Source of the DNA: a bacterium CG_4_9_14_3_um_filter_65_15
Lineage (GTDB): Bacteria; Krumholzibacteriota; Krumholzibacteriia; LZORAL124-64-63
Assembly (NCBI GenBank): GCA_002790835.1
Contig: PFVX01000089.1
Span: 1-47,600 of the forward strand
Direction of reading: 5' to 3'
DNA length: 47,600 bases
Part shown: one piece after another, positions 1 through 47,600 of the stretch
Position numbering within the stretch: the stretch's first letter is position 1
Layout: every line of letters starts with the position of its first letter
The notes under the pieces: model-generated
Databases searched by the model: none
Told to the model about the DNA's origin: nothing
Seen by the model: the letters and a program-made list of their open reading frames with translations, nothing else
Program-made: the position numbers and the translations under genes

Positions 1-109
1 GTAGGCTGTAGAGGGACAGGCTCTAGCTATGGCTACGCCGACGGGTCCGCACCTCGATCTCGGGCCGACCAGACGCACTTCGCTCGGTCCGGGAGTTCTC
101 AGACAGAGC
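1..109. other. Intergenic stretch downstream of prs, nothing recognised
   Basis: This is the window edge, just past the prs stop codon on the minus strand. I looked for the start of rplY (50S L25), which often follows prs, but the minus strand has no ATG here. A 7-bp inverted repeat (18-24 with 105-111) spans the stretch; it lacks a T-tract and is too widely spaced to call a terminator. Confidence 0.3.
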
Positions 110-1048
110 CTAAAGGAAGAGCTCGCTGACCGTCTTTTCCAGGTGAATGCGTTCGATGGCGTCAGCCAGCAGATGCGACATGTCCAGGACCTTGACCTTG
201 GGGCATTCGGCGAACCGATTGAAGGGAATGGTGTTGCTGACCACGATCTCCTTGATCGGCGAGGCGCTCAAACGCTCCAGGGCCTTTCCGCTGAAAAGCG
301 GGTGGGTGCAGCAGGCCGTGACGGAGCGGGCGCCCTGCTCCTCCATGCACTCACGGGCCGCATCGCAAAGGGTACCGGCGGTATCGATCATGTCGTCGAA
401 GATGATCACATCCCGGTCGCGAACATCACCGATGAAATTCATGACCTCCGCCTCGTTGGGGCAGGGCCTCCTCTTGTCGATGATCGCGAGGCTGGCCTTG
501 AGGCGCTTGGCGAAGGACCGGGCCATCTTGATGGAACCCACATCGGGAGCCACCACGGCCAGATTCTCCCGAGGCCAAGCGGCGAAGTGGGCAAGGAGGA
601 CGGGAGCCGAATAGAGGTGGTCCAGGGGGATATCGAAGAAACCCTGGATCTGCGGGGCGTGCAGGTCGATGGTCAGGACCCGCTGGGCACCGGCCGTGAT
701 GATCAATTCGGCCATGAGCTTGGCCCCGATGGGAACCCGCGGCTGATCCTTGCGATCCTGCCGGGCATAGCCGAAGTAGGGAATGACCGAGGTCATCCGC
801 CTGCACGACGCCCGGCGCACGGCGTCCATGAGCAGGAGCATTTCCATGATGTTGTCGGCCGGGGGCATGGTGGGTTGGACGATGAAAACGTCGGTGCCGC
901 GGATGTTCTCCTTGATCTTGATCTGGATTTCGCCGTCGGAGAAACGGTCAATGGCCACATCGCAAAGGTCCATGTCGAGATGCTTCGCGATGCGGGCGCC
1001 CATTTCCGGGTGAGCCGTACCGCAGATGATCACCAGTTCATTGGACAT
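110..1048 (-). CDS. prs: Ribose-phosphate pyrophosphokinase (PRPP synthetase)
   Basis: Makes 5-phosphoribosyl-1-pyrophosphate from ribose 5-phosphate and ATP in the cytoplasm, feeding nucleotide, histidine, tryptophan and NAD synthesis. The 312-residue product has the usual family length. The ribose-phosphate-binding stretch DLHAPQIQGFFD lies at about residues 128-139 and the PRPP-binding loop DDMIDTAGT at about 218-226. The ATG at 1048 follows a GAGAGG ribosome site. Upstream is the tRNA-Gln terminator, so prs either has its own weak promoter in 1049-1120 or depends on readthrough. A class I PRPP synthetase call is safe. Confidence 0.97.
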   Translation of the reverse strand: MSNELVIICGTAHPEMGARIAKHLDMDLCDVAIDRFSDGEIQIKIKENIRGTDVFIVQPTMPPADNIMEMLLLMDAVRRASCRRMTSVIPYFGYARQDRKDQPRVPIGAKLMAELIITAGAQRVLTIDLHAPQIQGFFDIPLDHLYSAPVLLAHFAAWPRENLAVVAPDVGSIKMARSFAKRLKASLAIIDKRRPCPNEAEVMNFIGDVRDRDVIIFDDMIDTAGTLCDAARECMEEQGARSVTACCTHPLFSGKALERLSASPIKEIVVSNTIPFNRFAECPKVKVLDMSHLLADAIERIHLEKTVSELFL

Positions 1049-1120
1049 GATTTCATCCTCTCAACGACGGAAGGAGAACCAACCCGGGCCGAAAAAAACA
1101 CGCCTGGAAGCGGGATGCAA

Positions 1121-1175
1121 GGGACAAAAAAACAGGGACAAAAAAACAGGGACAAAAAAACAGGGACAAAAAAAA
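1121..1175. repeat. Tandem 14-bp repeat, about 3.9 copies
   Basis: Three exact copies and a fourth partial copy of GGGACAAAAAAACA (plus strand) lie head to tail. The last copy runs into the A-tract of the tRNA-Gln terminator. Read on the minus strand it gives four successive T-tracts separated by GTCCCTG, directly downstream of the terminator hairpin and upstream of prs. Confidence 0.9.
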
Positions 1176-1190
1176 TCCCCGCAAGGGGAT
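1168..1190 (-). terminator. Intrinsic terminator after tRNA-Gln
   Basis: On the minus strand a 6-bp stem ATCCCC/GGGGAT with a TTGC loop is followed by eight T residues. It begins a few bases after the CCA end of tRNA-Gln, so it should end the spoVG/tRNA-Gln transcript. Confidence 0.85.
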
Positions 1191-1193
1191 ATC

Positions 1194-1268
1194 TGGTTGG
1201 GGCGGCAGGATTCGAACCCGCGAATGCAAGGACCAAAACCTTGTGTCTTACCACTTGACGACGCCCCA
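1194..1268 (-). tRNA. tRNA-Gln (anticodon TTG)
   Basis: The minus strand folds as a complete cloverleaf: acceptor TGGGGCG/CGCCCCA, anticodon stem CAAGG/CCTTG enclosing the loop TTTTGGT (anticodon TTG), a TTCGAAT T-loop and an encoded CCA end. It begins only 14 nt after the spoVG stop codon and no promoter fits between, so it is probably cut from the spoVG mRNA. It is a likely substrate of the MnmA encoded at 23050-24213, which thiolates U34 of tRNA-Gln, -Glu and -Lys. Confidence 0.95.
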
Positions 1269-1282
1269 CCCAGAATAGCCAG

Positions 1283-1624
1283 CTAGAAACGTTCCTCCAT
1301 AACGGAATCACCGTTTCCGCCCCCGAAGGAGCCCTGCCGTTCGGGAGGCGGGATCTCCCCGCTTTCTACCCGTTGCAACTCCTTGCGGTAAGCTGCAATC
1401 ACCTGCCGTTCCATCAACTCGCGCGTCTCCACATTGATGGGGTGGGCGATATCCTGGAAAGTCCCGTCGCGGCGTTTGCGGCTGGGCATGGCGATGAACA
1501 GGCCCGATGCCCCCTCAATGACCTTGAGCCCGCGGATAACAAAAGCGTTGTCGATGGTGATGCTCGCGAAGCCCTTGAGCTTGTTGTCATCACGCAACGT
1601 GATCCTGATCTCAGAAATATTCAA
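1283..1624 (-). CDS. spoVG: SpoVG family RNA/DNA-binding regulator
   Basis: SpoVG proteins are small nucleic-acid-binding regulators, known from Bacillus, Staphylococcus, Listeria and Borrelia, that act post-transcriptionally or on DNA. The 113-residue product has the conserved core: the start ISEIRITL, the central GLFIAMPSRK and DIAHPIN motifs, and a basic C-terminal helix. A Gly/Pro-rich tail of about 20 residues makes it longer than the roughly 85-100 residues usual for the family. The start is a TTG codon at 1624 behind GGAGAGGGAGAG; no ATG fits the conserved N-terminus. It follows ispE by 42 nt and precedes tRNA-Gln by 14 nt. The ispE-spoVG-prs order also occurs in Firmicutes. Confidence 0.95.
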   Translation of the reverse strand: MNISEIRITLRDDNKLKGFASITIDNAFVIRGLKVIEGASGLFIAMPSRKRRDGTFQDIAHPINVETRELMERQVIAAYRKELQRVESGEIPPPERQGSFGGGNGDSVMEERF

Positions 1625-1666
1625 GGCTCTCCCTCTCCGTAACGAACCCGAACCCGTTCTATTTCC

Positions 1667-2617
1667 TCACCCGGATGCCTTGCCTTCCCTGACCCGCACC
1701 CCGAATGCCCGCGGACGCACATTCCTTACGAAATACCCAGCCTCCTCGAACTCCTTGATCCATTCATCCGTGTCCTGCCCGTCAGGGAAAACCCCATACA
1801 CGGCGGAACCACTGCCCGACATCATGGCGATCGGCGCGATCTCCCGCAGCCGAAAAACCAGCCGCTGCAGGGAAGGCGCCCACGGCAGGACGACCTCCTC
1901 AAGCCGGTTGAACCCGGGCCAGGTTTTCCTGGGGAAACGAGCCAACTGCGGCCTGATTACATGGATGTTAGCTTTGGCACTGTTTACTGTCAATCCCATT
2001 TTCAGATTGGCGTAGACCTCCGAAGTTTTTAACTCCATGTCTGGTCTCACGATAAGAAACTGGCCGGACCGAATCAACGGAAGGGGGGTCAACCGGGTGC
2101 CCGTGCCTCGGCCCAGGGCCGTCCCCCCCCTCACGAAAAAGGGCACGTCCGCACCCAGTTCTGCGCCGAGTGCCTCCAGGTCCGCTTCCTCCAAGCCGGT
2201 GGCGAACAGATGGTTGCAGGCTACCAGGACCGCAGCCGCATCGCTGCTCCCTCCGCCCAGGCCCGCGGCAGGCGGGATGGCTTTGACCAGTTCCATCCTC
2301 AAAGCGCCCGAAACCCCGGTGCTCCGGCAGAAGAGGCGGGCGGCCCGCCAGCAGAGGTTGGTGGAATCGGCCGGCACATCCCAATCCCCCGCAGACACCT
2401 GCAGGGTGATATCGGGACTTCCGCCCGGATACCGATCCTTCAAGGTGACTTCCAATCGGTCGCACAGGTCCACGGTCTGCAGGACGGTTTCGATCTCGTG
2501 GTAACCGTCGTGCCTGGCCTTCAGCACTTCCAGATGCAGATTGACCTTGGCCGGAGCCTCGGCGGAAACCGTCCGGCCTACGGGCAATCGACCCTTGGTG
2601 TATGTTTCATGACCCAT
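1667..2617 (-). CDS. ispE: 4-(cytidine 5'-diphospho)-2-C-methyl-D-erythritol kinase
   Basis: The ATP-dependent kinase of the non-mevalonate (MEP) isoprenoid pathway phosphorylates CDP-methylerythritol in the cytoplasm. The 316-residue product is a GHMP kinase: the catalytic-lysine motif AxKVNLHL is at about residues 22-29 and the glycine/serine-rich phosphate loop PPAAGLGGGSSDAAA at about 115-129. The ATG at 2617 lies 16 nt after the stop of the DUF362 gene; the best ribosome site (AAAGG) is about 14 nt upstream, rather far. Isoprenoid output feeds the polyprenyl phosphate used by the two upstream membrane transferases, a plausible reason for the clustering (inference). Confidence 0.95.
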   Translation of the reverse strand: MGHETYTKGRLPVGRTVSAEAPAKVNLHLEVLKARHDGYHEIETVLQTVDLCDRLEVTLKDRYPGGSPDITLQVSAGDWDVPADSTNLCWRAARLFCRSTGVSGALRMELVKAIPPAAGLGGGSSDAAAVLVACNHLFATGLEEADLEALGAELGADVPFFVRGGTALGRGTGTRLTPLPLIRSGQFLIVRPDMELKTSEVYANLKMGLTVNSAKANIHVIRPQLARFPRKTWPGFNRLEEVVLPWAPSLQRLVFRLREIAPIAMMSGSGSAVYGVFPDGQDTDEWIKEFEEAGYFVRNVRPRAFGVRVREGKASG

Positions 2618-2633
2618 GTTCCGGTATCACCTT

Positions 2634-3464
2634 TCACGACCAGGCCGAGGCCAACCGGCCCCAAGGAGTGGCGGCAAACCTGCGTCGCATCTTCCTCCGG
2701 CGCAAGGAACTCCAGGCCAGGTGCACCAATTTTTCCCGGGGCGAGGCCTTCCAGGCGGCCGTGCCGGACCAGTGCCGGCCCCCGAACGGGTCGTCAAGAA
2801 GATCGGTGTCCCCCTTCACGCGAATGGCTTCCAGATCACAGATCCCCACCCCGGCCCCCTGCAACCCGGTCAGCCAGGGAAACGACCGGGGAGCCATGCC
2901 GGCAAGGTGCATGGCGACACTGTCAACCGCCACGGGATCGTCGCCGGCCAGCAACACGTTGCGCATGATGAAATCCCGTTGCATGGTCCCGCCGCCGGAC
3001 CCCCACAGGACCGCATCGCAAAGGACTCGCGGGCGCGGACCCGCAGCTTCGAGCGTGGCCGCCAACTCCGATTCACGACGACGAGGGTCGCCGGGCAGGA
3101 AATCCCGGCAGGCCGCCCACAGGGCCACCGCGTTGAAGACGCCCCAACCGGACACCAGGCGAGGAACAGGCAGCAGAAGGATGTCGCGGTCGCCGGCGCC
3201 GATCGGTTGTCCGGTCTGGCGAATTCGCTCCGGGATGATATTGCGGTTCGGGGTCGAATCGCCGGCTGCCCCCCAGGCCTGCCGGGTCAACGAGCGCTGC
3301 CAGGGCGGGGAGCCGAAGCCGGGGTCGCCCCCCTCCTCGATGGTCACCAACCGTGGCGGAGCCCCATCGTCCCCCGCTGCAATCCCGGCGAGCTCCACGA
3401 CACGGCGGTAGTCATCGGCGAGGGTCTCCGGACGGGCAATGACGATTCCCACAGTGGACGACAT
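2634..3464 (-). CDS. DUF362 domain protein
   Basis: The 276-residue protein carries the DUF362 pattern in its second half: a DAVLWGSGGG segment near residue 152, then LLAGDDPVAVDSVA near 170 and GVGICDLEAIRVKG near 205. DUF362 proteins are of unsettled function; many carry Fe-S ferredoxin domains and accompany redox or cofactor genes. No CxxCxxC ferredoxin motif is visible here, and the tail is basic (RRRKMRRR). The ATG at 3464 follows GGAAAGGGGG. It lies 18 nt after the DPPR synthase stop and 16 nt before ispE, so it is part of the operon, but its role there is unknown. Confidence 0.75.
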   Translation of the reverse strand: MSSTVGIVIARPETLADDYRRVVELAGIAAGDDGAPPRLVTIEEGGDPGFGSPPWQRSLTRQAWGAAGDSTPNRNIIPERIRQTGQPIGAGDRDILLLPVPRLVSGWGVFNAVALWAACRDFLPGDPRRRESELAATLEAAGPRPRVLCDAVLWGSGGGTMQRDFIMRNVLLAGDDPVAVDSVAMHLAGMAPRSFPWLTGLQGAGVGICDLEAIRVKGDTDLLDDPFGGRHWSGTAAWKASPREKLVHLAWSSLRRRKMRRRFAATPWGRLASAWS

Positions 3465-3482
3465 GCGCGGCCCCCTTTCCGG

Positions 3483-4376
3483 TCAGGATGTTCCGATGAT
3501 GCGAATGGCCAGACTCACCCACCCCACCACGACCGCCTGGAGCAGGAAGTCGGTCAGCAGGATTTCGTGCGGGCGCCCGCCCCGGTCCTCGAGGAATACC
3601 AGGTACAGGTACCGCCCCATACCGGCCAAGACGAAGGGGATCGTGTAGATCAAGTCCCGGGTGCCGAACTGCTGCACCGTGTCCGGCCAGACCGTGTACA
3701 GCGCATACATCATGGTGGTCAGGGCGAAGCTGACTCCGATCATCGCATTGAGCATCGGTTCGCTATAACCCCGCAGAGCCGGCCGGGTTTCACCGTTTTT
3801 GCCGGCGGTGCGCAGCAACTCGTCCCGTCGCTTGCAAAACCCGAGGAAGAGCGAGAGAAAGAAGGTGCACAGCAGCAGCCAGGGCGATATGGCCACTTCC
3901 GGGTGCACCGGCAACAGCACGAAGACTCCCGCCGTGGCCCGGATCACGAAGCTCATGCCGATGCCGATCACGTCCAGGATCGGCAGCTTCTTGAAGAAGT
4001 TGGTGTAACCCCAGTTCCACAGGAAGAAAAAGGCCACCGCGCCCAGGAAAAGGGTCCCCAGCATGCCGGCAGCCAACAGGCACAAAACCAGGACCACCAG
4101 ACCCGCCCGGCCGGCGAATGCCAAATCCAGGCGACCGGAAGCCAAAGGGCGCAATTTCTTGACCGGGTGCAGCCGGTCAAGACCCAGATCCCGGTAGTCG
4201 TTGTAGACGTAGACCGCGCCGGAGGCGAAACAGAACACGACCGCCCCCAGGGCCGCACGCGTCACACAGGCCGGGTCACCCAGCTTGCGCGCGAAGATGA
4301 CTCCAGCGAACAGCAGCAGATTCTTGGTCCACTGCCGGGGCCGCATATTCTCCAGAAAGGTCCAGACCTGTCGCAT
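3483..4376 (-). CDS. UbiA-family decaprenyl-phosphate phosphoribosyltransferase-like protein
   Basis: A membrane UbiA prenyltransferase of 297 residues. The Asp-rich motif N59-D60-xx-D63-xxx-D67 and the following KKLRPLASG match the DPPR synthase group (mycobacterial Rv3806c), which joins PRPP to polyprenyl phosphate as the first step to lipid-linked arabinose. A second conserved loop, DVIGIGMSFVIRATAG, and SLFLGFCKRRDEL support this branch. About eight membrane helices are visible. The ATG at 4376 shares one base with the previous stop (TGATG), so translation is coupled to the sugar phosphotransferase. No DprE1/DprE2 pair is in the window, so the final sugar is unknown. Prs (110-1048) would supply its co-substrate. 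Confidence 0.85.
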   Translation of the reverse strand: MRQVWTFLENMRPRQWTKNLLLFAGVIFARKLGDPACVTRAALGAVVFCFASGAVYVYNDYRDLGLDRLHPVKKLRPLASGRLDLAFAGRAGLVVLVLCLLAAGMLGTLFLGAVAFFFLWNWGYTNFFKKLPILDVIGIGMSFVIRATAGVFVLLPVHPEVAISPWLLLCTFFLSLFLGFCKRRDELLRTAGKNGETRPALRGYSEPMLNAMIGVSFALTTMMYALYTVWPDTVQQFGTRDLIYTIPFVLAGMGRYLYLVFLEDRGGRPHEILLTDFLLQAVVVGWVSLAIRIIGTS

Positions 4377-5890
4377 CAGTACGCGTTCTCCCCACGCAAG
4401 ACATGGTGCAGGGTCCTCAGAAGGATCTTGATGTCCAAACCCAGGGACCAGTTCTCGATGTAGTGCAGGTCGTAGTAGGTTCGCTCCTCGATGCTGGTGT
4501 TGCCCCGCAAACCATGAACCTGGGCCCAGCCCGTCAACCCGGATCGTACCCGGTGCCTTTCGAAGTAGCGCGGCAATTCCTGCATGAATTGCTCCACGAA
4601 AATCCGCCGTTCGGGCCGCGGCCCGACCATGCTCATGTCTCCGCACACGACATTCCACAACTGGGGCAATTCGTCAAGACTAGAGCGGCGCAGAAAACGC
4701 CCGATGGGCGTGACGCGCGGATCCTCCTCGACGGTCCAGACCGGCCCGCTGCCCTTTTCGGCGTCCGCACGCATGCTGCGGAATTTCAGCATCCTGAATT
4801 CCCGCCCGTCCCTTCCCATGCGAAACTGGCCATAGAGAACCGGCCCCGGCGAGGATAGCTTGACCAGGATCGACAGCACCAGCAACAACGGTGACAACAA
4901 CAAGAGCCCCAGCCCGGCGGTGGCCAGGTCGAAGGATCGTTTGACGATGCGGTCGACTTCCCCCAAGGCCGCCTCGCGCACGCTGATGAAGGGGATCCCG
5001 CCGATTTCCCGCAGCCTCATGCGACTGGTGTGCAGGGCCGGCAAGTCGGGCACGAAGTGCACATCGACGTTGAGGTTCGCCAGGGCGGCGGACACTTCCC
5101 TGACCACGGGCAGGTTGGCGAACGAAACGGTCAACACGACAAGATCGATATCCTGGTCTTCAACGACCCGCCTGACCTCGGCGATGCCGCCGAGTAGCGG
5201 CAGTTCCGGCATGGCCTCACCCAGGGGGCTGCGGCCGTCGGCGTCCAGCAAGCGACTGCCGGCGGATGTCGACCCGCCATCTCCCTCACCCGAGACTTCC
5301 AGCCAACCCACCGGCGTCATGGCCAGACCCGGGAAATCCCGCGTCAATCTGAGCAGGCGGTCACGCATGGGACTGCGCCCGATCACCAGCGTCCGCAGGG
5401 CGCCTCGACCGGGGGCGACCACCTTGCGCAGGACGAATCGCGCCAGGATGCGCCCCAGGGTCAGGAAGAAGAAGGTCGACAGGAAAAAGAGGCCGAAGAA
5501 CGACCGGCTGAAAGTCAGCGTGCGCAAAAAGAAGGCCAGGGCCAGGACCAGGAGGCTCCCCAGCACCACACCCTTGAACAGCCCGAGCAGGTCGTCTTCC
5601 AGGGAGCGGCCACCGCGGTTGGTGTACATACCGCTGAAATAGAAGATCCCGAAAAAGACCAGCAGCACGACCAAGCCTGCAATGAGATAGATGTCGAGGG
5701 GCGGAATGCCCAGCGGAATGAGCCAGATACCACTGTAGAACCGGAACCAATACGTCAACAGGAAGGCCGCCTCCAGCATCACCACGTCCATGAGGATGAG
5801 AAGCGCGGTTTCTCCCATGCTGTTGCGCCGCGTTCGGCGATGAATGCCGCCGACGACCGTTTGTGACACCTCGTCGCCGGGACGAGTCAT
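4376..5890 (-). CDS. Undecaprenyl-phosphate sugar phosphotransferase (WbaP/PssY-like)
   Basis: A polyprenyl glycosylphosphotransferase that should start a surface polysaccharide by placing a sugar-1-phosphate on undecaprenyl phosphate at the inner membrane. The 504-residue protein has four N-terminal membrane helices, a central nucleotide-binding-like domain (about 140-300) and the C-terminal bacterial sugar transferase domain (about 311-504). That domain contains KRSFDL, LKFRSMR, the DE pair in LDELPQ, VGPRPE and SGLTGWAQVHG. I chose the ATG at 5890 because it overlaps the gmhA stop by four bases (ATGA); an earlier in-frame start at 5926 would lie inside gmhA. Confidence 0.9.
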   Translation of the reverse strand: MTRPGDEVSQTVVGGIHRRTRRNSMGETALLILMDVVMLEAAFLLTYWFRFYSGIWLIPLGIPPLDIYLIAGLVVLLVFFGIFYFSGMYTNRGGRSLEDDLLGLFKGVVLGSLLVLALAFFLRTLTFSRSFFGLFFLSTFFFLTLGRILARFVLRKVVAPGRGALRTLVIGRSPMRDRLLRLTRDFPGLAMTPVGWLEVSGEGDGGSTSAGSRLLDADGRSPLGEAMPELPLLGGIAEVRRVVEDQDIDLVVLTVSFANLPVVREVSAALANLNVDVHFVPDLPALHTSRMRLREIGGIPFISVREAALGEVDRIVKRSFDLATAGLGLLLLSPLLLVLSILVKLSSPGPVLYGQFRMGRDGREFRMLKFRSMRADAEKGSGPVWTVEEDPRVTPIGRFLRRSSLDELPQLWNVVCGDMSMVGPRPERRIFVEQFMQELPRYFERHRVRSGLTGWAQVHGLRGNTSIEERTYYDLHYIENWSLGLDIKILLRTLHHVLRGENAY

Positions 5891-6507
5891 TTCCCGTCCC
5901 GCCCGGGTTGGTCCAGAAGGTGGCACAACAGGTGTCCCATGGTGATGTGGACCTCCTGGATCTTGGGTGTGCGGTCACTGGGGACGAGCAGGGCCGAATC
6001 CACCAGGCCGGCCAGGCGGCCACCGGTACCACCGAGGAAACCGTGGGCCTTCATCCCGATGTCATGTGCCGCCGCAACCGCAGCCACACAGTTGCCCGAG
6101 TTGCCCGAGGTGGAGATCACCAGCAGGACGTCTCGCGGCCCACCCAGGGCCCGGACCTGGCGGGAAAAAATCTCATCGAACCCGTAGTCGTTGCCGACCG
6201 CAGTCAGGATGGATGTGTTCGCCGTCAGGGCCACGGCGGGCAGGCCGCTACGTTCACGCTCGAACCGACCCACCAACTCCGCCACGATATGCTGGCTGTC
6301 GGCGGCGCTGCCACCGTTGCCACAGACAAGGAATTTGCCCCCCGCGGCCCAGGCCGACCGGACATCGTCCGCCAAACGGACCACGGCCTCCAGTTGCTCC
6401 TCGCCGAGGGCCGCCAGCACCGCGGTCAGTTCGGCGATGGCGCCCTGGAACGCCTGACGCTCGGCGGAAGTCGCCCTCACGGAGTCGGGTCGTTGCTCGG
6501 ACATCAT
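5887..6507 (-). CDS. gmhA: Phosphoheptose isomerase (SIS domain)
   Basis: GmhA converts sedoheptulose 7-phosphate to heptose 7-phosphate, the first step to ADP-heptose for lipopolysaccharide core or S-layer glycans. The 206-residue product is a single SIS domain with VCGNGGSAADSQH at about 61-73, TANTSILTA near 96-104 and STSGNSGN near 132-139. These are all hallmark GmhA segments, close to the usual length of about 195. The ATG at 6507 (a second Met follows at 6504) lies behind GGAGAGG. The other ADP-heptose genes (hldE, gmhB, hldD) are not in the window. Confidence 0.93.
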   Translation of the reverse strand: MMSEQRPDSVRATSAERQAFQGAIAELTAVLAALGEEQLEAVVRLADDVRSAWAAGGKFLVCGNGGSAADSQHIVAELVGRFERERSGLPAVALTANTSILTAVGNDYGFDEIFSRQVRALGGPRDVLLVISTSGNSGNCVAAVAAAHDIGMKAHGFLGGTGGRLAGLVDSALLVPSDRTPKIQEVHITMGHLLCHLLDQPGRDGK

Positions 6508-6530
6508 CCTGGTCCTCTCCACTGGATGGT

Positions 6531-7397
6531 TCACGCCAAGGGGAACGCCGCTCGGCCGGAAGCCAACAAACCGCAATACCGATGCAGGGCGTCGCGCCAG
6601 GCAGGACGCGGCCCGCATCCGACAGCTTCCAGTCGGCTGCTGCGCAGGACCGAACAGCGCGGCCGAGCCGCGGGAGTCGGGTACTGTTCACTGGCGCACG
6701 GCGAAATGCCCTCGGGATCGCAGCCGTTTTCCTCGGCGATAGCCCGGGCAAACTCGAACCAGGTGCATGCACCCGCATTCGTCCCGTGAAAGATACCACG
6801 GTACCCGCCGGTGACAAGGTGCTCCAGCACGGCGGCCAGGTCCTCGGTATAGGTAGGATTTCCCCGCTGATCGTTGACGACCGTCAGGGAGGGCCGCTCG
6901 CGCAACAACTTCGTGATGGTGCGGACGAAATTCTGCGGACCATCCCCGAACAGCCAGCTGGTGCGGACGATCTGCCAGGGAGCCGCCATGGACTGGACGG
7001 CCTCCTCCCCACGGTATTTGGTCAGGCCATAGAAGTTCACCGGACACCTCGGGCTGTCCTCGTCGAATCCGTCGCCGTTTCCCGGGAAAACATAATCGGT
7101 GCTGATTTGGGTCAGGCCGCAGCCGAGCTCCCCGCAGACAGCCGCCAGATTGGCGGGGATCAAGGCATTAGCCGCCATGGCTTCGTCTCGATGGTCCTCG
7201 GCGGCATCCACCCCGGTCCAGGCGGCGCAATTGACGATCCACTCGGGAGGATCATTCACCACCAGGGATCGAGCGTGTTCCGGTTTGGTCAAGTCCCCTT
7301 GGGCCAAGCCCACCCCCCTGACCACATGGTGAGCGCCGAGGCGGGCAACAACGGCCCGCCCCAACATTCCTTCGCAACCGGTGACCAGGATCTTCAT
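6531..7397 (-). CDS. rmlD: dTDP-4-dehydrorhamnose reductase (RmlD-like)
   Basis: An extended short-chain dehydrogenase that would reduce dTDP-4-dehydrorhamnose to dTDP-L-rhamnose. The NAD(P)-binding glycine motif GCEGMLG is at residues 7-13, STDYVFPG near 99-106 and the catalytic Tyr/Lys in YGLTK at 123-127. The C-terminus has the RmlD-type NPTYTEDLA segment. The ATG at 7397 overlaps the recX stop by four bases (ATGA). RmlA, RmlB and RmlC are absent here, so rhamnose synthesis would need genes elsewhere. A closely related sugar-nucleotide reductase is the alternative. Confidence 0.88.
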   Translation of the reverse strand: MKILVTGCEGMLGRAVVARLGAHHVVRGVGLAQGDLTKPEHARSLVVNDPPEWIVNCAAWTGVDAAEDHRDEAMAANALIPANLAAVCGELGCGLTQISTDYVFPGNGDGFDEDSPRCPVNFYGLTKYRGEEAVQSMAAPWQIVRTSWLFGDGPQNFVRTITKLLRERPSLTVVNDQRGNPTYTEDLAAVLEHLVTGGYRGIFHGTNAGACTWFEFARAIAEENGCDPEGISPCASEQYPTPAARPRCSVLRSSRLEAVGCGPRPAWRDALHRYCGLLASGRAAFPLA

Positions 7398-8122
7398 TCA
7401 AACGCTCCCTCATCGTCCTCCGCCGACATCGTGTCCCGGGCCGCAGCATGGGCCACCGAGGGGGTGAAGCCGCGCCCGATCACGAAACGGATCACCTTGG
7501 CCAAGGCGGCCCGGTCGCGGGGTTCGCGGACACGTTTCCACCTGGCGGCCGCGGCCTCCCGGGCCAGTTCCTGCTCCTGGGTGGGATCCAGAATCTCCGC
7601 CACCACCTCTTGGGCTACGGCCGATGGTACCTGATGGCCCCGCAGGCGGGCCAGCAGATATCGAGGTCCGACCGGTTTGGTGCGCAGGGTATCGCGGCAG
7701 TAGGCCTCGGCATAGAGCCTGTCGGAACACAGACCCTTGTCCTGCATCGCCTGGAGCACTTCCTCCACGGACTCGGGGTCGTGGCCGCGCTCCACAAGTT
7801 TGCGGCGCAACTTGGCCACAGGCTGCAATCGCCGGTCGAGCTGCTTCAACAGGTCACGCGCCGCCAGCTTGCGGGCCTGGGCCCGCGCCATTTGCGCGAC
7901 CAGGTCCGCGGGCACGAGTTGGCCCGGCTCAGGCAGCGAATCGGGCGCGCTGCGGCGATCCAATTCCATGGTGATGCCGCCGTCCAGAGTCACCATCACC
8001 GTATCGCCCACCACATCAACGGCGAGCAGCCGGGTCTCCTCGGAGGGGAAACCCGGCTGCGGATTATCGGCACCACCCGCTGCGGCGCCGCGTTCATCGG
8101 ACGCAAAACGGCGTGAATTCAA
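7394..8122 (-). CDS. recX: RecX, RecA regulatory protein
   Basis: RecX binds along RecA filaments and limits recombinase activity. The 242-residue protein has the small N-terminal beta region (TRLLAVDVVG, then VTLDGG) found in long RecX proteins. It is followed by three-helix RecX repeats, including LRRKLVERGHD, the VEEVLQAMQDKGLCSDRLYAEAY region and GPRYLLARLRG. The start is a TTG at 8122, forced by an in-frame stop just upstream; the ribosome site is weak. It lies 56 nt behind recA, the classic recA-recX arrangement. Confidence 0.92.
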   Translation of the reverse strand: MNSRRFASDERGAAAGGADNPQPGFPSEETRLLAVDVVGDTVMVTLDGGITMELDRRSAPDSLPEPGQLVPADLVAQMARAQARKLAARDLLKQLDRRLQPVAKLRRKLVERGHDPESVEEVLQAMQDKGLCSDRLYAEAYCRDTLRTKPVGPRYLLARLRGHQVPSAVAQEVVAEILDPTQEQELAREAAAARWKRVREPRDRAALAKVIRFVIGRGFTPSVAHAAARDTMSAEDDEGAFE

Positions 8123-8178
8123 TGGCTACACTTTCGCAATACCGGACAGCACGGGATCTTCTCCGGCGACCGGTTCGA

Positions 8179-9276
8179 TCAACCGGCGGATTTCCGCGCC
8201 TTACCTGCGGCCGCGGATCCGGACTCGGGCTCGGGCTCGGCAGCGGCTGCCTTTTCGGGGGCCACGGCACCCGGAAGGTTGACCCCGTATTCCTTGAAGA
8301 CCAGGGCCGTGATCTTGTCGTACAGGTCCGTGTTCTCCTTGAAGAACACCCGCACGTTTTCCCTCCCCTGCCCCAGACGTTCCTCACCGAAGCTGTACCA
8401 TGCTCCCGACTTCTGGATGACTCCGCACGCCACGCCCAGGTCGATGACATCGCCTTCCTTGCTGATCCCGTCGCCGTAGAGGATGTCGAACTCGGCCTTC
8501 TTGAACGGGGGGGCCACCTTGTTCTTCACGACCTTGACGCGCACCTGGTTGCCGATGACGTCCTCACCCTGGGTGATGGCCCCGATGCGGCGGATGTCCA
8601 GCCGCACCGAGCTGTAGAATTTCAGGGCGTTGCCGCCGGAAGTGGTTTCGGGGTTGCCGAACATGACCCCGATCTTCATCCGGATCTGGTTGGTGAACAG
8701 GACGAGAGTGTGGGTCTTGGAGATGGTGCCGGTGAGCTTGCGCAGAGCCTGGCTCATCAGACGCGCCTGCAGGCCCACGTGGGCGTCGCCCATTTCCCCT
8801 TCGATCTCCGCCCGCGGCACAAGGGCCGCCACCGAATCGATGACCAGGATGTCGACGGCTCCCGATCGCACAAGCATCTCGGTGATCTCCAGGGCCTGCT
8901 CACCGGTATCGGGCTGGCTGACCAGGAGGTTGTCGGTATCCACGCCCAATTTGCGCGCATAGGTGGGATCCATGGCGTGCTCGGCGTCGATGAAGACCGC
9001 CACCCCGCCGGTTTTCTGGCAGTTGGCAATGGTCGACAGGGCCACGGTGGTCTTGCCGCTCCCCTCGGGGCCGTAGATTTCGACCACCCGGCCCTTGGGC
9101 AGCCCGCCGATGCCCAGGGCGATGTCCAGCTTCGGACTCCCGGTGGAAATGGCGTCGAGGTTGTCGTAGATGCGGTTCTCACCCAGCATCATGATGGAGC
9201 CCTTGCCGAATTGCTTCTCGATCTGGGCGCGGGTCAGTTCCAGGGCCTTGGCCCGGTCATCCTTTTTGTCAGCCAT
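8179..9276 (-). CDS. recA: Recombinase RecA
   Basis: The 365-residue RecA is the central strand-exchange recombinase and SOS co-protease. The Walker A motif GPEGSGKT is at residues 69-76, Walker B near [10 protein letters not shown], and the conserved [19 protein letters not shown] and [13 protein letters not shown] (loop regions) are intact. The C-terminus is an Ala/Glu/Lys-rich tail. The ATG at 9276 follows AGGAG about 10 nt upstream. A leader of roughly 115 nt separates it from the predicted promoter. I found neither an E. coli-type CTGT-N8-ACAG nor a Bacillus-type GAAC-N4-GTTC SOS box, so LexA control is not evident from sequence. Confidence 0.98.
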
Positions 9277-9397
9277 ATGAAGTCCGCTCCTGACGGCCGG
9301 CAGCCTACCCGAATCCGGCCCTGATGAATGGTGATACCGCCCGGCGAAAACGAGTGCTGCCGGGTTCAGGCGACTGCAAAGCTCAAAATCGAGCCCG

Positions 9398-9427
9398 AAG
9401 ATAGCATGAACTCCCGACGGCGTGCAA
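9398..9427 (-). promoter_or_regulatory. Predicted sigma-70-type promoter for the recA operon
   Basis: On the minus strand TTGCAC and TATCTT are separated by 18 nt. The predicted start of transcription is near 9391, giving recA a leader of about 115 nt. No LexA-like palindrome overlaps it. Confidence 0.5.
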
Positions 9428-9441
9428 ACTGTTTTTTCGCC

Positions 9442-9996
9442 TTATTTTCGCAGGGCGAAAAATGACTCTTCCCGGTACCGGACGCCGCCGGAAACCGGAT
9501 GACTCGACAGCAGGCTGAAGCCCTCGACCGACCATGCCGGGAGTTCCCCCAGGTCCTTCAGGACAGGGGGGATCCCGCCGGTGTCCGGCCCTCGTCTGGC
9601 CCCGCGCGCCAGGGTCAGATGGGGTCGAAAAGGACGCCGATCACAGGGACCATCTGGCCATACCTCGTGGGCGGTGTGCCGGATGCGATCGGCCAGTCGG
9701 GCCAACCCGCCGTCATCCTGGAGCTGCAAATCGAGCACCCGCAGAGGCCCGTGAGCGGGGAATTGCCCCGGGGGACCGATGCGCAGGTCGAATACCGGAA
9801 CTTCCGTCGACCACAACATGGCCGCGGACAGGGCCTTGCAACGATCCGGCGGCCAGGGCCCGAGAAACTGCAGGGTCACGTGCCAGTTTTCGGCCGGCAC
9901 CCGACGCAGCTGCGGCCATGGCCCCCCGGCGTCAAGGCGGGATGTCAATTCCCCGCGGACACGGTCCGGGAGCATGACACCCAAAAAAACCCTCAT
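9442..9996 (-). CDS. thpR: RNA 2',3'-cyclic phosphodiesterase (2H family)
   Basis: ThpR/LigT-type enzymes open 2',3'-cyclic phosphates on RNA. The 184-residue protein has the two diagnostic HxT motifs: HVTL at residue 39 and HLTL at residue 126, which together form the 2H active site. Its length matches the family. The ATG at 9996 overlaps the cinA stop by four bases (ATGA). The cinA-thpR neighbourhood, often with recA next to it, is common in bacteria. Confidence 0.92.
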   Translation of the reverse strand: MRVFLGVMLPDRVRGELTSRLDAGGPWPQLRRVPAENWHVTLQFLGPWPPDRCKALSAAMLWSTEVPVFDLRIGPPGQFPAHGPLRVLDLQLQDDGGLARLADRIRHTAHEVWPDGPCDRRPFRPHLTLARGARRGPDTGGIPPVLKDLGELPAWSVEGFSLLSSHPVSGGVRYREESFFALRK

Positions 9997-11285
9997 GGCC
10001 CGGCCGGCCAGGCAAGGGGCAGCAACCAGGGATCCCGGTCTGCTCCGAATTCCTGGACTCGGCGCAGGGTGTCCAGGGCGGCGGCCACCGTCAGCAACCG
10101 GTTGCGCTCCCGATCGGCCGGGAACCGGTAGGCGTGAGCCCAGGTTGTGGGACCCCCGGCATCCTGGCTGGATACGGCCATCCAGGTGGTACCGACGGGG
10201 TTGGCCGGTGAGCCGCCCCCGGGTCCGGAGATCCCGCTGACGGCGATGGCGTGGGTGCAGCCCAGGCGTTCGCGGCACCCGTCGGCCATGGCCCGGACCA
10301 CCGGCTCGCTGACGGCCCCGTCCACGGCCAGGGTCGCCGGCGACACCCCCAACAGGCCAGTTTTCACTTCATCGGCATAGACAAGGAATCCGCCCCGGAA
10401 AAAACCCGAGGAGCCACCGTGGGAGGTCAAGGCACCCCCGATCAGACCGGCGGTGCACGATTCCGCCACACCGCAGGTGTGACCGGCCTGCAGCATCCGC
10501 TCCTGGACGACCAGGGGCAGATCCTGGGTGCCGCGGTTGAACACCAAAGGCCCGAGAGCGACATCGAGGGCCTCGCCCAGGTCGCCGAGGCCTCCGGCCT
10601 TGTCCGTGGCCGCAACCCGCACATCCACGCCCCAGTCGGTCACCCACCAGGACCAATGGAGGTCCGGCTGGGCATCCCGCAAGGGGCCGCACAGACGCAC
10701 GACCTCCATCTCGGTGACCTGGGCGCAGCGCCTGACGAGGATGTCCCGAGCCGTCGGCAACACCCCCTTGGCGTCCAGTTCCGCCAGGACCACCGGCAAC
10801 AGGCCGTCCACCTCGAGGGGAAACCCGGGGAGCATCGCCAGCCAGCGCTCCCGGAGTCGACCCACCAGCCCGGGTGCCGACCCGACGGGGTTGGGCAACG
10901 CCTTCAATCCTGCCGGAACCCGACCCTGCAGGGCCGCCGTGGACGGCAGAGGCCGGCCCCGGAGCCGAAAACGCTCACAGACATATTCCAGAGCCTGATC
11001 GTCCGGGCACACGGCAACCCCGGCCCAGGTCGCCACGGCCTCTCGGGTCAGATCATCCGGGGTGGAACCCAGCCCCCCGCACAGGAACACAAGCTCCCCG
11101 GCACGGGTCTGATCCAGGGCCGCGGCGATGGCATCGGGCTGATCGGGCACCGACTGAACCAGGCGGGTCCGCACGGCGTGCCCACCCAGCGCCCGCTGGA
11201 TCCGGCGGCTGTTGGTGTCCACCGTCCGGCCCTCGAGGAGTTCGTCACCCACGGCGATGATGCAAACCCCGACGGCCGCTTCCAT
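9993..11285 (-). CDS. cinA: CinA-like protein (nicotinamide-nucleotide amidohydrolase family)
   Basis: Full-length CinA of 430 residues. The N-terminal MoaB/MogA-like domain contains IIAVGDELLEGRTVDTN and CGGLGSTPDDLT. The C-terminal PncC-type amidase domain has AESCTAGLIG, VYADEVKTGLLGV and AVSGISGPGGG. The C-terminal domain deamidates NMN in pyridine nucleotide recycling, and the N-terminal domain can carry ADP-ribose pyrophosphatase activity in some species. The ATG at 11285 shares one base with the pgpA stop (TGATG) and has a good G-rich ribosome site; a GTG at 11297 is the alternative. Confidence 0.93.
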   Translation of the reverse strand: MEAAVGVCIIAVGDELLEGRTVDTNSRRIQRALGGHAVRTRLVQSVPDQPDAIAAALDQTRAGELVFLCGGLGSTPDDLTREAVATWAGVAVCPDDQALEYVCERFRLRGRPLPSTAALQGRVPAGLKALPNPVGSAPGLVGRLRERWLAMLPGFPLEVDGLLPVVLAELDAKGVLPTARDILVRRCAQVTEMEVVRLCGPLRDAQPDLHWSWWVTDWGVDVRVAATDKAGGLGDLGEALDVALGPLVFNRGTQDLPLVVQERMLQAGHTCGVAESCTAGLIGGALTSHGGSSGFFRGGFLVYADEVKTGLLGVSPATLAVDGAVSEPVVRAMADGCRERLGCTHAIAVSGISGPGGGSPANPVGTTWMAVSSQDAGGPTTWAHAYRFPADRERNRLLTVAAALDTLRRVQEFGADRDPWLLPLAWPAGP

Positions 11286-11770
11286 CAAAGCCCCCACCCC
11301 GCGCGTGCCAGGAGCAGCAGCGTCAGATGGGTGGCCAGGCAGGCCTGGATTCCGGCGCCGATATCATCGGCCATGATTCCCAGCCCACCCCCTCCACCGA
11401 GCTTTTCCAACCGGCGCACACCCAGCGGCTTGAGGATGTCGAAGAAACGGAACCAGAAGAATCCCAGGACGAAACCCCAGGGGCTTGCGGTCACGCCGAG
11501 GAAGGTAACCAGCATGCCCGCGATCTCGTCGATGACCACCAGGGATGGGTCCTCTCCGTGGATGCGTTCCAGGGCGCCGGCGATGGGAATACCGATACCC
11601 GTCACCACGACCAGCATGGCCACGGTCATCCACCAGGGGATGGCGCCGAACGCGGTCCAGGCCAACCACCACAGCACGGTGAAGGCGAAGCTGGCGACGG
11701 TCGCCGGAGCAAACGGCGCAAAGCCGGTGCCGAAAAACGTTCCCAATGCGTACAACGAAAAGCGGGACAT
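11285..11770 (-). CDS. pgpA: Phosphatidylglycerophosphatase A
   Basis: PgpA removes the phosphate of phosphatidylglycerophosphate at the inner membrane to give phosphatidylglycerol. The 161-residue product has several membrane helices and the family signatures GTGFAPFAPATVAS near the N-terminus, VIDEIAGM in the middle and the C-terminal MADDIGAGIQA. The ATG at 11770 follows GGAAGGAAATTC. The mglA terminator lies immediately upstream, so this pgpA-cinA-thpR unit either uses a promoter inside that short gap or relies on readthrough. Confidence 0.92.
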   Translation of the reverse strand: MSRFSLYALGTFFGTGFAPFAPATVASFAFTVLWWLAWTAFGAIPWWMTVAMLVVVTGIGIPIAGALERIHGEDPSLVVIDEIAGMLVTFLGVTASPWGFVLGFFWFRFFDILKPLGVRRLEKLGGGGGLGIMADDIGAGIQACLATHLTLLLLARAGWGL

Positions 11771-11792
11771 GAATTTCCTTCCGGAATCCGGC

Positions 11793-11828
11793 CAAAAACG
11801 CAACAACCCCCGGCGGGATTGCCGGGGG
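11793..11828 (-). terminator. Intrinsic terminator after mglA
   Basis: On the minus strand an 8-bp GC stem CCCCCGGC/GCCGGGGG with a 6-nt loop is followed by TTGTTGCGTTTTT. The interrupted T-tract suggests incomplete termination, allowing some flow into pgpA. Confidence 0.75.
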
Positions 11829-11869
11829 CTGCATGATAACAAGGGGGCCGGGCGGGTGCCCGCAAAAAA

Positions 11870-12454
11870 TCAGGTCGTCTGGAGCTGGCGCAGAATCTGT
11901 TTCGCCACACACTTGAGGGTATCGAAGACCCCGTCGCCCTTGACGGCGATCGCTTCGAAATTCTCGTAACCCTCGGGGTTCAGCTCCTCCACGAGTTCGG
12001 AAACCGGAAGGGCGTCGGGCATGTCGCGCTTGTTCCACTGCATGACGAAGGGGATCTGTTCCAGGCTCAGATCGTATTCCTTGAGGTTGTCGTGCAGGTT
12101 GTACAGGGCTTCGATGTTCGCGTCGAAACGGGACTCGCTGCTGTCGGCCACGAACACGATGCCGTCCACCCCGCGCAGGATCAGCTTGCGGCTGGCGTTG
12201 TAGTAGACCTGGCCCGGCACGGTGTAGAGGTGGAAACGGGTCTTGAAGCCCTTGACCTCCCCCAGCTCCAACGGCAGGAAATCGAAAAAGAGGGTGCGAT
12301 CCATTTCCGTGGCGAGGGTCACCAGCTTGCCCTTGGTCTCGGGCGCCAGCTTCTCGTACACGTATTGGATGTTGCTCGTCTTGCCGCCCAGGCCGGGACC
12401 GTAGTACACGACCTTGCAGTTGATCTCACGCGATGAATAGTTGATCAGCGACAC
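11870..12454 (-). CDS. mglA: MglA small GTPase, cell polarity
   Basis: MglA is a Ras-like GTPase that sets cell polarity and directs motility machinery, e.g. in Myxococcus and Bdellovibrio. The 194-residue product has the P-loop GPGLGGKT at 19-26, the unusual TVPGQ in place of the canonical DxxG motif (typical for MglA), and WNKRD as the guanine-specificity motif. I chose the GTG at 12454 because it gives the family N-terminus (SLINYSSREINCK) and lies behind AAAGGGG; an in-frame ATG at 12499 would add 15 residues. MglB, its GTPase-activating partner, is 48 nt upstream. Confidence 0.93.
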   Translation of the reverse strand: MSLINYSSREINCKVVYYGPGLGGKTSNIQYVYEKLAPETKGKLVTLATEMDRTLFFDFLPLELGEVKGFKTRFHLYTVPGQVYYNASRKLILRGVDGIVFVADSSESRFDANIEALYNLHDNLKEYDLSLEQIPFVMQWNKRDMPDALPVSELVEELNPEGYENFEAIAVKGDGVFDTLKCVAKQILRQLQTT

Positions 12455-12502
12455 GGCGTTTCCCCTTTGGATTGCCGAAACATGGAGCCGAAGCTCCATT
12501 CA

Positions 12503-13000
12503 TCAATCTGCGAACAGGCTGTCGATTTCCGCCTCCACCTCGCGGGTGAAGGTTTCGTCGAAGGCGTCGTATTCCTCGTTGCGGAACTCCAGTTTGTCGT
12601 AGAGCCCCTCGATGATCTTGTCGAGCTCAGCCACCGCATGCCGCACCCGCAGGCGCACCAGGCCCAGGGTCGTCCCCTTGTCGAAAAGGACCACCAGAAC
12701 CACACCCTTGGCGATCTTGCCCAGGAACATGGAGTCCTTGGCGCCCTGGTGGTAAAGGGTGCTGAAATCGTCTTCGCCGATGAGCCGGGCCAGCTGGTAG
12801 TTGGCCTCGAAATCGGCGGCGCACAGGGAGGCGAAGCTGGTCAGATCAAAGTCCACGTCGGGGCCGCAATGGCTCACCAGCTGGCCCGTGCGGTCGATGA
12901 GTACCACATTGCCGGCCTTGCTGCTCTTGAGCAGGTCATCCAACACGTTGTTGATGGCCCAAAAATCTTCTTCGAAGATGGCCCACTCGGCTCTGACCAT
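12503..13000 (-). CDS. mglB: MglB-like Roadblock/LC7 protein, GAP of MglA
   Basis: MglB is a Roadblock-fold dimer that activates MglA GTP hydrolysis and marks the lagging cell pole. The 165-residue protein has the Roadblock pattern NVVLIDRTGQLVSHCG after an N-terminal helix, a central FSTLYHQGAKDSMF strand-helix region and VVLVVLFDKGTTLGLVRLRV. It ends in a longer acidic C-terminal helix region than minimal Roadblock proteins. The ATG at 13000 follows GGGAG; the frame is open further up but only to a TTG at 13057. The gene order mglB-mglA is conserved, and the two should be co-expressed. Confidence 0.9.
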   Translation of the reverse strand: MVRAEWAIFEEDFWAINNVLDDLLKSSKAGNVVLIDRTGQLVSHCGPDVDFDLTSFASLCAADFEANYQLARLIGEDDFSTLYHQGAKDSMFLGKIAKGVVLVVLFDKGTTLGLVRLRVRHAVAELDKIIEGLYDKLEFRNEEYDAFDETFTREVEAEIDSLFAD

Positions 13001-13122
13001 GGATACAGCTCCCGTGGCGCCAAAGGCGCCCTGGTGTTCCGGAGACGTCAGCTTCAACCGGGATATCGGCAGGGCAACGAGGGACTTGAACCAAAACTCC
13101 GGCGACCAGGACGGAGGGAGAC

Positions 13123-13749
13123 TCAGAAGGCGCGGCGGAACTGATAGGCCCGCTGGAGGGTGACTTCATCGGTGTAGGCCAGGGATCCGCCGACGGGGAT
13201 CCCCGTGGCCAGCCGGCTCAGTTCCAGGTCCCGATCCTCGCAGAGCTGCTGGATGTACAAGGCCGTGGTCTCTCCCTCCACGCTCGCATCCAGGGCGATG
13301 ATGACCTCCCGCACCGGATCCTCTTCCATCCTTTGGATCAGGCGGTCAAAGGGCAGGTCGCGCGCCCGCACCCCGTCTAGGGGTGAAAGCAACCGGCCCA
13401 GCACGAAGTAGCGCCCCCGGAAGAATCCACCCTTCTCGAAGGGCAGGATATCGACGGGGCTGGACACGATGCACAGCAGGGCGGAGTCACGCCGCGTCGA
13501 AGTGCAGATGCGGCAAGGGTCGGCTTCGGTGATGGCGCCGCAGTTCGAACAGTGACGGACCTGTTGAATCGCCGTTTCGATGGCGGCGGCGAGGTCGTGT
13601 GCCCCGCCCGTGGCGTCCACCAGGTGCAGGGCGATGCGGGTGGCGGACTTGCGCCCCAGACCCGGCAGGCGACCAAGGCTGCGCACCAGATCTTCCAGGG
13701 CGGGCGACTGGAATTCGCCGCCGTCGTTGGGGAAATCCCCCGGAGACAC
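13123..13749 (-). CDS. recR: Recombination mediator RecR
   Basis: RecR works with RecO/RecF to load RecA on gapped DNA. The 208-residue protein has the N-terminal helix-hairpin-helix (LGRLPGLGRKSATRIALHL), the four-cysteine zinc site C67-C70-C79-C82 and a Toprim domain starting near residue 92. A Walker-B-like C-terminal segment TGIPVGGSLAYTDEVTL follows. Its GTG start at 13749 lies 3 nt after the ybaB stop, so translation is coupled. dnaX-ybaB-recR is one of the most conserved bacterial gene strings. Confidence 0.96.
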   Translation of the reverse strand: MSPGDFPNDGGEFQSPALEDLVRSLGRLPGLGRKSATRIALHLVDATGGAHDLAAAIETAIQQVRHCSNCGAITEADPCRICTSTRRDSALLCIVSSPVDILPFEKGGFFRGRYFVLGRLLSPLDGVRARDLPFDRLIQRMEEDPVREVIIALDASVEGETTALYIQQLCEDRDLELSRLATGIPVGGSLAYTDEVTLQRAYQFRRAF

Positions 13750-13752
13750 GGC

Positions 13753-14076
13753 CTACCCCATCCCCGGCAGGTTCATGCCGGGAAGGTTCATGCCGCCGGT
13801 GACGGAGCCCATCTGCTCGGCGGTCATCTCGTCCACCTTCTTGACACCCTCGTTCACCGCAGCGACGATCAGATCCTGCAGGAATTCGATATCGTCGGGG
13901 TCCATGGCCTCCGGGGCAATGGTGAGGGACTTGAGCTGGTGCTTGCCGTCCATGACCACCTTGACCTGTCCCCCGGCCACTTCCGCGGAAACCTCTTTCT
14001 GGGCCAATTCCTCCTGGGCCTGGGCCATCTTGGCCTGCATCTGCTGGGCCTGTTTCATGAGCATGCGCATATCCAT
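13753..14076 (-). CDS. ybaB: YbaB/EbfC nucleoid-associated protein
   Basis: Small dimeric DNA-binding protein of the YbaB/EbfC family, thought to bind the nucleoid. The 107-residue product begins with the Met/Gln-rich helix MLMKQAQQMQAKM, then VTGG-type segments and a core with IAPEAMDPDDIEFLQDLIVAAVN. It ends in an imperfectly duplicated MNLPG tail. The ATG at 14076 follows GGGAGAG; longer in-frame starts fall in the dnaX-ybaB gap. It sits between dnaX and recR as in most bacteria. Confidence 0.94.
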   Translation of the reverse strand: MDMRMLMKQAQQMQAKMAQAQEELAQKEVSAEVAGGQVKVVMDGKHQLKSLTIAPEAMDPDDIEFLQDLIVAAVNEGVKKVDEMTAEQMGSVTGGMNLPGMNLPGMG

Positions 14077-14128
14077 GGCGTCTCTCCCGGCCTCAAGGGC
14101 CACGTTGCGGAGGATCCGGCAACCCCGA

Positions 14129-15841
14129 TCAGTCGGTCGGATCCTGCCAACGATCCCGCTCCCCATCGGGCAGGGGGGCGGCATCCATCATTTCCACCAG
14201 GCTACCGAGGGCGGGGTCCTCGGCACAAGCTTGTTTCAATTCCTCGCTCTGGGTCGGCGCGACTTCCCGGCGGATTCCTTCGGTGATATTTTCTTCCTGG
14301 CCACGCTCTCCCAGGACCAGCTCCACCCGGACCTCCTGCTGCCACAGCTTGGCGGCCAGGGCGGCGACCCGGTCGCAGTCACCGCGGATGCTGCCGACCT
14401 GGAACTCCTTGTCCGCAGCGAAGGCGATGATCAGCCGGCCACTGTCGGGATCAAAGGAGGGCAAGCCGTTCATGAGGCAGGCCCCGACACGGGGGGCCTT
14501 CTGCATGAGGACTTCGATCAGCCGGGTCCACCCGGGAACCGTGTCGGCCGCGGCACCGGCAGGCGAAGAGGGGAACATTCCCCCAGCCGGAATCTCCGCG
14601 GCGCCCTGTTGGCTCGATTTCGTTCCGGCGGAACCACCCTTGGTTTCGCCCCTGCTCGTCTGAGGCCGCCGGTCACCCGCGCCCGAGGCGCCGCCACCGG
14701 CACCGGGAGCCAGCTGGCCGAGCCTGCGGGCCAGATCAGCCAGCAGGACCCGCGACTCGAAGCGGGTGTATTCGACCACGGCGGCTTCCAGCAGGATCCG
14801 CGGCTGGGTGCTGCGGTGAATGCGCTCGAAGTGGCCGCTGGCCCGTTCGATCAGCGCCAGCAGATCCTGTTCGCTGAAGGCTGCGGCTTGTCCGCCGAGG
14901 CGAGACAACTGGTCGGCGGGCAGGTCCACCATGCGGGCCAGCTCGGCATCGATCTTCAGCAGCATGAGGTTGCGGAAATTCGTGACGATGCCCCGGGCAA
15001 AGGTGCCCAGGCTCTGCCCCGCCCGCGCCAGGTCGTCAACCAGGGCCAGACCGGCCACGGGATCGCGGGCAATGACGGCGTCGTTGAGGTCGAGGTAGAC
15101 CTCACTGCGGATCAGGCCGAAGGCGCCGACCACGGCCTCCTCGGTGACCTCTCCCTCGCTGGCGGCCAACATCTGATCCAGCAGGCTCAGGCCGTCGCGC
15201 AGACTTCCCTCGGCCAGGGAGACCAGCGTGCGCAGGGCTCCCGGAGCCAGCTTCACGCCCTCGGCGCCGGCGACCTCGGAAAGACGGCCGGAGAGTTCCT
15301 CCTGGCTCAGCAGGCGGAAATCGAACCGCTGGCAACGCGAGATGATGGTCCGGGGAATCTTGTGGACTTCGGTGGTGGCGAAGAAGAAGAAGACCCTTGC
15401 CGGCGGTTCTTCCAGAATTTTCAGCAGGGCGTTGAAGGCCCCCTTGGACAGCATGTGGACTTCGTCGATGATGAAGACGCGACTGCTGCCTTCGCTGGGC
15501 GAATACTGCGCCATGTCCCGCAACTCGCGGATGTTGTCGACACCCGTGTTGCTGGCCGCGTCGATCTCCAGAACGTCCAGGTAACCGCCGCGGGCGATGG
15601 CCCGGCAGCTCTCACACTCCCCGCAGGGATCGCCCTCGGCGGGCCGGGGGCAGTTGATCGCCTTGGCCAGCAGTCGCGCCACGGTGGTCTTGCCGCAGCC
15701 CCGCGGTCCGCTGAACAGATAGGCGTGGCTGAGTTTGTCGCGGCGCACGGCGGCGCGGAGAGTGTCGGTGACGTGGGCCTGGCCCACCACCTGGGCGAAG
15801 GTCTCGGGCCGGTACTTGCGGGCAATGGCTTCGTAAGACAT
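14129..15841 (-). CDS. dnaX: DNA polymerase III subunit gamma/tau
   Basis: The clamp-loader ATPase and replisome organiser. The 570-residue protein has Walker A GPRGCGKT at 45-52 and the zinc cysteines C64, C73, C76 and C79. It also has the Walker B region FIIDEVHMLS, the SRC sensor motif in TIISRCQRFDF and domain III. From about residue 375 a Gly/Ser-rich linker leads into a divergent C-terminal tau region. I saw no obvious A-rich slippery site for a gamma frameshift. The ATG at 15841 follows GGAG. A perfect 10-bp hairpin (15873-15895) sits in its leader. Confidence 0.97.
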   Translation of the reverse strand: MSYEAIARKYRPETFAQVVGQAHVTDTLRAAVRRDKLSHAYLFSGPRGCGKTTVARLLAKAINCPRPAEGDPCGECESCRAIARGGYLDVLEIDAASNTGVDNIRELRDMAQYSPSEGSSRVFIIDEVHMLSKGAFNALLKILEEPPARVFFFFATTEVHKIPRTIISRCQRFDFRLLSQEELSGRLSEVAGAEGVKLAPGALRTLVSLAEGSLRDGLSLLDQMLAASEGEVTEEAVVGAFGLIRSEVYLDLNDAVIARDPVAGLALVDDLARAGQSLGTFARGIVTNFRNLMLLKIDAELARMVDLPADQLSRLGGQAAAFSEQDLLALIERASGHFERIHRSTQPRILLEAAVVEYTRFESRVLLADLARRLGQLAPGAGGGASGAGDRRPQTSRGETKGGSAGTKSSQQGAAEIPAGGMFPSSPAGAAADTVPGWTRLIEVLMQKAPRVGACLMNGLPSFDPDSGRLIIAFAADKEFQVGSIRGDCDRVAALAAKLWQQEVRVELVLGERGQEENITEGIRREVAPTQSEELKQACAEDPALGSLVEMMDAAPLPDGERDRWQDPTD

Positions 15842-15872
15842 GGCGCTCCAGGGGCTAATTGCACAACCACGC

Positions 15873-15895
15873 CAGCGGCCCGCTACGGGCCGCTG
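15873..15895 (-). promoter_or_regulatory. Perfect hairpin between SRP RNA and dnaX
   Basis: A 10-bp perfect inverted repeat CAGCGGCCCG/CGGGCCGCTG encloses a 3-nt loop, 31 nt upstream of the dnaX ATG. On the minus strand no T-tract follows, so it is more likely an RNA 3'-end or processing structure, or a leader hairpin, than a standard intrinsic terminator. Confidence 0.5.
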
Positions 15896-15976
15896 CCGGA
15901 TGCGGTGATATCGGGGTTCACATTACCACGCAGGGAGCCCGGGGCCAAGGGAACCTGCGGTGGATCGGGAAAAGGT

Positions 15977-16073
15977 GGGCCAGGCTGGCGGCGCACACGT
16001 CGAAGGGAACGTACCGCTGCTACTTTCCAGTCCTGACGGAATTAGTGCTCCGGCGTCACACCGGGCCTGGCCC
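15977..16073 (-). ncRNA. ffs: Signal recognition particle 4.5S RNA
   Basis: The minus strand gives a 97-nt hairpin RNA. The ends GGGCCAGGC and GCCTGGCCC pair perfectly. The apex carries the conserved SRP domain IV sequence GTCAGGACTGGAAAGTAGCAGC, broken here as GTCAGGACTGG and AAAGTAGCAGC. The GGAA tetraloop is closed by a U-A pair where E. coli has C-G, a compensated change. Its small size is the E. coli type without an Alu domain. It lies between tRNA-Ala and dnaX, the same tadA-SRP RNA-dnaX neighbourhood known in Firmicutes. It pairs with Ffh to target membrane proteins. Confidence 0.92.
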
Positions 16074-16109
16074 ATCATGCCTGCGGCCTGAGTCGGCAGG
16101 CCGAATGGT

Positions 16110-16185
16110 TGGTGGAGATGAGCGGGCTCGAACCGCCGACCTCCTCGTTGCGAACGAGGCGCTCTCCCAGCTGAGCTACATCCCC
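16110..16185 (-). tRNA. tRNA-Ala (anticodon CGC)
   Basis: Full cloverleaf on the minus strand: acceptor GGGGATG/CATCTCC, D-arm GCTCAGCTGGGAGAGC, anticodon stem CCTCG/CGAGG around TTCGCAA (anticodon CGC, reading GCG), and CCA encoded. It is the last tRNA of the promoter-led group Ser(GGA)-Ser(CGA)-Ala before the SRP RNA. Confidence 0.95.
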
Positions 16186-16253
16186 AACCGTGATATCCCG
16201 TCCGCCACACATCCAGAGGTGCGGCGGGTATCGGCGCCAAGCGCCGCAAAAAC

Positions 16254-16343
16254 TGGCGGAGAGGCAGGGATTCGAACCCTGGGAACTCCAAAGAGCTCAA
16301 CGGTTTTCGAGACCGCCCCGTTCAACCGCTCCGGCACCTCTCC
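16254..16343 (-). tRNA. tRNA-Ser (anticodon CGA)
   Basis: Class II tRNA on the minus strand with acceptor GGAGAGG/CCTCTCC, anticodon loop CTCGAAA (CGA, reading UCG), a long variable arm and encoded CCA. It lies 34 nt after tRNA-Ser(GGA) in the same transcription unit. Confidence 0.95.
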
Positions 16344-16377
16344 CCATGATGTGTCCTCGCCGCGGCCCGGTCGCCGC

Positions 16378-16465
<88 letters not shown>

Positions 16466-16482
16466 ACCCAGGCAGATCGGGG

Positions 16483-16511
16483 AATATAGCACCGGATTTC
16501 GGCAAAAGCAA
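16483..16511 (-). promoter_or_regulatory. Predicted promoter of the tRNA-Ser/Ser/Ala-SRP RNA unit
   Basis: The minus strand shows TTGCTT and TATATT with 17-nt spacing, placing the transcription start about 11 nt before tRNA-Ser(GGA). It lies between the tadA stop and the first tRNA. No intrinsic terminator is visible before the SRP RNA, so all four RNAs may be one transcript. Confidence 0.7.
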
Positions 16512-16529
16512 CCAACCCGGAAACACCTC

Positions 16530-17009
16530 TCAGGAACCGGATTCCCGGCGCTGGGTGAAGAATTTCTGCAGGAGTTCGCTGCAAGCGGGGGCCAATACAC
16601 CGCCTGTGACATCGATGCGATGGCCGTAGGGATTTCCCTCCAAAAGGCGGGCACAGGACACCACGGCTCCCGCGCGGGGATCGGCGGCGCCGAAGACCAG
16701 AGCGCCGAGACGGGACAGCAACAAGGCGCCGGCACACATGGTGCACGGCTCCAGGGTGACGTAGAGGATCGCCCGGCTGAGTCGCCAATCCCCCAGGGTG
16801 GTGGCGGCCGCCCCCACGGCCAGGATCTCGGCATGGGCGGTGGGATCGCGCAACTGCTCCACCTGGTTGGACCCCCGTCCAATCACCCGCCCGTCCGCGA
16901 CGACCACCGCGCCCACCGGGACCTCGCCCCGCTCGGCGGCCTGACCGGCTTCACCCAGGGCGACCAGCATCCATCGTTCGTGTTCCCCTGCTGCGGACAA
17001 CGGGTTCAT
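16530..17009 (-). CDS. tadA: tRNA(adenine34) deaminase
   Basis: TadA converts A34 to inosine in tRNA-Arg(ACG). The 159-residue protein is a cytidine-deaminase-fold enzyme with HAE at 59-61 (zinc ligand and catalytic Glu) and PCTMC at 88-92 (zinc cysteines). The ATG at 17009 overlaps the stop of the exported propeller gene by four bases (ATGA), so an essential tRNA enzyme is translationally coupled to an export-protein gene. Its substrate tRNA-Arg(ACG) is encoded 4.3 kb away at 21307-21383. Confidence 0.96.
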   Translation of the reverse strand: MNPLSAAGEHERWMLVALGEAGQAAERGEVPVGAVVVADGRVIGRGSNQVEQLRDPTAHAEILAVGAAATTLGDWRLSRAILYVTLEPCTMCAGALLLSRLGALVFGAADPRAGAVVSCARLLEGNPYGHRIDVTGGVLAPACSELLQKFFTQRRESGS

Positions 17010-19231
17010 TTGCGCACCAGCGGAAGACGGGCTGAAACCAGATTCCCCGCCGTATCGGTCACCTCCACCCTCACCGTGACCGGCGGGTCCTCGTCGGCAT
17101 CCAGAGGGTAGGTCGCCTTGAATTCCTCACTCAGGCTGTCGCAGATCCGGTCACGAGGCTCCAGGGGAATCCGGCGATCCTCCTCGAGGACCAGGAAAGC
17201 CTGGTTCAAGGGGCTGGCCGCATCCCGGGCGAAAAAACCGATGTGCAGGAGTCCGTCCTTCAGTTCGGCACTCAACCCGGTGAGGTCGGGCGCGGTGTTG
17301 TCCACGCTGACCGGGCCGAAACTACGCTCGCGTGACAAAGCCCGTGAACCGGGATTGTCCGGTTCATCGCTCACCGTCAGGCGCACGGTGTAGATGCCGT
17401 CGGCCACCTCTTCGGTATCCCAGGTCGCCAATTGATCCCCGAGGCCTTCGGCCACCAGTCGCCAATCTGAGGCGCCTTCCTGGCGACACTCCAGCCGGTA
17501 TTCCAGGGAATCGTGATCGGGATCCTCGGCCGACCAGGTGAAGACCACCACACCCCGGCCCAGACGGGACCGCATGTCCGGGTCGGGCGACTGAAGATCC
17601 TGGCGGCGGCTGAATTCGGCCTTCAAGCCGCTGGCAAAGGTGTGTGTCAGGTTGGGCCGCTGAACCAGGAGTCCCCCCAAACGCACTCCCTGCGGGCGCT
17701 CCTGCCGCAGCTCGGAAATCAGGGGAGCCCGGTTTTCGCCCCACGCGCTGACCGACACCGAGGTGAGACGGAAATCCTCCCCCGCCCCGGAGGGAAGCCC
17801 GACACGCCACTGCAGGAAGCGGGCGGCAGATGCCTTCAACTCGTGATCCGCATCCGTCCAGGCGGACGACCATTCGGTCCAGGTTGCGTCGGGCGTTTCC
17901 CGATTGCCCCAGCGCACCGACCAGCGGGGGCTTTTGTCGAGGGGATAACCGCGCCAGGACAGGCGCCCCCACGCCACCGGGCGCGCAGCATCCAGGACCG
18001 GCCCCGTCACCACCCGGGGGCCACGGTCACGGGAACCGAAACGGTCGACGACGCAGGCCCGGGTCTGGGCCACGTTCAGCTTGCCGCCCTGGGCCGCAAG
18101 GGCGGTGATATCACCACCCCGCCAGTTGGCCAGGGTTTCCTGACCGCCACCGGGAAGGAGGCGATGCAAGGTCGTCAGCGACGAGCCTGCGGGTCGCAAC
18201 CCGCCTGCGACCCAACCCAGATCCTCGAGCCAGGCCACGGCCATCAGGTCCAGATCCCCGCTCCAGACCAGCTTCGGCGCCTTGCCCGTTTTCAGTGAGT
18301 AGAGCGCCGCCTTGGCCGGGTCTTTGTCCTCTGCCCCCGCGCCGCCCCCCGGCAAAAGGACCAGCGGACGCGGAGCGCGCGCCGGGCTGCCGTGAGCTGG
18401 CGGAGTCGCCATTTCCTGGGCTTCCCCTTCGCCGTCGTCCAAGGCCAGGCCGAAGACCACTCCCTGTGGCCCTCTAACGAGGGAACCGATCTCGTCCTGG
18501 GGCGTCTGGAGCAGGACCTCGGCATGTTCGGGATCATCGGGATCCAGGGCGTACACCAAGCCCGGCCCCTGGGTGGCCACCACCAGCCTGCCCGAATCAT
18601 CGCTGAGGATGTCGATGGTGTTCTCCGCCGGCAGGGATAGCAGTTCCTCCACCTTGCCGGTACCCGTGTCCAGCACCATGACGCGGGCGGGACTGCCGGT
18701 CGCGAGGAATGCACGCCCCGCTCCATCCGCAGCAATGGCCCAGACGTAAACATCCGGGATCTTGGCCACCAGGGTGGGCTTGCCCTCGGCATCGATCACG
18801 AAGACCTGGCCGCCGGGCTCGCATCCCGCCACCAACCGGCCGTCGGGCAAGGACGCCAGGGAGATGACTTCCTCGCAATCCAGATCCGCCCACACCGCCG
18901 TTTTGCCGTCTGCGTCCAGGGACAGGACCCGCCCGTCATGTCCGGTACCCAGCAGGAAGCATCCGCTTCCGTCGGGCAGCATGGTCCAGACGATGTCTCC
19001 GTCGAGGGCCACGCTGAGGTCCCTGGGCAGACCCGGGGCCAGAAAGCCTTCTTCGGTCAACCGGAATCCATATAGATCGCAGGTGGAAAACGCATCACCC
19101 GCCGGCATGTCCCAATACAAAGGTCCGGCCGCCAGGGCACCCCATGCGAAAAGAACCACCCAAGCTGTACTCAGCGTTGCTGCGCAGCGCCGCATCATCC
19201 GGGTGCTCATAGCCAGGCCGGTTTCGGTCAT
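17006..19231 (-). CDS. Exported beta-propeller protein with fibronectin-like C-terminus
   Basis: A 741-residue secreted or periplasmic protein of unknown role. A signal peptide is visible (basic RMMRR, then a hydrophobic stretch ending near ALAAG at about residue 36). Residues of about 60-400 are propeller-like blades with repeated segments such as LPDGRLVAG, GKPTLVAKI and DDSGRLVVAT. The C-terminal part contains Ig/FnIII-like units (FTWSAEDPDHDSLEYRLE and VTDTAGNLVSARL). The ATG at 19231 follows AGAGGT. It lies 22 nt behind the S55 protease gene and overlaps tadA, so all three are probably one operon. Confidence 0.8.
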   Translation of the reverse strand: MTETGLAMSTRMMRRCAATLSTAWVVLFAWGALAAGPLYWDMPAGDAFSTCDLYGFRLTEEGFLAPGLPRDLSVALDGDIVWTMLPDGSGCFLLGTGHDGRVLSLDADGKTAVWADLDCEEVISLASLPDGRLVAGCEPGGQVFVIDAEGKPTLVAKIPDVYVWAIAADGAGRAFLATGSPARVMVLDTGTGKVEELLSLPAENTIDILSDDSGRLVVATQGPGLVYALDPDDPEHAEVLLQTPQDEIGSLVRGPQGVVFGLALDDGEGEAQEMATPPAHGSPARAPRPLVLLPGGGAGAEDKDPAKAALYSLKTGKAPKLVWSGDLDLMAVAWLEDLGWVAGGLRPAGSSLTTLHRLLPGGGQETLANWRGGDITALAAQGGKLNVAQTRACVVDRFGSRDRGPRVVTGPVLDAARPVAWGRLSWRGYPLDKSPRWSVRWGNRETPDATWTEWSSAWTDADHELKASAARFLQWRVGLPSGAGEDFRLTSVSVSAWGENRAPLISELRQERPQGVRLGGLLVQRPNLTHTFASGLKAEFSRRQDLQSPDPDMRSRLGRGVVVFTWSAEDPDHDSLEYRLECRQEGASDWRLVAEGLGDQLATWDTEEVADGIYTVRLTVSDEPDNPGSRALSRERSFGPVSVDNTAPDLTGLSAELKDGLLHIGFFARDAASPLNQAFLVLEEDRRIPLEPRDRICDSLSEEFKATYPLDADEDPPVTVRVEVTDTAGNLVSARLPLVRK

Positions 19232-19253
19232 GATCTACCTCTGTAAGAGTCGT

Positions 19254-21140
19254 TCAAGGACGAGACCGAGCGTCGATCCCGCCGGCCCGAGCATTCAATT
19301 CCAGATTGACCACGGCCGAACCCTGAAGAGCCCAGGGCACGTTCATGGCGGTCCGTGCCGGCAGGTGTGCCAGGGGCGGATGCGCTCCGGGAGCCGATTG
19401 TTCCAGCAGTCGGGAAAACCGACCCGGCAGGTTGGCGTATTCCTTGCCGCCGATCACGAGCCCGCCACCGGGTGCGACCAGGGCCAACACGAGCCGGTCG
19501 GCGGAGCGGGGGGTGCGCAGCAGCGAGACGACATCCGCTAGCGTCTCGGTGCGCGGGGCGCCACCCAGCCGCATGCTTTCCAGGGCGAACAGGTCGGCCT
19601 CGCTGGCGGCGACGAGGCGATACTTGCCCGGTTGCAGGTATTCCGGCAGCTTCACCGCGGCCCGCACCGTTCTCAACGGACCCCGGCTCGGTCGCAGCCT
19701 GACCTGGCAGACCAGGGAATCGGAGTCCGTCCAGATCTGCGCCGGTCCCGCCAGACCGGTGATTTCCGCGCCCGCTGCCGGGCGCTGAAGCGAAATGCGG
19801 GCCGTGACCCCGGTCAGGCTCACCCGCTGGTCGTCGTTGTCGAGCAACATGGCCACCGGGGCCATCCAGGCTGCGGCCAGGCCGCGCGCTCCTGCGGGCC
19901 CGGTGGCGATCCCTTCCAGCACCAGGGGATCGGATTCCAGATCCGCCTCCCCTCGCCAGCGCTGGGTGATGTGGTAGCGGATGGTCTGCTCGCTGGCGTC
20001 GTCCCCTTCGACCAGGAGCGAATTGTACAGGCACCAGAAAACCAGCGCCGGCGTCATGGCCGGGTCGTCGAGGACCTGGAAGGAATACTCCCGATCACCT
20101 CGCGGCCCAGCCACCTCCACGCGGACGGGGATCATGTCGGGCACGGGCCCCAGCTTGCCGCTCAGGCCGGCCCGCTGGTCGTGGTACACCGTGCCCACCA
20201 GTTCGCCGATCCCGGCCATCTTGAAGGACATCTGGCGGCTGGGAAGGACGGTGATCACCCGCGCGGTGGCCAGAGGCCAACGCACGGGCCCGCGCTGCAT
20301 GAAGGGATGGCCCATCATGAAAACGTCTTCGCCGTCGACCCAGGTGGTCGTGCCGACCACTCCCAGCAGGGCGTCCCCCATCACCAGGGGCACCGCACAG
20401 GCCGAACCGGAAGACAGGCCGGAGGCGGGCTGCCCGACGCCGGAGGTCGCCGCGGTCACCCGCGGTTCGCCGGGCCGGGAACTGAACCAGCCCTGGGGAT
20501 GACCATCGGCTCCGGCGGCCCGCCCCAGCTCCGGTACCAGATCCCGCAGCAATTCATCCGCGCTCGGCCAAGCGGGGACTTCGGCAGGGACCGGATCGCC
20601 GGCGGACCAACCGAGATTCCGGGCGAGATCCACCCCCCGGCCGACAGGAGAGGGTGACGATCCGGGCAGAGTTGATGGAGGCAGCATGGACAGGGTCACC
20701 GCTCCGGTGGGCAGGGACGCCATCTCCTCGACGGGTGTCACACCCGCGATCGGCCGCAGCGCCCCACCCCAGCCGAAGGCCAGGGCTCCGGCCAACCGGC
20801 CTTCCAGATAAACGGGACTGCCGCTCATGCCCTGGGCGATTCCCGATGTTTCCAGATCGTGGCCGGAAACCTCCACCAGGATGAGACTGCCCGCTGTGCG
20901 GGAACGATCCTGGATACCGATGACCAGCACCCCGAAGGTGTCGATCCCGCCGGCGGCGAATTCGGTGAGTCCGTACCCGGTCATCCCCGCCCGAACGGCT
21001 TCCAGGGGCATGATTTCCGGGGTCGATCCCGATGTGCTCCCGGTCGCGTCGGCCTGCGGAGCGACCAGCAGAACCAGTGCGCCCAACGCCATGACGACCC
21101 GCTCGCGGGCACGGCGCATCCCTGTGCCGAAGATGTCCAT
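19254..21140 (-). CDS. SpoIVB-like peptidase S55 domain protein, exported
   Basis: The 628-residue protein has a signal peptide (hydrophobic segment at about 15-30, ending ADA) and a domain resembling the SpoIVB serine peptidase family S55. Evidence is the sequence SGIAQGMSGSPVYLEGRLAG around residues 99-118, with the presumed catalytic Ser in GMSGSP, and a preceding SGHDL that could hold the His. A later GHPFMQRG and TTTWVDG region also fit homologues in non-sporulating bacteria. SpoIVB cleaves an intramembrane-protease regulator in Bacillus; here no sporulation genes are seen, so the target is unknown. The ATG at 21140 follows AAAGGAA. Confidence 0.8.
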   Translation of the reverse strand: MDIFGTGMRRARERVVMALGALVLLVAPQADATGSTSGSTPEIMPLEAVRAGMTGYGLTEFAAGGIDTFGVLVIGIQDRSRTAGSLILVEVSGHDLETSGIAQGMSGSPVYLEGRLAGALAFGWGGALRPIAGVTPVEEMASLPTGAVTLSMLPPSTLPGSSPSPVGRGVDLARNLGWSAGDPVPAEVPAWPSADELLRDLVPELGRAAGADGHPQGWFSSRPGEPRVTAATSGVGQPASGLSSGSACAVPLVMGDALLGVVGTTTWVDGEDVFMMGHPFMQRGPVRWPLATARVITVLPSRQMSFKMAGIGELVGTVYHDQRAGLSGKLGPVPDMIPVRVEVAGPRGDREYSFQVLDDPAMTPALVFWCLYNSLLVEGDDASEQTIRYHITQRWRGEADLESDPLVLEGIATGPAGARGLAAAWMAPVAMLLDNDDQRVSLTGVTARISLQRPAAGAEITGLAGPAQIWTDSDSLVCQVRLRPSRGPLRTVRAAVKLPEYLQPGKYRLVAASEADLFALESMRLGGAPRTETLADVVSLLRTPRSADRLVLALVAPGGGLVIGGKEYANLPGRFSRLLEQSAPGAHPPLAHLPARTAMNVPWALQGSAVVNLELNARAGGIDARSRP

Positions 21141-21263
21141 GGATTCCTTTCGGGGTGGGTCAGACAGTCAAATCTTCTTCGCCTCAAACGATACACTGGA
21201 TCTTGCCATCCGGCACCAGGATAGACCGAACAAAGCAACCGGTCCAGGGTTCCGGGCAGGATC

Positions 21264-21293
21264 AAAAAAATGGCTCCGCCGTTGAGCGGAGCC
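21264..21293 (-). terminator. Intrinsic terminator of the tRNA-Ser/Ser/Arg unit
   Basis: On the minus strand the perfect 8-bp stem GGCTCCGC/GCGGAGCC with a 6-nt loop is followed by a run of seven T residues. It ends transcription after tRNA-Arg(ACG) and before the S55 peptidase gene. Confidence 0.92.
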
Positions 21294-21306
21294 GTCATGT
21301 TCGATT

Positions 21307-21383
21307 TGGTACGCCCAGGAGGATTCGAACCCCCAACCTCCTGGTCCGTAGCCAGACGCTCTATCCAGTTGAGCTATGGGCGC
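21307..21383 (-). tRNA. tRNA-Arg (anticodon ACG)
   Basis: Cloverleaf on the minus strand: acceptor GCGCCCA/TGGGCGT with a G-U at 1:72, anticodon stem TCTGG/CCAGG around CTACGGA (ACG, reading CGU/CGC/CGA after deamination to inosine by TadA), and CCA encoded. Confidence 0.95.
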
Positions 21384-21425
21384 ACCTTGTTCGCAACCAC
21401 CGCGGCGCCGTTGCCGCGGACAACC

Positions 21426-21513
21426 TGGCGGAGAGGGAGGGATTCGAACCCTCGTTGAGTTTCCCCAAACACGCTTAGCAGGCGTGCGCCTTCAGCCACT
21501 CGGCCACCTCTCC
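21426..21513 (-). tRNA. tRNA-Ser (anticodon GCT)
   Basis: Class II tRNA on the minus strand: acceptor GGAGAGG, anticodon stem CACGC/GCGTG around CTGCTAA (GCT, reading AGC/AGU), long variable arm and CCA encoded. Confidence 0.95.
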
Positions 21514-21519
21514 AAAACC

Positions 21520-21606
21520 TGGCGGAGGGCGGGGGACTCGAACCCCCAAGGGTTTTCACCCGGCGGTTTTCAAGACCGCTGCCTTACCAATTAGGACTAG
21601 CCCTCC
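21520..21606 (-). tRNA. tRNA-Ser (anticodon TGA)
   Basis: Class II tRNA on the minus strand: acceptor GGAGGGC/GCCCTCC, anticodon stem GCGGT/ACCGC around CTTGAAA (TGA, reading UCA), variable arm with GGGT-GAAA-ACCC hairpin, and CCA encoded. The anticodon is TGA, not the TCA of selenocysteine tRNA. It is only 6 nt from tRNA-Ser(GCT). Confidence 0.93.
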
Positions 21607-21761
21607 GGCGTTCGGTCTGCTCCACGCATCCCACCGGGGGCCAGGATTCCCAGATCCGCACCCGGCGCGGATTCCCCTGGTATCATGCCGGTTTCGTGTC
21701 CAAACCGCATCGTTACCACCCGGTGGCGGGGCCGGGAACTCCGCGGCGGAAGGGCACGGTA

Positions 21762-23027
21762 CTATCTGACCTTCCATTTGTCAAGCAAACCGCCCAGACC
21801 TTTCTCCAGGGCCTTACCCGGGTCCGCCCCGGTCCCCTGCAGGGTCCGATCCAGGTCCAGGACGAGTCGTGGTTGTGGGGTCGTACCGGTCAATTTCGCC
21901 GCCAGCGTCAACCGACCCTCCTTGTCGCGCAGCGAAGCGGCAAGCAGGAAAAGACTGCCGAGATCGGGGGTGAATCCGGCGGGCAACTTGACTTGAATGT
22001 CGACCGCGAGATCTCCCGCCAAGCCGATGCTTCCGCTGGCCCGCCAGTCCGTATCCGGGCCCGAAGCCTGCAGATCCACGGCGAAGCGGCCGTCCCTGAC
22101 GAGCAACGGGTGTTCCAGATGATCGTACCGGACTTCCATGAGATCCTGTCGTTTGCCCAGATAGGAGGCGATGTCGCCCAACCAATCGGTCGCGTGGACA
22201 ATCCCCTCCTCCCCGACGGCAATGCCCTCGAGTTCCAGGGAATCCGGAACCAGCTTCCCGTCGCGCACCGTACCCCATCCGGCGGCGCTTCCTGCCAGGT
22301 TCCCTTCCCAATGAGCAGCCAGATCGGGAGCGGAGTCGCCCAACAGCGCGGCTGCTGGCACGTCCTGTACGGTCAGCGCGAAACGGAAAGGAAAAATTGC
22401 AGCGCCTGCGCCGAGGGCAACGGCGGCCCGGCCGGAAACCGAGCCGCCGGACAGTTTGGCTCCCCAAGTTTCGGCGACCAGGGAATCGGCGTCGGCCCAG
22501 CCCTCGGCATCCAGGTTTTCCAAAGGGTAGGCGTCCCACTGGAGGCGGGAGGCGGCCAGTTCCCAGCGCACCGGGCCCGCAGCCGGAAGGATGGCGGCAG
22601 TCTCGTTCTCCAGGTCCAGGGCCAGGTCCTTCAGCCTCAGGTCGCCACCGGCAAGGGTGTAGGCATGGTCTCCGTTACGACCCCGGCAATCCACGCCGTC
22701 CAGGGTGGCGCTCGCCGCTTCGAGTCGTCCCCGCAGCAGGGGCAAGAGGGAGAAGCGCAGGGCTCCTCCCTGCCAGCCGGCCTCCTCCACGCCGCTGTCG
22801 GGCGGCAACCCCGTCATCCGGCCGGATCCCAGCTTCAGACCCGCGTGAGGCCACACCCTGACCTTGACCGAGTCCAGTTCCAGGTTCCAGCCCGTTGCGG
22901 CATTCACCCGGTCGGCGAGAAGGGCCGCCGTCCGGTCCGCCGGAATCACCAGAGGCGCCACCAGGGCCAGCAGCCCGATCGTCAGGACCAGGATCACGGG
23001 CACAAGCCAGATCAATCTTTTCTTCAC
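21762..23027 (-). CDS. AsmA-family envelope protein
   Basis: The 421-residue protein has one N-terminal membrane helix (residues 4-26) followed by a long periplasmic beta-rich region, as in AsmA/TamB-type proteins that help move phospholipids between the membranes. The start VIPADRTAALLADRVNAATGWNLELDSVKV and the later LASYLGK-like and LQASGPDTDWRASGSIGL-like strands fit AsmA-type repeats. It has a GTG start at 23027 behind GAGGTGCAAC, 22 nt after mnmA. It is shorter than E. coli AsmA (about 617 residues). The exact substrate cannot be read from sequence. Confidence 0.75.
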   Translation of the reverse strand: MKKRLIWLVPVILVLTIGLLALVAPLVIPADRTAALLADRVNAATGWNLELDSVKVRVWPHAGLKLGSGRMTGLPPDSGVEEAGWQGGALRFSLLPLLRGRLEAASATLDGVDCRGRNGDHAYTLAGGDLRLKDLALDLENETAAILPAAGPVRWELAASRLQWDAYPLENLDAEGWADADSLVAETWGAKLSGGSVSGRAAVALGAGAAIFPFRFALTVQDVPAAALLGDSAPDLAAHWEGNLAGSAAGWGTVRDGKLVPDSLELEGIAVGEEGIVHATDWLGDIASYLGKRQDLMEVRYDHLEHPLLVRDGRFAVDLQASGPDTDWRASGSIGLAGDLAVDIQVKLPAGFTPDLGSLFLLAASLRDKEGRLTLAAKLTGTTPQPRLVLDLDRTLQGTGADPGKALEKGLGGLLDKWKVR

Positions 23028-23049
23028 GTTGCACCTCGTCGAACGGACC

Positions 23050-24213
23050 TCAAGACGACGTCGTCAGGATGCGCGCCCCGGCCAGCACCACATCATCTCC
23101 ATACAAAACCATGCCCTGACCGGGGGCCGCCCCGCGGACAGGATCCTTCAACCGGACATCGAAACGGTCGCCCGATCGTACCCACTCCTGCACGGCGGCA
23201 CCGGCGTGGCGATGGCGGACCCGCAGGGTCACCTGCGATTCCACCGTTCCCCGCAGGGGCTGCCCGACCCGCCAACGATCCGGAAGTTCCGACACCGCCG
23301 CCACGAATCGATCCCCGCTCAAACGGGACTGTTCCAGTTCCTCCGCCGGCCCCACGACCAACCGGCTGTTCCGGGGCTCGAGGGCCAGAACGTAGAGGGG
23401 CCGGGGCGCGGCAACACCCAGTCCCCGGCGCTGGCCCACCGTGTAATGCACCAGGCCGCGGTGTCGTCCGAGGATTTCCCCCGTGCTGTCGACGATTTCA
23501 CCCGGCACCGTGCTGGGGTCGCCGACCGCCGCCAGCTCGGCAAAGAGTCCCGACCGATCGTCATCAGGCACGAAACAGATCTCCTGACTGTCCGGCTTGT
23601 CCGCCACCGTCAGGCCCAATTCCGCCGCAGCTTGGCGAACCTGCCCCTTGGTGAACCAGCCCAGAGGAAAGACGACCTGGGGCCAGAGTCGGCGCTCCAC
23701 CCGGTGCAGGAAGTAGGACTGATCCTTTTCCGGATCCAGCCCCCGGCACAGCAGGCCGCCGCCGGGGTGGTCGATCCGCGCGTAGTGGCCGGTGGCGGCG
23801 AACGCGCAACCCTGGCGCTCGGCCAAACGGACCAGTTCGGGAAACCGCAGTTCACTGTTGCAGTTCAGGCAGGGGTTGGGAGTGCGCCCGGCGGCATACT
23901 CGGCGACGAACGGTTCGATCACCCGGGCCCGGAACGGCTCCTCGATATTGGCGACCCAGTGGGAGGCCCCGAAGCGATGGGCCTGGTCGCGGGCGTCGGC
24001 GATGGCGTCCAATGAGCAACAGGCGCTGGCTGGTGTGTCGGCTTCGGCGAAGCAGATGTTCTTGAAGGTCACGCACTGGACGTCGCACCCGAGGGAGCGC
24101 AACAGCGCCAAGGTCACGGCGGAGTCCACTCCGCCGCTGATACCCAGCAGGATCCCCGTGCCGGGCGGCAACAATTCGCGCACCGGCGCGGGGATCTCCA
24201 GCGGAAAGGTCAT
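23050..24213 (-). CDS. mnmA: tRNA-specific 2-thiouridylase MnmA
   Basis: MnmA adds sulfur to U34 of tRNA-Gln, -Glu and -Lys. The 387-residue protein has the ATP-PPase loop [10 protein letters not shown] near residue 24, the conserved N-x-N substrate region TPNPCLNCN with one catalytic Cys, and TGHYARI. The second catalytic cysteine is in the [10 protein letters not shown] segment near residue 210. Its C-terminal beta-barrel is present. The ATG at 24213 overlaps the TPR lipoprotein stop (ATGA). Two of its substrates, tRNA-Gln(TTG) and tRNA-Glu(TTC), are encoded in this window. Confidence 0.96.
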
Positions 24214-24968
24214 TGCTTCAGGTTGTCGGGTACCGTCGCATTCATCAGGTCGCCTACGATCTTGATGTTCGCGCGCGAGCGATCGCCGATATCCCCGTCC
24301 GGGTCGTACTTCGAGGCCAGCTCCCACTCGTTCTCAGCCTCACGATAGATCTTGGCTTCGGCGAACATGATGGCCAGGTTGTAGTGTGCCAGGGCACTGT
24401 GGGGGTCGTGATCAAGCACACCCTCGAACTCCTTCAGGGCCTGGTCCGTCTTCTTCTGGCGCAGATAGAGCGACCCAAGATTGCAGCGGGCTTTCTCATT
24501 GAACGGATCGATTTCCAGGGCTTTCTGATAATTCATTTCGGCCGCGGCCAAACGTTGGTCGCGCACATCCCGTGAACTCATCTGTTCGCTGCGGTCATCC
24601 CACAGTGCGCCCAGGTTCACGTACCCCTCGACGAAAGTCGAGTCCAGGACCACCGATCGCACCATATAGGTTTCGGCGCTATCCAGCAGGGCATTGGCCC
24701 CCTCGCCGCCCCAGCCGGTTATCGCCGCACTGTCCGAGGCGGCGGAATAGAACCAGTTGCCCAGGATGAAGTTGGCATAGACCGCAGAGGGCTTCCCCTC
24801 GCCCATATAGGTCCGCAGGGTGTCCTGCAGTGCCTGCCCGTCAAGTTCACTGGTCCGGGCCATCAATTTTTCCAGTTCCGTCGCCGGAACCTTCTCCTTG
24901 CACCCCACCGTGGCGACCAGGGCCAGGATGGCCATCACCAGAAGAGCGCTCCATATCATTTTCCGCAT
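24210..24968 (-). CDS. TPR-repeat lipoprotein
   Basis: A 252-residue lipoprotein: signal peptide followed by the lipobox VATVGC with Cys23. Two to three tetratricopeptide repeats are visible, e.g. [26 protein letters not shown] (broken as two motifs) and [23 protein letters not shown], and a final helix pair. TPR lipoproteins act as periplasmic scaffolds; a partner is not identifiable. The ATG at 24968 follows AAGGAG. It lies 46 nt after the beta-barrel gene and overlaps mnmA by four bases. Confidence 0.85.
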
Positions 24969-25014
24969 GCCATCACTCCTTGTTCCCGTTGCGTGCGATG
25001 CCTGAGATCGGCAA

Positions 25015-26226
25015 TTACCACCAACGCTCCAGACCCGTTACCGACAGGGTCAGCCTGAGAATACGGCTTTCCATCCCGTTGTCGTCGAGGTTTCCGACCA
25101 GACTGTACGACAATGCCATGTCCAGCTGCCCCAGGTCGCCCCGGAAAGGGAAACCCGTTCCCGCGCTGAATGTCCTTTCCTCGACCGGACTGCCGCCGAC
25201 CTGGTAGGCCCAGGTCCGCGCACGGAATCCGAAGCGCACCGGGAGATTGTTCCAGCCCCCGTGACGTGCGTGCGCCCTGACCCTTTCCACACCGAAAGAC
25301 AAGGTGTGCTCGGCCTCCATGGCCTCGGCCCAGGAATCTTCCCCGGTGAAATCCCGGAAATCCCGGTACTGGTAATCCGCTCCCAGGCGCCAGCGGCCCG
25401 GCAGGGCAAAAGACAGGCCGGTACGATATTCGGCCGGCAGGGAATACCGGAAACTCGTCGTCGCGCGTTGGGCCACCCCACCCATCTCCATCTTCCTGTC
25501 CACATCCAGATCGTAGGCGGGAGTATACGACAAACCGAAGCGAACCATATGCGTGGGTTTCAGCAGGGCGGAAAACGTGGCGCTGGTCCCGGAATAAGTG
25601 TCCTCCTGAACCAGAAGGTTGGTCTGGTAAAAGGGCACTCCGGTCATGGACGAGGGATCCTGGAGCAGGTTGTAGAGGCTTTCCCGCAGGGTCCCGTTCT
25701 GCAGATTCAGCGCCGCAGCCAGACTGATGCCGTCCCGCGGCGAAAAGGCCACCCCGAGCGGCACCCGGAACACGCTGCCGTCCCGCAGGAACTGCACCTT
25801 CCCGGAGATGGTGTCCGACCAGACGTTCCAGGTCGAATCCACGCTGGTGTCGTACTGGGACGAGCGGTCGGCCACGAATCCCGCGGTCACCGCCAGTCGC
25901 CCCTTGAACACCGGCAGGGCCACGCGAAAATCAGGCGTGAAGACCCGTGAAGTGGTCCGTGTCCCGTGGGCATCCTCGGAGGTGGCTTGTTCCCCGTAGG
26001 CGGAGAAACTCAAGGCCACCTTTCGCACGGAATAAAGCGAGGCCAGGTTCTGAAAGCCCGGATGGGTCGAGTCGTCCACGGCCATGCCCCAACCACCGCG
26101 ACCGGTCATGCGGGCATCCTCGTTTTCCAGGCGTTGGCCGATGTTGGTCAACGCCAGGGGCGTCTGGGCCTCGGCTGTGGCGCCCAACAGCAAGCAAAGC
26201 GGAAGCAGCAGCGCGATTCGCTTCAT
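25015..26226 (-). CDS. FadL/PorV-like outer-membrane beta-barrel protein
   Basis: The 403-residue protein has a signal peptide (RIALLLPLCLLLGATAEAQ, cleaved near residue 20) and then alternating amphipathic strands up to the end. It finishes with the C-terminal aromatic pattern of outer-membrane barrels (GLERWW). The N-terminal RMTGRGGWGMAVDD-HPGFQNLASL segment resembles the start of FadL/PorV-type proteins. I preferred the ATG at 26226 (TGATG overlap with the lipoprotein stop, ribosome site AAGGGAG 6 nt away); a GTG at 26229 is in frame. Transported substrate unknown; the TonB operon context suggests an uptake or secretion-linked role. Confidence 0.8.
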   Translation of the reverse strand: MKRIALLLPLCLLLGATAEAQTPLALTNIGQRLENEDARMTGRGGWGMAVDDSTHPGFQNLASLYSVRKVALSFSAYGEQATSEDAHGTRTTSRVFTPDFRVALPVFKGRLAVTAGFVADRSSQYDTSVDSTWNVWSDTISGKVQFLRDGSVFRVPLGVAFSPRDGISLAAALNLQNGTLRESLYNLLQDPSSMTGVPFYQTNLLVQEDTYSGTSATFSALLKPTHMVRFGLSYTPAYDLDVDRKMEMGGVAQRATTSFRYSLPAEYRTGLSFALPGRWRLGADYQYRDFRDFTGEDSWAEAMEAEHTLSFGVERVRAHARHGGWNNLPVRFGFRARTWAYQVGGSPVEERTFSAGTGFPFRGDLGQLDMALSYSLVGNLDDNGMESRILRLTLSVTGLERWW

Positions 26227-27578
26227 CACTTGCTCCCTTCGCCGACCAGACCGGACAAGCTGTAGGTGATTTCCAGGTGTGGGCGATCCAGGGTATCGGG
26301 CGCCGCAAAGCCCATGAAATTGAACTGCGAATAGTAGAATTCCGGGTCGATGGTGCCCTGGTCGTAGAGGGGTGCGAAATCCTCTCCCGCGGTGATCACC
26401 AGGGCCCGCTCGCCTTCGTAAACCCCGTTGGCCAGACGCTGCACCGCCTGGGTCACGTTGAAGCGGATGTCACGGTCGGTGGCGGGTTCCAAGCTGGTCT
26501 GTCCGGTGATCACGTAGACCTGGTCACCCAGATCGGTAAGGCTGAGCGTGTCGGCCGGTTCGGTAAAGGCTTCCACCGGGAGCTCGCAGACGACCAGGGA
26601 GTGGCGGTTGCCGTAACTCGTGAGGGTGTCGTTGGTCACCGACAGCACGGCCCGGTTGATGAAGGCGTTGGCCGGAAGCCCGCTGAAATCGAAACGGAAA
26701 GCTGGGTAGGAGCGCAGACCGGTCCGTACGATGAAACCGTCGCCCGGCTCCGCAGGAGCCTCCCCGATCTCATCGAAGGTACTGGAGTCCGCGTAGGGAG
26801 GAATGAGCAGGACCGCCGTCGTGTCGGCGAGCACAACCCCCTCATTGAATTCCACCTGCAGATTCGGCGCCACGATGGTTCCCACGCCGAGATCCGCGAG
26901 TTCGTTGTACCGCAGGAATTCCCGGCCGCAGAACCCCACCAGGGCCGCGTCGCTCCCGACATCCGCGGAAAGGACGAAACCCCGCTGGCCACCTTCGGCC
27001 AGCCAGCCCAGGAAATCGGATTCGAACAGGGGAATGTTGGGTTCCTTGCCGTCGGCGAAATCCCGAGGATTCCGGATCAATTCAACCGGGCTCGCGGGGG
27101 GCACGGGCCCCGGTACCGCGGTGGTGTCGAACGGAGCATCCAGTTCCTTGAAGGTGTAGTAGAAGCTCGGGGGTTCCCCGCTGGGAAAGTTTCCCCCATT
27201 CCCGTAGAAATCCAACTTGACCAGGCTCAGCTTGACGGACTTGATGTTCTCGGCGGTGAAGATCTCTTCGGGGAATTCATCGGAATACAGGTCATCGAAG
27301 GAGAAGTTGACCAGGATGGACGACGAGGTCCCGCCCTGGAACCCCAGGTACATCACCTGCTGCTGACTCACCGGGATCTTTTCGTCCTGGATTTCCAGGG
27401 CGGCGAATCCGTCGGTCTGATCTGCCTTCAGAGGCTGCACCACCAGGTCGAAACTCAGATCCTGCTGCCCCGAACCCACGGCGCTCGGATCGTCGCTGGT
27501 ACATCCGGTGGCCAGCAGCAGAAGGCCCGCCAGGATCAAGCCCGGAGCCAACAGCCTAGTCACGAGGGTTTTTGCCAT
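26226..27578 (-). CDS. Exported lipoprotein with DNRLRE-like architecture
   Basis: A 450-residue lipoprotein. The lipobox ATGC (Cys26) follows a strongly hydrophobic signal, then SxDDPSAVGSG. The body is beta-rich, and its C-terminal third looks like DNRLRE-type domains: RFNVTQAVQRLANGVYEGERALVI, then a HLEITY ending. Such domains occur in surface proteins. The ATG at 27578 was chosen because it starts the signal peptide; upstream in-frame ATGs are hidden inside exbD. It follows exbD by 19 nt and precedes the beta-barrel with overlapping stop/start. The two may form an outer-membrane pair. Confidence 0.75.
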   Translation of the reverse strand: MAKTLVTRLLAPGLILAGLLLLATGCTSDDPSAVGSGQQDLSFDLVVQPLKADQTDGFAALEIQDEKIPVSQQQVMYLGFQGGTSSSILVNFSFDDLYSDEFPEEIFTAENIKSVKLSLVKLDFYGNGGNFPSGEPPSFYYTFKELDAPFDTTAVPGPVPPASPVELIRNPRDFADGKEPNIPLFESDFLGWLAEGGQRGFVLSADVGSDAALVGFCGREFLRYNELADLGVGTIVAPNLQVEFNEGVVLADTTAVLLIPPYADSSTFDEIGEAPAEPGDGFIVRTGLRSYPAFRFDFSGLPANAFINRAVLSVTNDTLTSYGNRHSLVVCELPVEAFTEPADTLSLTDLGDQVYVITGQTSLEPATDRDIRFNVTQAVQRLANGVYEGERALVITAGEDFAPLYDQGTIDPEFYYSQFNFMGFAAPDTLDRPHLEITYSLSGLVGEGSK

Positions 27579-27597
27579 CAATCGATCGCCTTTCGCG

Positions 27598-28005
27598 TCA
27601 TTGCCCGGCAGCCCGGACGGAAATATTGAGCCGTGTAAACCCGTTTTGCCTGAGGACATCGACCAGACCGATGGCGTCCCCGTATTCCACGTGCGCATCC
27701 CCGCGCAGGACGATGGCGTCCTGTCCCGTTTCCGCCTGCAGGCGCCGCAGCACCGCGGGCAATTCCTCTCGCGTCACCTGGGCGTCGTTGACGTAGATGT
27801 CCCCCTCGCGCGTCAGGTACAGCACCGTCGGCGTGACGGGCGTATCGGTGGCGGTGGCGGCCCGCGGCAGCACGATGTTGATCGCCGGCTGATTCTTGAA
27901 GGTCGAGGAGACCATGAAGAAGATCAGCAGCAGAAACATCACATCGATCAGGGACGTGACGTTGATGATCAGACCGCGGCCCTTGCGCTGGGGCTGGAAA
28001 TCCAT
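27598..28005 (-). CDS. exbD: ExbD/TolR-type biopolymer transport protein
   Basis: A 135-residue protein with one N-terminal membrane helix that carries the essential Asp (SLIDVMFLL, Asp21), followed by a periplasmic domain. This is the ExbD/TolR plan. ExbD and ExbB form the proton channel that powers TonB or TolA. The ATG at 28005 is 2 nt after the exbB stop. The neighbouring tonB supports ExbD rather than TolR. Confidence 0.93.
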   Translation of the reverse strand: MDFQPQRKGRGLIINVTSLIDVMFLLLIFFMVSSTFKNQPAINIVLPRAATATDTPVTPTVLYLTREGDIYVNDAQVTREELPAVLRRLQAETGQDAIVLRGDAHVEYGDAIGLVDVLRQNGFTRLNISVRAAGQ

Positions 28006-28007
28006 GC

Positions 28008-28649
28008 TCAGACAACTCCAGCGGACTTGGAATTCCCGACGGGGCCCTGCCTGATGCGCAGGGTATCAAGCACCTTGGCTGCGTAGAATTCCAGTTCGAA
28101 GATGATATTCTCCGCCCGACCGTTCAACCAGTTATATGCCACGAGGCTGGGGATACCCACGATCAAACCCGCAGCGGTCGTCACCATGGCCTCGCTGATC
28201 CCGCCCGAAAGGGTCTCCGGGTTGCCGAGCCCCGCAGCGGAAATGGTGGTGAACACGCGGATCATACCCAGCACCGTGCCCAGCAGGCCGAGCAAGGGGG
28301 CAACCGCGGCCACGGTCTCCAGGATCCCCAGTCGGCGCACCAGGCGCACGCCCTCCTGGCGACCGGCCTCCTGGATCACGTCGCGGATGATGGTCCAGTC
28401 GCTGTCGGCGTGGTCAAGACCCGTCATGACGATGTTGGCAAAGGGGCCGGGGCGACGCTTGCAGATCGCCCGGGCGACTTCCAGGTCCCGCCCCACGGCG
28501 AGGGTCTCCACGGCCTCGGCGATCTCCGGCACCACGATGTGCCGGGCGCGCAGGACGTAGATACGTTCCAGCATGATGGCGATCCCCGTGAACGAAGCCA
28601 GGGCGATGGGCACCATCATGTAGCGGCCGGCAAGAATCATTTCCCACAT
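28008..28649 (-). CDS. exbB: ExbB/TolQ/MotA-type proton channel protein
   Basis: A 213-residue MotA/TolQ/ExbB-family membrane protein with an N-terminal helix (about 7-28) and two C-terminal helices. It contains GILETVAAVAPLLGLLGTVLGM (in two pieces, residues about 105-127) and the SEAMVTTAAGLIVGIP motif, both family signatures. It forms the pentameric proton channel with ExbD dimers. The ATG at 28649 follows GGAGG. It lies 48 nt after tonB. Confidence 0.94.
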   Translation of the reverse strand: MWEMILAGRYMMVPIALASFTGIAIMLERIYVLRARHIVVPEIAEAVETLAVGRDLEVARAICKRRPGPFANIVMTGLDHADSDWTIIRDVIQEAGRQEGVRLVRRLGILETVAAVAPLLGLLGTVLGMIRVFTTISAAGLGNPETLSGGISEAMVTTAAGLIVGIPSLVAYNWLNGRAENIIFELEFYAAKVLDTLRIRQGPVGNSKSAGVV

Positions 28650-28697
28650 GGACGGATCAACCTCCGATTCGGCCCGCCCCAGCGGACCGTGCTGTGT

Positions 28698-29780
28698 TTA
28701 GCGCTGCAGCGCAGGATAGTAGAGTCCCAGGATGATCACAAGATTCTCCTCGGGGAAGGTCGGCGGCAGAGGCGCGTAAGGAGCGAAGGCGCGCAGCGCG
28801 GCCTCCGAAGCCTCGTGCAGCGACTCGTGCCCTTCGGTTTCCTGGACGTCCAGCGAGGCGACGGTACCGTCCTTGCGCACCACCAGCTTGATCACCGTGT
28901 GTCCCTGCAGGATGCCCAGGCGATAGGCATAGGGCGGAACCCAGTGCCGGTAGAGTTCGTTGGTGAACCGGTGCATCCACGGAGCGTAATCCCATTCATA
29001 GGTGTTGAGGCTGAAGTCCCCGTCGACGGCCACACCGGAAGTCACCTTCCCCTTGGCGGCCTGGTCGAAATCGAAGCCCCGGTCCCCGTCCGAGCCCTGC
29101 CGCCCCTGCTTGAGGATGGAGGGCTGCTCCTGTCGCCACCACCGATCCAGTTCCGAGGTCGGCGCCTGAGGATCCCCCGTTCGGGATTGCCGATCGGAAT
29201 CCCGGGCCTCCTGCTGTCCGGGACGCGGCTCGGCCAGGGCCCAGGTGCCCTCGCCCCGGGCATCGTCGCTCATCGTTTCCCGAGGCGCATTTTCGGCGGT
29301 TCCGGTGGTGGGGTCATCCTGCCTCACGCCCGACGACGGCGGAGGGGACGGGGGCACCGCATCGGTGGTCTGGATCCCGGGATCGCCGGCGAGATCTTCC
29401 TTCCGGATCTGCACCTGGTCGCTGATCCATTCCTTTTCGGCCGATGGCTGGTCCGCGTCACCGCCCAGGACGTTGTCCGCGGCCAAGGCGTGGTGCATGG
29501 CCAGGTATTCCGCCTGGTCCGGTGGCGTCTCGCTGGCCAGGCGGTCGGGGATCTCGGTATATTTTCGCGGCAGTTCCATGTTGTGCGCCGATTGGTCTTC
29601 GGCCGGCATCAGGAAAACTTCCACCGCATCATCAGGCGCCGCCAGGGCCGCAGGATCGATCTCGGGAAACAGGGGAATGCGCCAAGTCGCCGCAGCCAAC
29701 ACCAAGTGCAGCAGCAGAGACGCGGCGAAGGCACCCTGAATGATCCGTCGTTCCTGCACAGAAGTCGCTTTCCGGGGCAC
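28698..29780 (-). CDS. tonB: TonB family energy-transducing protein
   Basis: A 360-residue TonB-like protein: an N-terminal membrane helix (about 17-33, ASLLLHLVLAAATW with the SxxxH motif of TonB), a long acidic/polar periplasmic spacer, and a C-terminal TonB domain (about 255-360) with WVPPYAYRLGILQGHTVIKLVV-type start, GTV and LPPTFP. The spacer is rich in Asp, Gln and Ser rather than the Pro-Lys/Glu-Pro repeats of classic TonB. It has a GTG start at 29780. It is the first gene of the operon, divergent from murB. Confidence 0.88.
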   Translation of the reverse strand: MPRKATSVQERRIIQGAFAASLLLHLVLAAATWRIPLFPEIDPAALAAPDDAVEVFLMPAEDQSAHNMELPRKYTEIPDRLASETPPDQAEYLAMHHALAADNVLGGDADQPSAEKEWISDQVQIRKEDLAGDPGIQTTDAVPPSPPPSSGVRQDDPTTGTAENAPRETMSDDARGEGTWALAEPRPGQQEARDSDRQSRTGDPQAPTSELDRWWRQEQPSILKQGRQGSDGDRGFDFDQAAKGKVTSGVAVDGDFSLNTYEWDYAPWMHRFTNELYRHWVPPYAYRLGILQGHTVIKLVVRKDGTVASLDVQETEGHESLHEASEAALRAFAPYAPLPPTFPEENLVIILGLYYPALQR

Positions 29781-29861
29781 GGCGCCAACGACGTCCGGGC
29801 ACCTTTACCCCGGCCACAAGTTACCGCACGGCAGCCCCGTTGCCAAACCCCTCGACCCGGG

Positions 29862-29890
29862 TTGACGCCGGCGATCGAGTGTTCCATTGT
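29862..29890 (+). promoter_or_regulatory. Predicted promoter of murB
   Basis: TTGACG and CATTGT are spaced 17 nt apart, about 31 nt upstream of the murB ATG. The -10 element is weak, but a similar xATTGT appears in the histone promoter. The opposite strand of this intergenic region must hold the tonB promoter, which I could not define. Confidence 0.5.
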
Positions 29891-29920
29891 GACGGAAACC
29901 CGAAAGGCGAACCTGAGCTC

Positions 29921-30856
29921 ATGACCGCCGATACGCCCTTCATCCCGGACTTGCCTCCCGATTTGGCTCCGCTGACACGTCGGCAAGTGCCTCTGCGGGA
30001 CCTGACGACTCTCCGGGTTGGCGGCCCAGCCGGTCTGGTGTGCCGCCTGACAACACCGGAAGCCGCGCTACGGTTCCACCGCTGGGTGGAAAATTCCGGC
30101 CTACCTTTCTACATCCTCGGCGCCGGCAGCAACGTCCTCGCCCCGGACGATGGTTTCGCGGGCGTGATCCTCAAGGTCGAGACTTCCGATTTCTCCGTGA
30201 CCGGAAATCTCGTCACTGCCGGGGCCGGTCTGGACTTCGACTCGCTCATCGCGCAAAGCCTGAACGCCGGCCTGGTGGGATTGGAATTCGCCTCCGGCAT
30301 TCCCGGCACCCTCGGCGGAGCCGTCATGGGCAACGCCGGATGTTACGGCCACGAAATCGGCGAATTCGTCCGGACGGCACGCCTGTTGACCCCCGAAGGC
30401 CACATCGAGGAAGTCGGCGCCGATGAATTCGGGTTCGCCTACCGCCTCACCCAGCTGCGCGAGACGGGCGCGGTGCTGCTCGACGTCACCCTGGCCATGT
30501 GCGCGGGCGACGGGGACCAGGCCATGGCGGTGCGGCACGAACGCATCGCCGACCGGCGCGCCAAGCATCCGGTCGACCAGGCGTGCGCCGGAAGCTGGTT
30601 CCGCAACCTACCCGCCGCCTCCCCCGACGACCGTCGCCAGGCGGCGGGCCGTCTGCTGGAGGCCGCCGGCGCCAAGGCGATGCACGAGGGCGACGCCCGG
30701 GTATTCGAGCGACACGCCAACATCATCGTCAACGCGGGCCGGGCCACCAGCGATCAGATTTCCCGTCTCGCCGCGCGCATGCAGGCGGCCGTCCGGGACC
30801 GGTTCAAGGTGGAATTGGTGGAGGAAGTCCGCCGGTTACCCCAAAACCCGGCCTGA
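29921..30856 (+). CDS. murB: UDP-N-acetylenolpyruvoylglucosamine reductase
   Basis: MurB reduces UDP-GlcNAc-enolpyruvate to UDP-MurNAc, an early peptidoglycan step, using FAD and NADPH. The 311-residue product has the FAD-binding stretch ILGAGSNVLAPDDGFAG, GLEFASGIPGTLGGAVMGNAGCYG and the catalytic region CAGSWFRNLP, where the Ser of the active site is present. FERHANIIVNAG follows. The spacing and the GSWFRN motif fit the shorter type II enzymes. The ATG at 29921 starts the conserved part; longer in-frame starts precede the promoter. Its 3' end is convergent with the FG-GAP gene, 6 nt apart. Confidence 0.95.
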   Translation: MTADTPFIPDLPPDLAPLTRRQVPLRDLTTLRVGGPAGLVCRLTTPEAALRFHRWVENSGLPFYILGAGSNVLAPDDGFAGVILKVETSDFSVTGNLVTAGAGLDFDSLIAQSLNAGLVGLEFASGIPGTLGGAVMGNAGCYGHEIGEFVRTARLLTPEGHIEEVGADEFGFAYRLTQLRETGAVLLDVTLAMCAGDGDQAMAVRHERIADRRAKHPVDQACAGSWFRNLPAASPDDRRQAAGRLLEAAGAKAMHEGDARVFERHANIIVNAGRATSDQISRLAARMQAAVRDRFKVELVEEVRRLPQNPA

Positions 30857-30862
30857 CGGGGT

Positions 30863-33658
30863 TCAGCGGGCCAGCACGACCTTGGCGGAAAGGCGGGCGC
30901 CCTCGGTCGCGCCGTGGATGACGTAGACCCCTGACGGCGCGGGTCCCTGTGCCGTCTCTCCCCGCCAGGTCAGGTCCAACCTTCCGACGGGAGTCACAGC
31001 GCGGTAGAGCTCATGCACCAGGCGGCCGCGCACGTCGTACACGCCCACCGCAACCTGCCCGGGCCGCTTGACGTCGAGGCTGAACTGCAGGACCGGATTG
31101 AAGGGATTGGGTCGCGGGAGACCCGACCAGGCCAGCGCCGGAGCACCGGCCACCGGGGCGGTCTTGCCACAGGGATCATCCCAAACCTTTTCCAGCGTTT
31201 CGGCGTCCCCCCCTGTGCCCAGGGTCAGACGCAGCCGGAAGGGCGCGGTCGGGGTCCCGGCGACACTTGTTGCCGGGAAACCGGGATCCGGATCCCACAG
31301 CCAACGGCCGCGATCGTAGGCCATGTCTCCGTCCACCGACCAGCCCGGACCCGCCAATCCCGACCAGACGACGTTTCCGTCCCGGACCAGGGCCCCGGCC
31401 AAGGACCATGAGCCCGGTCGGTCCGGGGAAACAATCAAACGTGGGCCGGCCGTCGAACAGGAAAACTCCAGCGCCTGGGGAGTGACGGCCACCAGATTCC
31501 GAAAACCGTTCAGCAAGGTCATGCCCAAGCGGAACTCCCCGTCGAGGGCCAGGATATCCCCCCGATTGTCGTCGTTGAACAAGCCGGTGGCGAGGGTCGC
31601 GATGTCAGGCCCGAAGGCGTAGGAGAAGGTGGTCGCCCCGGAAAACCCCGCCTGGGGAATCACCACCGCCGTGGCGCCGAGTTCACGCTGGTTCGCCAGG
31701 ATGTCCTGCCGGCCATCATCCGAAACATCGGCCACCTCCAGGGATGAGACCGCACCGTCGAGGGAATACCCCGACAAGCGGGCCACCAGATGGCCCGCAC
31801 CGTCGTTCTCGAAAAAGGACAGCGTCCGCTCACCGTTGTTGGCCACCACCAGGTCTTCATCCAGGTCTCCGTCGAAGTCGCCGACGGTCAGCAGGGCCGG
31901 TCTGCTCCCTGCGGGGATGGAAGTCGTGTTGCCGAAATTCCTGCCGTTGGTGTTCTCCATCCACCAGCTCTGGCTGAGTCCGTCGACAAAGACGAGTTCC
32001 CTGTCATCATCTCCGTCGAGGTCGAGGCTGGTCGCCGCCGTGGGGACGGCCATGGTCGGAAAGACGAGCGGATCCGCAAAGCGCCCCTCACCCAGGCCGA
32101 AAACCAGGTTCACCTCGCTGAGGCCGTTCTTCAGGTAGACCAGATCCCCGTGTCCGTCCCCGTCCATGTCCGCAGCCAGGAGTTGACGGATACCGCCCCC
32201 GCTGGCAATGGTGTCCAGGGCATTGAGCACCCCATTGCGGGAAAGGTCGAAGGTGATGATCCGGCTCCCCACCGGATCGCTCACGGCCACGGGTTCTCCA
32301 CCGGAAACCAACTCCCCCAGGCCGACCATCTGGCCGGGAGGGAAGCCCAGATCCATCGACGTGGGCAGGACGGCAAAAACTCCGTCGATCAAAGCCGGGA
32401 AGAGATCAATCCGGGAGCTCAGGCTGGACACGACCACGGCGTCGGGACGGCCGCCACCATCGGTGTCGATGAGGGATAGGCCGAGGGGATCGCCCTGGAG
32501 TACCGAAACCGGATAGGTCCAGAAAAGGCGACTCGGATCCCCGTAGAGGACCGTGATTCCGGGCGCCTCTCCCACGCAGGTCACATCGAAGCGCCCGTCC
32601 CCGCTCAGGTCATGCAGCAGGAAGTCCACGGGACGGCAGCCGGAGTAGTAGGCGCCGGCCGGCGACCAGACACCGGAGGACAGGACCTGCATCTCCACGA
32701 CTCCTCGCGCCATGTTTCCCGTGAGCAGGGCGGTCCGGCCGTCCAGCAAATGGTCCAGCTTCAGGGCGTCAACCGGGAGATCGAGGACGATCTGATCCCG
32801 GTCCAGGTATGACCCGGAAGTGAAGGTGAACACGTGGGCGGCGGGCTGCTCGGCAGCACCGACCACCAGTTCCACGGGAGCAGCTCCGTCGATATCGAAA
32901 ACCGCCAGCGGCCCCGGTGGGGTGCCCAGGTCCAGCGTTGTCTCCAGATGAAAATGACCGGAACCGTCCTGGACCAGAACCCCCACGTCCCGGGACAGGA
33001 ATCCGCTCTGGGAAAGGTAGATTTCCTCCAACCCATCACCGTCGAGATCCCCCACTCCGACGGAACCTGGACCGTCCCCAACGGGCACCTCCTGGCGAAT
33101 GGACCATTGCCCGGAGCCATGGCCCAGGACCACAACGCGATCCAACCCCGGCAGGGAGACCACCAGACCCGGGTCGGCCGTCACACCCAGGGCCACCTCC
33201 CGCACGCGACCGGGGTCCTCGGGGAGATCGAGGGACTCCTCCACCATGAAGTAGGGCAAGGTCGGTTGGACGGTGAGAAAGTCCAACCGGTCCGGATTGG
33301 CCATGGCCGCCACCAGTCCCCCCGCTCCCAAACGGAGCGGGTCCGGGATCAGGTCCATGGCGAGTCCCCCGGCCTCGAACCGGTTCAACAAGCCGATGGT
33401 GCCGGTCTGGACCCGGAACTGGGCCAGGTCCAGGAAACCATCCGCCGTCCCGATCACCAGGTAGCGGTCGGCATCGGCAAAACCGGTCACCCTGCTGCAG
33501 CTGATTGTCGTGGTATCCAGATCCACGATGGCCGGCCCGGGGAAATCGACTCCCTGAGCCCGCACGTGCGTCCCGGCCAACAGGCACCCCGACACGGCAA
33601 GGATGACACCCAGCCGCCCGGGCGCGGGAACGGGACCAAAACGGGATCCGCAGGGCAT
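30863..33658 (-). CDS. Secreted FG-GAP/VCBS repeat protein with FlgD-like C-terminal tail
   Basis: A 931-residue exported protein of unknown function. A signal peptide ends near AGTHVRAQ. Repeated calcium-binding-like motifs occur along the protein, such as DLDGDGLEEIYLS, DMDGDGHGDLVYL, DLDGDDDRELVFVDG and DFDGDLDEDLVV, typical of FG-GAP beta-propellers. The C-terminus (about 850-931) is a FlgD-Ig-like module beginning RPNPFNP with VGVYDVRGRLVHEL, and ends in KVVLAR. Such tails occur on secreted FCB-group proteins. The start is uncertain: the ATG at 33658 starts the signal peptide, but a TTG at 33670 has the better ribosome site (GAAAGG). Confidence 0.82.
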   Translation of the reverse strand: MPCGSRFGPVPAPGRLGVILAVSGCLLAGTHVRAQGVDFPGPAIVDLDTTTISCSRVTGFADADRYLVIGTADGFLDLAQFRVQTGTIGLLNRFEAGGLAMDLIPDPLRLGAGGLVAAMANPDRLDFLTVQPTLPYFMVEESLDLPEDPGRVREVALGVTADPGLVVSLPGLDRVVVLGHGSGQWSIRQEVPVGDGPGSVGVGDLDGDGLEEIYLSQSGFLSRDVGVLVQDGSGHFHLETTLDLGTPPGPLAVFDIDGAAPVELVVGAAEQPAAHVFTFTSGSYLDRDQIVLDLPVDALKLDHLLDGRTALLTGNMARGVVEMQVLSSGVWSPAGAYYSGCRPVDFLLHDLSGDGRFDVTCVGEAPGITVLYGDPSRLFWTYPVSVLQGDPLGLSLIDTDGGGRPDAVVVSSLSSRIDLFPALIDGVFAVLPTSMDLGFPPGQMVGLGELVSGGEPVAVSDPVGSRIITFDLSRNGVLNALDTIASGGGIRQLLAADMDGDGHGDLVYLKNGLSEVNLVFGLGEGRFADPLVFPTMAVPTAATSLDLDGDDDRELVFVDGLSQSWWMENTNGRNFGNTTSIPAGSRPALLTVGDFDGDLDEDLVVANNGERTLSFFENDGAGHLVARLSGYSLDGAVSSLEVADVSDDGRQDILANQRELGATAVVIPQAGFSGATTFSYAFGPDIATLATGLFNDDNRGDILALDGEFRLGMTLLNGFRNLVAVTPQALEFSCSTAGPRLIVSPDRPGSWSLAGALVRDGNVVWSGLAGPGWSVDGDMAYDRGRWLWDPDPGFPATSVAGTPTAPFRLRLTLGTGGDAETLEKVWDDPCGKTAPVAGAPALAWSGLPRPNPFNPVLQFSLDVKRPGQVAVGVYDVRGRLVHELYRAVTPVGRLDLTWRGETAQGPAPSGVYVIHGATEGARLSAKVVLAR

Positions 33659-33716
33659 ACCGGATTGCAAGTGGTTGATCCTTTCAGGGATGACGCGCTG
33701 GCCGGGGTCCAACGGA

Positions 33717-33745
33717 AATATACGGATTTGGTCCTGGGCGGCCAA
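33717..33745 (-). promoter_or_regulatory. Predicted promoter of the FG-GAP protein gene
   Basis: The minus strand has TTGGCC and TATATT with 17-nt spacing. Transcription would start near 33709, about 50 nt before the ATG, which rules out the longer in-frame start at 33745. Confidence 0.65.
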
Positions 33746-33789
33746 TATCCCCCGCCGGACCTCTTGGCCAGGGGAGAACGGGTTAGGGG

Positions 33790-33818
33790 TTGAATCTGGG
33801 CTGCCGCCACCTTAAATT
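33790..33818 (+). promoter_or_regulatory. Predicted promoter of the 33888 outer-membrane gene
   Basis: TTGAAT and TAAATT are spaced 17 nt apart on the plus strand, roughly 70 nt upstream of the ATG at 33888. It is divergent from the promoter at 33717-33745. Confidence 0.5.
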
Positions 33819-33887
33819 GTCATTATCGATGCCTGATGGCCGCATCCCCGCATTCCCCGGGTCCACCCCGGACAGGAGTCGAAGTTC

Positions 33888-34811
33888 ATGTCCCACAAGT
33901 TGCTGACTTTCATCGTTGCCGGATTGTGCCTTATGGCCGGCTTGCCTGCCTTGGCCCAGGATAAGGGATCAACCGAGATTTTTCATCTGTTACGGAATGA
34001 GGACCTGGCCAAAAAGGCCCAGGCTGAGAAGGAGGTTGCCGCCAAGGCCTGGGAGCCCCACCTGCAGCCGGGGAAAATCCAGTTTGGACTTTCTCTCGGC
34101 CGGCTTGATCTGAACCAGTCGGTGTTCAATCAGGAACAGATCATCTACAAGTTCAACGACGAGGCGACCTACTGGGGCGATGTGGACATCAACGGCGGCA
34201 CCGCCTTCAACCCCGTCTTCCATCTGGGTTACAGCCTGAACCGCTGGCTCACCGTCGAGACCCTGGGCGGACTCTCCTTCTCCGAATACAAAACGACCAT
34301 CACCAACCGCCACCGGCGGGAGAACGACACCGGCTCCACGGTGGATTTCGATGAGCCCCCCCTGGGAGAATACGACGCCGAAGCGCGTTCCCTGCTGGCT
34401 GTTCAGTTCGGTGTCAACGCCGTGGTCTACCCCCTTGCCATCAAGGGCGAGGGCCGCGGCCGCTTCCACCCCTATGTGACCGCCGGGATCGGACGCACCT
34501 GGTATGACATGAACAGCAATTACAACAATGGATCCACCGGGTCCAACGACATGAACTTCGGCGGGGGGATCCGCATCCTGGCTGACCGCACCATCAGCAT
34601 CCGCCTCGAAGCGGTTCTGCACACCAACACCCTGCAGTGGGAACCGGATGACAACTTCCTGGTCTTGAACGATGGTTCCCAGCCGGTGCCGCTCGAGGAA
34701 TTTCCCATTGACCCCGAGACCAGGTCCTTCACGGAGCAGATGGTCACCAGTTACAATTCCGTCGACATGAGCACGCTGAACATGTCCCTGGGCTTTCAGG
34801 GATCGTTCTGA
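33888..34811 (+). CDS. Outer-membrane beta-barrel protein
   Basis: A 307-residue protein: signal peptide (hydrophobic LLTFIVAGLCLMAGLPALA, cleaved after about residue 23), a short charged linker with a coiled-coil look (KKAQAEKEVAAK), then amphipathic strands and a C-terminal strand ending GFQGSF with a terminal Phe, the pattern recognised by the BAM machinery. This resembles OmpA/OmpW-like small barrels. The ATG at 33888 follows CAGGAG. No function can be read from the sequence. It ends convergently with comM, 7 nt apart. Confidence 0.8.
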   Translation: MSHKLLTFIVAGLCLMAGLPALAQDKGSTEIFHLLRNEDLAKKAQAEKEVAAKAWEPHLQPGKIQFGLSLGRLDLNQSVFNQEQIIYKFNDEATYWGDVDINGGTAFNPVFHLGYSLNRWLTVETLGGLSFSEYKTTITNRHRRENDTGSTVDFDEPPLGEYDAEARSLLAVQFGVNAVVYPLAIKGEGRGRFHPYVTAGIGRTWYDMNSNYNNGSTGSNDMNFGGGIRILADRTISIRLEAVLHTNTLQWEPDDNFLVLNDGSQPVPLEEFPIDPETRSFTEQMVTSYNSVDMSTLNMSLGFQGSF

Positions 34812-34818
34812 GGCCTCT

Positions 34819-36348
34819 CTAGAACTGACCTGCCGCCGGGTCGAGGATTCCCCGGCGGAATTCGAGTGCCTCGCGAATGTGCCCCGGCAGCGCTCGACCC
34901 ACACCGTCCAAAGCAGCCAAGGTCGAGGCGATCCTTTGGCAACGGACGACACCCCTGAGCGACAGGCCCAAAGGGCGGCGCATCTCTTCCAATAGAGACA
35001 CCGCCGCCTCTGAGATCCCCGGTGGAGAAAGGCGAAGTCGGTCCCGGGCTGCGGTCAAGTGATCGGTGTGCGGTCGCCTGCGCCAATCCGCTTCCCGCTC
35101 CGGGTGCTGCTCACCTCTTGAACGGCCCAGGAATCGTCCTTCCCACTCTCCCATTTCCACAAAGAGATCGAAGCGATCCAGCAGCGGACCGGAGATCCGG
35201 CTCCGATGGCGCAATCGTTCGGCATGCGTGCAGCGGCAAGGTCGCAGACCGCTACCCAGGTATCCGCAATGGCAGGGGTTCATGGCGGCGACCAACTGGA
35301 ACGACGCCGGATAAGAGCGACCGCCGCCGGCGCGCACCAGGGATATCCGACCTTCCTCCAGGGGCTCGCGGAGGATCTCCAGGACACCGGGCCGGAATTC
35401 CGTCAACTCGTCCAGGAACAGGATGCCGCCGTGGGCCAGGGTGACCTCGCCCGGATCCAGCCGCGTTCCCCCGCCGGCCAGGCCTGCACGAGTCGTCGTA
35501 TGGTGGGGCGCCCGCAGGGGCGGTCGAACCATCAGGCCGCAGCCGGGAGACCGGCCCGCGGCACTGTGGATGCGCGTGACCTCCAGGGCCATTTCCTGCT
35601 CCAGGTCCGGCTGGATCCGGGCCAACAACCGCGCCAGTCGGGTCTTCCCCGTTCCCGGGGGCCCGACCAGCAGCAGATTGTGGCGACCGACCGCCGCCAC
35701 CACCGCCGCCTTGCGCACCAGGGCCTGCCCATCCAGATCCCCCAACATTTCGGCGGCCTGTGCGCGGTCCGCCCCATCCGGCCCGGTGCTCGGACCAGGC
35801 GGGGGGGTGGGCAACTCCCCTCGTTGCAGCCATTCCAGGGCCTCGCTCAGGCTCTGAACCGGCACCAAATCATAACCCGGCGCCAAGGCGGCTTCGGCAT
35901 ACTGTTCCCGGGGAACCACGGCCACCCGGGAGCCCATGCCGCGCAAGGAGAGCAGGATCGGCAACAAGCCCCGCAGAGGCCGCACCTGTCCAAAGAGGGA
36001 CAACTCCCCCAGAAACAAGGCGTCCAAACGTCCGGCATCCACCGGGCGGCCGAAACCCCGTCCCTTGCGCGCCGCGGCGGCCACCACACCGACGGCCAGA
36101 GCAAGGTCGCAGGAAGCCCCTTCCTTGCGTACCCCTGCCGGAGCCAGGTTCACCGTGATCCTGGCCGGGGGGATCTTGACCCCGCTGTTCCGCAACGCCG
36201 CCAGAACACGATCACGGCTCTCACGCACCTCCGTGTTGGGCAATCCCACCAGGTGGAAACCGGGCAACCCCCGGCTCAGATCCACCTCCGCCACCACGGC
36301 CAATCCTTGAATTCCCTGCAACACCCCGGTCTTGATCCTGGTCGCCAT
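34819..36348 (-). CDS. comM: ComM/YifB-family AAA+ ATPase
   Basis: ComM is a hexameric helicase that aids branch migration during natural transformation and recombination. The 509-residue protein has the N-terminal Lon-like domain (GLPGFHLVGLPNTEVRESRDRV), Walker A GPPGTGKT near residue 230, Walker B ILFLDEL and the HHTTTRAGL segment. The C-terminal Mg-chelatase-type region includes SGPLLDRFD. The length is as in E. coli YifB. The ATG at 36348 follows GGGAGG; longer in-frame starts are rejected. With CinA and RecA it suggests transformation may be possible, but no uptake genes are in the window. Confidence 0.94.
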   Translation of the reverse strand: MATRIKTGVLQGIQGLAVVAEVDLSRGLPGFHLVGLPNTEVRESRDRVLAALRNSGVKIPPARITVNLAPAGVRKEGASCDLALAVGVVAAAARKGRGFGRPVDAGRLDALFLGELSLFGQVRPLRGLLPILLSLRGMGSRVAVVPREQYAEAALAPGYDLVPVQSLSEALEWLQRGELPTPPPGPSTGPDGADRAQAAEMLGDLDGQALVRKAAVVAAVGRHNLLLVGPPGTGKTRLARLLARIQPDLEQEMALEVTRIHSAAGRSPGCGLMVRPPLRAPHHTTTRAGLAGGGTRLDPGEVTLAHGGILFLDELTEFRPGVLEILREPLEEGRISLVRAGGGRSYPASFQLVAAMNPCHCGYLGSGLRPCRCTHAERLRHRSRISGPLLDRFDLFVEMGEWEGRFLGRSRGEQHPEREADWRRRPHTDHLTAARDRLRLSPPGISEAAVSLLEEMRRPLGLSLRGVVRCQRIASTLAALDGVGRALPGHIREALEFRRGILDPAAGQF

Positions 36349-36488
36349 ATCGCCTCCCGGCGGGATGGATGCAAAGCGGCGGCCGGGGACAGAGGCGCAA
36401 TAGAGCGCGATTCCGAAGAGTCCCGACAACCCCGGTAAGCGCCCCCGCGTGGCCTTGTCGCCAACGGGCAACGGGGTATGCCGGGCAG

Positions 36489-36520
36489 AAAAAAACGGAC
36501 CTTCCCGAGGGAAGGCCCGT
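36489..36520 (-). terminator. Intrinsic terminator after the histone-fold gene
   Basis: The minus strand forms ACGGGCCTTCCC/GGGAAGGTCCGT (one G-U pair) with a 2-nt loop, followed by seven T residues. It lies 40 nt past the histone stop codon and separates that gene from comM. Confidence 0.9.
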
Positions 36521-36559
36521 CAACGAGTACCATTTCGGAAACGAATTCCGAAGCGTCTC

Positions 36560-36730
36560 CTACAGGTCGTGGGGACGAACCGTCTTGCGGCCGTTGTCCA
36601 GGGCCCGCTTCTCGGCGGCCTTGATCATTTCCCGGACCTTGGCGTCCAGTGCGGCGTAAAACTCGCCGGACACGTTGCAATCCTTGACGGATTCCTTGGT
36701 CTTGCTCTTGCTGATAATCATGTCGGCCAT
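36560..36730 (-). CDS. Small stand-alone bacterial histone-fold protein (56 residues)
   Basis: This gene is only 57 codons long. The product has the order of a histone fold: basic helix 1 (KSKTKESVKDC, about 8-18), long helix 2 (about 21-46), the loop-2 motif NGRKTVRPHDL (46-56). The last segment lines up with archaeal histone HAGRKTIKAEDI: the RKT of loop 2 and the Asp of helix 3 are kept, and helix 3 stops short. Truncated single histones of this type are known from Bdellovibrio and some other bacteria, where they bind and can coat DNA. The ATG at 36730 follows GGGAGGGCCCCC. It has its own promoter and terminator. Confidence 0.85.
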   Translation of the reverse strand: MADMIISKSKTKESVKDCNVSGEFYAALDAKVREMIKAAEKRALDNGRKTVRPHDL

Positions 36731-36859
36731 GGGGGCCCTCCCTGGATTAAGGTTCCTTTCCCACCGGTTCGCGGACGCTCAAAAAGCTTCGGCCGGCCTG
36801 CGGGAAAGTCAGAATTGCGGATACAGGCCCGGAAAACCCCGGGTTCGCTGAACCGCGAC

Positions 36860-36888
36860 ACAATCGCCTCGACACGAGATGCTGTCAA
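36860..36888 (-). promoter_or_regulatory. Predicted promoter of the histone-fold gene
   Basis: On the minus strand a perfect TTGACA and GATTGT are spaced 17 nt. Transcription would start near 36853, giving a leader of about 120 nt before the ATG. Confidence 0.55.
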
Positions 36889-36970
36889 GAGTAGTTTTCT
36901 GCAGGAATCCTACCGGAAATACCCTTTCCCGGCCCTGCAGGCGGGAAAAAGCTACCAGAAGGAGAGCCCC

Positions 36971-38338
36971 ATGGCCAGCGAAAAGGTCTTAGAATATTTG
37001 CAGGAAAATCGGCAGCTTCATCTGGACCAGCTGTGCGATTTCCTGCGCATCGCCAGCATCAGCTCCCAGACCGAACACGCAGCCGACGTCCAGGCCGCCG
37101 GCCGTTTCGTGGCCGACGAGTTGCGCGACCTGGGCTTGGCCGTCGAGACCTTCGACCTGGGCGGCCACCCCCTGGTGTACGCCCAGAGCGAAATTCGACC
37201 CGACCGCAAGACCCTGCTGTTCTACGGCCACTACGACGTGCAGCCGGTGGATCCCCTGGAACTGTGGAACCATCCTCCCTTCGAACCGGTCATCGAGAAT
37301 GGGGTTCTCTATGCCCGCGGGTCCAGCGACGACAAGGGACAGCTCTACGCCCACTTCAAAGCCGTGGAGGCATACGTGCGGACCGGCCAGGACCTGCCGG
37401 TCAACGTCAAGTTCATCATCGAGGGCGAAGAGGAATGCGGCGGGCACAGCATCTACCGCTTTACCGAGGAGAATCCCGACAAGCTTGCCTGTGACACCGT
37501 GGTCATTTCCGACACCACTCTCTACAACGAGACAACTCCGGGCATCTGCTACAGCCTCAAGGGCCTCTGTTTCATGGAGATCAGGGTCAACGGCCCGGCC
37601 ATGGACCTGCATTCGGGCAGCTACGGCGGCACCGTCCGCAACCCGGGCAACGCTGTGGCGGCCATCGTGGCCTCGCTGACCGACGGCGACGGCCGCTGCC
37701 TCGTGCCGGGGTTCTACGACTCCGTGCTGGAGCTGGACCAGGAGGAACGGGACGGCTTCGCCGCCCTGGGCTACACCGACGAAATCCTGCGCGGGGAAAC
37801 CGGCGCTCCCGGACCCTGGGGTGAGAAGGGTTTCACCACCCTGGAACGGATGTGGGCCCGCCCGACCTGCGATGTGAACGGATTGGTGAGTGGGTACGGC
37901 GGCGAGGGCGCCAAGACCATCATCCCCGCCAAGGCCACGGCCAAGGTGAGCATGCGGCTGGTCCCCAACCAGGACCCCGACGCCATCGCTGCGGCCTTCC
38001 GGGAATTCGTCCTGGCGCACGCGCCCGCAGGGGTGAATGTCGAGGTGGAAAACCTGCACAACGCCGCGCCCGTCCTGGTGCCGCGCGACTCGGACATGGT
38101 GAAGGCGGGCATGGCCGCCCTGGAGCAGGGTTTCGGAGCCAAGCCCGTGTTCATCCGCGAAGGCGGCAGCATTCCCATCGTGGGCACCTTCCAGGATTGT
38201 CTGAAGGCCCCGGTGCTGCTGCTGGGTTACGGCCTGGCCACCGACAACATCCATTCGCCCAACGAAAAGTTCCATCTGGAGAATTTCCGGCGGGGCGCGC
38301 GGACTTCCGCCATCCTGCTGAGCGAGGCGTCGCGCTGA
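36971..38338 (+). CDS. M20 family metallodipeptidase
   Basis: A 455-residue M20-family zinc peptidase, probably a cytoplasmic dipeptidase. Metal and catalytic residues are visible: His and Asp in YGHYDVQPVDP near residue 87, Asp in RGSSDDKGQ near 117, the catalytic Glu pair in EGEEECGG near 152, Asp in VISDTTLYN and the final His in NIHSPNEKF near 431. No signal peptide. The ATG at 36971 follows AAGGAGA six bases upstream. It is transcribed toward tRNA-Glu, divergent from the histone gene. Substrate (dipeptide, or N-acyl amino acid) cannot be decided. Confidence 0.9.
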   Translation: MASEKVLEYLQENRQLHLDQLCDFLRIASISSQTEHAADVQAAGRFVADELRDLGLAVETFDLGGHPLVYAQSEIRPDRKTLLFYGHYDVQPVDPLELWNHPPFEPVIENGVLYARGSSDDKGQLYAHFKAVEAYVRTGQDLPVNVKFIIEGEEECGGHSIYRFTEENPDKLACDTVVISDTTLYNETTPGICYSLKGLCFMEIRVNGPAMDLHSGSYGGTVRNPGNAVAAIVASLTDGDGRCLVPGFYDSVLELDQEERDGFAALGYTDEILRGETGAPGPWGEKGFTTLERMWARPTCDVNGLVSGYGGEGAKTIIPAKATAKVSMRLVPNQDPDAIAAAFREFVLAHAPAGVNVEVENLHNAAPVLVPRDSDMVKAGMAALEQGFGAKPVFIREGGSIPIVGTFQDCLKAPVLLLGYGLATDNIHSPNEKFHLENFRRGARTSAILLSEASR

Positions 38339-38368
38339 CCCGCCGCCCCGACCTGCAAGGACCGGGAT

Positions 38369-38397
38369 TTGACTTCCCGGCAAGGAAATTGTAGCTT
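38369..38397 (+). promoter_or_regulatory. Predicted promoter of tRNA-Glu
   Basis: TTGACT and TAGCTT are spaced 17 nt and lie 20 nt before the mature tRNA end, a typical tRNA promoter position. Confidence 0.6.
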
Positions 38398-38417
38398 TTG
38401 CCGCTCCAATGCTCGGC

Positions 38418-38492
38418 GTCCCCGTCGTCTAGTGGTTAGGACACCGCCCTTTCACGGCGGCAACACGGGTTCGATCCCCGTCGGGGATGCCA
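38418..38492 (+). tRNA. tRNA-Glu (anticodon TTC)
   Basis: Cloverleaf on the plus strand: acceptor GTCCCCG/CGGGGAT (G1-U72), anticodon stem CCGCC/GGCGG around CTTTCAC (TTC, reading GAA/GAG), T-arm ACGGGTTCGATCCCCGT and CCA encoded. A substrate for MnmA. Confidence 0.95.
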
Positions 38493-38549
38493 AACAGCTC
38501 TGTAGTCGCCACCCTGCCAATCCCATTTTGCCTGCGCAGCTCCGCCCCC

Positions 38550-39458
38550 TCAGGGCACGGTAATCGTCACCACGTCCGCATTGGCTCCGTCGAATACCCC
38601 GTAGACGATGGCGGTGCCATCGGGCGACCACTGGGGCCAGTAGCCTCCCAGCCGGGTCAACTGGGTCCAGGAGCCACCCGTGGCTGGGGTCAGGTAGATC
38701 TGGGTTGCTCCGTCCCGGGTGGACTCGAAGGCGATGACATCGCCCAGGGGGGACCAGGCGGGATGACCTTCATAACCGGCGTCCGGAGTGATCTGGACTC
38801 CCTTGCCGCCCGCGACGCCGATGGTGTACAAGGCGCTCCACCCGGTGGCGTTGGATTCGTAGACGACGTGGCTACCGTCCGCCGACCAGTCCGCCGTCCG
38901 GCAGTAGATCCCCTCGGCCGTCGTGGTCAGACGGCCCAGGTCGGCCCCTGCTGAGGAGACGAGGTACAGATCCAACCCGACAATCTTGTCGCGGTTGCTT
39001 TCGAAGACGATGGCCCCTTGCTTCGGGGACCAGGCGGGGCCGGCGTCGTCGAAGGTGCCCGAGGTCAAGGCCACCGGGCCGTTCTCGATTTGGGCCAAAT
39101 CCAGGGCGTAGATGTGCCGATGACCGGCGAGGTCTGATTCGTAAACCAGGTGGGTTCCGTCAGGAGAAACCGAGGGAGAGGAATCAAATACCGTGTTCAC
39201 CGTCAACTGCTCGGGAAGCCCACCGGTCAGGGACACGCGAAAGATTTCCATGTCGCCGTCGGCGTCGGCTTCAAAGTAGACCCACTGGCCGTCCGGAGAA
39301 ACCACCGGATTGGCTTCGTAGGGTGGACCCGCCATGACTTCGGTTCGCTTCTCCACGACCCCCTCATCAACGCTCGTCGGGGTATCGGTTCCACTGCACC
39401 CGGCCAACCATCCCAGCAGGGCCAAAGGCCAAACCCGTCTCAGATTCGCTTTCATCAT
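38550..39458 (-). CDS. TolB-like beta-propeller lipoprotein
   Basis: A 302-residue lipoprotein with lipobox LAGC (Cys21). At least six PD40/WD40-like repeats follow, each with the pattern PxxSPDGxxxxxES: e.g. NPVVSPDGQWVYFEAD, SPSVSPDGTHLVYESD, GPAWSPKQGAIVFESN, HPAWSPLGDVIAFEST and PQWSPDGTAIVYG. This is the TolB propeller fold. It has no N-terminal TolB domain, so it is not full TolB. The ATG at 39458 (second Met 39455) follows GGGAGAGG. It sits between tRNA-Glu and the metallopeptidase gene. Function unknown; likely outer-membrane anchored in the periplasm. Confidence 0.85.
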   Translation of the reverse strand: MMKANLRRVWPLALLGWLAGCSGTDTPTSVDEGVVEKRTEVMAGPPYEANPVVSPDGQWVYFEADADGDMEIFRVSLTGGLPEQLTVNTVFDSSPSVSPDGTHLVYESDLAGHRHIYALDLAQIENGPVALTSGTFDDAGPAWSPKQGAIVFESNRDKIVGLDLYLVSSAGADLGRLTTTAEGIYCRTADWSADGSHVVYESNATGWSALYTIGVAGGKGVQITPDAGYEGHPAWSPLGDVIAFESTRDGATQIYLTPATGGSWTQLTRLGGYWPQWSPDGTAIVYGVFDGANADVVTITVP

Positions 39459-39606
39459 CGCTGACCTCTCCCGTCCCCCAACCCCAAAACGACCCAATGG
39501 GTGGATCGAAAGCACGATCCGGTCCCCGTGGGAGTCCGGAATCTCCATCGGCATGGATCCGTGCGTATGTACAGGGAATATTCAGAATAATGAATAAAAA
39601 AGCAAA

Positions 39607-40650
39607 TTAACGCACCAAAACGACGGCCCCACGCGAGAGTACCTCACCCATATGCATAACGTACAGATAGCGCCCGCTCGCCGCCGCCGACCCTCCATCG
39701 GTGGTTCCGTCCCACCGCAGGGACACCCGGCCATTGGCCTGATAACCGCCGGTAACGGTCCGCACCCGGCCCCCGCGCAGATCGAAAATCTCCAGCCGCG
39801 CTTGCCCGGTCGAGGCGGACACATCGTCGGGAAGGACCATCTCGATCGTCGTCAAGGGGTTGCATGGATTGGGAAAAGCGGAACTGCCGGCGGCCACCGG
39901 ACCCCGGGCATCGGCAAAATATCCGGCAAGCAGGTCCCGCAAACCATCGATCCGATTCGGGGTCATCAAATCGTGATTTTCAATATTGCCGCCGGCCACG
40001 GCCAAAGGGCCCCCGAAGAGAAAGCGGATATCCTCAGCGAGGATTTCCCGGGCTCGGTCCGCGTGGCGTGCTGTCGGACCGTTCACCACCGGGTCCAGAC
40101 CCCGCAACTCCATGTAGGCCTCCCAGCGACCGGGAAAACGGTCCATGCAGGCCCACGTCAGGATGTGACCCATCTCATGGGTGGTGATGTTGGCCTGGAT
40201 GGACGGCTCGATCGCAGCCGTTCCGGGAGACAAGAGGATGGCTCCCCGTCGGGAAAAACTTCCCCCCGCTTCCACGGGAGTGTTGGGCAGCACGAACACT
40301 TCCACCGTCAAATCGGTGTCCACTTCCAAGGCAGCCAGGGCCATCCGGACCACGGAAGGATCAAAAGGTGTGCGGATGGCGGCGTCATCGCGCAGGGCCA
40401 GGCACCCCACCGCCGGGTGGTCCAGGACCAGACCCTCCGGGTCGGAATACTCAAGAGCCGCAGAAATTTCCGCGGGAGAATGGATATGAGCGGTGATGCC
40501 GTTGGCGAAGGATTGAACCTCCATTCCCTCGGCAACGCGCGCCCCTGGCCCACTGACCAGGACGATGGTCAGCAGGGCGAGTTGGGCCAGGGACGCCGGG
40601 TGCGGGCGAGGAGAAGCGGAATGGATGCGCTGCTTGATCAAGGTGCCCAT
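39607..40650 (-). CDS. Secreted HExxH metallopeptidase with FlgD-like C-terminal tail
   Basis: A 347-residue exported protein: signal-like N-terminus (about 1-42), a zincin domain with HEMGH at 158-162 and a Glu in ILAEDIRFLFGG near residue 206 as likely third zinc ligand. It ends in a FlgD-Ig-like module (about 258-347) beginning FPNPCNPLTTIEM with LEIFDLRGGRVRTV and ending in AVVLVR. The ATG at 40650 has an excellent TAGGAG ribosome site. Its AT-rich leader differs from the rest of the window. A zinc peptidase for an extracellular or cell-surface target is likely; family unclear. Confidence 0.82.
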   Translation of the reverse strand: MGTLIKQRIHSASPRPHPASLAQLALLTIVLVSGPGARVAEGMEVQSFANGITAHIHSPAEISAALEYSDPEGLVLDHPAVGCLALRDDAAIRTPFDPSVVRMALAALEVDTDLTVEVFVLPNTPVEAGGSFSRRGAILLSPGTAAIEPSIQANITTHEMGHILTWACMDRFPGRWEAYMELRGLDPVVNGPTARHADRAREILAEDIRFLFGGPLAVAGGNIENHDLMTPNRIDGLRDLLAGYFADARGPVAAGSSAFPNPCNPLTTIEMVLPDDVSASTGQARLEIFDLRGGRVRTVTGGYQANGRVSLRWDGTTDGGSAAASGRYLYVMHMGEVLSRGAVVLVR

Positions 40651-40987
40651 GCGGTTCTCCTACCAGTTGATCTAATAATTATTTCTCATATTATCGCACA
40701 TATTATGCCTGTTGTCATCTCCGCAGTGACAACGGGAAAAAATATTTCTCTCGTCCTGGATTTGACATAACACATTGTATTTCAATACATTAAAGAGGCA
40801 AAAATCGATTCTGATGAGATTGGCGGACCAGGGAATTAATTCTCACCTCTTGGGGAAATGTACAAGTTGGGTGATTTTCCCCAACTCCCTGGGAACAATC
40901 ACCCAGGATTTCGTTCCTTTCGGAAATGGAAAATCCCCGCTCGACGGGTTCCGAACGGAGATTGGGAGGCGGGTTTCGGGAAGAGAA
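40651..40987. promoter_or_regulatory. AT-rich intergenic island, 337 bp, with palindromes and a long hairpin
   Basis: This gap is far richer in A/T than its surroundings. It holds an inverted repeat TTGTCA-N9-TGACAA (40712-40732), a plus-strand promoter-like TTGACA-N18-TACATT (40762-40791) and a 14-bp palindrome TGTATT-N2-AATACA at its -10 end. A strong hairpin (40868-40905) follows. On the minus strand -10-like TAATAT copies precede the metallopeptidase gene. No convincing ORF: the plus-strand frame is a shadow of the gene at 40988-42340. Confidence 0.55.
40868..40905 (-). terminator. Long near-perfect hairpin, possible terminator of the sigma-factor operon
   Basis: TGGGTGATTTTCCC pairs with GGGAACAATCACCCA (a single bulged C) around a 9-nt loop, a 14-bp stem. 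On the minus strand it lies downstream of the stop at 40988 and is followed by ACTTGTACATTT, a poor T-tract. Terminator is the likeliest reading, but a structured RNA or operator is possible. Confidence 0.5.
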
Positions 40988-42340
40988 TCAGGCTTTGCCG
41001 AGACGGGATTTCAAGAGGGCGCCCAGGCCCAGGAAATAGGCGATGACCTTGATGAGCAGGCCCAGCCCACCGAGGGCCAGCAGGGGAAATTCCGTTTCGA
41101 GAGCCGCACCCAGCAGGGCGCCGATGAAAACCGGGGAATGGAGAATGCACAAGCCCACCACGACCGCCAAAACAGGCGACGGACATTGCCGACCGAGGCT
41201 ACGGCACAGGCCGTCACCGACCACCGCACCGACCACCGCCACCGCAAGGAGGGAAACCAAAGCGGCGCCAAGACCCAGCAGAAGGGCCAATGGCAGACCG
41301 ATCACGGTCAGGACCAGGATTGCTCCCAGCAGAAACAACACCAGGTGTCCGACCAGGGCCGCCAAGACCCCGATGCCCATGGCGACCAGGGGTTCCCTGC
41401 GCAGGGATCCGGTAATGGCCTCGAAACGCCTGGCAGGGGTCAACAGGGCCGTCAGACCGGCCATGATCAAAACCACCACGAACAGGCTCTGGGTGAAGAA
41501 AAACGACAACCAACCCCGTCCCAGCATCATGTACGGGCTAAAGCCGCCGTTGGGAAGAGGATCGATAACCGTGACCTCACCCATGCTGGCACCAGGATCC
41601 TGGTCCAGACTCCCCCCAACGGTAACGGTTTGGCCTTCGATCTCCGCGCCTCCGCCAACCTGGAGGTCTCCCAGCACCACGACCACATCGCCCTGGACAC
41701 GCCCGGCGATTTCCGCGTTTCCCCCGATCACGACCACGTTACCCCGCACATCCTCATCCTCCGCGACAAGGACGTCATCCCCGATCTTGACCAAATTGCC
41801 GGTGACGATCTTGCGCGGCCGCGGAGGAACGGTCCGGAACCCGGAACTCCAAGTCCAGCCCTTGTCGGCCACATGGACCGAGTCGGGCAAATCGGACAGA
41901 ATCAGCTGCGAAAGGGTGTTCAGGCCCTGGCTGATGTGTTCGTCGAGGTTCTCGGGAATGTTGATGACGATGCCTTCGCCGGCTTCATCGAGCAGGCTGA
42001 TGCGGTTGTCCTTGATCTGCAGATCCATCCGGCCGAGCTGAACACCGATGCGTTCGACCACACTGCCGACCTGATCAATCGATTGCTCCAGCCGCGCCAG
42101 CTCCATTTCGTTCAGCTCAAGCCCCAGATCTTCCAGATCCAGGGAATCGCGCATGGAGCTTACCAGGGCGCTGTAACGTCGAATCTCCCGCAACAACGAG
42201 TCGCGCTCGCTGGGAAACCCGACCTTGAAAACCTCTTGCGGGGCTTCCGGATTTCCTGCAGCAACGGGACGGGCGAGCGCCAGAGTCATCGTCACGGCGA
42301 CAAAGACAAGCAGAAGGGATGATTGCTGCTGCCGGGACAT
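40988..42340 (-). CDS. Bactofilin-like polymer-forming domain membrane protein
   Basis: A 450-residue protein with a signal-like N-terminus (about 7-30), an alpha-helical coiled-coil-like region (30-130), and a short beta-helix-like segment of repeated units near 220-290 (GNVVVIGGNAEIAGRVQGDVVVVLGD in two pieces, then QVGGGAEIEGQTVTVGG). The beta-helix resembles bactofilin/polymer-forming cytoskeletal domains. The C-terminal third has four or five membrane helices. The ATG at 42340 lies 5 nt after the anti-sigma stop, so it is the third gene of an ECF operon and could be a membrane effector or sensor. The earlier in-frame start at 42538 is inside the anti-sigma gene. Confidence 0.75.
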   Translation of the reverse strand: MSRQQQSSLLLVFVAVTMTLALARPVAAGNPEAPQEVFKVGFPSERDSLLREIRRYSALVSSMRDSLDLEDLGLELNEMELARLEQSIDQVGSVVERIGVQLGRMDLQIKDNRISLLDEAGEGIVINIPENLDEHISQGLNTLSQLILSDLPDSVHVADKGWTWSSGFRTVPPRPRKIVTGNLVKIGDDVLVAEDEDVRGNVVVIGGNAEIAGRVQGDVVVVLGDLQVGGGAEIEGQTVTVGGSLDQDPGASMGEVTVIDPLPNGGFSPYMMLGRGWLSFFFTQSLFVVVLIMAGLTALLTPARRFEAITGSLRREPLVAMGIGVLAALVGHLVLFLLGAILVLTVIGLPLALLLGLGAALVSLLAVAVVGAVVGDGLCRSLGRQCPSPVLAVVVGLCILHSPVFIGALLGAALETEFPLLALGGLGLLIKVIAYFLGLGALLKSRLGKA

Positions 42341-42345
42341 GGTGG

Positions 42346-42858
42346 TCAGCCCCCGCTGCGGCGCAAGGCGAGGGTTGCGACCCGGAGCATGCCCTGCAAA
42401 CGCACGACCGCTTCGGGCAACAACCCGACAACCACGCCGTAGGCAAAATTCGGCGGGGCCTGGAACCAACCCATGGCGATACCCGCGGCCGCGGCCATCA
42501 CCATGCCCGCCAGGCGGGTCACCGGGGAGCGCACCCAAACCGGGAGGGTCTCCTCGGCCAGGATGACCGGCACCCGGGGCTGACGCAGATCCGCCATCGA
42601 CCGGTAGGATTCGTAGGGAACGGCGGCCAGGATCCGGCGATCGAAATCCGCAGGCGGTCCCAAGGCCGGCATGGCCTCAAGCAGGCCAAAAGTGGCCTGC
42701 CACTGTTCAAGGGCGGTTTGACACCCGGTACAGGTGCGCAAGTGCAGGAAAACACGCATGGACTCGGTCTTTGCGAGGGATCCGTCCAGGTACTCCTGCA
42801 GGGTGGCGCAGCAGTCGGTGCAGCTGATGGGGGGCTGATCCGTTTTGCGGCCGGTCAT
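42346..42858 (-). CDS. Zinc-finger anti-sigma factor, membrane anchored
   Basis: A 170-residue anti-sigma factor candidate: the N-terminal ZAS-type motif has H39-xxx-C43-xx-C46 with an upstream Cys13. One membrane helix follows (around residue 115-130, LAGMVMAAAAGIAMGWF), with the C-terminal part outside. It should bind the ECF sigma factor encoded just upstream. The ATG at 42858 follows AAGGAG. A 196-bp gap with two perfect hairpins separates it from the sigma gene, unusual because such pairs usually overlap. Confidence 0.85.
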   Translation of the reverse strand: MTGRKTDQPPISCTDCCATLQEYLDGSLAKTESMRVFLHLRTCTGCQTALEQWQATFGLLEAMPALGPPADFDRRILAAVPYESYRSMADLRQPRVPVILAEETLPVWVRSPVTRLAGMVMAAAAGIAMGWFQAPPNFAYGVVVGLLPEAVVRLQGMLRVATLALRRSGG

Positions 42859-42876
42859 GACAGAGACTCCTTCTGT

Positions 42877-42896
42877 GCGGCCCGCCGTCGGGCCGC
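42877..42896 (-). promoter_or_regulatory. Perfect hairpin just upstream of the anti-sigma ribosome site
   Basis: GCGGCCCG/CGGGCCGC with a 4-nt loop, ending a few bases before AAGGAG. It could stabilise the message or affect translation of the anti-sigma factor. Confidence 0.5.
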
Positions 42897-42917
42897 CGGG
42901 GATGGGTTGGCATGGCG

Positions 42918-42943
42918 GCGGTGGGTCGCAAGCGACCCACCGC
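42918..42943 (-). promoter_or_regulatory. Perfect 12-bp hairpin between sigma and anti-sigma genes
   Basis: GCGGTGGGTCGC/GCGACCCACCGC separated by only two bases. No T-tract follows on either strand, so a classic terminator is unlikely; a processing or attenuation signal is possible. Confidence 0.5.
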
Positions 42944-43054
42944 TCGCCAAGGCAGGTGTCGTATCCCCCGACATTGACATGATCACCTGCCAGCGTCCCC
43001 CCATACGGACCCCGGCGGCGATGGTTGCAGAAAAAATCAAGGTTTTCTGGGCAT

Positions 43055-43636
43055 TCAAATGTCGTAGGCCCTTTCCTTGAGCATCTGCTGGATCAGGTTG
43101 CGGGCACGGTGGATACGCGCCTTGACCGTACCCAGGGGTAACTGCAGGATTTCTGCGATCTCCTCGTAGCTCAAATGCTGATCATGCCGCAGGAGGGTTA
43201 CCGCCTTGTAGTGGGGCGGAAGTTCGGCGATGACCTCCTCCAGCCTCTGGATGGCCTGCTTCCGCTCCAACATCGTATCCGGGGCCGGCCCCTTGTGGGG
43301 CAGCTGCAATTCGTACTCCTCGCCGTCTCGCCCCGTCACCCCGTCCAGGGAGAGAAAGCGCAGCCGATTGCGTCGCAGGTGGTCGATGCTGTGGTTGGTG
43401 GCGATGCGAAAGAGCCAGCTGCTGAAGGCGTACTGCTCGTCGAACCGGTCGAGCAGCCCGAACACCTTGATGAAGACCTCCTGAGCCAGGTCGTTGGCGT
43501 CTTCGCTGTTGCGGGTCATGCGGAAGCAGAGGCTATAGATGGGCCCGCGATAGCGTTGGAGGATCTCGGCGAAGGCCGCCTCCTCCCCCCGCTTGCAACG
43601 TTTGATGACCTTGAGGTCCTGATGCCGGTCGAACAT
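43055..43636 (-). CDS. ECF-type RNA polymerase sigma factor (RpoE-like)
   Basis: A 193-residue ECF sigma factor: region 2 includes ILQRYRGPIYSLCFRMTRNSEDANDLAQEVFIKVF and WLFRIATNHSIDHLRR, each in short motifs such as DLAQEVF (about 49-55) and WLFRIA (about 74-79). Region 4 is a helix-turn-helix with LSYEEIAEILQLPLGTVKARIHRAR split near 155-180. It should direct transcription of an envelope-stress or similar regulon, held by the downstream anti-sigma. The ATG at 43636 lies behind GGAGGCGGA. Confidence 0.95.
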   Translation of the reverse strand: MFDRHQDLKVIKRCKRGEEAAFAEILQRYRGPIYSLCFRMTRNSEDANDLAQEVFIKVFGLLDRFDEQYAFSSWLFRIATNHSIDHLRRNRLRFLSLDGVTGRDGEEYELQLPHKGPAPDTMLERKQAIQRLEEVIAELPPHYKAVTLLRHDQHLSYEEIAEILQLPLGTVKARIHRARNLIQQMLKERAYDI

Positions 43637-43638
43637 TC

Positions 43639-43667
43639 CGCCTCCGCTGATGGACTATTCGGAGGCG
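43639..43667. promoter_or_regulatory. Inverted repeat spanning the start site and ribosome site of the ECF sigma gene
   Basis: Perfect 8-bp arms CGCCTCCG/CGGAGGCG are separated by 13 nt. The arm nearer the gene contains the Shine-Dalgarno GGAGG. If transcription starts near 43661, as the promoter predicts, the first arm is mostly untranscribed and the repeat would be a DNA operator; with an earlier start it would be an RNA hairpin hiding the ribosome site. Confidence 0.55.
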
Positions 43668-43697
43668 AAGATAGGCCGCAACGGGCAAGGCGGTCAA
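43668..43697 (-). promoter_or_regulatory. Predicted promoter of the ECF sigma operon
   Basis: On the minus strand TTGACC and TATCTT are 18 nt apart, immediately upstream of the inverted repeat. An ECF-type autoregulated promoter (AAC -35) was not evident. Confidence 0.5.
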
Positions 43698-43720
43698 CAA
43701 ATTGCCGCATTCCCGATGCG

Positions 43721-43751
43721 AAAAAGCGGCCGGGCTCATGGGCCCGGCCGC
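43721..43751 (-). terminator. Intrinsic terminator of pckA
   Basis: A perfect 10-bp stem GCGGCCGGGC/GCCCGGCCGC with a 6-nt loop, followed by five T residues on the minus strand, 37 nt past the pckA stop. Confidence 0.92.
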
Positions 43752-43787
43752 TCTTCTGCGCAGGTTACCGCTCGCCAATCAGCCGAA

Positions 43788-45440
43788 CTACTTGCCCGGG
43801 CACTGGTCGGCGATGGCCTTGGCGATGCCCTTGCCGGCGTAGGCTTCCTTCCACTGGGCCTGGAAGTCCGTGGCCAGCTTCTTCGCGCGGGCGTCGTAGG
43901 CCTTCTTGTCTTTCCAGGTATTCCGCGGCCACAGGACCTTGGCGTCCTTCACGCCGGGGCAGCTCTTGGGGACCATGACCTTGAAGATCGGGTCCTCGCG
44001 GTACGAGACCTTCTTCAGCTTGCCTTCGATGGCAGCCGCCACCAGGGCCCGGGTCAGCATGATGTCCATGCGCGAACCCACGCCGTAGGGTCCCCCGCTC
44101 CAGCCGGTGTTGATCAGGTAGACATCGGTGCCGTGCTCGTCCAGCTTCTTCCCCAGCAGGCTGGCGTAATCGTCAGGGTTGCGAGGCATGAACGGGGCGC
44201 CGAAGAAGCGACTGAAGGCGGACTTGGGTTCGGTCACCCCCGTCTCGGTGCCGGCGAGTTTACTCGTGTACCCCATGATGAACCAGAACATGGCCTGCTC
44301 GCGCGTCAGCCTCGAGACCGGCGGCAGCACGCCGTTGGCGTCGGCGGTCAGGAAGAGGATCGTCGAGGGATGCCCGCCGCGGGAACTGTTCTTGATGTTC
44401 GACAGATACTTCAGCGGGTAAGACCCGCGGCTGTTCGGGGTCAGGCGGTCGTCGAACAGGTCGAACTCGCCGTTCGGATACATCATGGCGTTCTCGATGA
44501 TGGATCCGTGCCGCTTCCAGGGCGCCTGATGGAAGCAGGCGTGGTGAATCTCGGGTTCCTTGTCCGGGTTCAAGGCGATGAGCTTGGCATAGCAGCCGTT
44601 CTCGAAGTTGGCCACTCCCTTGTCGTTCCACCCGTGCTCGTCGTCGCCCAACAGGGCCCGGGCGGGGTCGGCGCTCAGGGTGGTTTTCCCCGTGCCCGAC
44701 AGGCCCAGCAACAGGGCGATGTCGCCCTTCTTGCCCTCGTTCGCCGAGCAGTGGATGGGCAGGATGCCGACTTCCGGCAGCATGTAGTTCATGACCGTGA
44801 AGAGCGTCTTCTTGACGCTGCCGCAATAGGCCGAACCGTAGACCACGCCGATGCGCCGTTCGAAATCCATGGCGATGGCCATGGTGCTGGTGGTGCCGAT
44901 CCGGGGGTCGACCCGCACGCGGCCGTCGTAGCGCTGGGGATCGAACTTGTCATGGGGGCAGACCAGGACGGTAAAGGGTTTGTCCGCGAAGATGCTCTTC
45001 TTGATGCCCTTGAGAGCCGGCCGGAACATGTTGTCGACGAATACCTGGGTCAGGGCGGTGTTGCTGACCGTGGTCACCGGCATGGCATAGCTGGCATCGG
45101 CCCCGATGACCCGATCGCTGGCGTAGACGTGCCCGCTCCCCCCGAGGGTCTTGAAGGCGTCGGCAACCATCATGTCGAAGGTCTTGGGGTCGAGGGAAAT
45201 GTTGTTGGCCGCGTTCCAGTCGATGGATTTCTCGTTGGCCGGACGCCTCACGATGAGGGTGTCCAGGGGGCTGCGGCCGCTGGACTCGGGGTGGGTCCAG
45301 GTGGCAAGGGCGCCGCAGGCGCTGATCACGGCTTCTTTGTTCTTCACGCAGGCTTGGATCAAATCGGTACGGGCCATATTGCGTTTGGCGTTTCGCTTGG
45401 CCAACAACTTCGCGAGCCGGGCCTGGAACTTCATCTTCAC
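43788..45440 (-). CDS. pckA: Phosphoenolpyruvate carboxykinase (ATP)
   Basis: PckA converts oxaloacetate and ATP to phosphoenolpyruvate and CO2, the gateway to gluconeogenesis. The 550-residue protein has the ATP-type phosphate loop GLSGTGKTTLS (about 240-250) and the kinase-2-like LLGDDEHGW. It also has VYGSAYCGSVKK, the region YLINTGWSGGPYGVG and RMDIMLTRA. A basic N-terminal extension (about 1-22) precedes the usual start, so a slightly shorter start is possible. The ATG at 45440 follows AAGGAG. It is divergent from eno, which acts on the same product. Confidence 0.96.
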   Translation of the reverse strand: MKMKFQARLAKLLAKRNAKRNMARTDLIQACVKNKEAVISACGALATWTHPESSGRSPLDTLIVRRPANEKSIDWNAANNISLDPKTFDMMVADAFKTLGGSGHVYASDRVIGADASYAMPVTTVSNTALTQVFVDNMFRPALKGIKKSIFADKPFTVLVCPHDKFDPQRYDGRVRVDPRIGTTSTMAIAMDFERRIGVVYGSAYCGSVKKTLFTVMNYMLPEVGILPIHCSANEGKKGDIALLLGLSGTGKTTLSADPARALLGDDEHGWNDKGVANFENGCYAKLIALNPDKEPEIHHACFHQAPWKRHGSIIENAMMYPNGEFDLFDDRLTPNSRGSYPLKYLSNIKNSSRGGHPSTILFLTADANGVLPPVSRLTREQAMFWFIMGYTSKLAGTETGVTEPKSAFSRFFGAPFMPRNPDDYASLLGKKLDEHGTDVYLINTGWSGGPYGVGSRMDIMLTRALVAAAIEGKLKKVSYREDPIFKVMVPKSCPGVKDAKVLWPRNTWKDKKAYDARAKKLATDFQAQWKEAYAGKGIAKAIADQCPGK

Positions 45441-45554
45441 ACTCCTTGACTGAGCAAGAACAAATCAGGCACCGCGCCGGAAATCGCGCACCGGGACTGG
45501 GAAATCTCGCCATGAACTTCCCGGGTCGACCGGGCGGGGTCCATGGGTGCTGGG

Positions 45555-46995
<1,441 letters not shown>

Positions 46996-47008
46996 GATCG
47001 ACCCTCAC

Positions 47009-47034
47009 GGCGGGCGGCAGGGAAGCCGCCCGCC
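47009..47034 (+). terminator. GC hairpin between eno and ftsB, weak terminator candidate
   Basis: A perfect 10-bp stem GGCGGGCGGC/GCCGCCCGCC with a 6-nt loop is followed by CCCCAAC without a T-tract. It may slow or partly end transcription, or just protect the eno message. Confidence 0.4.
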
Positions 47035-47071
47035 CCCAACCCGCCACACCGGCGGACGGAAGCGATGGAGC

Positions 47072-47467
47072 ATGGCCACTTCCTTTCTCAGCGGCAAGTC
47101 CATGGCCCTGGCGGCGGATCGCGCACGCAATCGGCGCAGTTCCCGCGCCTCGTTGTTGCTTTGCGCAGGCCTTTTCCTGCTGGCCCTGGTCGTGATTTCC
47201 CAGCTGGGGGAAAACGGCCTGGTGTCCTGGCTGCGTCTGCGCTCCCAGGTCAGCGAACTCAGCCGCGACACCGACGAGTTGGAGACCGCCAATGCCGACC
47301 TCGAGGGTCGGATCGACGCCGTTTTGAACGATCCCCAGACCCTGGAGCGATTGGCCCGCGAAAGGCACAACATGAAAGGTCCCGGCGAGGAAGTGCTGAT
47401 GATCCTGCTCCCTGGCCAAGGTCGGCTGGATCCCGAGGCCGACAGGGACGAGCCGGCCCCGCAGTGA
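47072..47467 (+). CDS. ftsB: Septum formation initiator FtsB/DivIC-like protein
   Basis: A 131-residue small divisome protein: short cytoplasmic basic N-terminus, one membrane helix (about 26-46), then a coiled coil (about 50-85, RSQVSELSRDTDELETANADLEGR in short heptads) and the conserved ARERHNMKGPGEEV segment. It bridges FtsL and FtsQ at the division site. The ATG at 47072 was selected because it gives the expected cytoplasmic start; its ribosome site is weak. Position behind eno is typical. Confidence 0.9.
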   Translation: MATSFLSGKSMALAADRARNRRSSRASLLLCAGLFLLALVVISQLGENGLVSWLRLRSQVSELSRDTDELETANADLEGRIDAVLNDPQTLERLARERHNMKGPGEEVLMILLPGQGRLDPEADRDEPAPQ

Positions 47468-47484
47468 GGAACCCGGTGGGTTTC

Positions 47485-47513
47485 TTGACACCACCTGCAG
47501 CGGCTCCTATATT
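47485..47513 (+). promoter_or_regulatory. Strong promoter of the initiator tRNA gene
   Basis: TTGACA and TATATT are spaced exactly 17 nt, about 36 nt before the mature tRNA start, the best sigma-70 match in the window. Confidence 0.8.
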
Positions 47514-47549
47514 CGCGCTTGCCGACCGAACGGTGGCACGATTTCCGGT

Positions 47550-47600
<51 letters not shown>

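Follow-up and report, generated by a model that had tools for sequence, protein, structure and literature searches.

BAM is the builder of outer-membrane proteins and is usually thought to run without an energy supply. In the Bacteroidota, the form of BAM described from F. johnsoniae, B. thetaiotaomicron, and P. gingivalis (in the accessible text of PMC12611786 and PMC12578637) resembles the system reported here in having a BamG-type barrel, a BamH-type lipoprotein, BamA, BamD, and a SprA-like client, but here bamH and bamG are adjacent and share an operon with tonB-exbB-exbD and the gene for a TPR lipoprotein, whereas in F. johnsoniae bamG (Fjoh_1412) and bamH (Fjoh_0823) are far apart in locus number. 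By analogy with the Bacteroidota work, the FadL-type barrel BamG would attach to BamA and hold the surface lipoprotein BamH, which would form a roof over the site at which new outer-membrane proteins fold. BamG and BamH have been counted in six phyla (PMC12611786, accessible text), and our data extend the BamG-BamH design to the Krumholzibacteriota, which may already be among those six. The word ExbB is absent from the main text of PMC12611786 and PMC12578637, and in the literature on a link between TonB and BAM, including the accessible portions of these two papers, PMC13067283, and PMC12204202, we found no TonB/ExbBD operon with bamG or bamH; the linkage of a TonB motor to BamGH is thus the new part of the finding. 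A natural, conserved operon that holds both a proton-driven motor and BamG-BamH homologues makes such a link directly testable.

The window, by which we mean the whole stretch of 47,600 nucleotides that was analysed, carries on its minus strand (21762-29780) eight genes in one run: tonB, exbB, exbD, a lipoprotein, a barrel, a TPR lipoprotein, mnmA, and an AsmA-like gene. The lipoprotein and barrel genes overlap by 4 bases, as do the TPR and mnmA genes, and the remaining intergenic gaps are 2-48 bases, with the starts at 27578 (lipoprotein) and 24213 (mnmA) representing our own reading of the open reading frames. An initial annotation made from the sequence had described this order with several overlaps and had proposed looking for it in relatives; all eight genes were recovered with the two overlaps given above, and the same order recurs in many relatives and is therefore not due to chance. 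The mnmA gene (23050..24213) encodes a tRNA 2-thiouridine synthase, an NCBIfam equivalog above its cut-off, and its housekeeping function is unrelated to that of the envelope genes. The AsmA-like envelope protein (21762..23027) gave weak NCBIfam matches to GspN_Lepto (E 1e-6) and AsmA (E 1e-4), both below cut-off, and no match in a Pfam search.

The barrel (25015..26229) matched NF053685, the curated NCBIfam equivalog for BamG, with 108 bits (E 6e-31, residues 24-403), and because the curated threshold is 250 bits we term it a BamG homologue and not a member of that family. Its match to the Pfam FadL/Toluene_X family was also below cut-off (E 0.015; 14.3 against 29.7 bits), and its match to PorV_fam had an E of 6e-4. 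In a single-sequence search of the PDB the two best chains were 9hiv_F and 9n2d_B, both weak (E 0.04 and 0.09), the latter aligning its SPYSFYGIG with the N-terminal tail TPLALTNIG of the barrel, which together with the C-terminal ERWW looks BamG-like and may, as an extended BamG tail would, thread through the lateral opening. A profile built from 30 relatives and run against PDB chains gave full-length matches to 9hiv_F (E 1.2e-38), 9n2d_B, labelled 'Bam G' (7e-33), and 9hjm_F (4e-26), where 9hiv is the BAM of B. thetaiotaomicron and 9hjm that of P. gingivalis. The best non-BAM match was TbuX (E 2.7e-8), so that BAM barrel chains at 95-136 bits compare with 36 bits for the best transporter, a margin of 59-100 bits over any FadL-type transporter. 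Based on these sequence comparisons, the barrel is a BamG homologue, which shares its superfamily with the FadL/TodX transporters and PorV but matches them far more weakly than it does BamG.

For the lipoprotein (26226..27578), the assignment comes solely from the fold, because no BamH chain appeared in PDB searches by single sequence or by a 30-row profile. An AF2 model (pLDDT 83.2, pTM 0.82) compared with the PDB by Foldseek had as its top three matches the BamH chains 9n2d_C, 9hjm_G, and 9his_G (E 1e-9 to 2e-6), from F. johnsoniae, P. gingivalis, and B. thetaiotaomicron, followed by the module 8wab, which a figure legend in PMC12611786 (accessible in part) names DNRLRE and gives as the structure nearest BamH. 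The VIA Z scores against the BamH chains were 16.6, 16.2, and 13.3 over 351-359 of 425 residues; that against 8wab was 14.5, between the BamH scores, over just 164 residues, and the carbohydrate-binding-type domain common to BamH and 8wab suffices alone for this value. The superposition on BamH is loose (TM 0.35-0.44, Foldseek rmsd 9.6-13.0, VIA rmsd 6.8-7.3, identity 10-14%). The lipoprotein matched the DNRLRE family weakly (E 8.5e-4, below cut-off) and had no match in Pfam, and among 30 relatives Pfam returned one weak CBM96 (E 0.006) and scattered weak matches in three others. The modelled fold nevertheless identifies the lipoprotein as a putative BamH homologue over most of its length.

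Other BAM components are encoded elsewhere in the genome: BamA (471 bits) and BamD (99 bits), both above cut-off, lie on contig C17, a second BamA-like gene on contig C62 is just below its cut-off (294.7 against 297.15 bits), and a SprA-like protein is present in a frame of 2222 aa. BamA and BamD, with BamG and BamH as homologues, together make up a Bacteroidota-type BAM core. Since the barrel is closer to BamG than to FadL-type transporters and the lipoprotein best matches BamH by fold, the pair suggests outer-membrane protein assembly, and the core of the operon is very probably the BamG-BamH extracellular-canopy module of a Bacteroidota-type BAM, a degree of confidence that applies to the identity of the module and not to the target of TonB.

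The TonB protein (28698..29780) has a short cytosolic N-terminus, one TM helix, an acidic polar spacer, and a TonB C-terminal domain (Pfam TonB_C, 30.7 bits; cut-off 24.6). The acidic spacer, already remarked on in the initial annotation, is borne out by its composition, with 44 D+E, 20 K+R, and 21 P in residues 41-262. In a PDB profile search the best matches were TonB C-terminal domains (E 4e-5), and these also led the Foldseek ranking for an AF2 model of the domain, of which just this ranking and the core order, likewise that of TonB domains, were used, the model being mediocre overall (pLDDT 62; core blocks 66-86). The TM helix carries the S-x3-H motif (SLLLH). The exbB/tolQ-type proton channel subunit (28008..28649; Pfam MotA_ExbB, 110 bits) has GLLGTV and TTAAGL segments that aligned to TolQ and ExbB chains in the PDB, and in the exbD/tolR-type subunit (27598..28005; Pfam ExbD, 100 bits) the Asp of the motif INVTSLIDV aligned with that of ExbD chains 7ajq and 6tyi. 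With the TonB S-x3-H, the ExbD Asp, and the ExbB Thr segments, which we take to be the motor-critical residues, all intact, and with one TM helix and a C-terminal domain in TonB, the window encodes what is predicted to be a complete TonB energiser. It resembles known TonB-ExbB-ExbD energisers in these residues and in the TonB C-terminal fold but differs in its acidic polar spacer, in an operon without a receptor, and in its tie to BAM-subunit homologues. In NCBIfam the window ExbB and ExbD reach slightly higher scores against the TolQ and TolR models, but a Tol-Pal identity was rejected, because TolB is missing from the operon and the TolB-like gene of the genome (267 bits against a cut-off of 343) is found on C17, next to a further set of exbB, exbD, and TonB_C genes. 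The best TolB match was below the curated cut-off in 78 of 80 genomes.

A contig scan gave 20 loci from relatives, 12 of them Candidatus Krumholzibacteriia/Krumholzibacteriota and one Gemmatimonadales, and by these named relatives the genome belongs to Candidatus Krumholzibacteriia. Across the loci in which the position was in view, bamH was before bamG in 59/59, and tonB was just upstream of bamH in 37/55 and unlinked in 18/55. The linkage of tonB followed family, with 29/29 loci in the window's own family, 4/4, 2/2, and 2/3 in three others, and 0/17 in the rest, or four of the seven families in view. In seven further genomes of the own family tonB shares a contig with bamH and lies 1.1-1.35 kb upstream of it. 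In the two genomes of family f2, the tonB and bamH frames are separated by 16 bases, and exbB and exbD were not seen between them. Of the 17 loci that have an unlinked copy of the operon-type TonB and 1 kb or more of room, 16 have it as the first gene of a tonB-exbB-exbD cassette, and none of ten large ORFs tested near such copies (eight loci) had a plug domain. On the BamG tree the linkage label requires just 2 changes, so that independent linkage events were few. The initial annotation had held that a scattering of the envelope genes, with homologous TonB genes paired only with ordinary receptors, would refute its reading; the outcome is mixed, in that the envelope pair is unscattered and the ten ORFs are free of plug domains, but tonB itself is unlinked in a third of the loci in view.

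These observations bear on what the linked TonB does, its proton-driven motor with ExbB and ExbD presumably being made from the same operon as the canopy module. We give an even chance to the reading that TonB is a general energiser serving ordinary TonB-dependent receptors, which would themselves be among the main BAM clients, so that the operon would serve to co-express the motor with the machine that assembles them. As the initial annotation correctly noted, the operon has no plug-type receptor; the genome carries nine elsewhere, and all 80 genomes have at least one. The C-terminal domain has the ordinary TonB fold, certain SusCD proteins of F. johnsoniae depend heavily on BamH (PMC12611786, accessible text), and the presence of mnmA shows that unrelated functions can share this operon. 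Against this, TonB_C is matched by eight further proteins of the genome, of which one is encoded next to the TolB-like gene and another is short and lacks a TM helix, and the operon copy is therefore not obviously needed as a general energiser. The lack of plug domains in the ten ORFs tested near the unlinked copies also runs counter to it, and the f2 arrangement, with tonB beside bamH without exbBD, is left unexplained.

It is possible, if rather doubtful, that TonB acts directly on BAM or on a surface-lipoprotein step, its C-terminal domain touching BamG, the TPR lipoprotein, or an intermediate bound to BamA and supplying proton-motive power for client release, canopy rearrangement, or lipoprotein flipping. 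The linkage in four of seven families, the seven further own-family genomes, the retention of tonB beside bamH in f2, the cassettes headed by the unlinked copies, with plug domains missing from the ten ORFs tested nearby, and the intact motor residues are all consistent with direct action. Of the TonB box that the initial annotation had suggested seeking in the barrel, no example was recognised by eye in aligned BamG N-tails, and the mature N-tail, which begins immediately behind the apparent signal peptide, itself resembles the tail of BamG. Families f7 and f8 and parts of f3 have BamGH without a strong copy of the operon-type TonB (e.g. genome G044, 97% complete), receptors occur in every genome, and the few linkage events also weigh against direct action. 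Moreover, mnmA is as conserved in the operon as tonB in families f1, f2, and f5, and shared transcription alone is thus no proof of shared function. Because mnmA is equally linked and TonB-poor lineages keep BamGH, we are cautious about TonB driving BAM. The fullest version of direct action, an energised BAM in Krumholzibacteriota in which a dedicated TonB-ExbB-ExbD couples the proton gradient to BamADGH with the TPR lipoprotein as the periplasmic contact, and in which the motor would power the release of outer-membrane proteins, motion of the canopy, or the flipping of surface lipoproteins, is a shade more doubtful still. That TonB has another target seems unlikely.

Less probable again is that the pair is a paralogue of the BamG2/BamH2 kind that stands apart from the working BAM, comparable to a second pair in Bacteroides thetaiotaomicron that was undetected by proteomics (PMC12578637, accessible text). 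Just one gene of the genome matches BamH and just one matches BamG strongly, the second BamG-like gene (contig C25, 58 bits) being FadL-like with no bamH recognised beside it, and by our count a strong BamG is present in 73/80 genomes and in 46/46 of good quality. The initial annotation had read the locus as an energised system for a non-receptor barrel and a lipoprotein, of which the genetic tie and conserved order stand, but its extension to a TonB-driven passage of lipids or other hydrophobic compounds across a FadL-type barrel, with the aid of the AsmA-like protein, is very improbable. The distant FadL likeness of the barrel and the AsmA-like gene at the operon's end speak for it, but the barrel and lipoprotein point to BamG and BamH, and the AsmA-like gene was not seen in the tonB-free loci examined, in which bamH and tpr are present.

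The TPR lipoprotein (24210..24968), which matches TPR families, is the first recognised gene downstream of bamG in 68 of the 69 loci that extend 900 bases or more beyond it. We nominate it as a candidate extra BAM-associated subunit, which may act as a periplasmic accessory of the canopy module; an identity as BamD was ruled out by the BamD above cut-off on C17. As to the BamH-like lipoprotein, its lipid Cys codon (27503-27501) is followed by TSDDPS. The rule given for the surface-lipoprotein export signal asks for two acidic residues among the six that follow the Cys (PMC12578637, accessible text), and by our count the window protein and 8 of 17 named relatives have these two acids, while the other 9 have one.

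The operon of eight minus-strand genes reported in the initial annotation is real: on contig C53 of its 3.39 Mb, 94-contig genome, tonB, exbB, exbD, a lipoprotein gene, a barrel gene, a TPR lipoprotein gene, mnmA and an AsmA-like gene follow in that order, and murB (29840-30856), in the opposite orientation, begins just upstream of tonB. Reading of the frames placed the likely start of the lipoprotein (450 aa) at the ATG at 27578 and that of mnmA at the ATG at 24213, with four-base overlaps between the lipoprotein and barrel genes and between the TPR and mnmA genes. The operon had been interpreted as a TonB-driven system for lipid or hydrophobic transfer; our results move the interpretation to outer-membrane protein assembly, with the barrel resembling BamG and the lipoprotein BamH.

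Judged by sequence, the barrel is a homologue of BamG. The single protein aligned with the NCBIfam BamG model along nearly all of its length at 108 bits (E 6e-31; below the curated cut-off of 250), whereas the E-value was 0.015 with Pfam FadL and 6e-4 with PorV, and its top two matches among all PDB sequences were the BAM barrels 9hiv_F and 9n2d_B, with weak E-values of 0.04 and 0.09. When 30 relatives drawn from eight families were combined in a profile, it matched 9hiv_F (E 1e-38), 9n2d_B (titled 'Bam G'; 7e-33) and 9hjm_F (4e-26) over nearly the full length, the best transporter being TbuX (2.7e-8). In the PDB listing 9hiv_F and 9hjm_F are titled only 'Outer membrane protein'; PMC12578637 gives 9hiv and 9hjm as BAM entries of B. 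thetaiotaomicron and P. gingivalis, respectively. The N-terminal tail TPLALTNIG resembles SPYSFYGIG, and the C-terminal ERWW the NERWF/NDKW, of the solved barrels. Most aligned sequences from f1, the family of the window, and those from f5 end in WW or WY, and those from f2, f3, f4, f6 and f7 carry an extra tail beyond, often basic; in F. johnsoniae the C-tail of BamG contacts BamD (PMC12611786).

The lipoprotein is, by its predicted fold, a homologue of BamH. The model, built from the mature protein and 17 relatives (pLDDT 83.2, pTM 0.82), returned the three solved BamH chains as the top three Foldseek matches in the PDB (9n2d_C, 1e-9; 9hjm_G, 5e-9; 9his_G, 2e-6), followed by 8wab, a carbohydrate-binding module. 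VIA-align gave Z-scores of 16.6, 16.2 and 13.3 over 351-359 residues for the BamH chains, with 8wab ranked among them (Z 14.5 over 164 residues) and TGF-beta-type prodomains as the next family (Z 11.8). Against this assignment stand TM-scores of 0.35-0.44, a large rmsd and 10-14% identity, and sequence searches of the PDB with the single protein or a profile found no BamH match. The F. johnsoniae paper names 8wab, classed as DNRLRE, as the closest structural homologue of BamH (PMC12611786), which explains why the lipoprotein had initially looked DNRLRE-like. The residues after its lipidated cysteine, TSDDPS, satisfy the two-acid export rule described in PMC12578637, as do those of 8 of the 17 named relatives, the other 9 having one acid.

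Homology suggests that the BamG-BamH pair would sit on BamA as a roof over the folding site. BamA (471 bits) and BamD (99 bits) were both over cut-off and both on contig C17 of the same genome. PMC12611786 reports BamG and BamH in six of the seven other FCB phyla, so their presence in this phylum, Krumholzibacteriota, is an extension and no surprise; it also ties the pair to SprA, a large FCB-type protein. SprA matches in 80/80 genomes of the phylum (72 over cut-off) make a phylum-wide T9SS likely. The SprA-like giant protein of the window's genome is an open frame of 2222 aa on contig C68 (G000:C68), and close to the tonB cassettes of two loci (L149, L160) there are Peptidase_C25 and PAD-type proteins that carry Por-like tails.

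A conservation search of these 80 genomes, 46 of them rated good, found strong BamG (E < 1e-50) in 73, including all 46 good ones; the remainder (G013, G030, G053, G063, G071, G074 and G079) are all below 90% complete. BamH matched in 75 at E 1e-3 and in 73 of these at E < 1e-20, some as fragments, and in 45 of the good genomes (weakly in G070); in both G067, which had no match, and G070, bamG lies at a contig end. Among the 73 BamG loci (72 and the window), bamH was upstream of bamG in 59/59 with more than 1600 bases upstream, and the TPR gene was the next recognised gene 3' in 68 of the 69 that extend 900 bases or more downstream (exception G047). It was followed by mnmA in 40 of 60 loci with at least 2300 bases downstream, mnmA lying further on in 10. 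In several loci of f3 and f7 (L051-L054, L056, L060, L145, L146), extra TPR matches occurred 3' of the TPR lipoprotein.

Upstream, tonB was present in 37/55 loci and exbB/exbD in 35/55, counting loci that offered 3600 or more upstream bases or in which tonB could be seen, a rule that admits some shorter loci and slightly biases the count toward the positive; 18 loci were excluded for lack of view. By family, tonB was linked in f1 (29/29), f5 (4/4), f2 (2/2, tonB only) and f6 (2/3), and not in f3 (0/12), f4 (0/3) or f7 (0/2). Seven further f1 genomes (G009, G017, G027, G029, G030, G033, G034) had tonB and bamH matches 1.1-1.35 kb apart on the same contig, which leaves two: G032, where a break separates exbB from tonB, and G013, where none of the genes is matched strongly. 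Linkage is thus contradicted by none in f1. On a 67-row BamG tree, which omits six short rows including the linked f6 locus L069, linkage required 2 changes versus 15.1 in shuffles, with f1, f2 and f5 forming one linked block and f6 linked separately.

ExbD of the window keeps INVTSLIDV, aligned with ExbD, and ExbB keeps GLLGTV and TTAAGL, which, with the S-x3-H of TonB, we take to be proton-path and coupling residues. The pattern test was passed by 33/36 ExbD and 34/36 ExbB frames; the three ExbD frames that failed appear to have been picked in the wrong frame and the two ExbB misses, by eye, carry TTAFGL. In the 33 of 37 linked TonB frames that reached the TM helix, the motif was S-x3-H in 27 (26 by script, 1 by eye), A-x3-H in five and had Asn for His in one. 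The TonB C-terminal domain is TonB-like by sequence (5lw8, E 4e-5) and by model; short proteins consisting mostly of this domain occur in the same genome and in G001 (L074, 6978-7412, 144 aa; L166, 1328-1819, 163 aa). A Tol system was rejected for the operon motor, as a TolB-like gene, which at 267 bits falls short of the 343-bit cut-off, lies on contig C17 with its own exbB/exbD/TonB_C set.

Strong TonB copies away from bamGH were found in f3, f4 and f6 with a profile of the linked C-terminal part. In 19 such neighbourhoods, exbB was directly next in 18 and exbD in 16, two reaching a contig end and G049 having neither within 4 kb; the cassette was complete in 16 of the 17 loci where 1 kb or more was available, and its neighbours varied among the loci listed. 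Matches were weak (E 4e-13 or worse) or absent in all f7 and f8 genomes, several f3 genomes and G057 (f6). Since f7, including the 97% complete G044, has bamH-bamG and no strong copy of this TonB, BamGH seems able to do without it. In G053 (f6), where no strong bamG was found, the cassette precedes an apparently shortened bamH match (L152, 7371-8411; model positions 12-354 of 437) and then rhodanese and amidase genes, perhaps a relic of linkage.

Direct coupling of the motor to BAM would fit the persistence of gene order where BamG is 24-31% identical to that of the window, the position of tonB 16 bases before bamH in the two f2 genomes, where no exbBD was seen, and the absence of receptor neighbours at unlinked tonB copies where tested (no plug domain in ten large ORFs from eight loci), but mnmA persists in the operon equally, some lineages lack a strong copy of the TonB, plug receptors are present in every one of the 80 genomes (nine in the window's own) and no TonB box was recognisable by eye in the aligned BamG N-tails; we regard such coupling as rather unlikely. 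We found no report of a TonB motor linked to BamG-BamH in the literature searched; this linkage is a testable lead as to whether some BAM machines are energised.

Elsewhere in the window, an FG-GAP repeat protein (30863-33745, minus strand) shows at its C-terminus a weak match to a FlgD-like Ig domain, resembling T9SS cargo tails. Downstream of a tRNA-Arg/Ser/Ser group (21307-21606, minus strand) lies a SpoIVB/S55-peptidase-like protein (19254-21140, minus strand; Peptidase_S55, 28 bits, over cut-off), to our knowledge not expected outside spore formers. With a tRNA-Ser/Ser group at 16254-16465 (minus strand), four serine tRNAs fall within about 5.4 kb.
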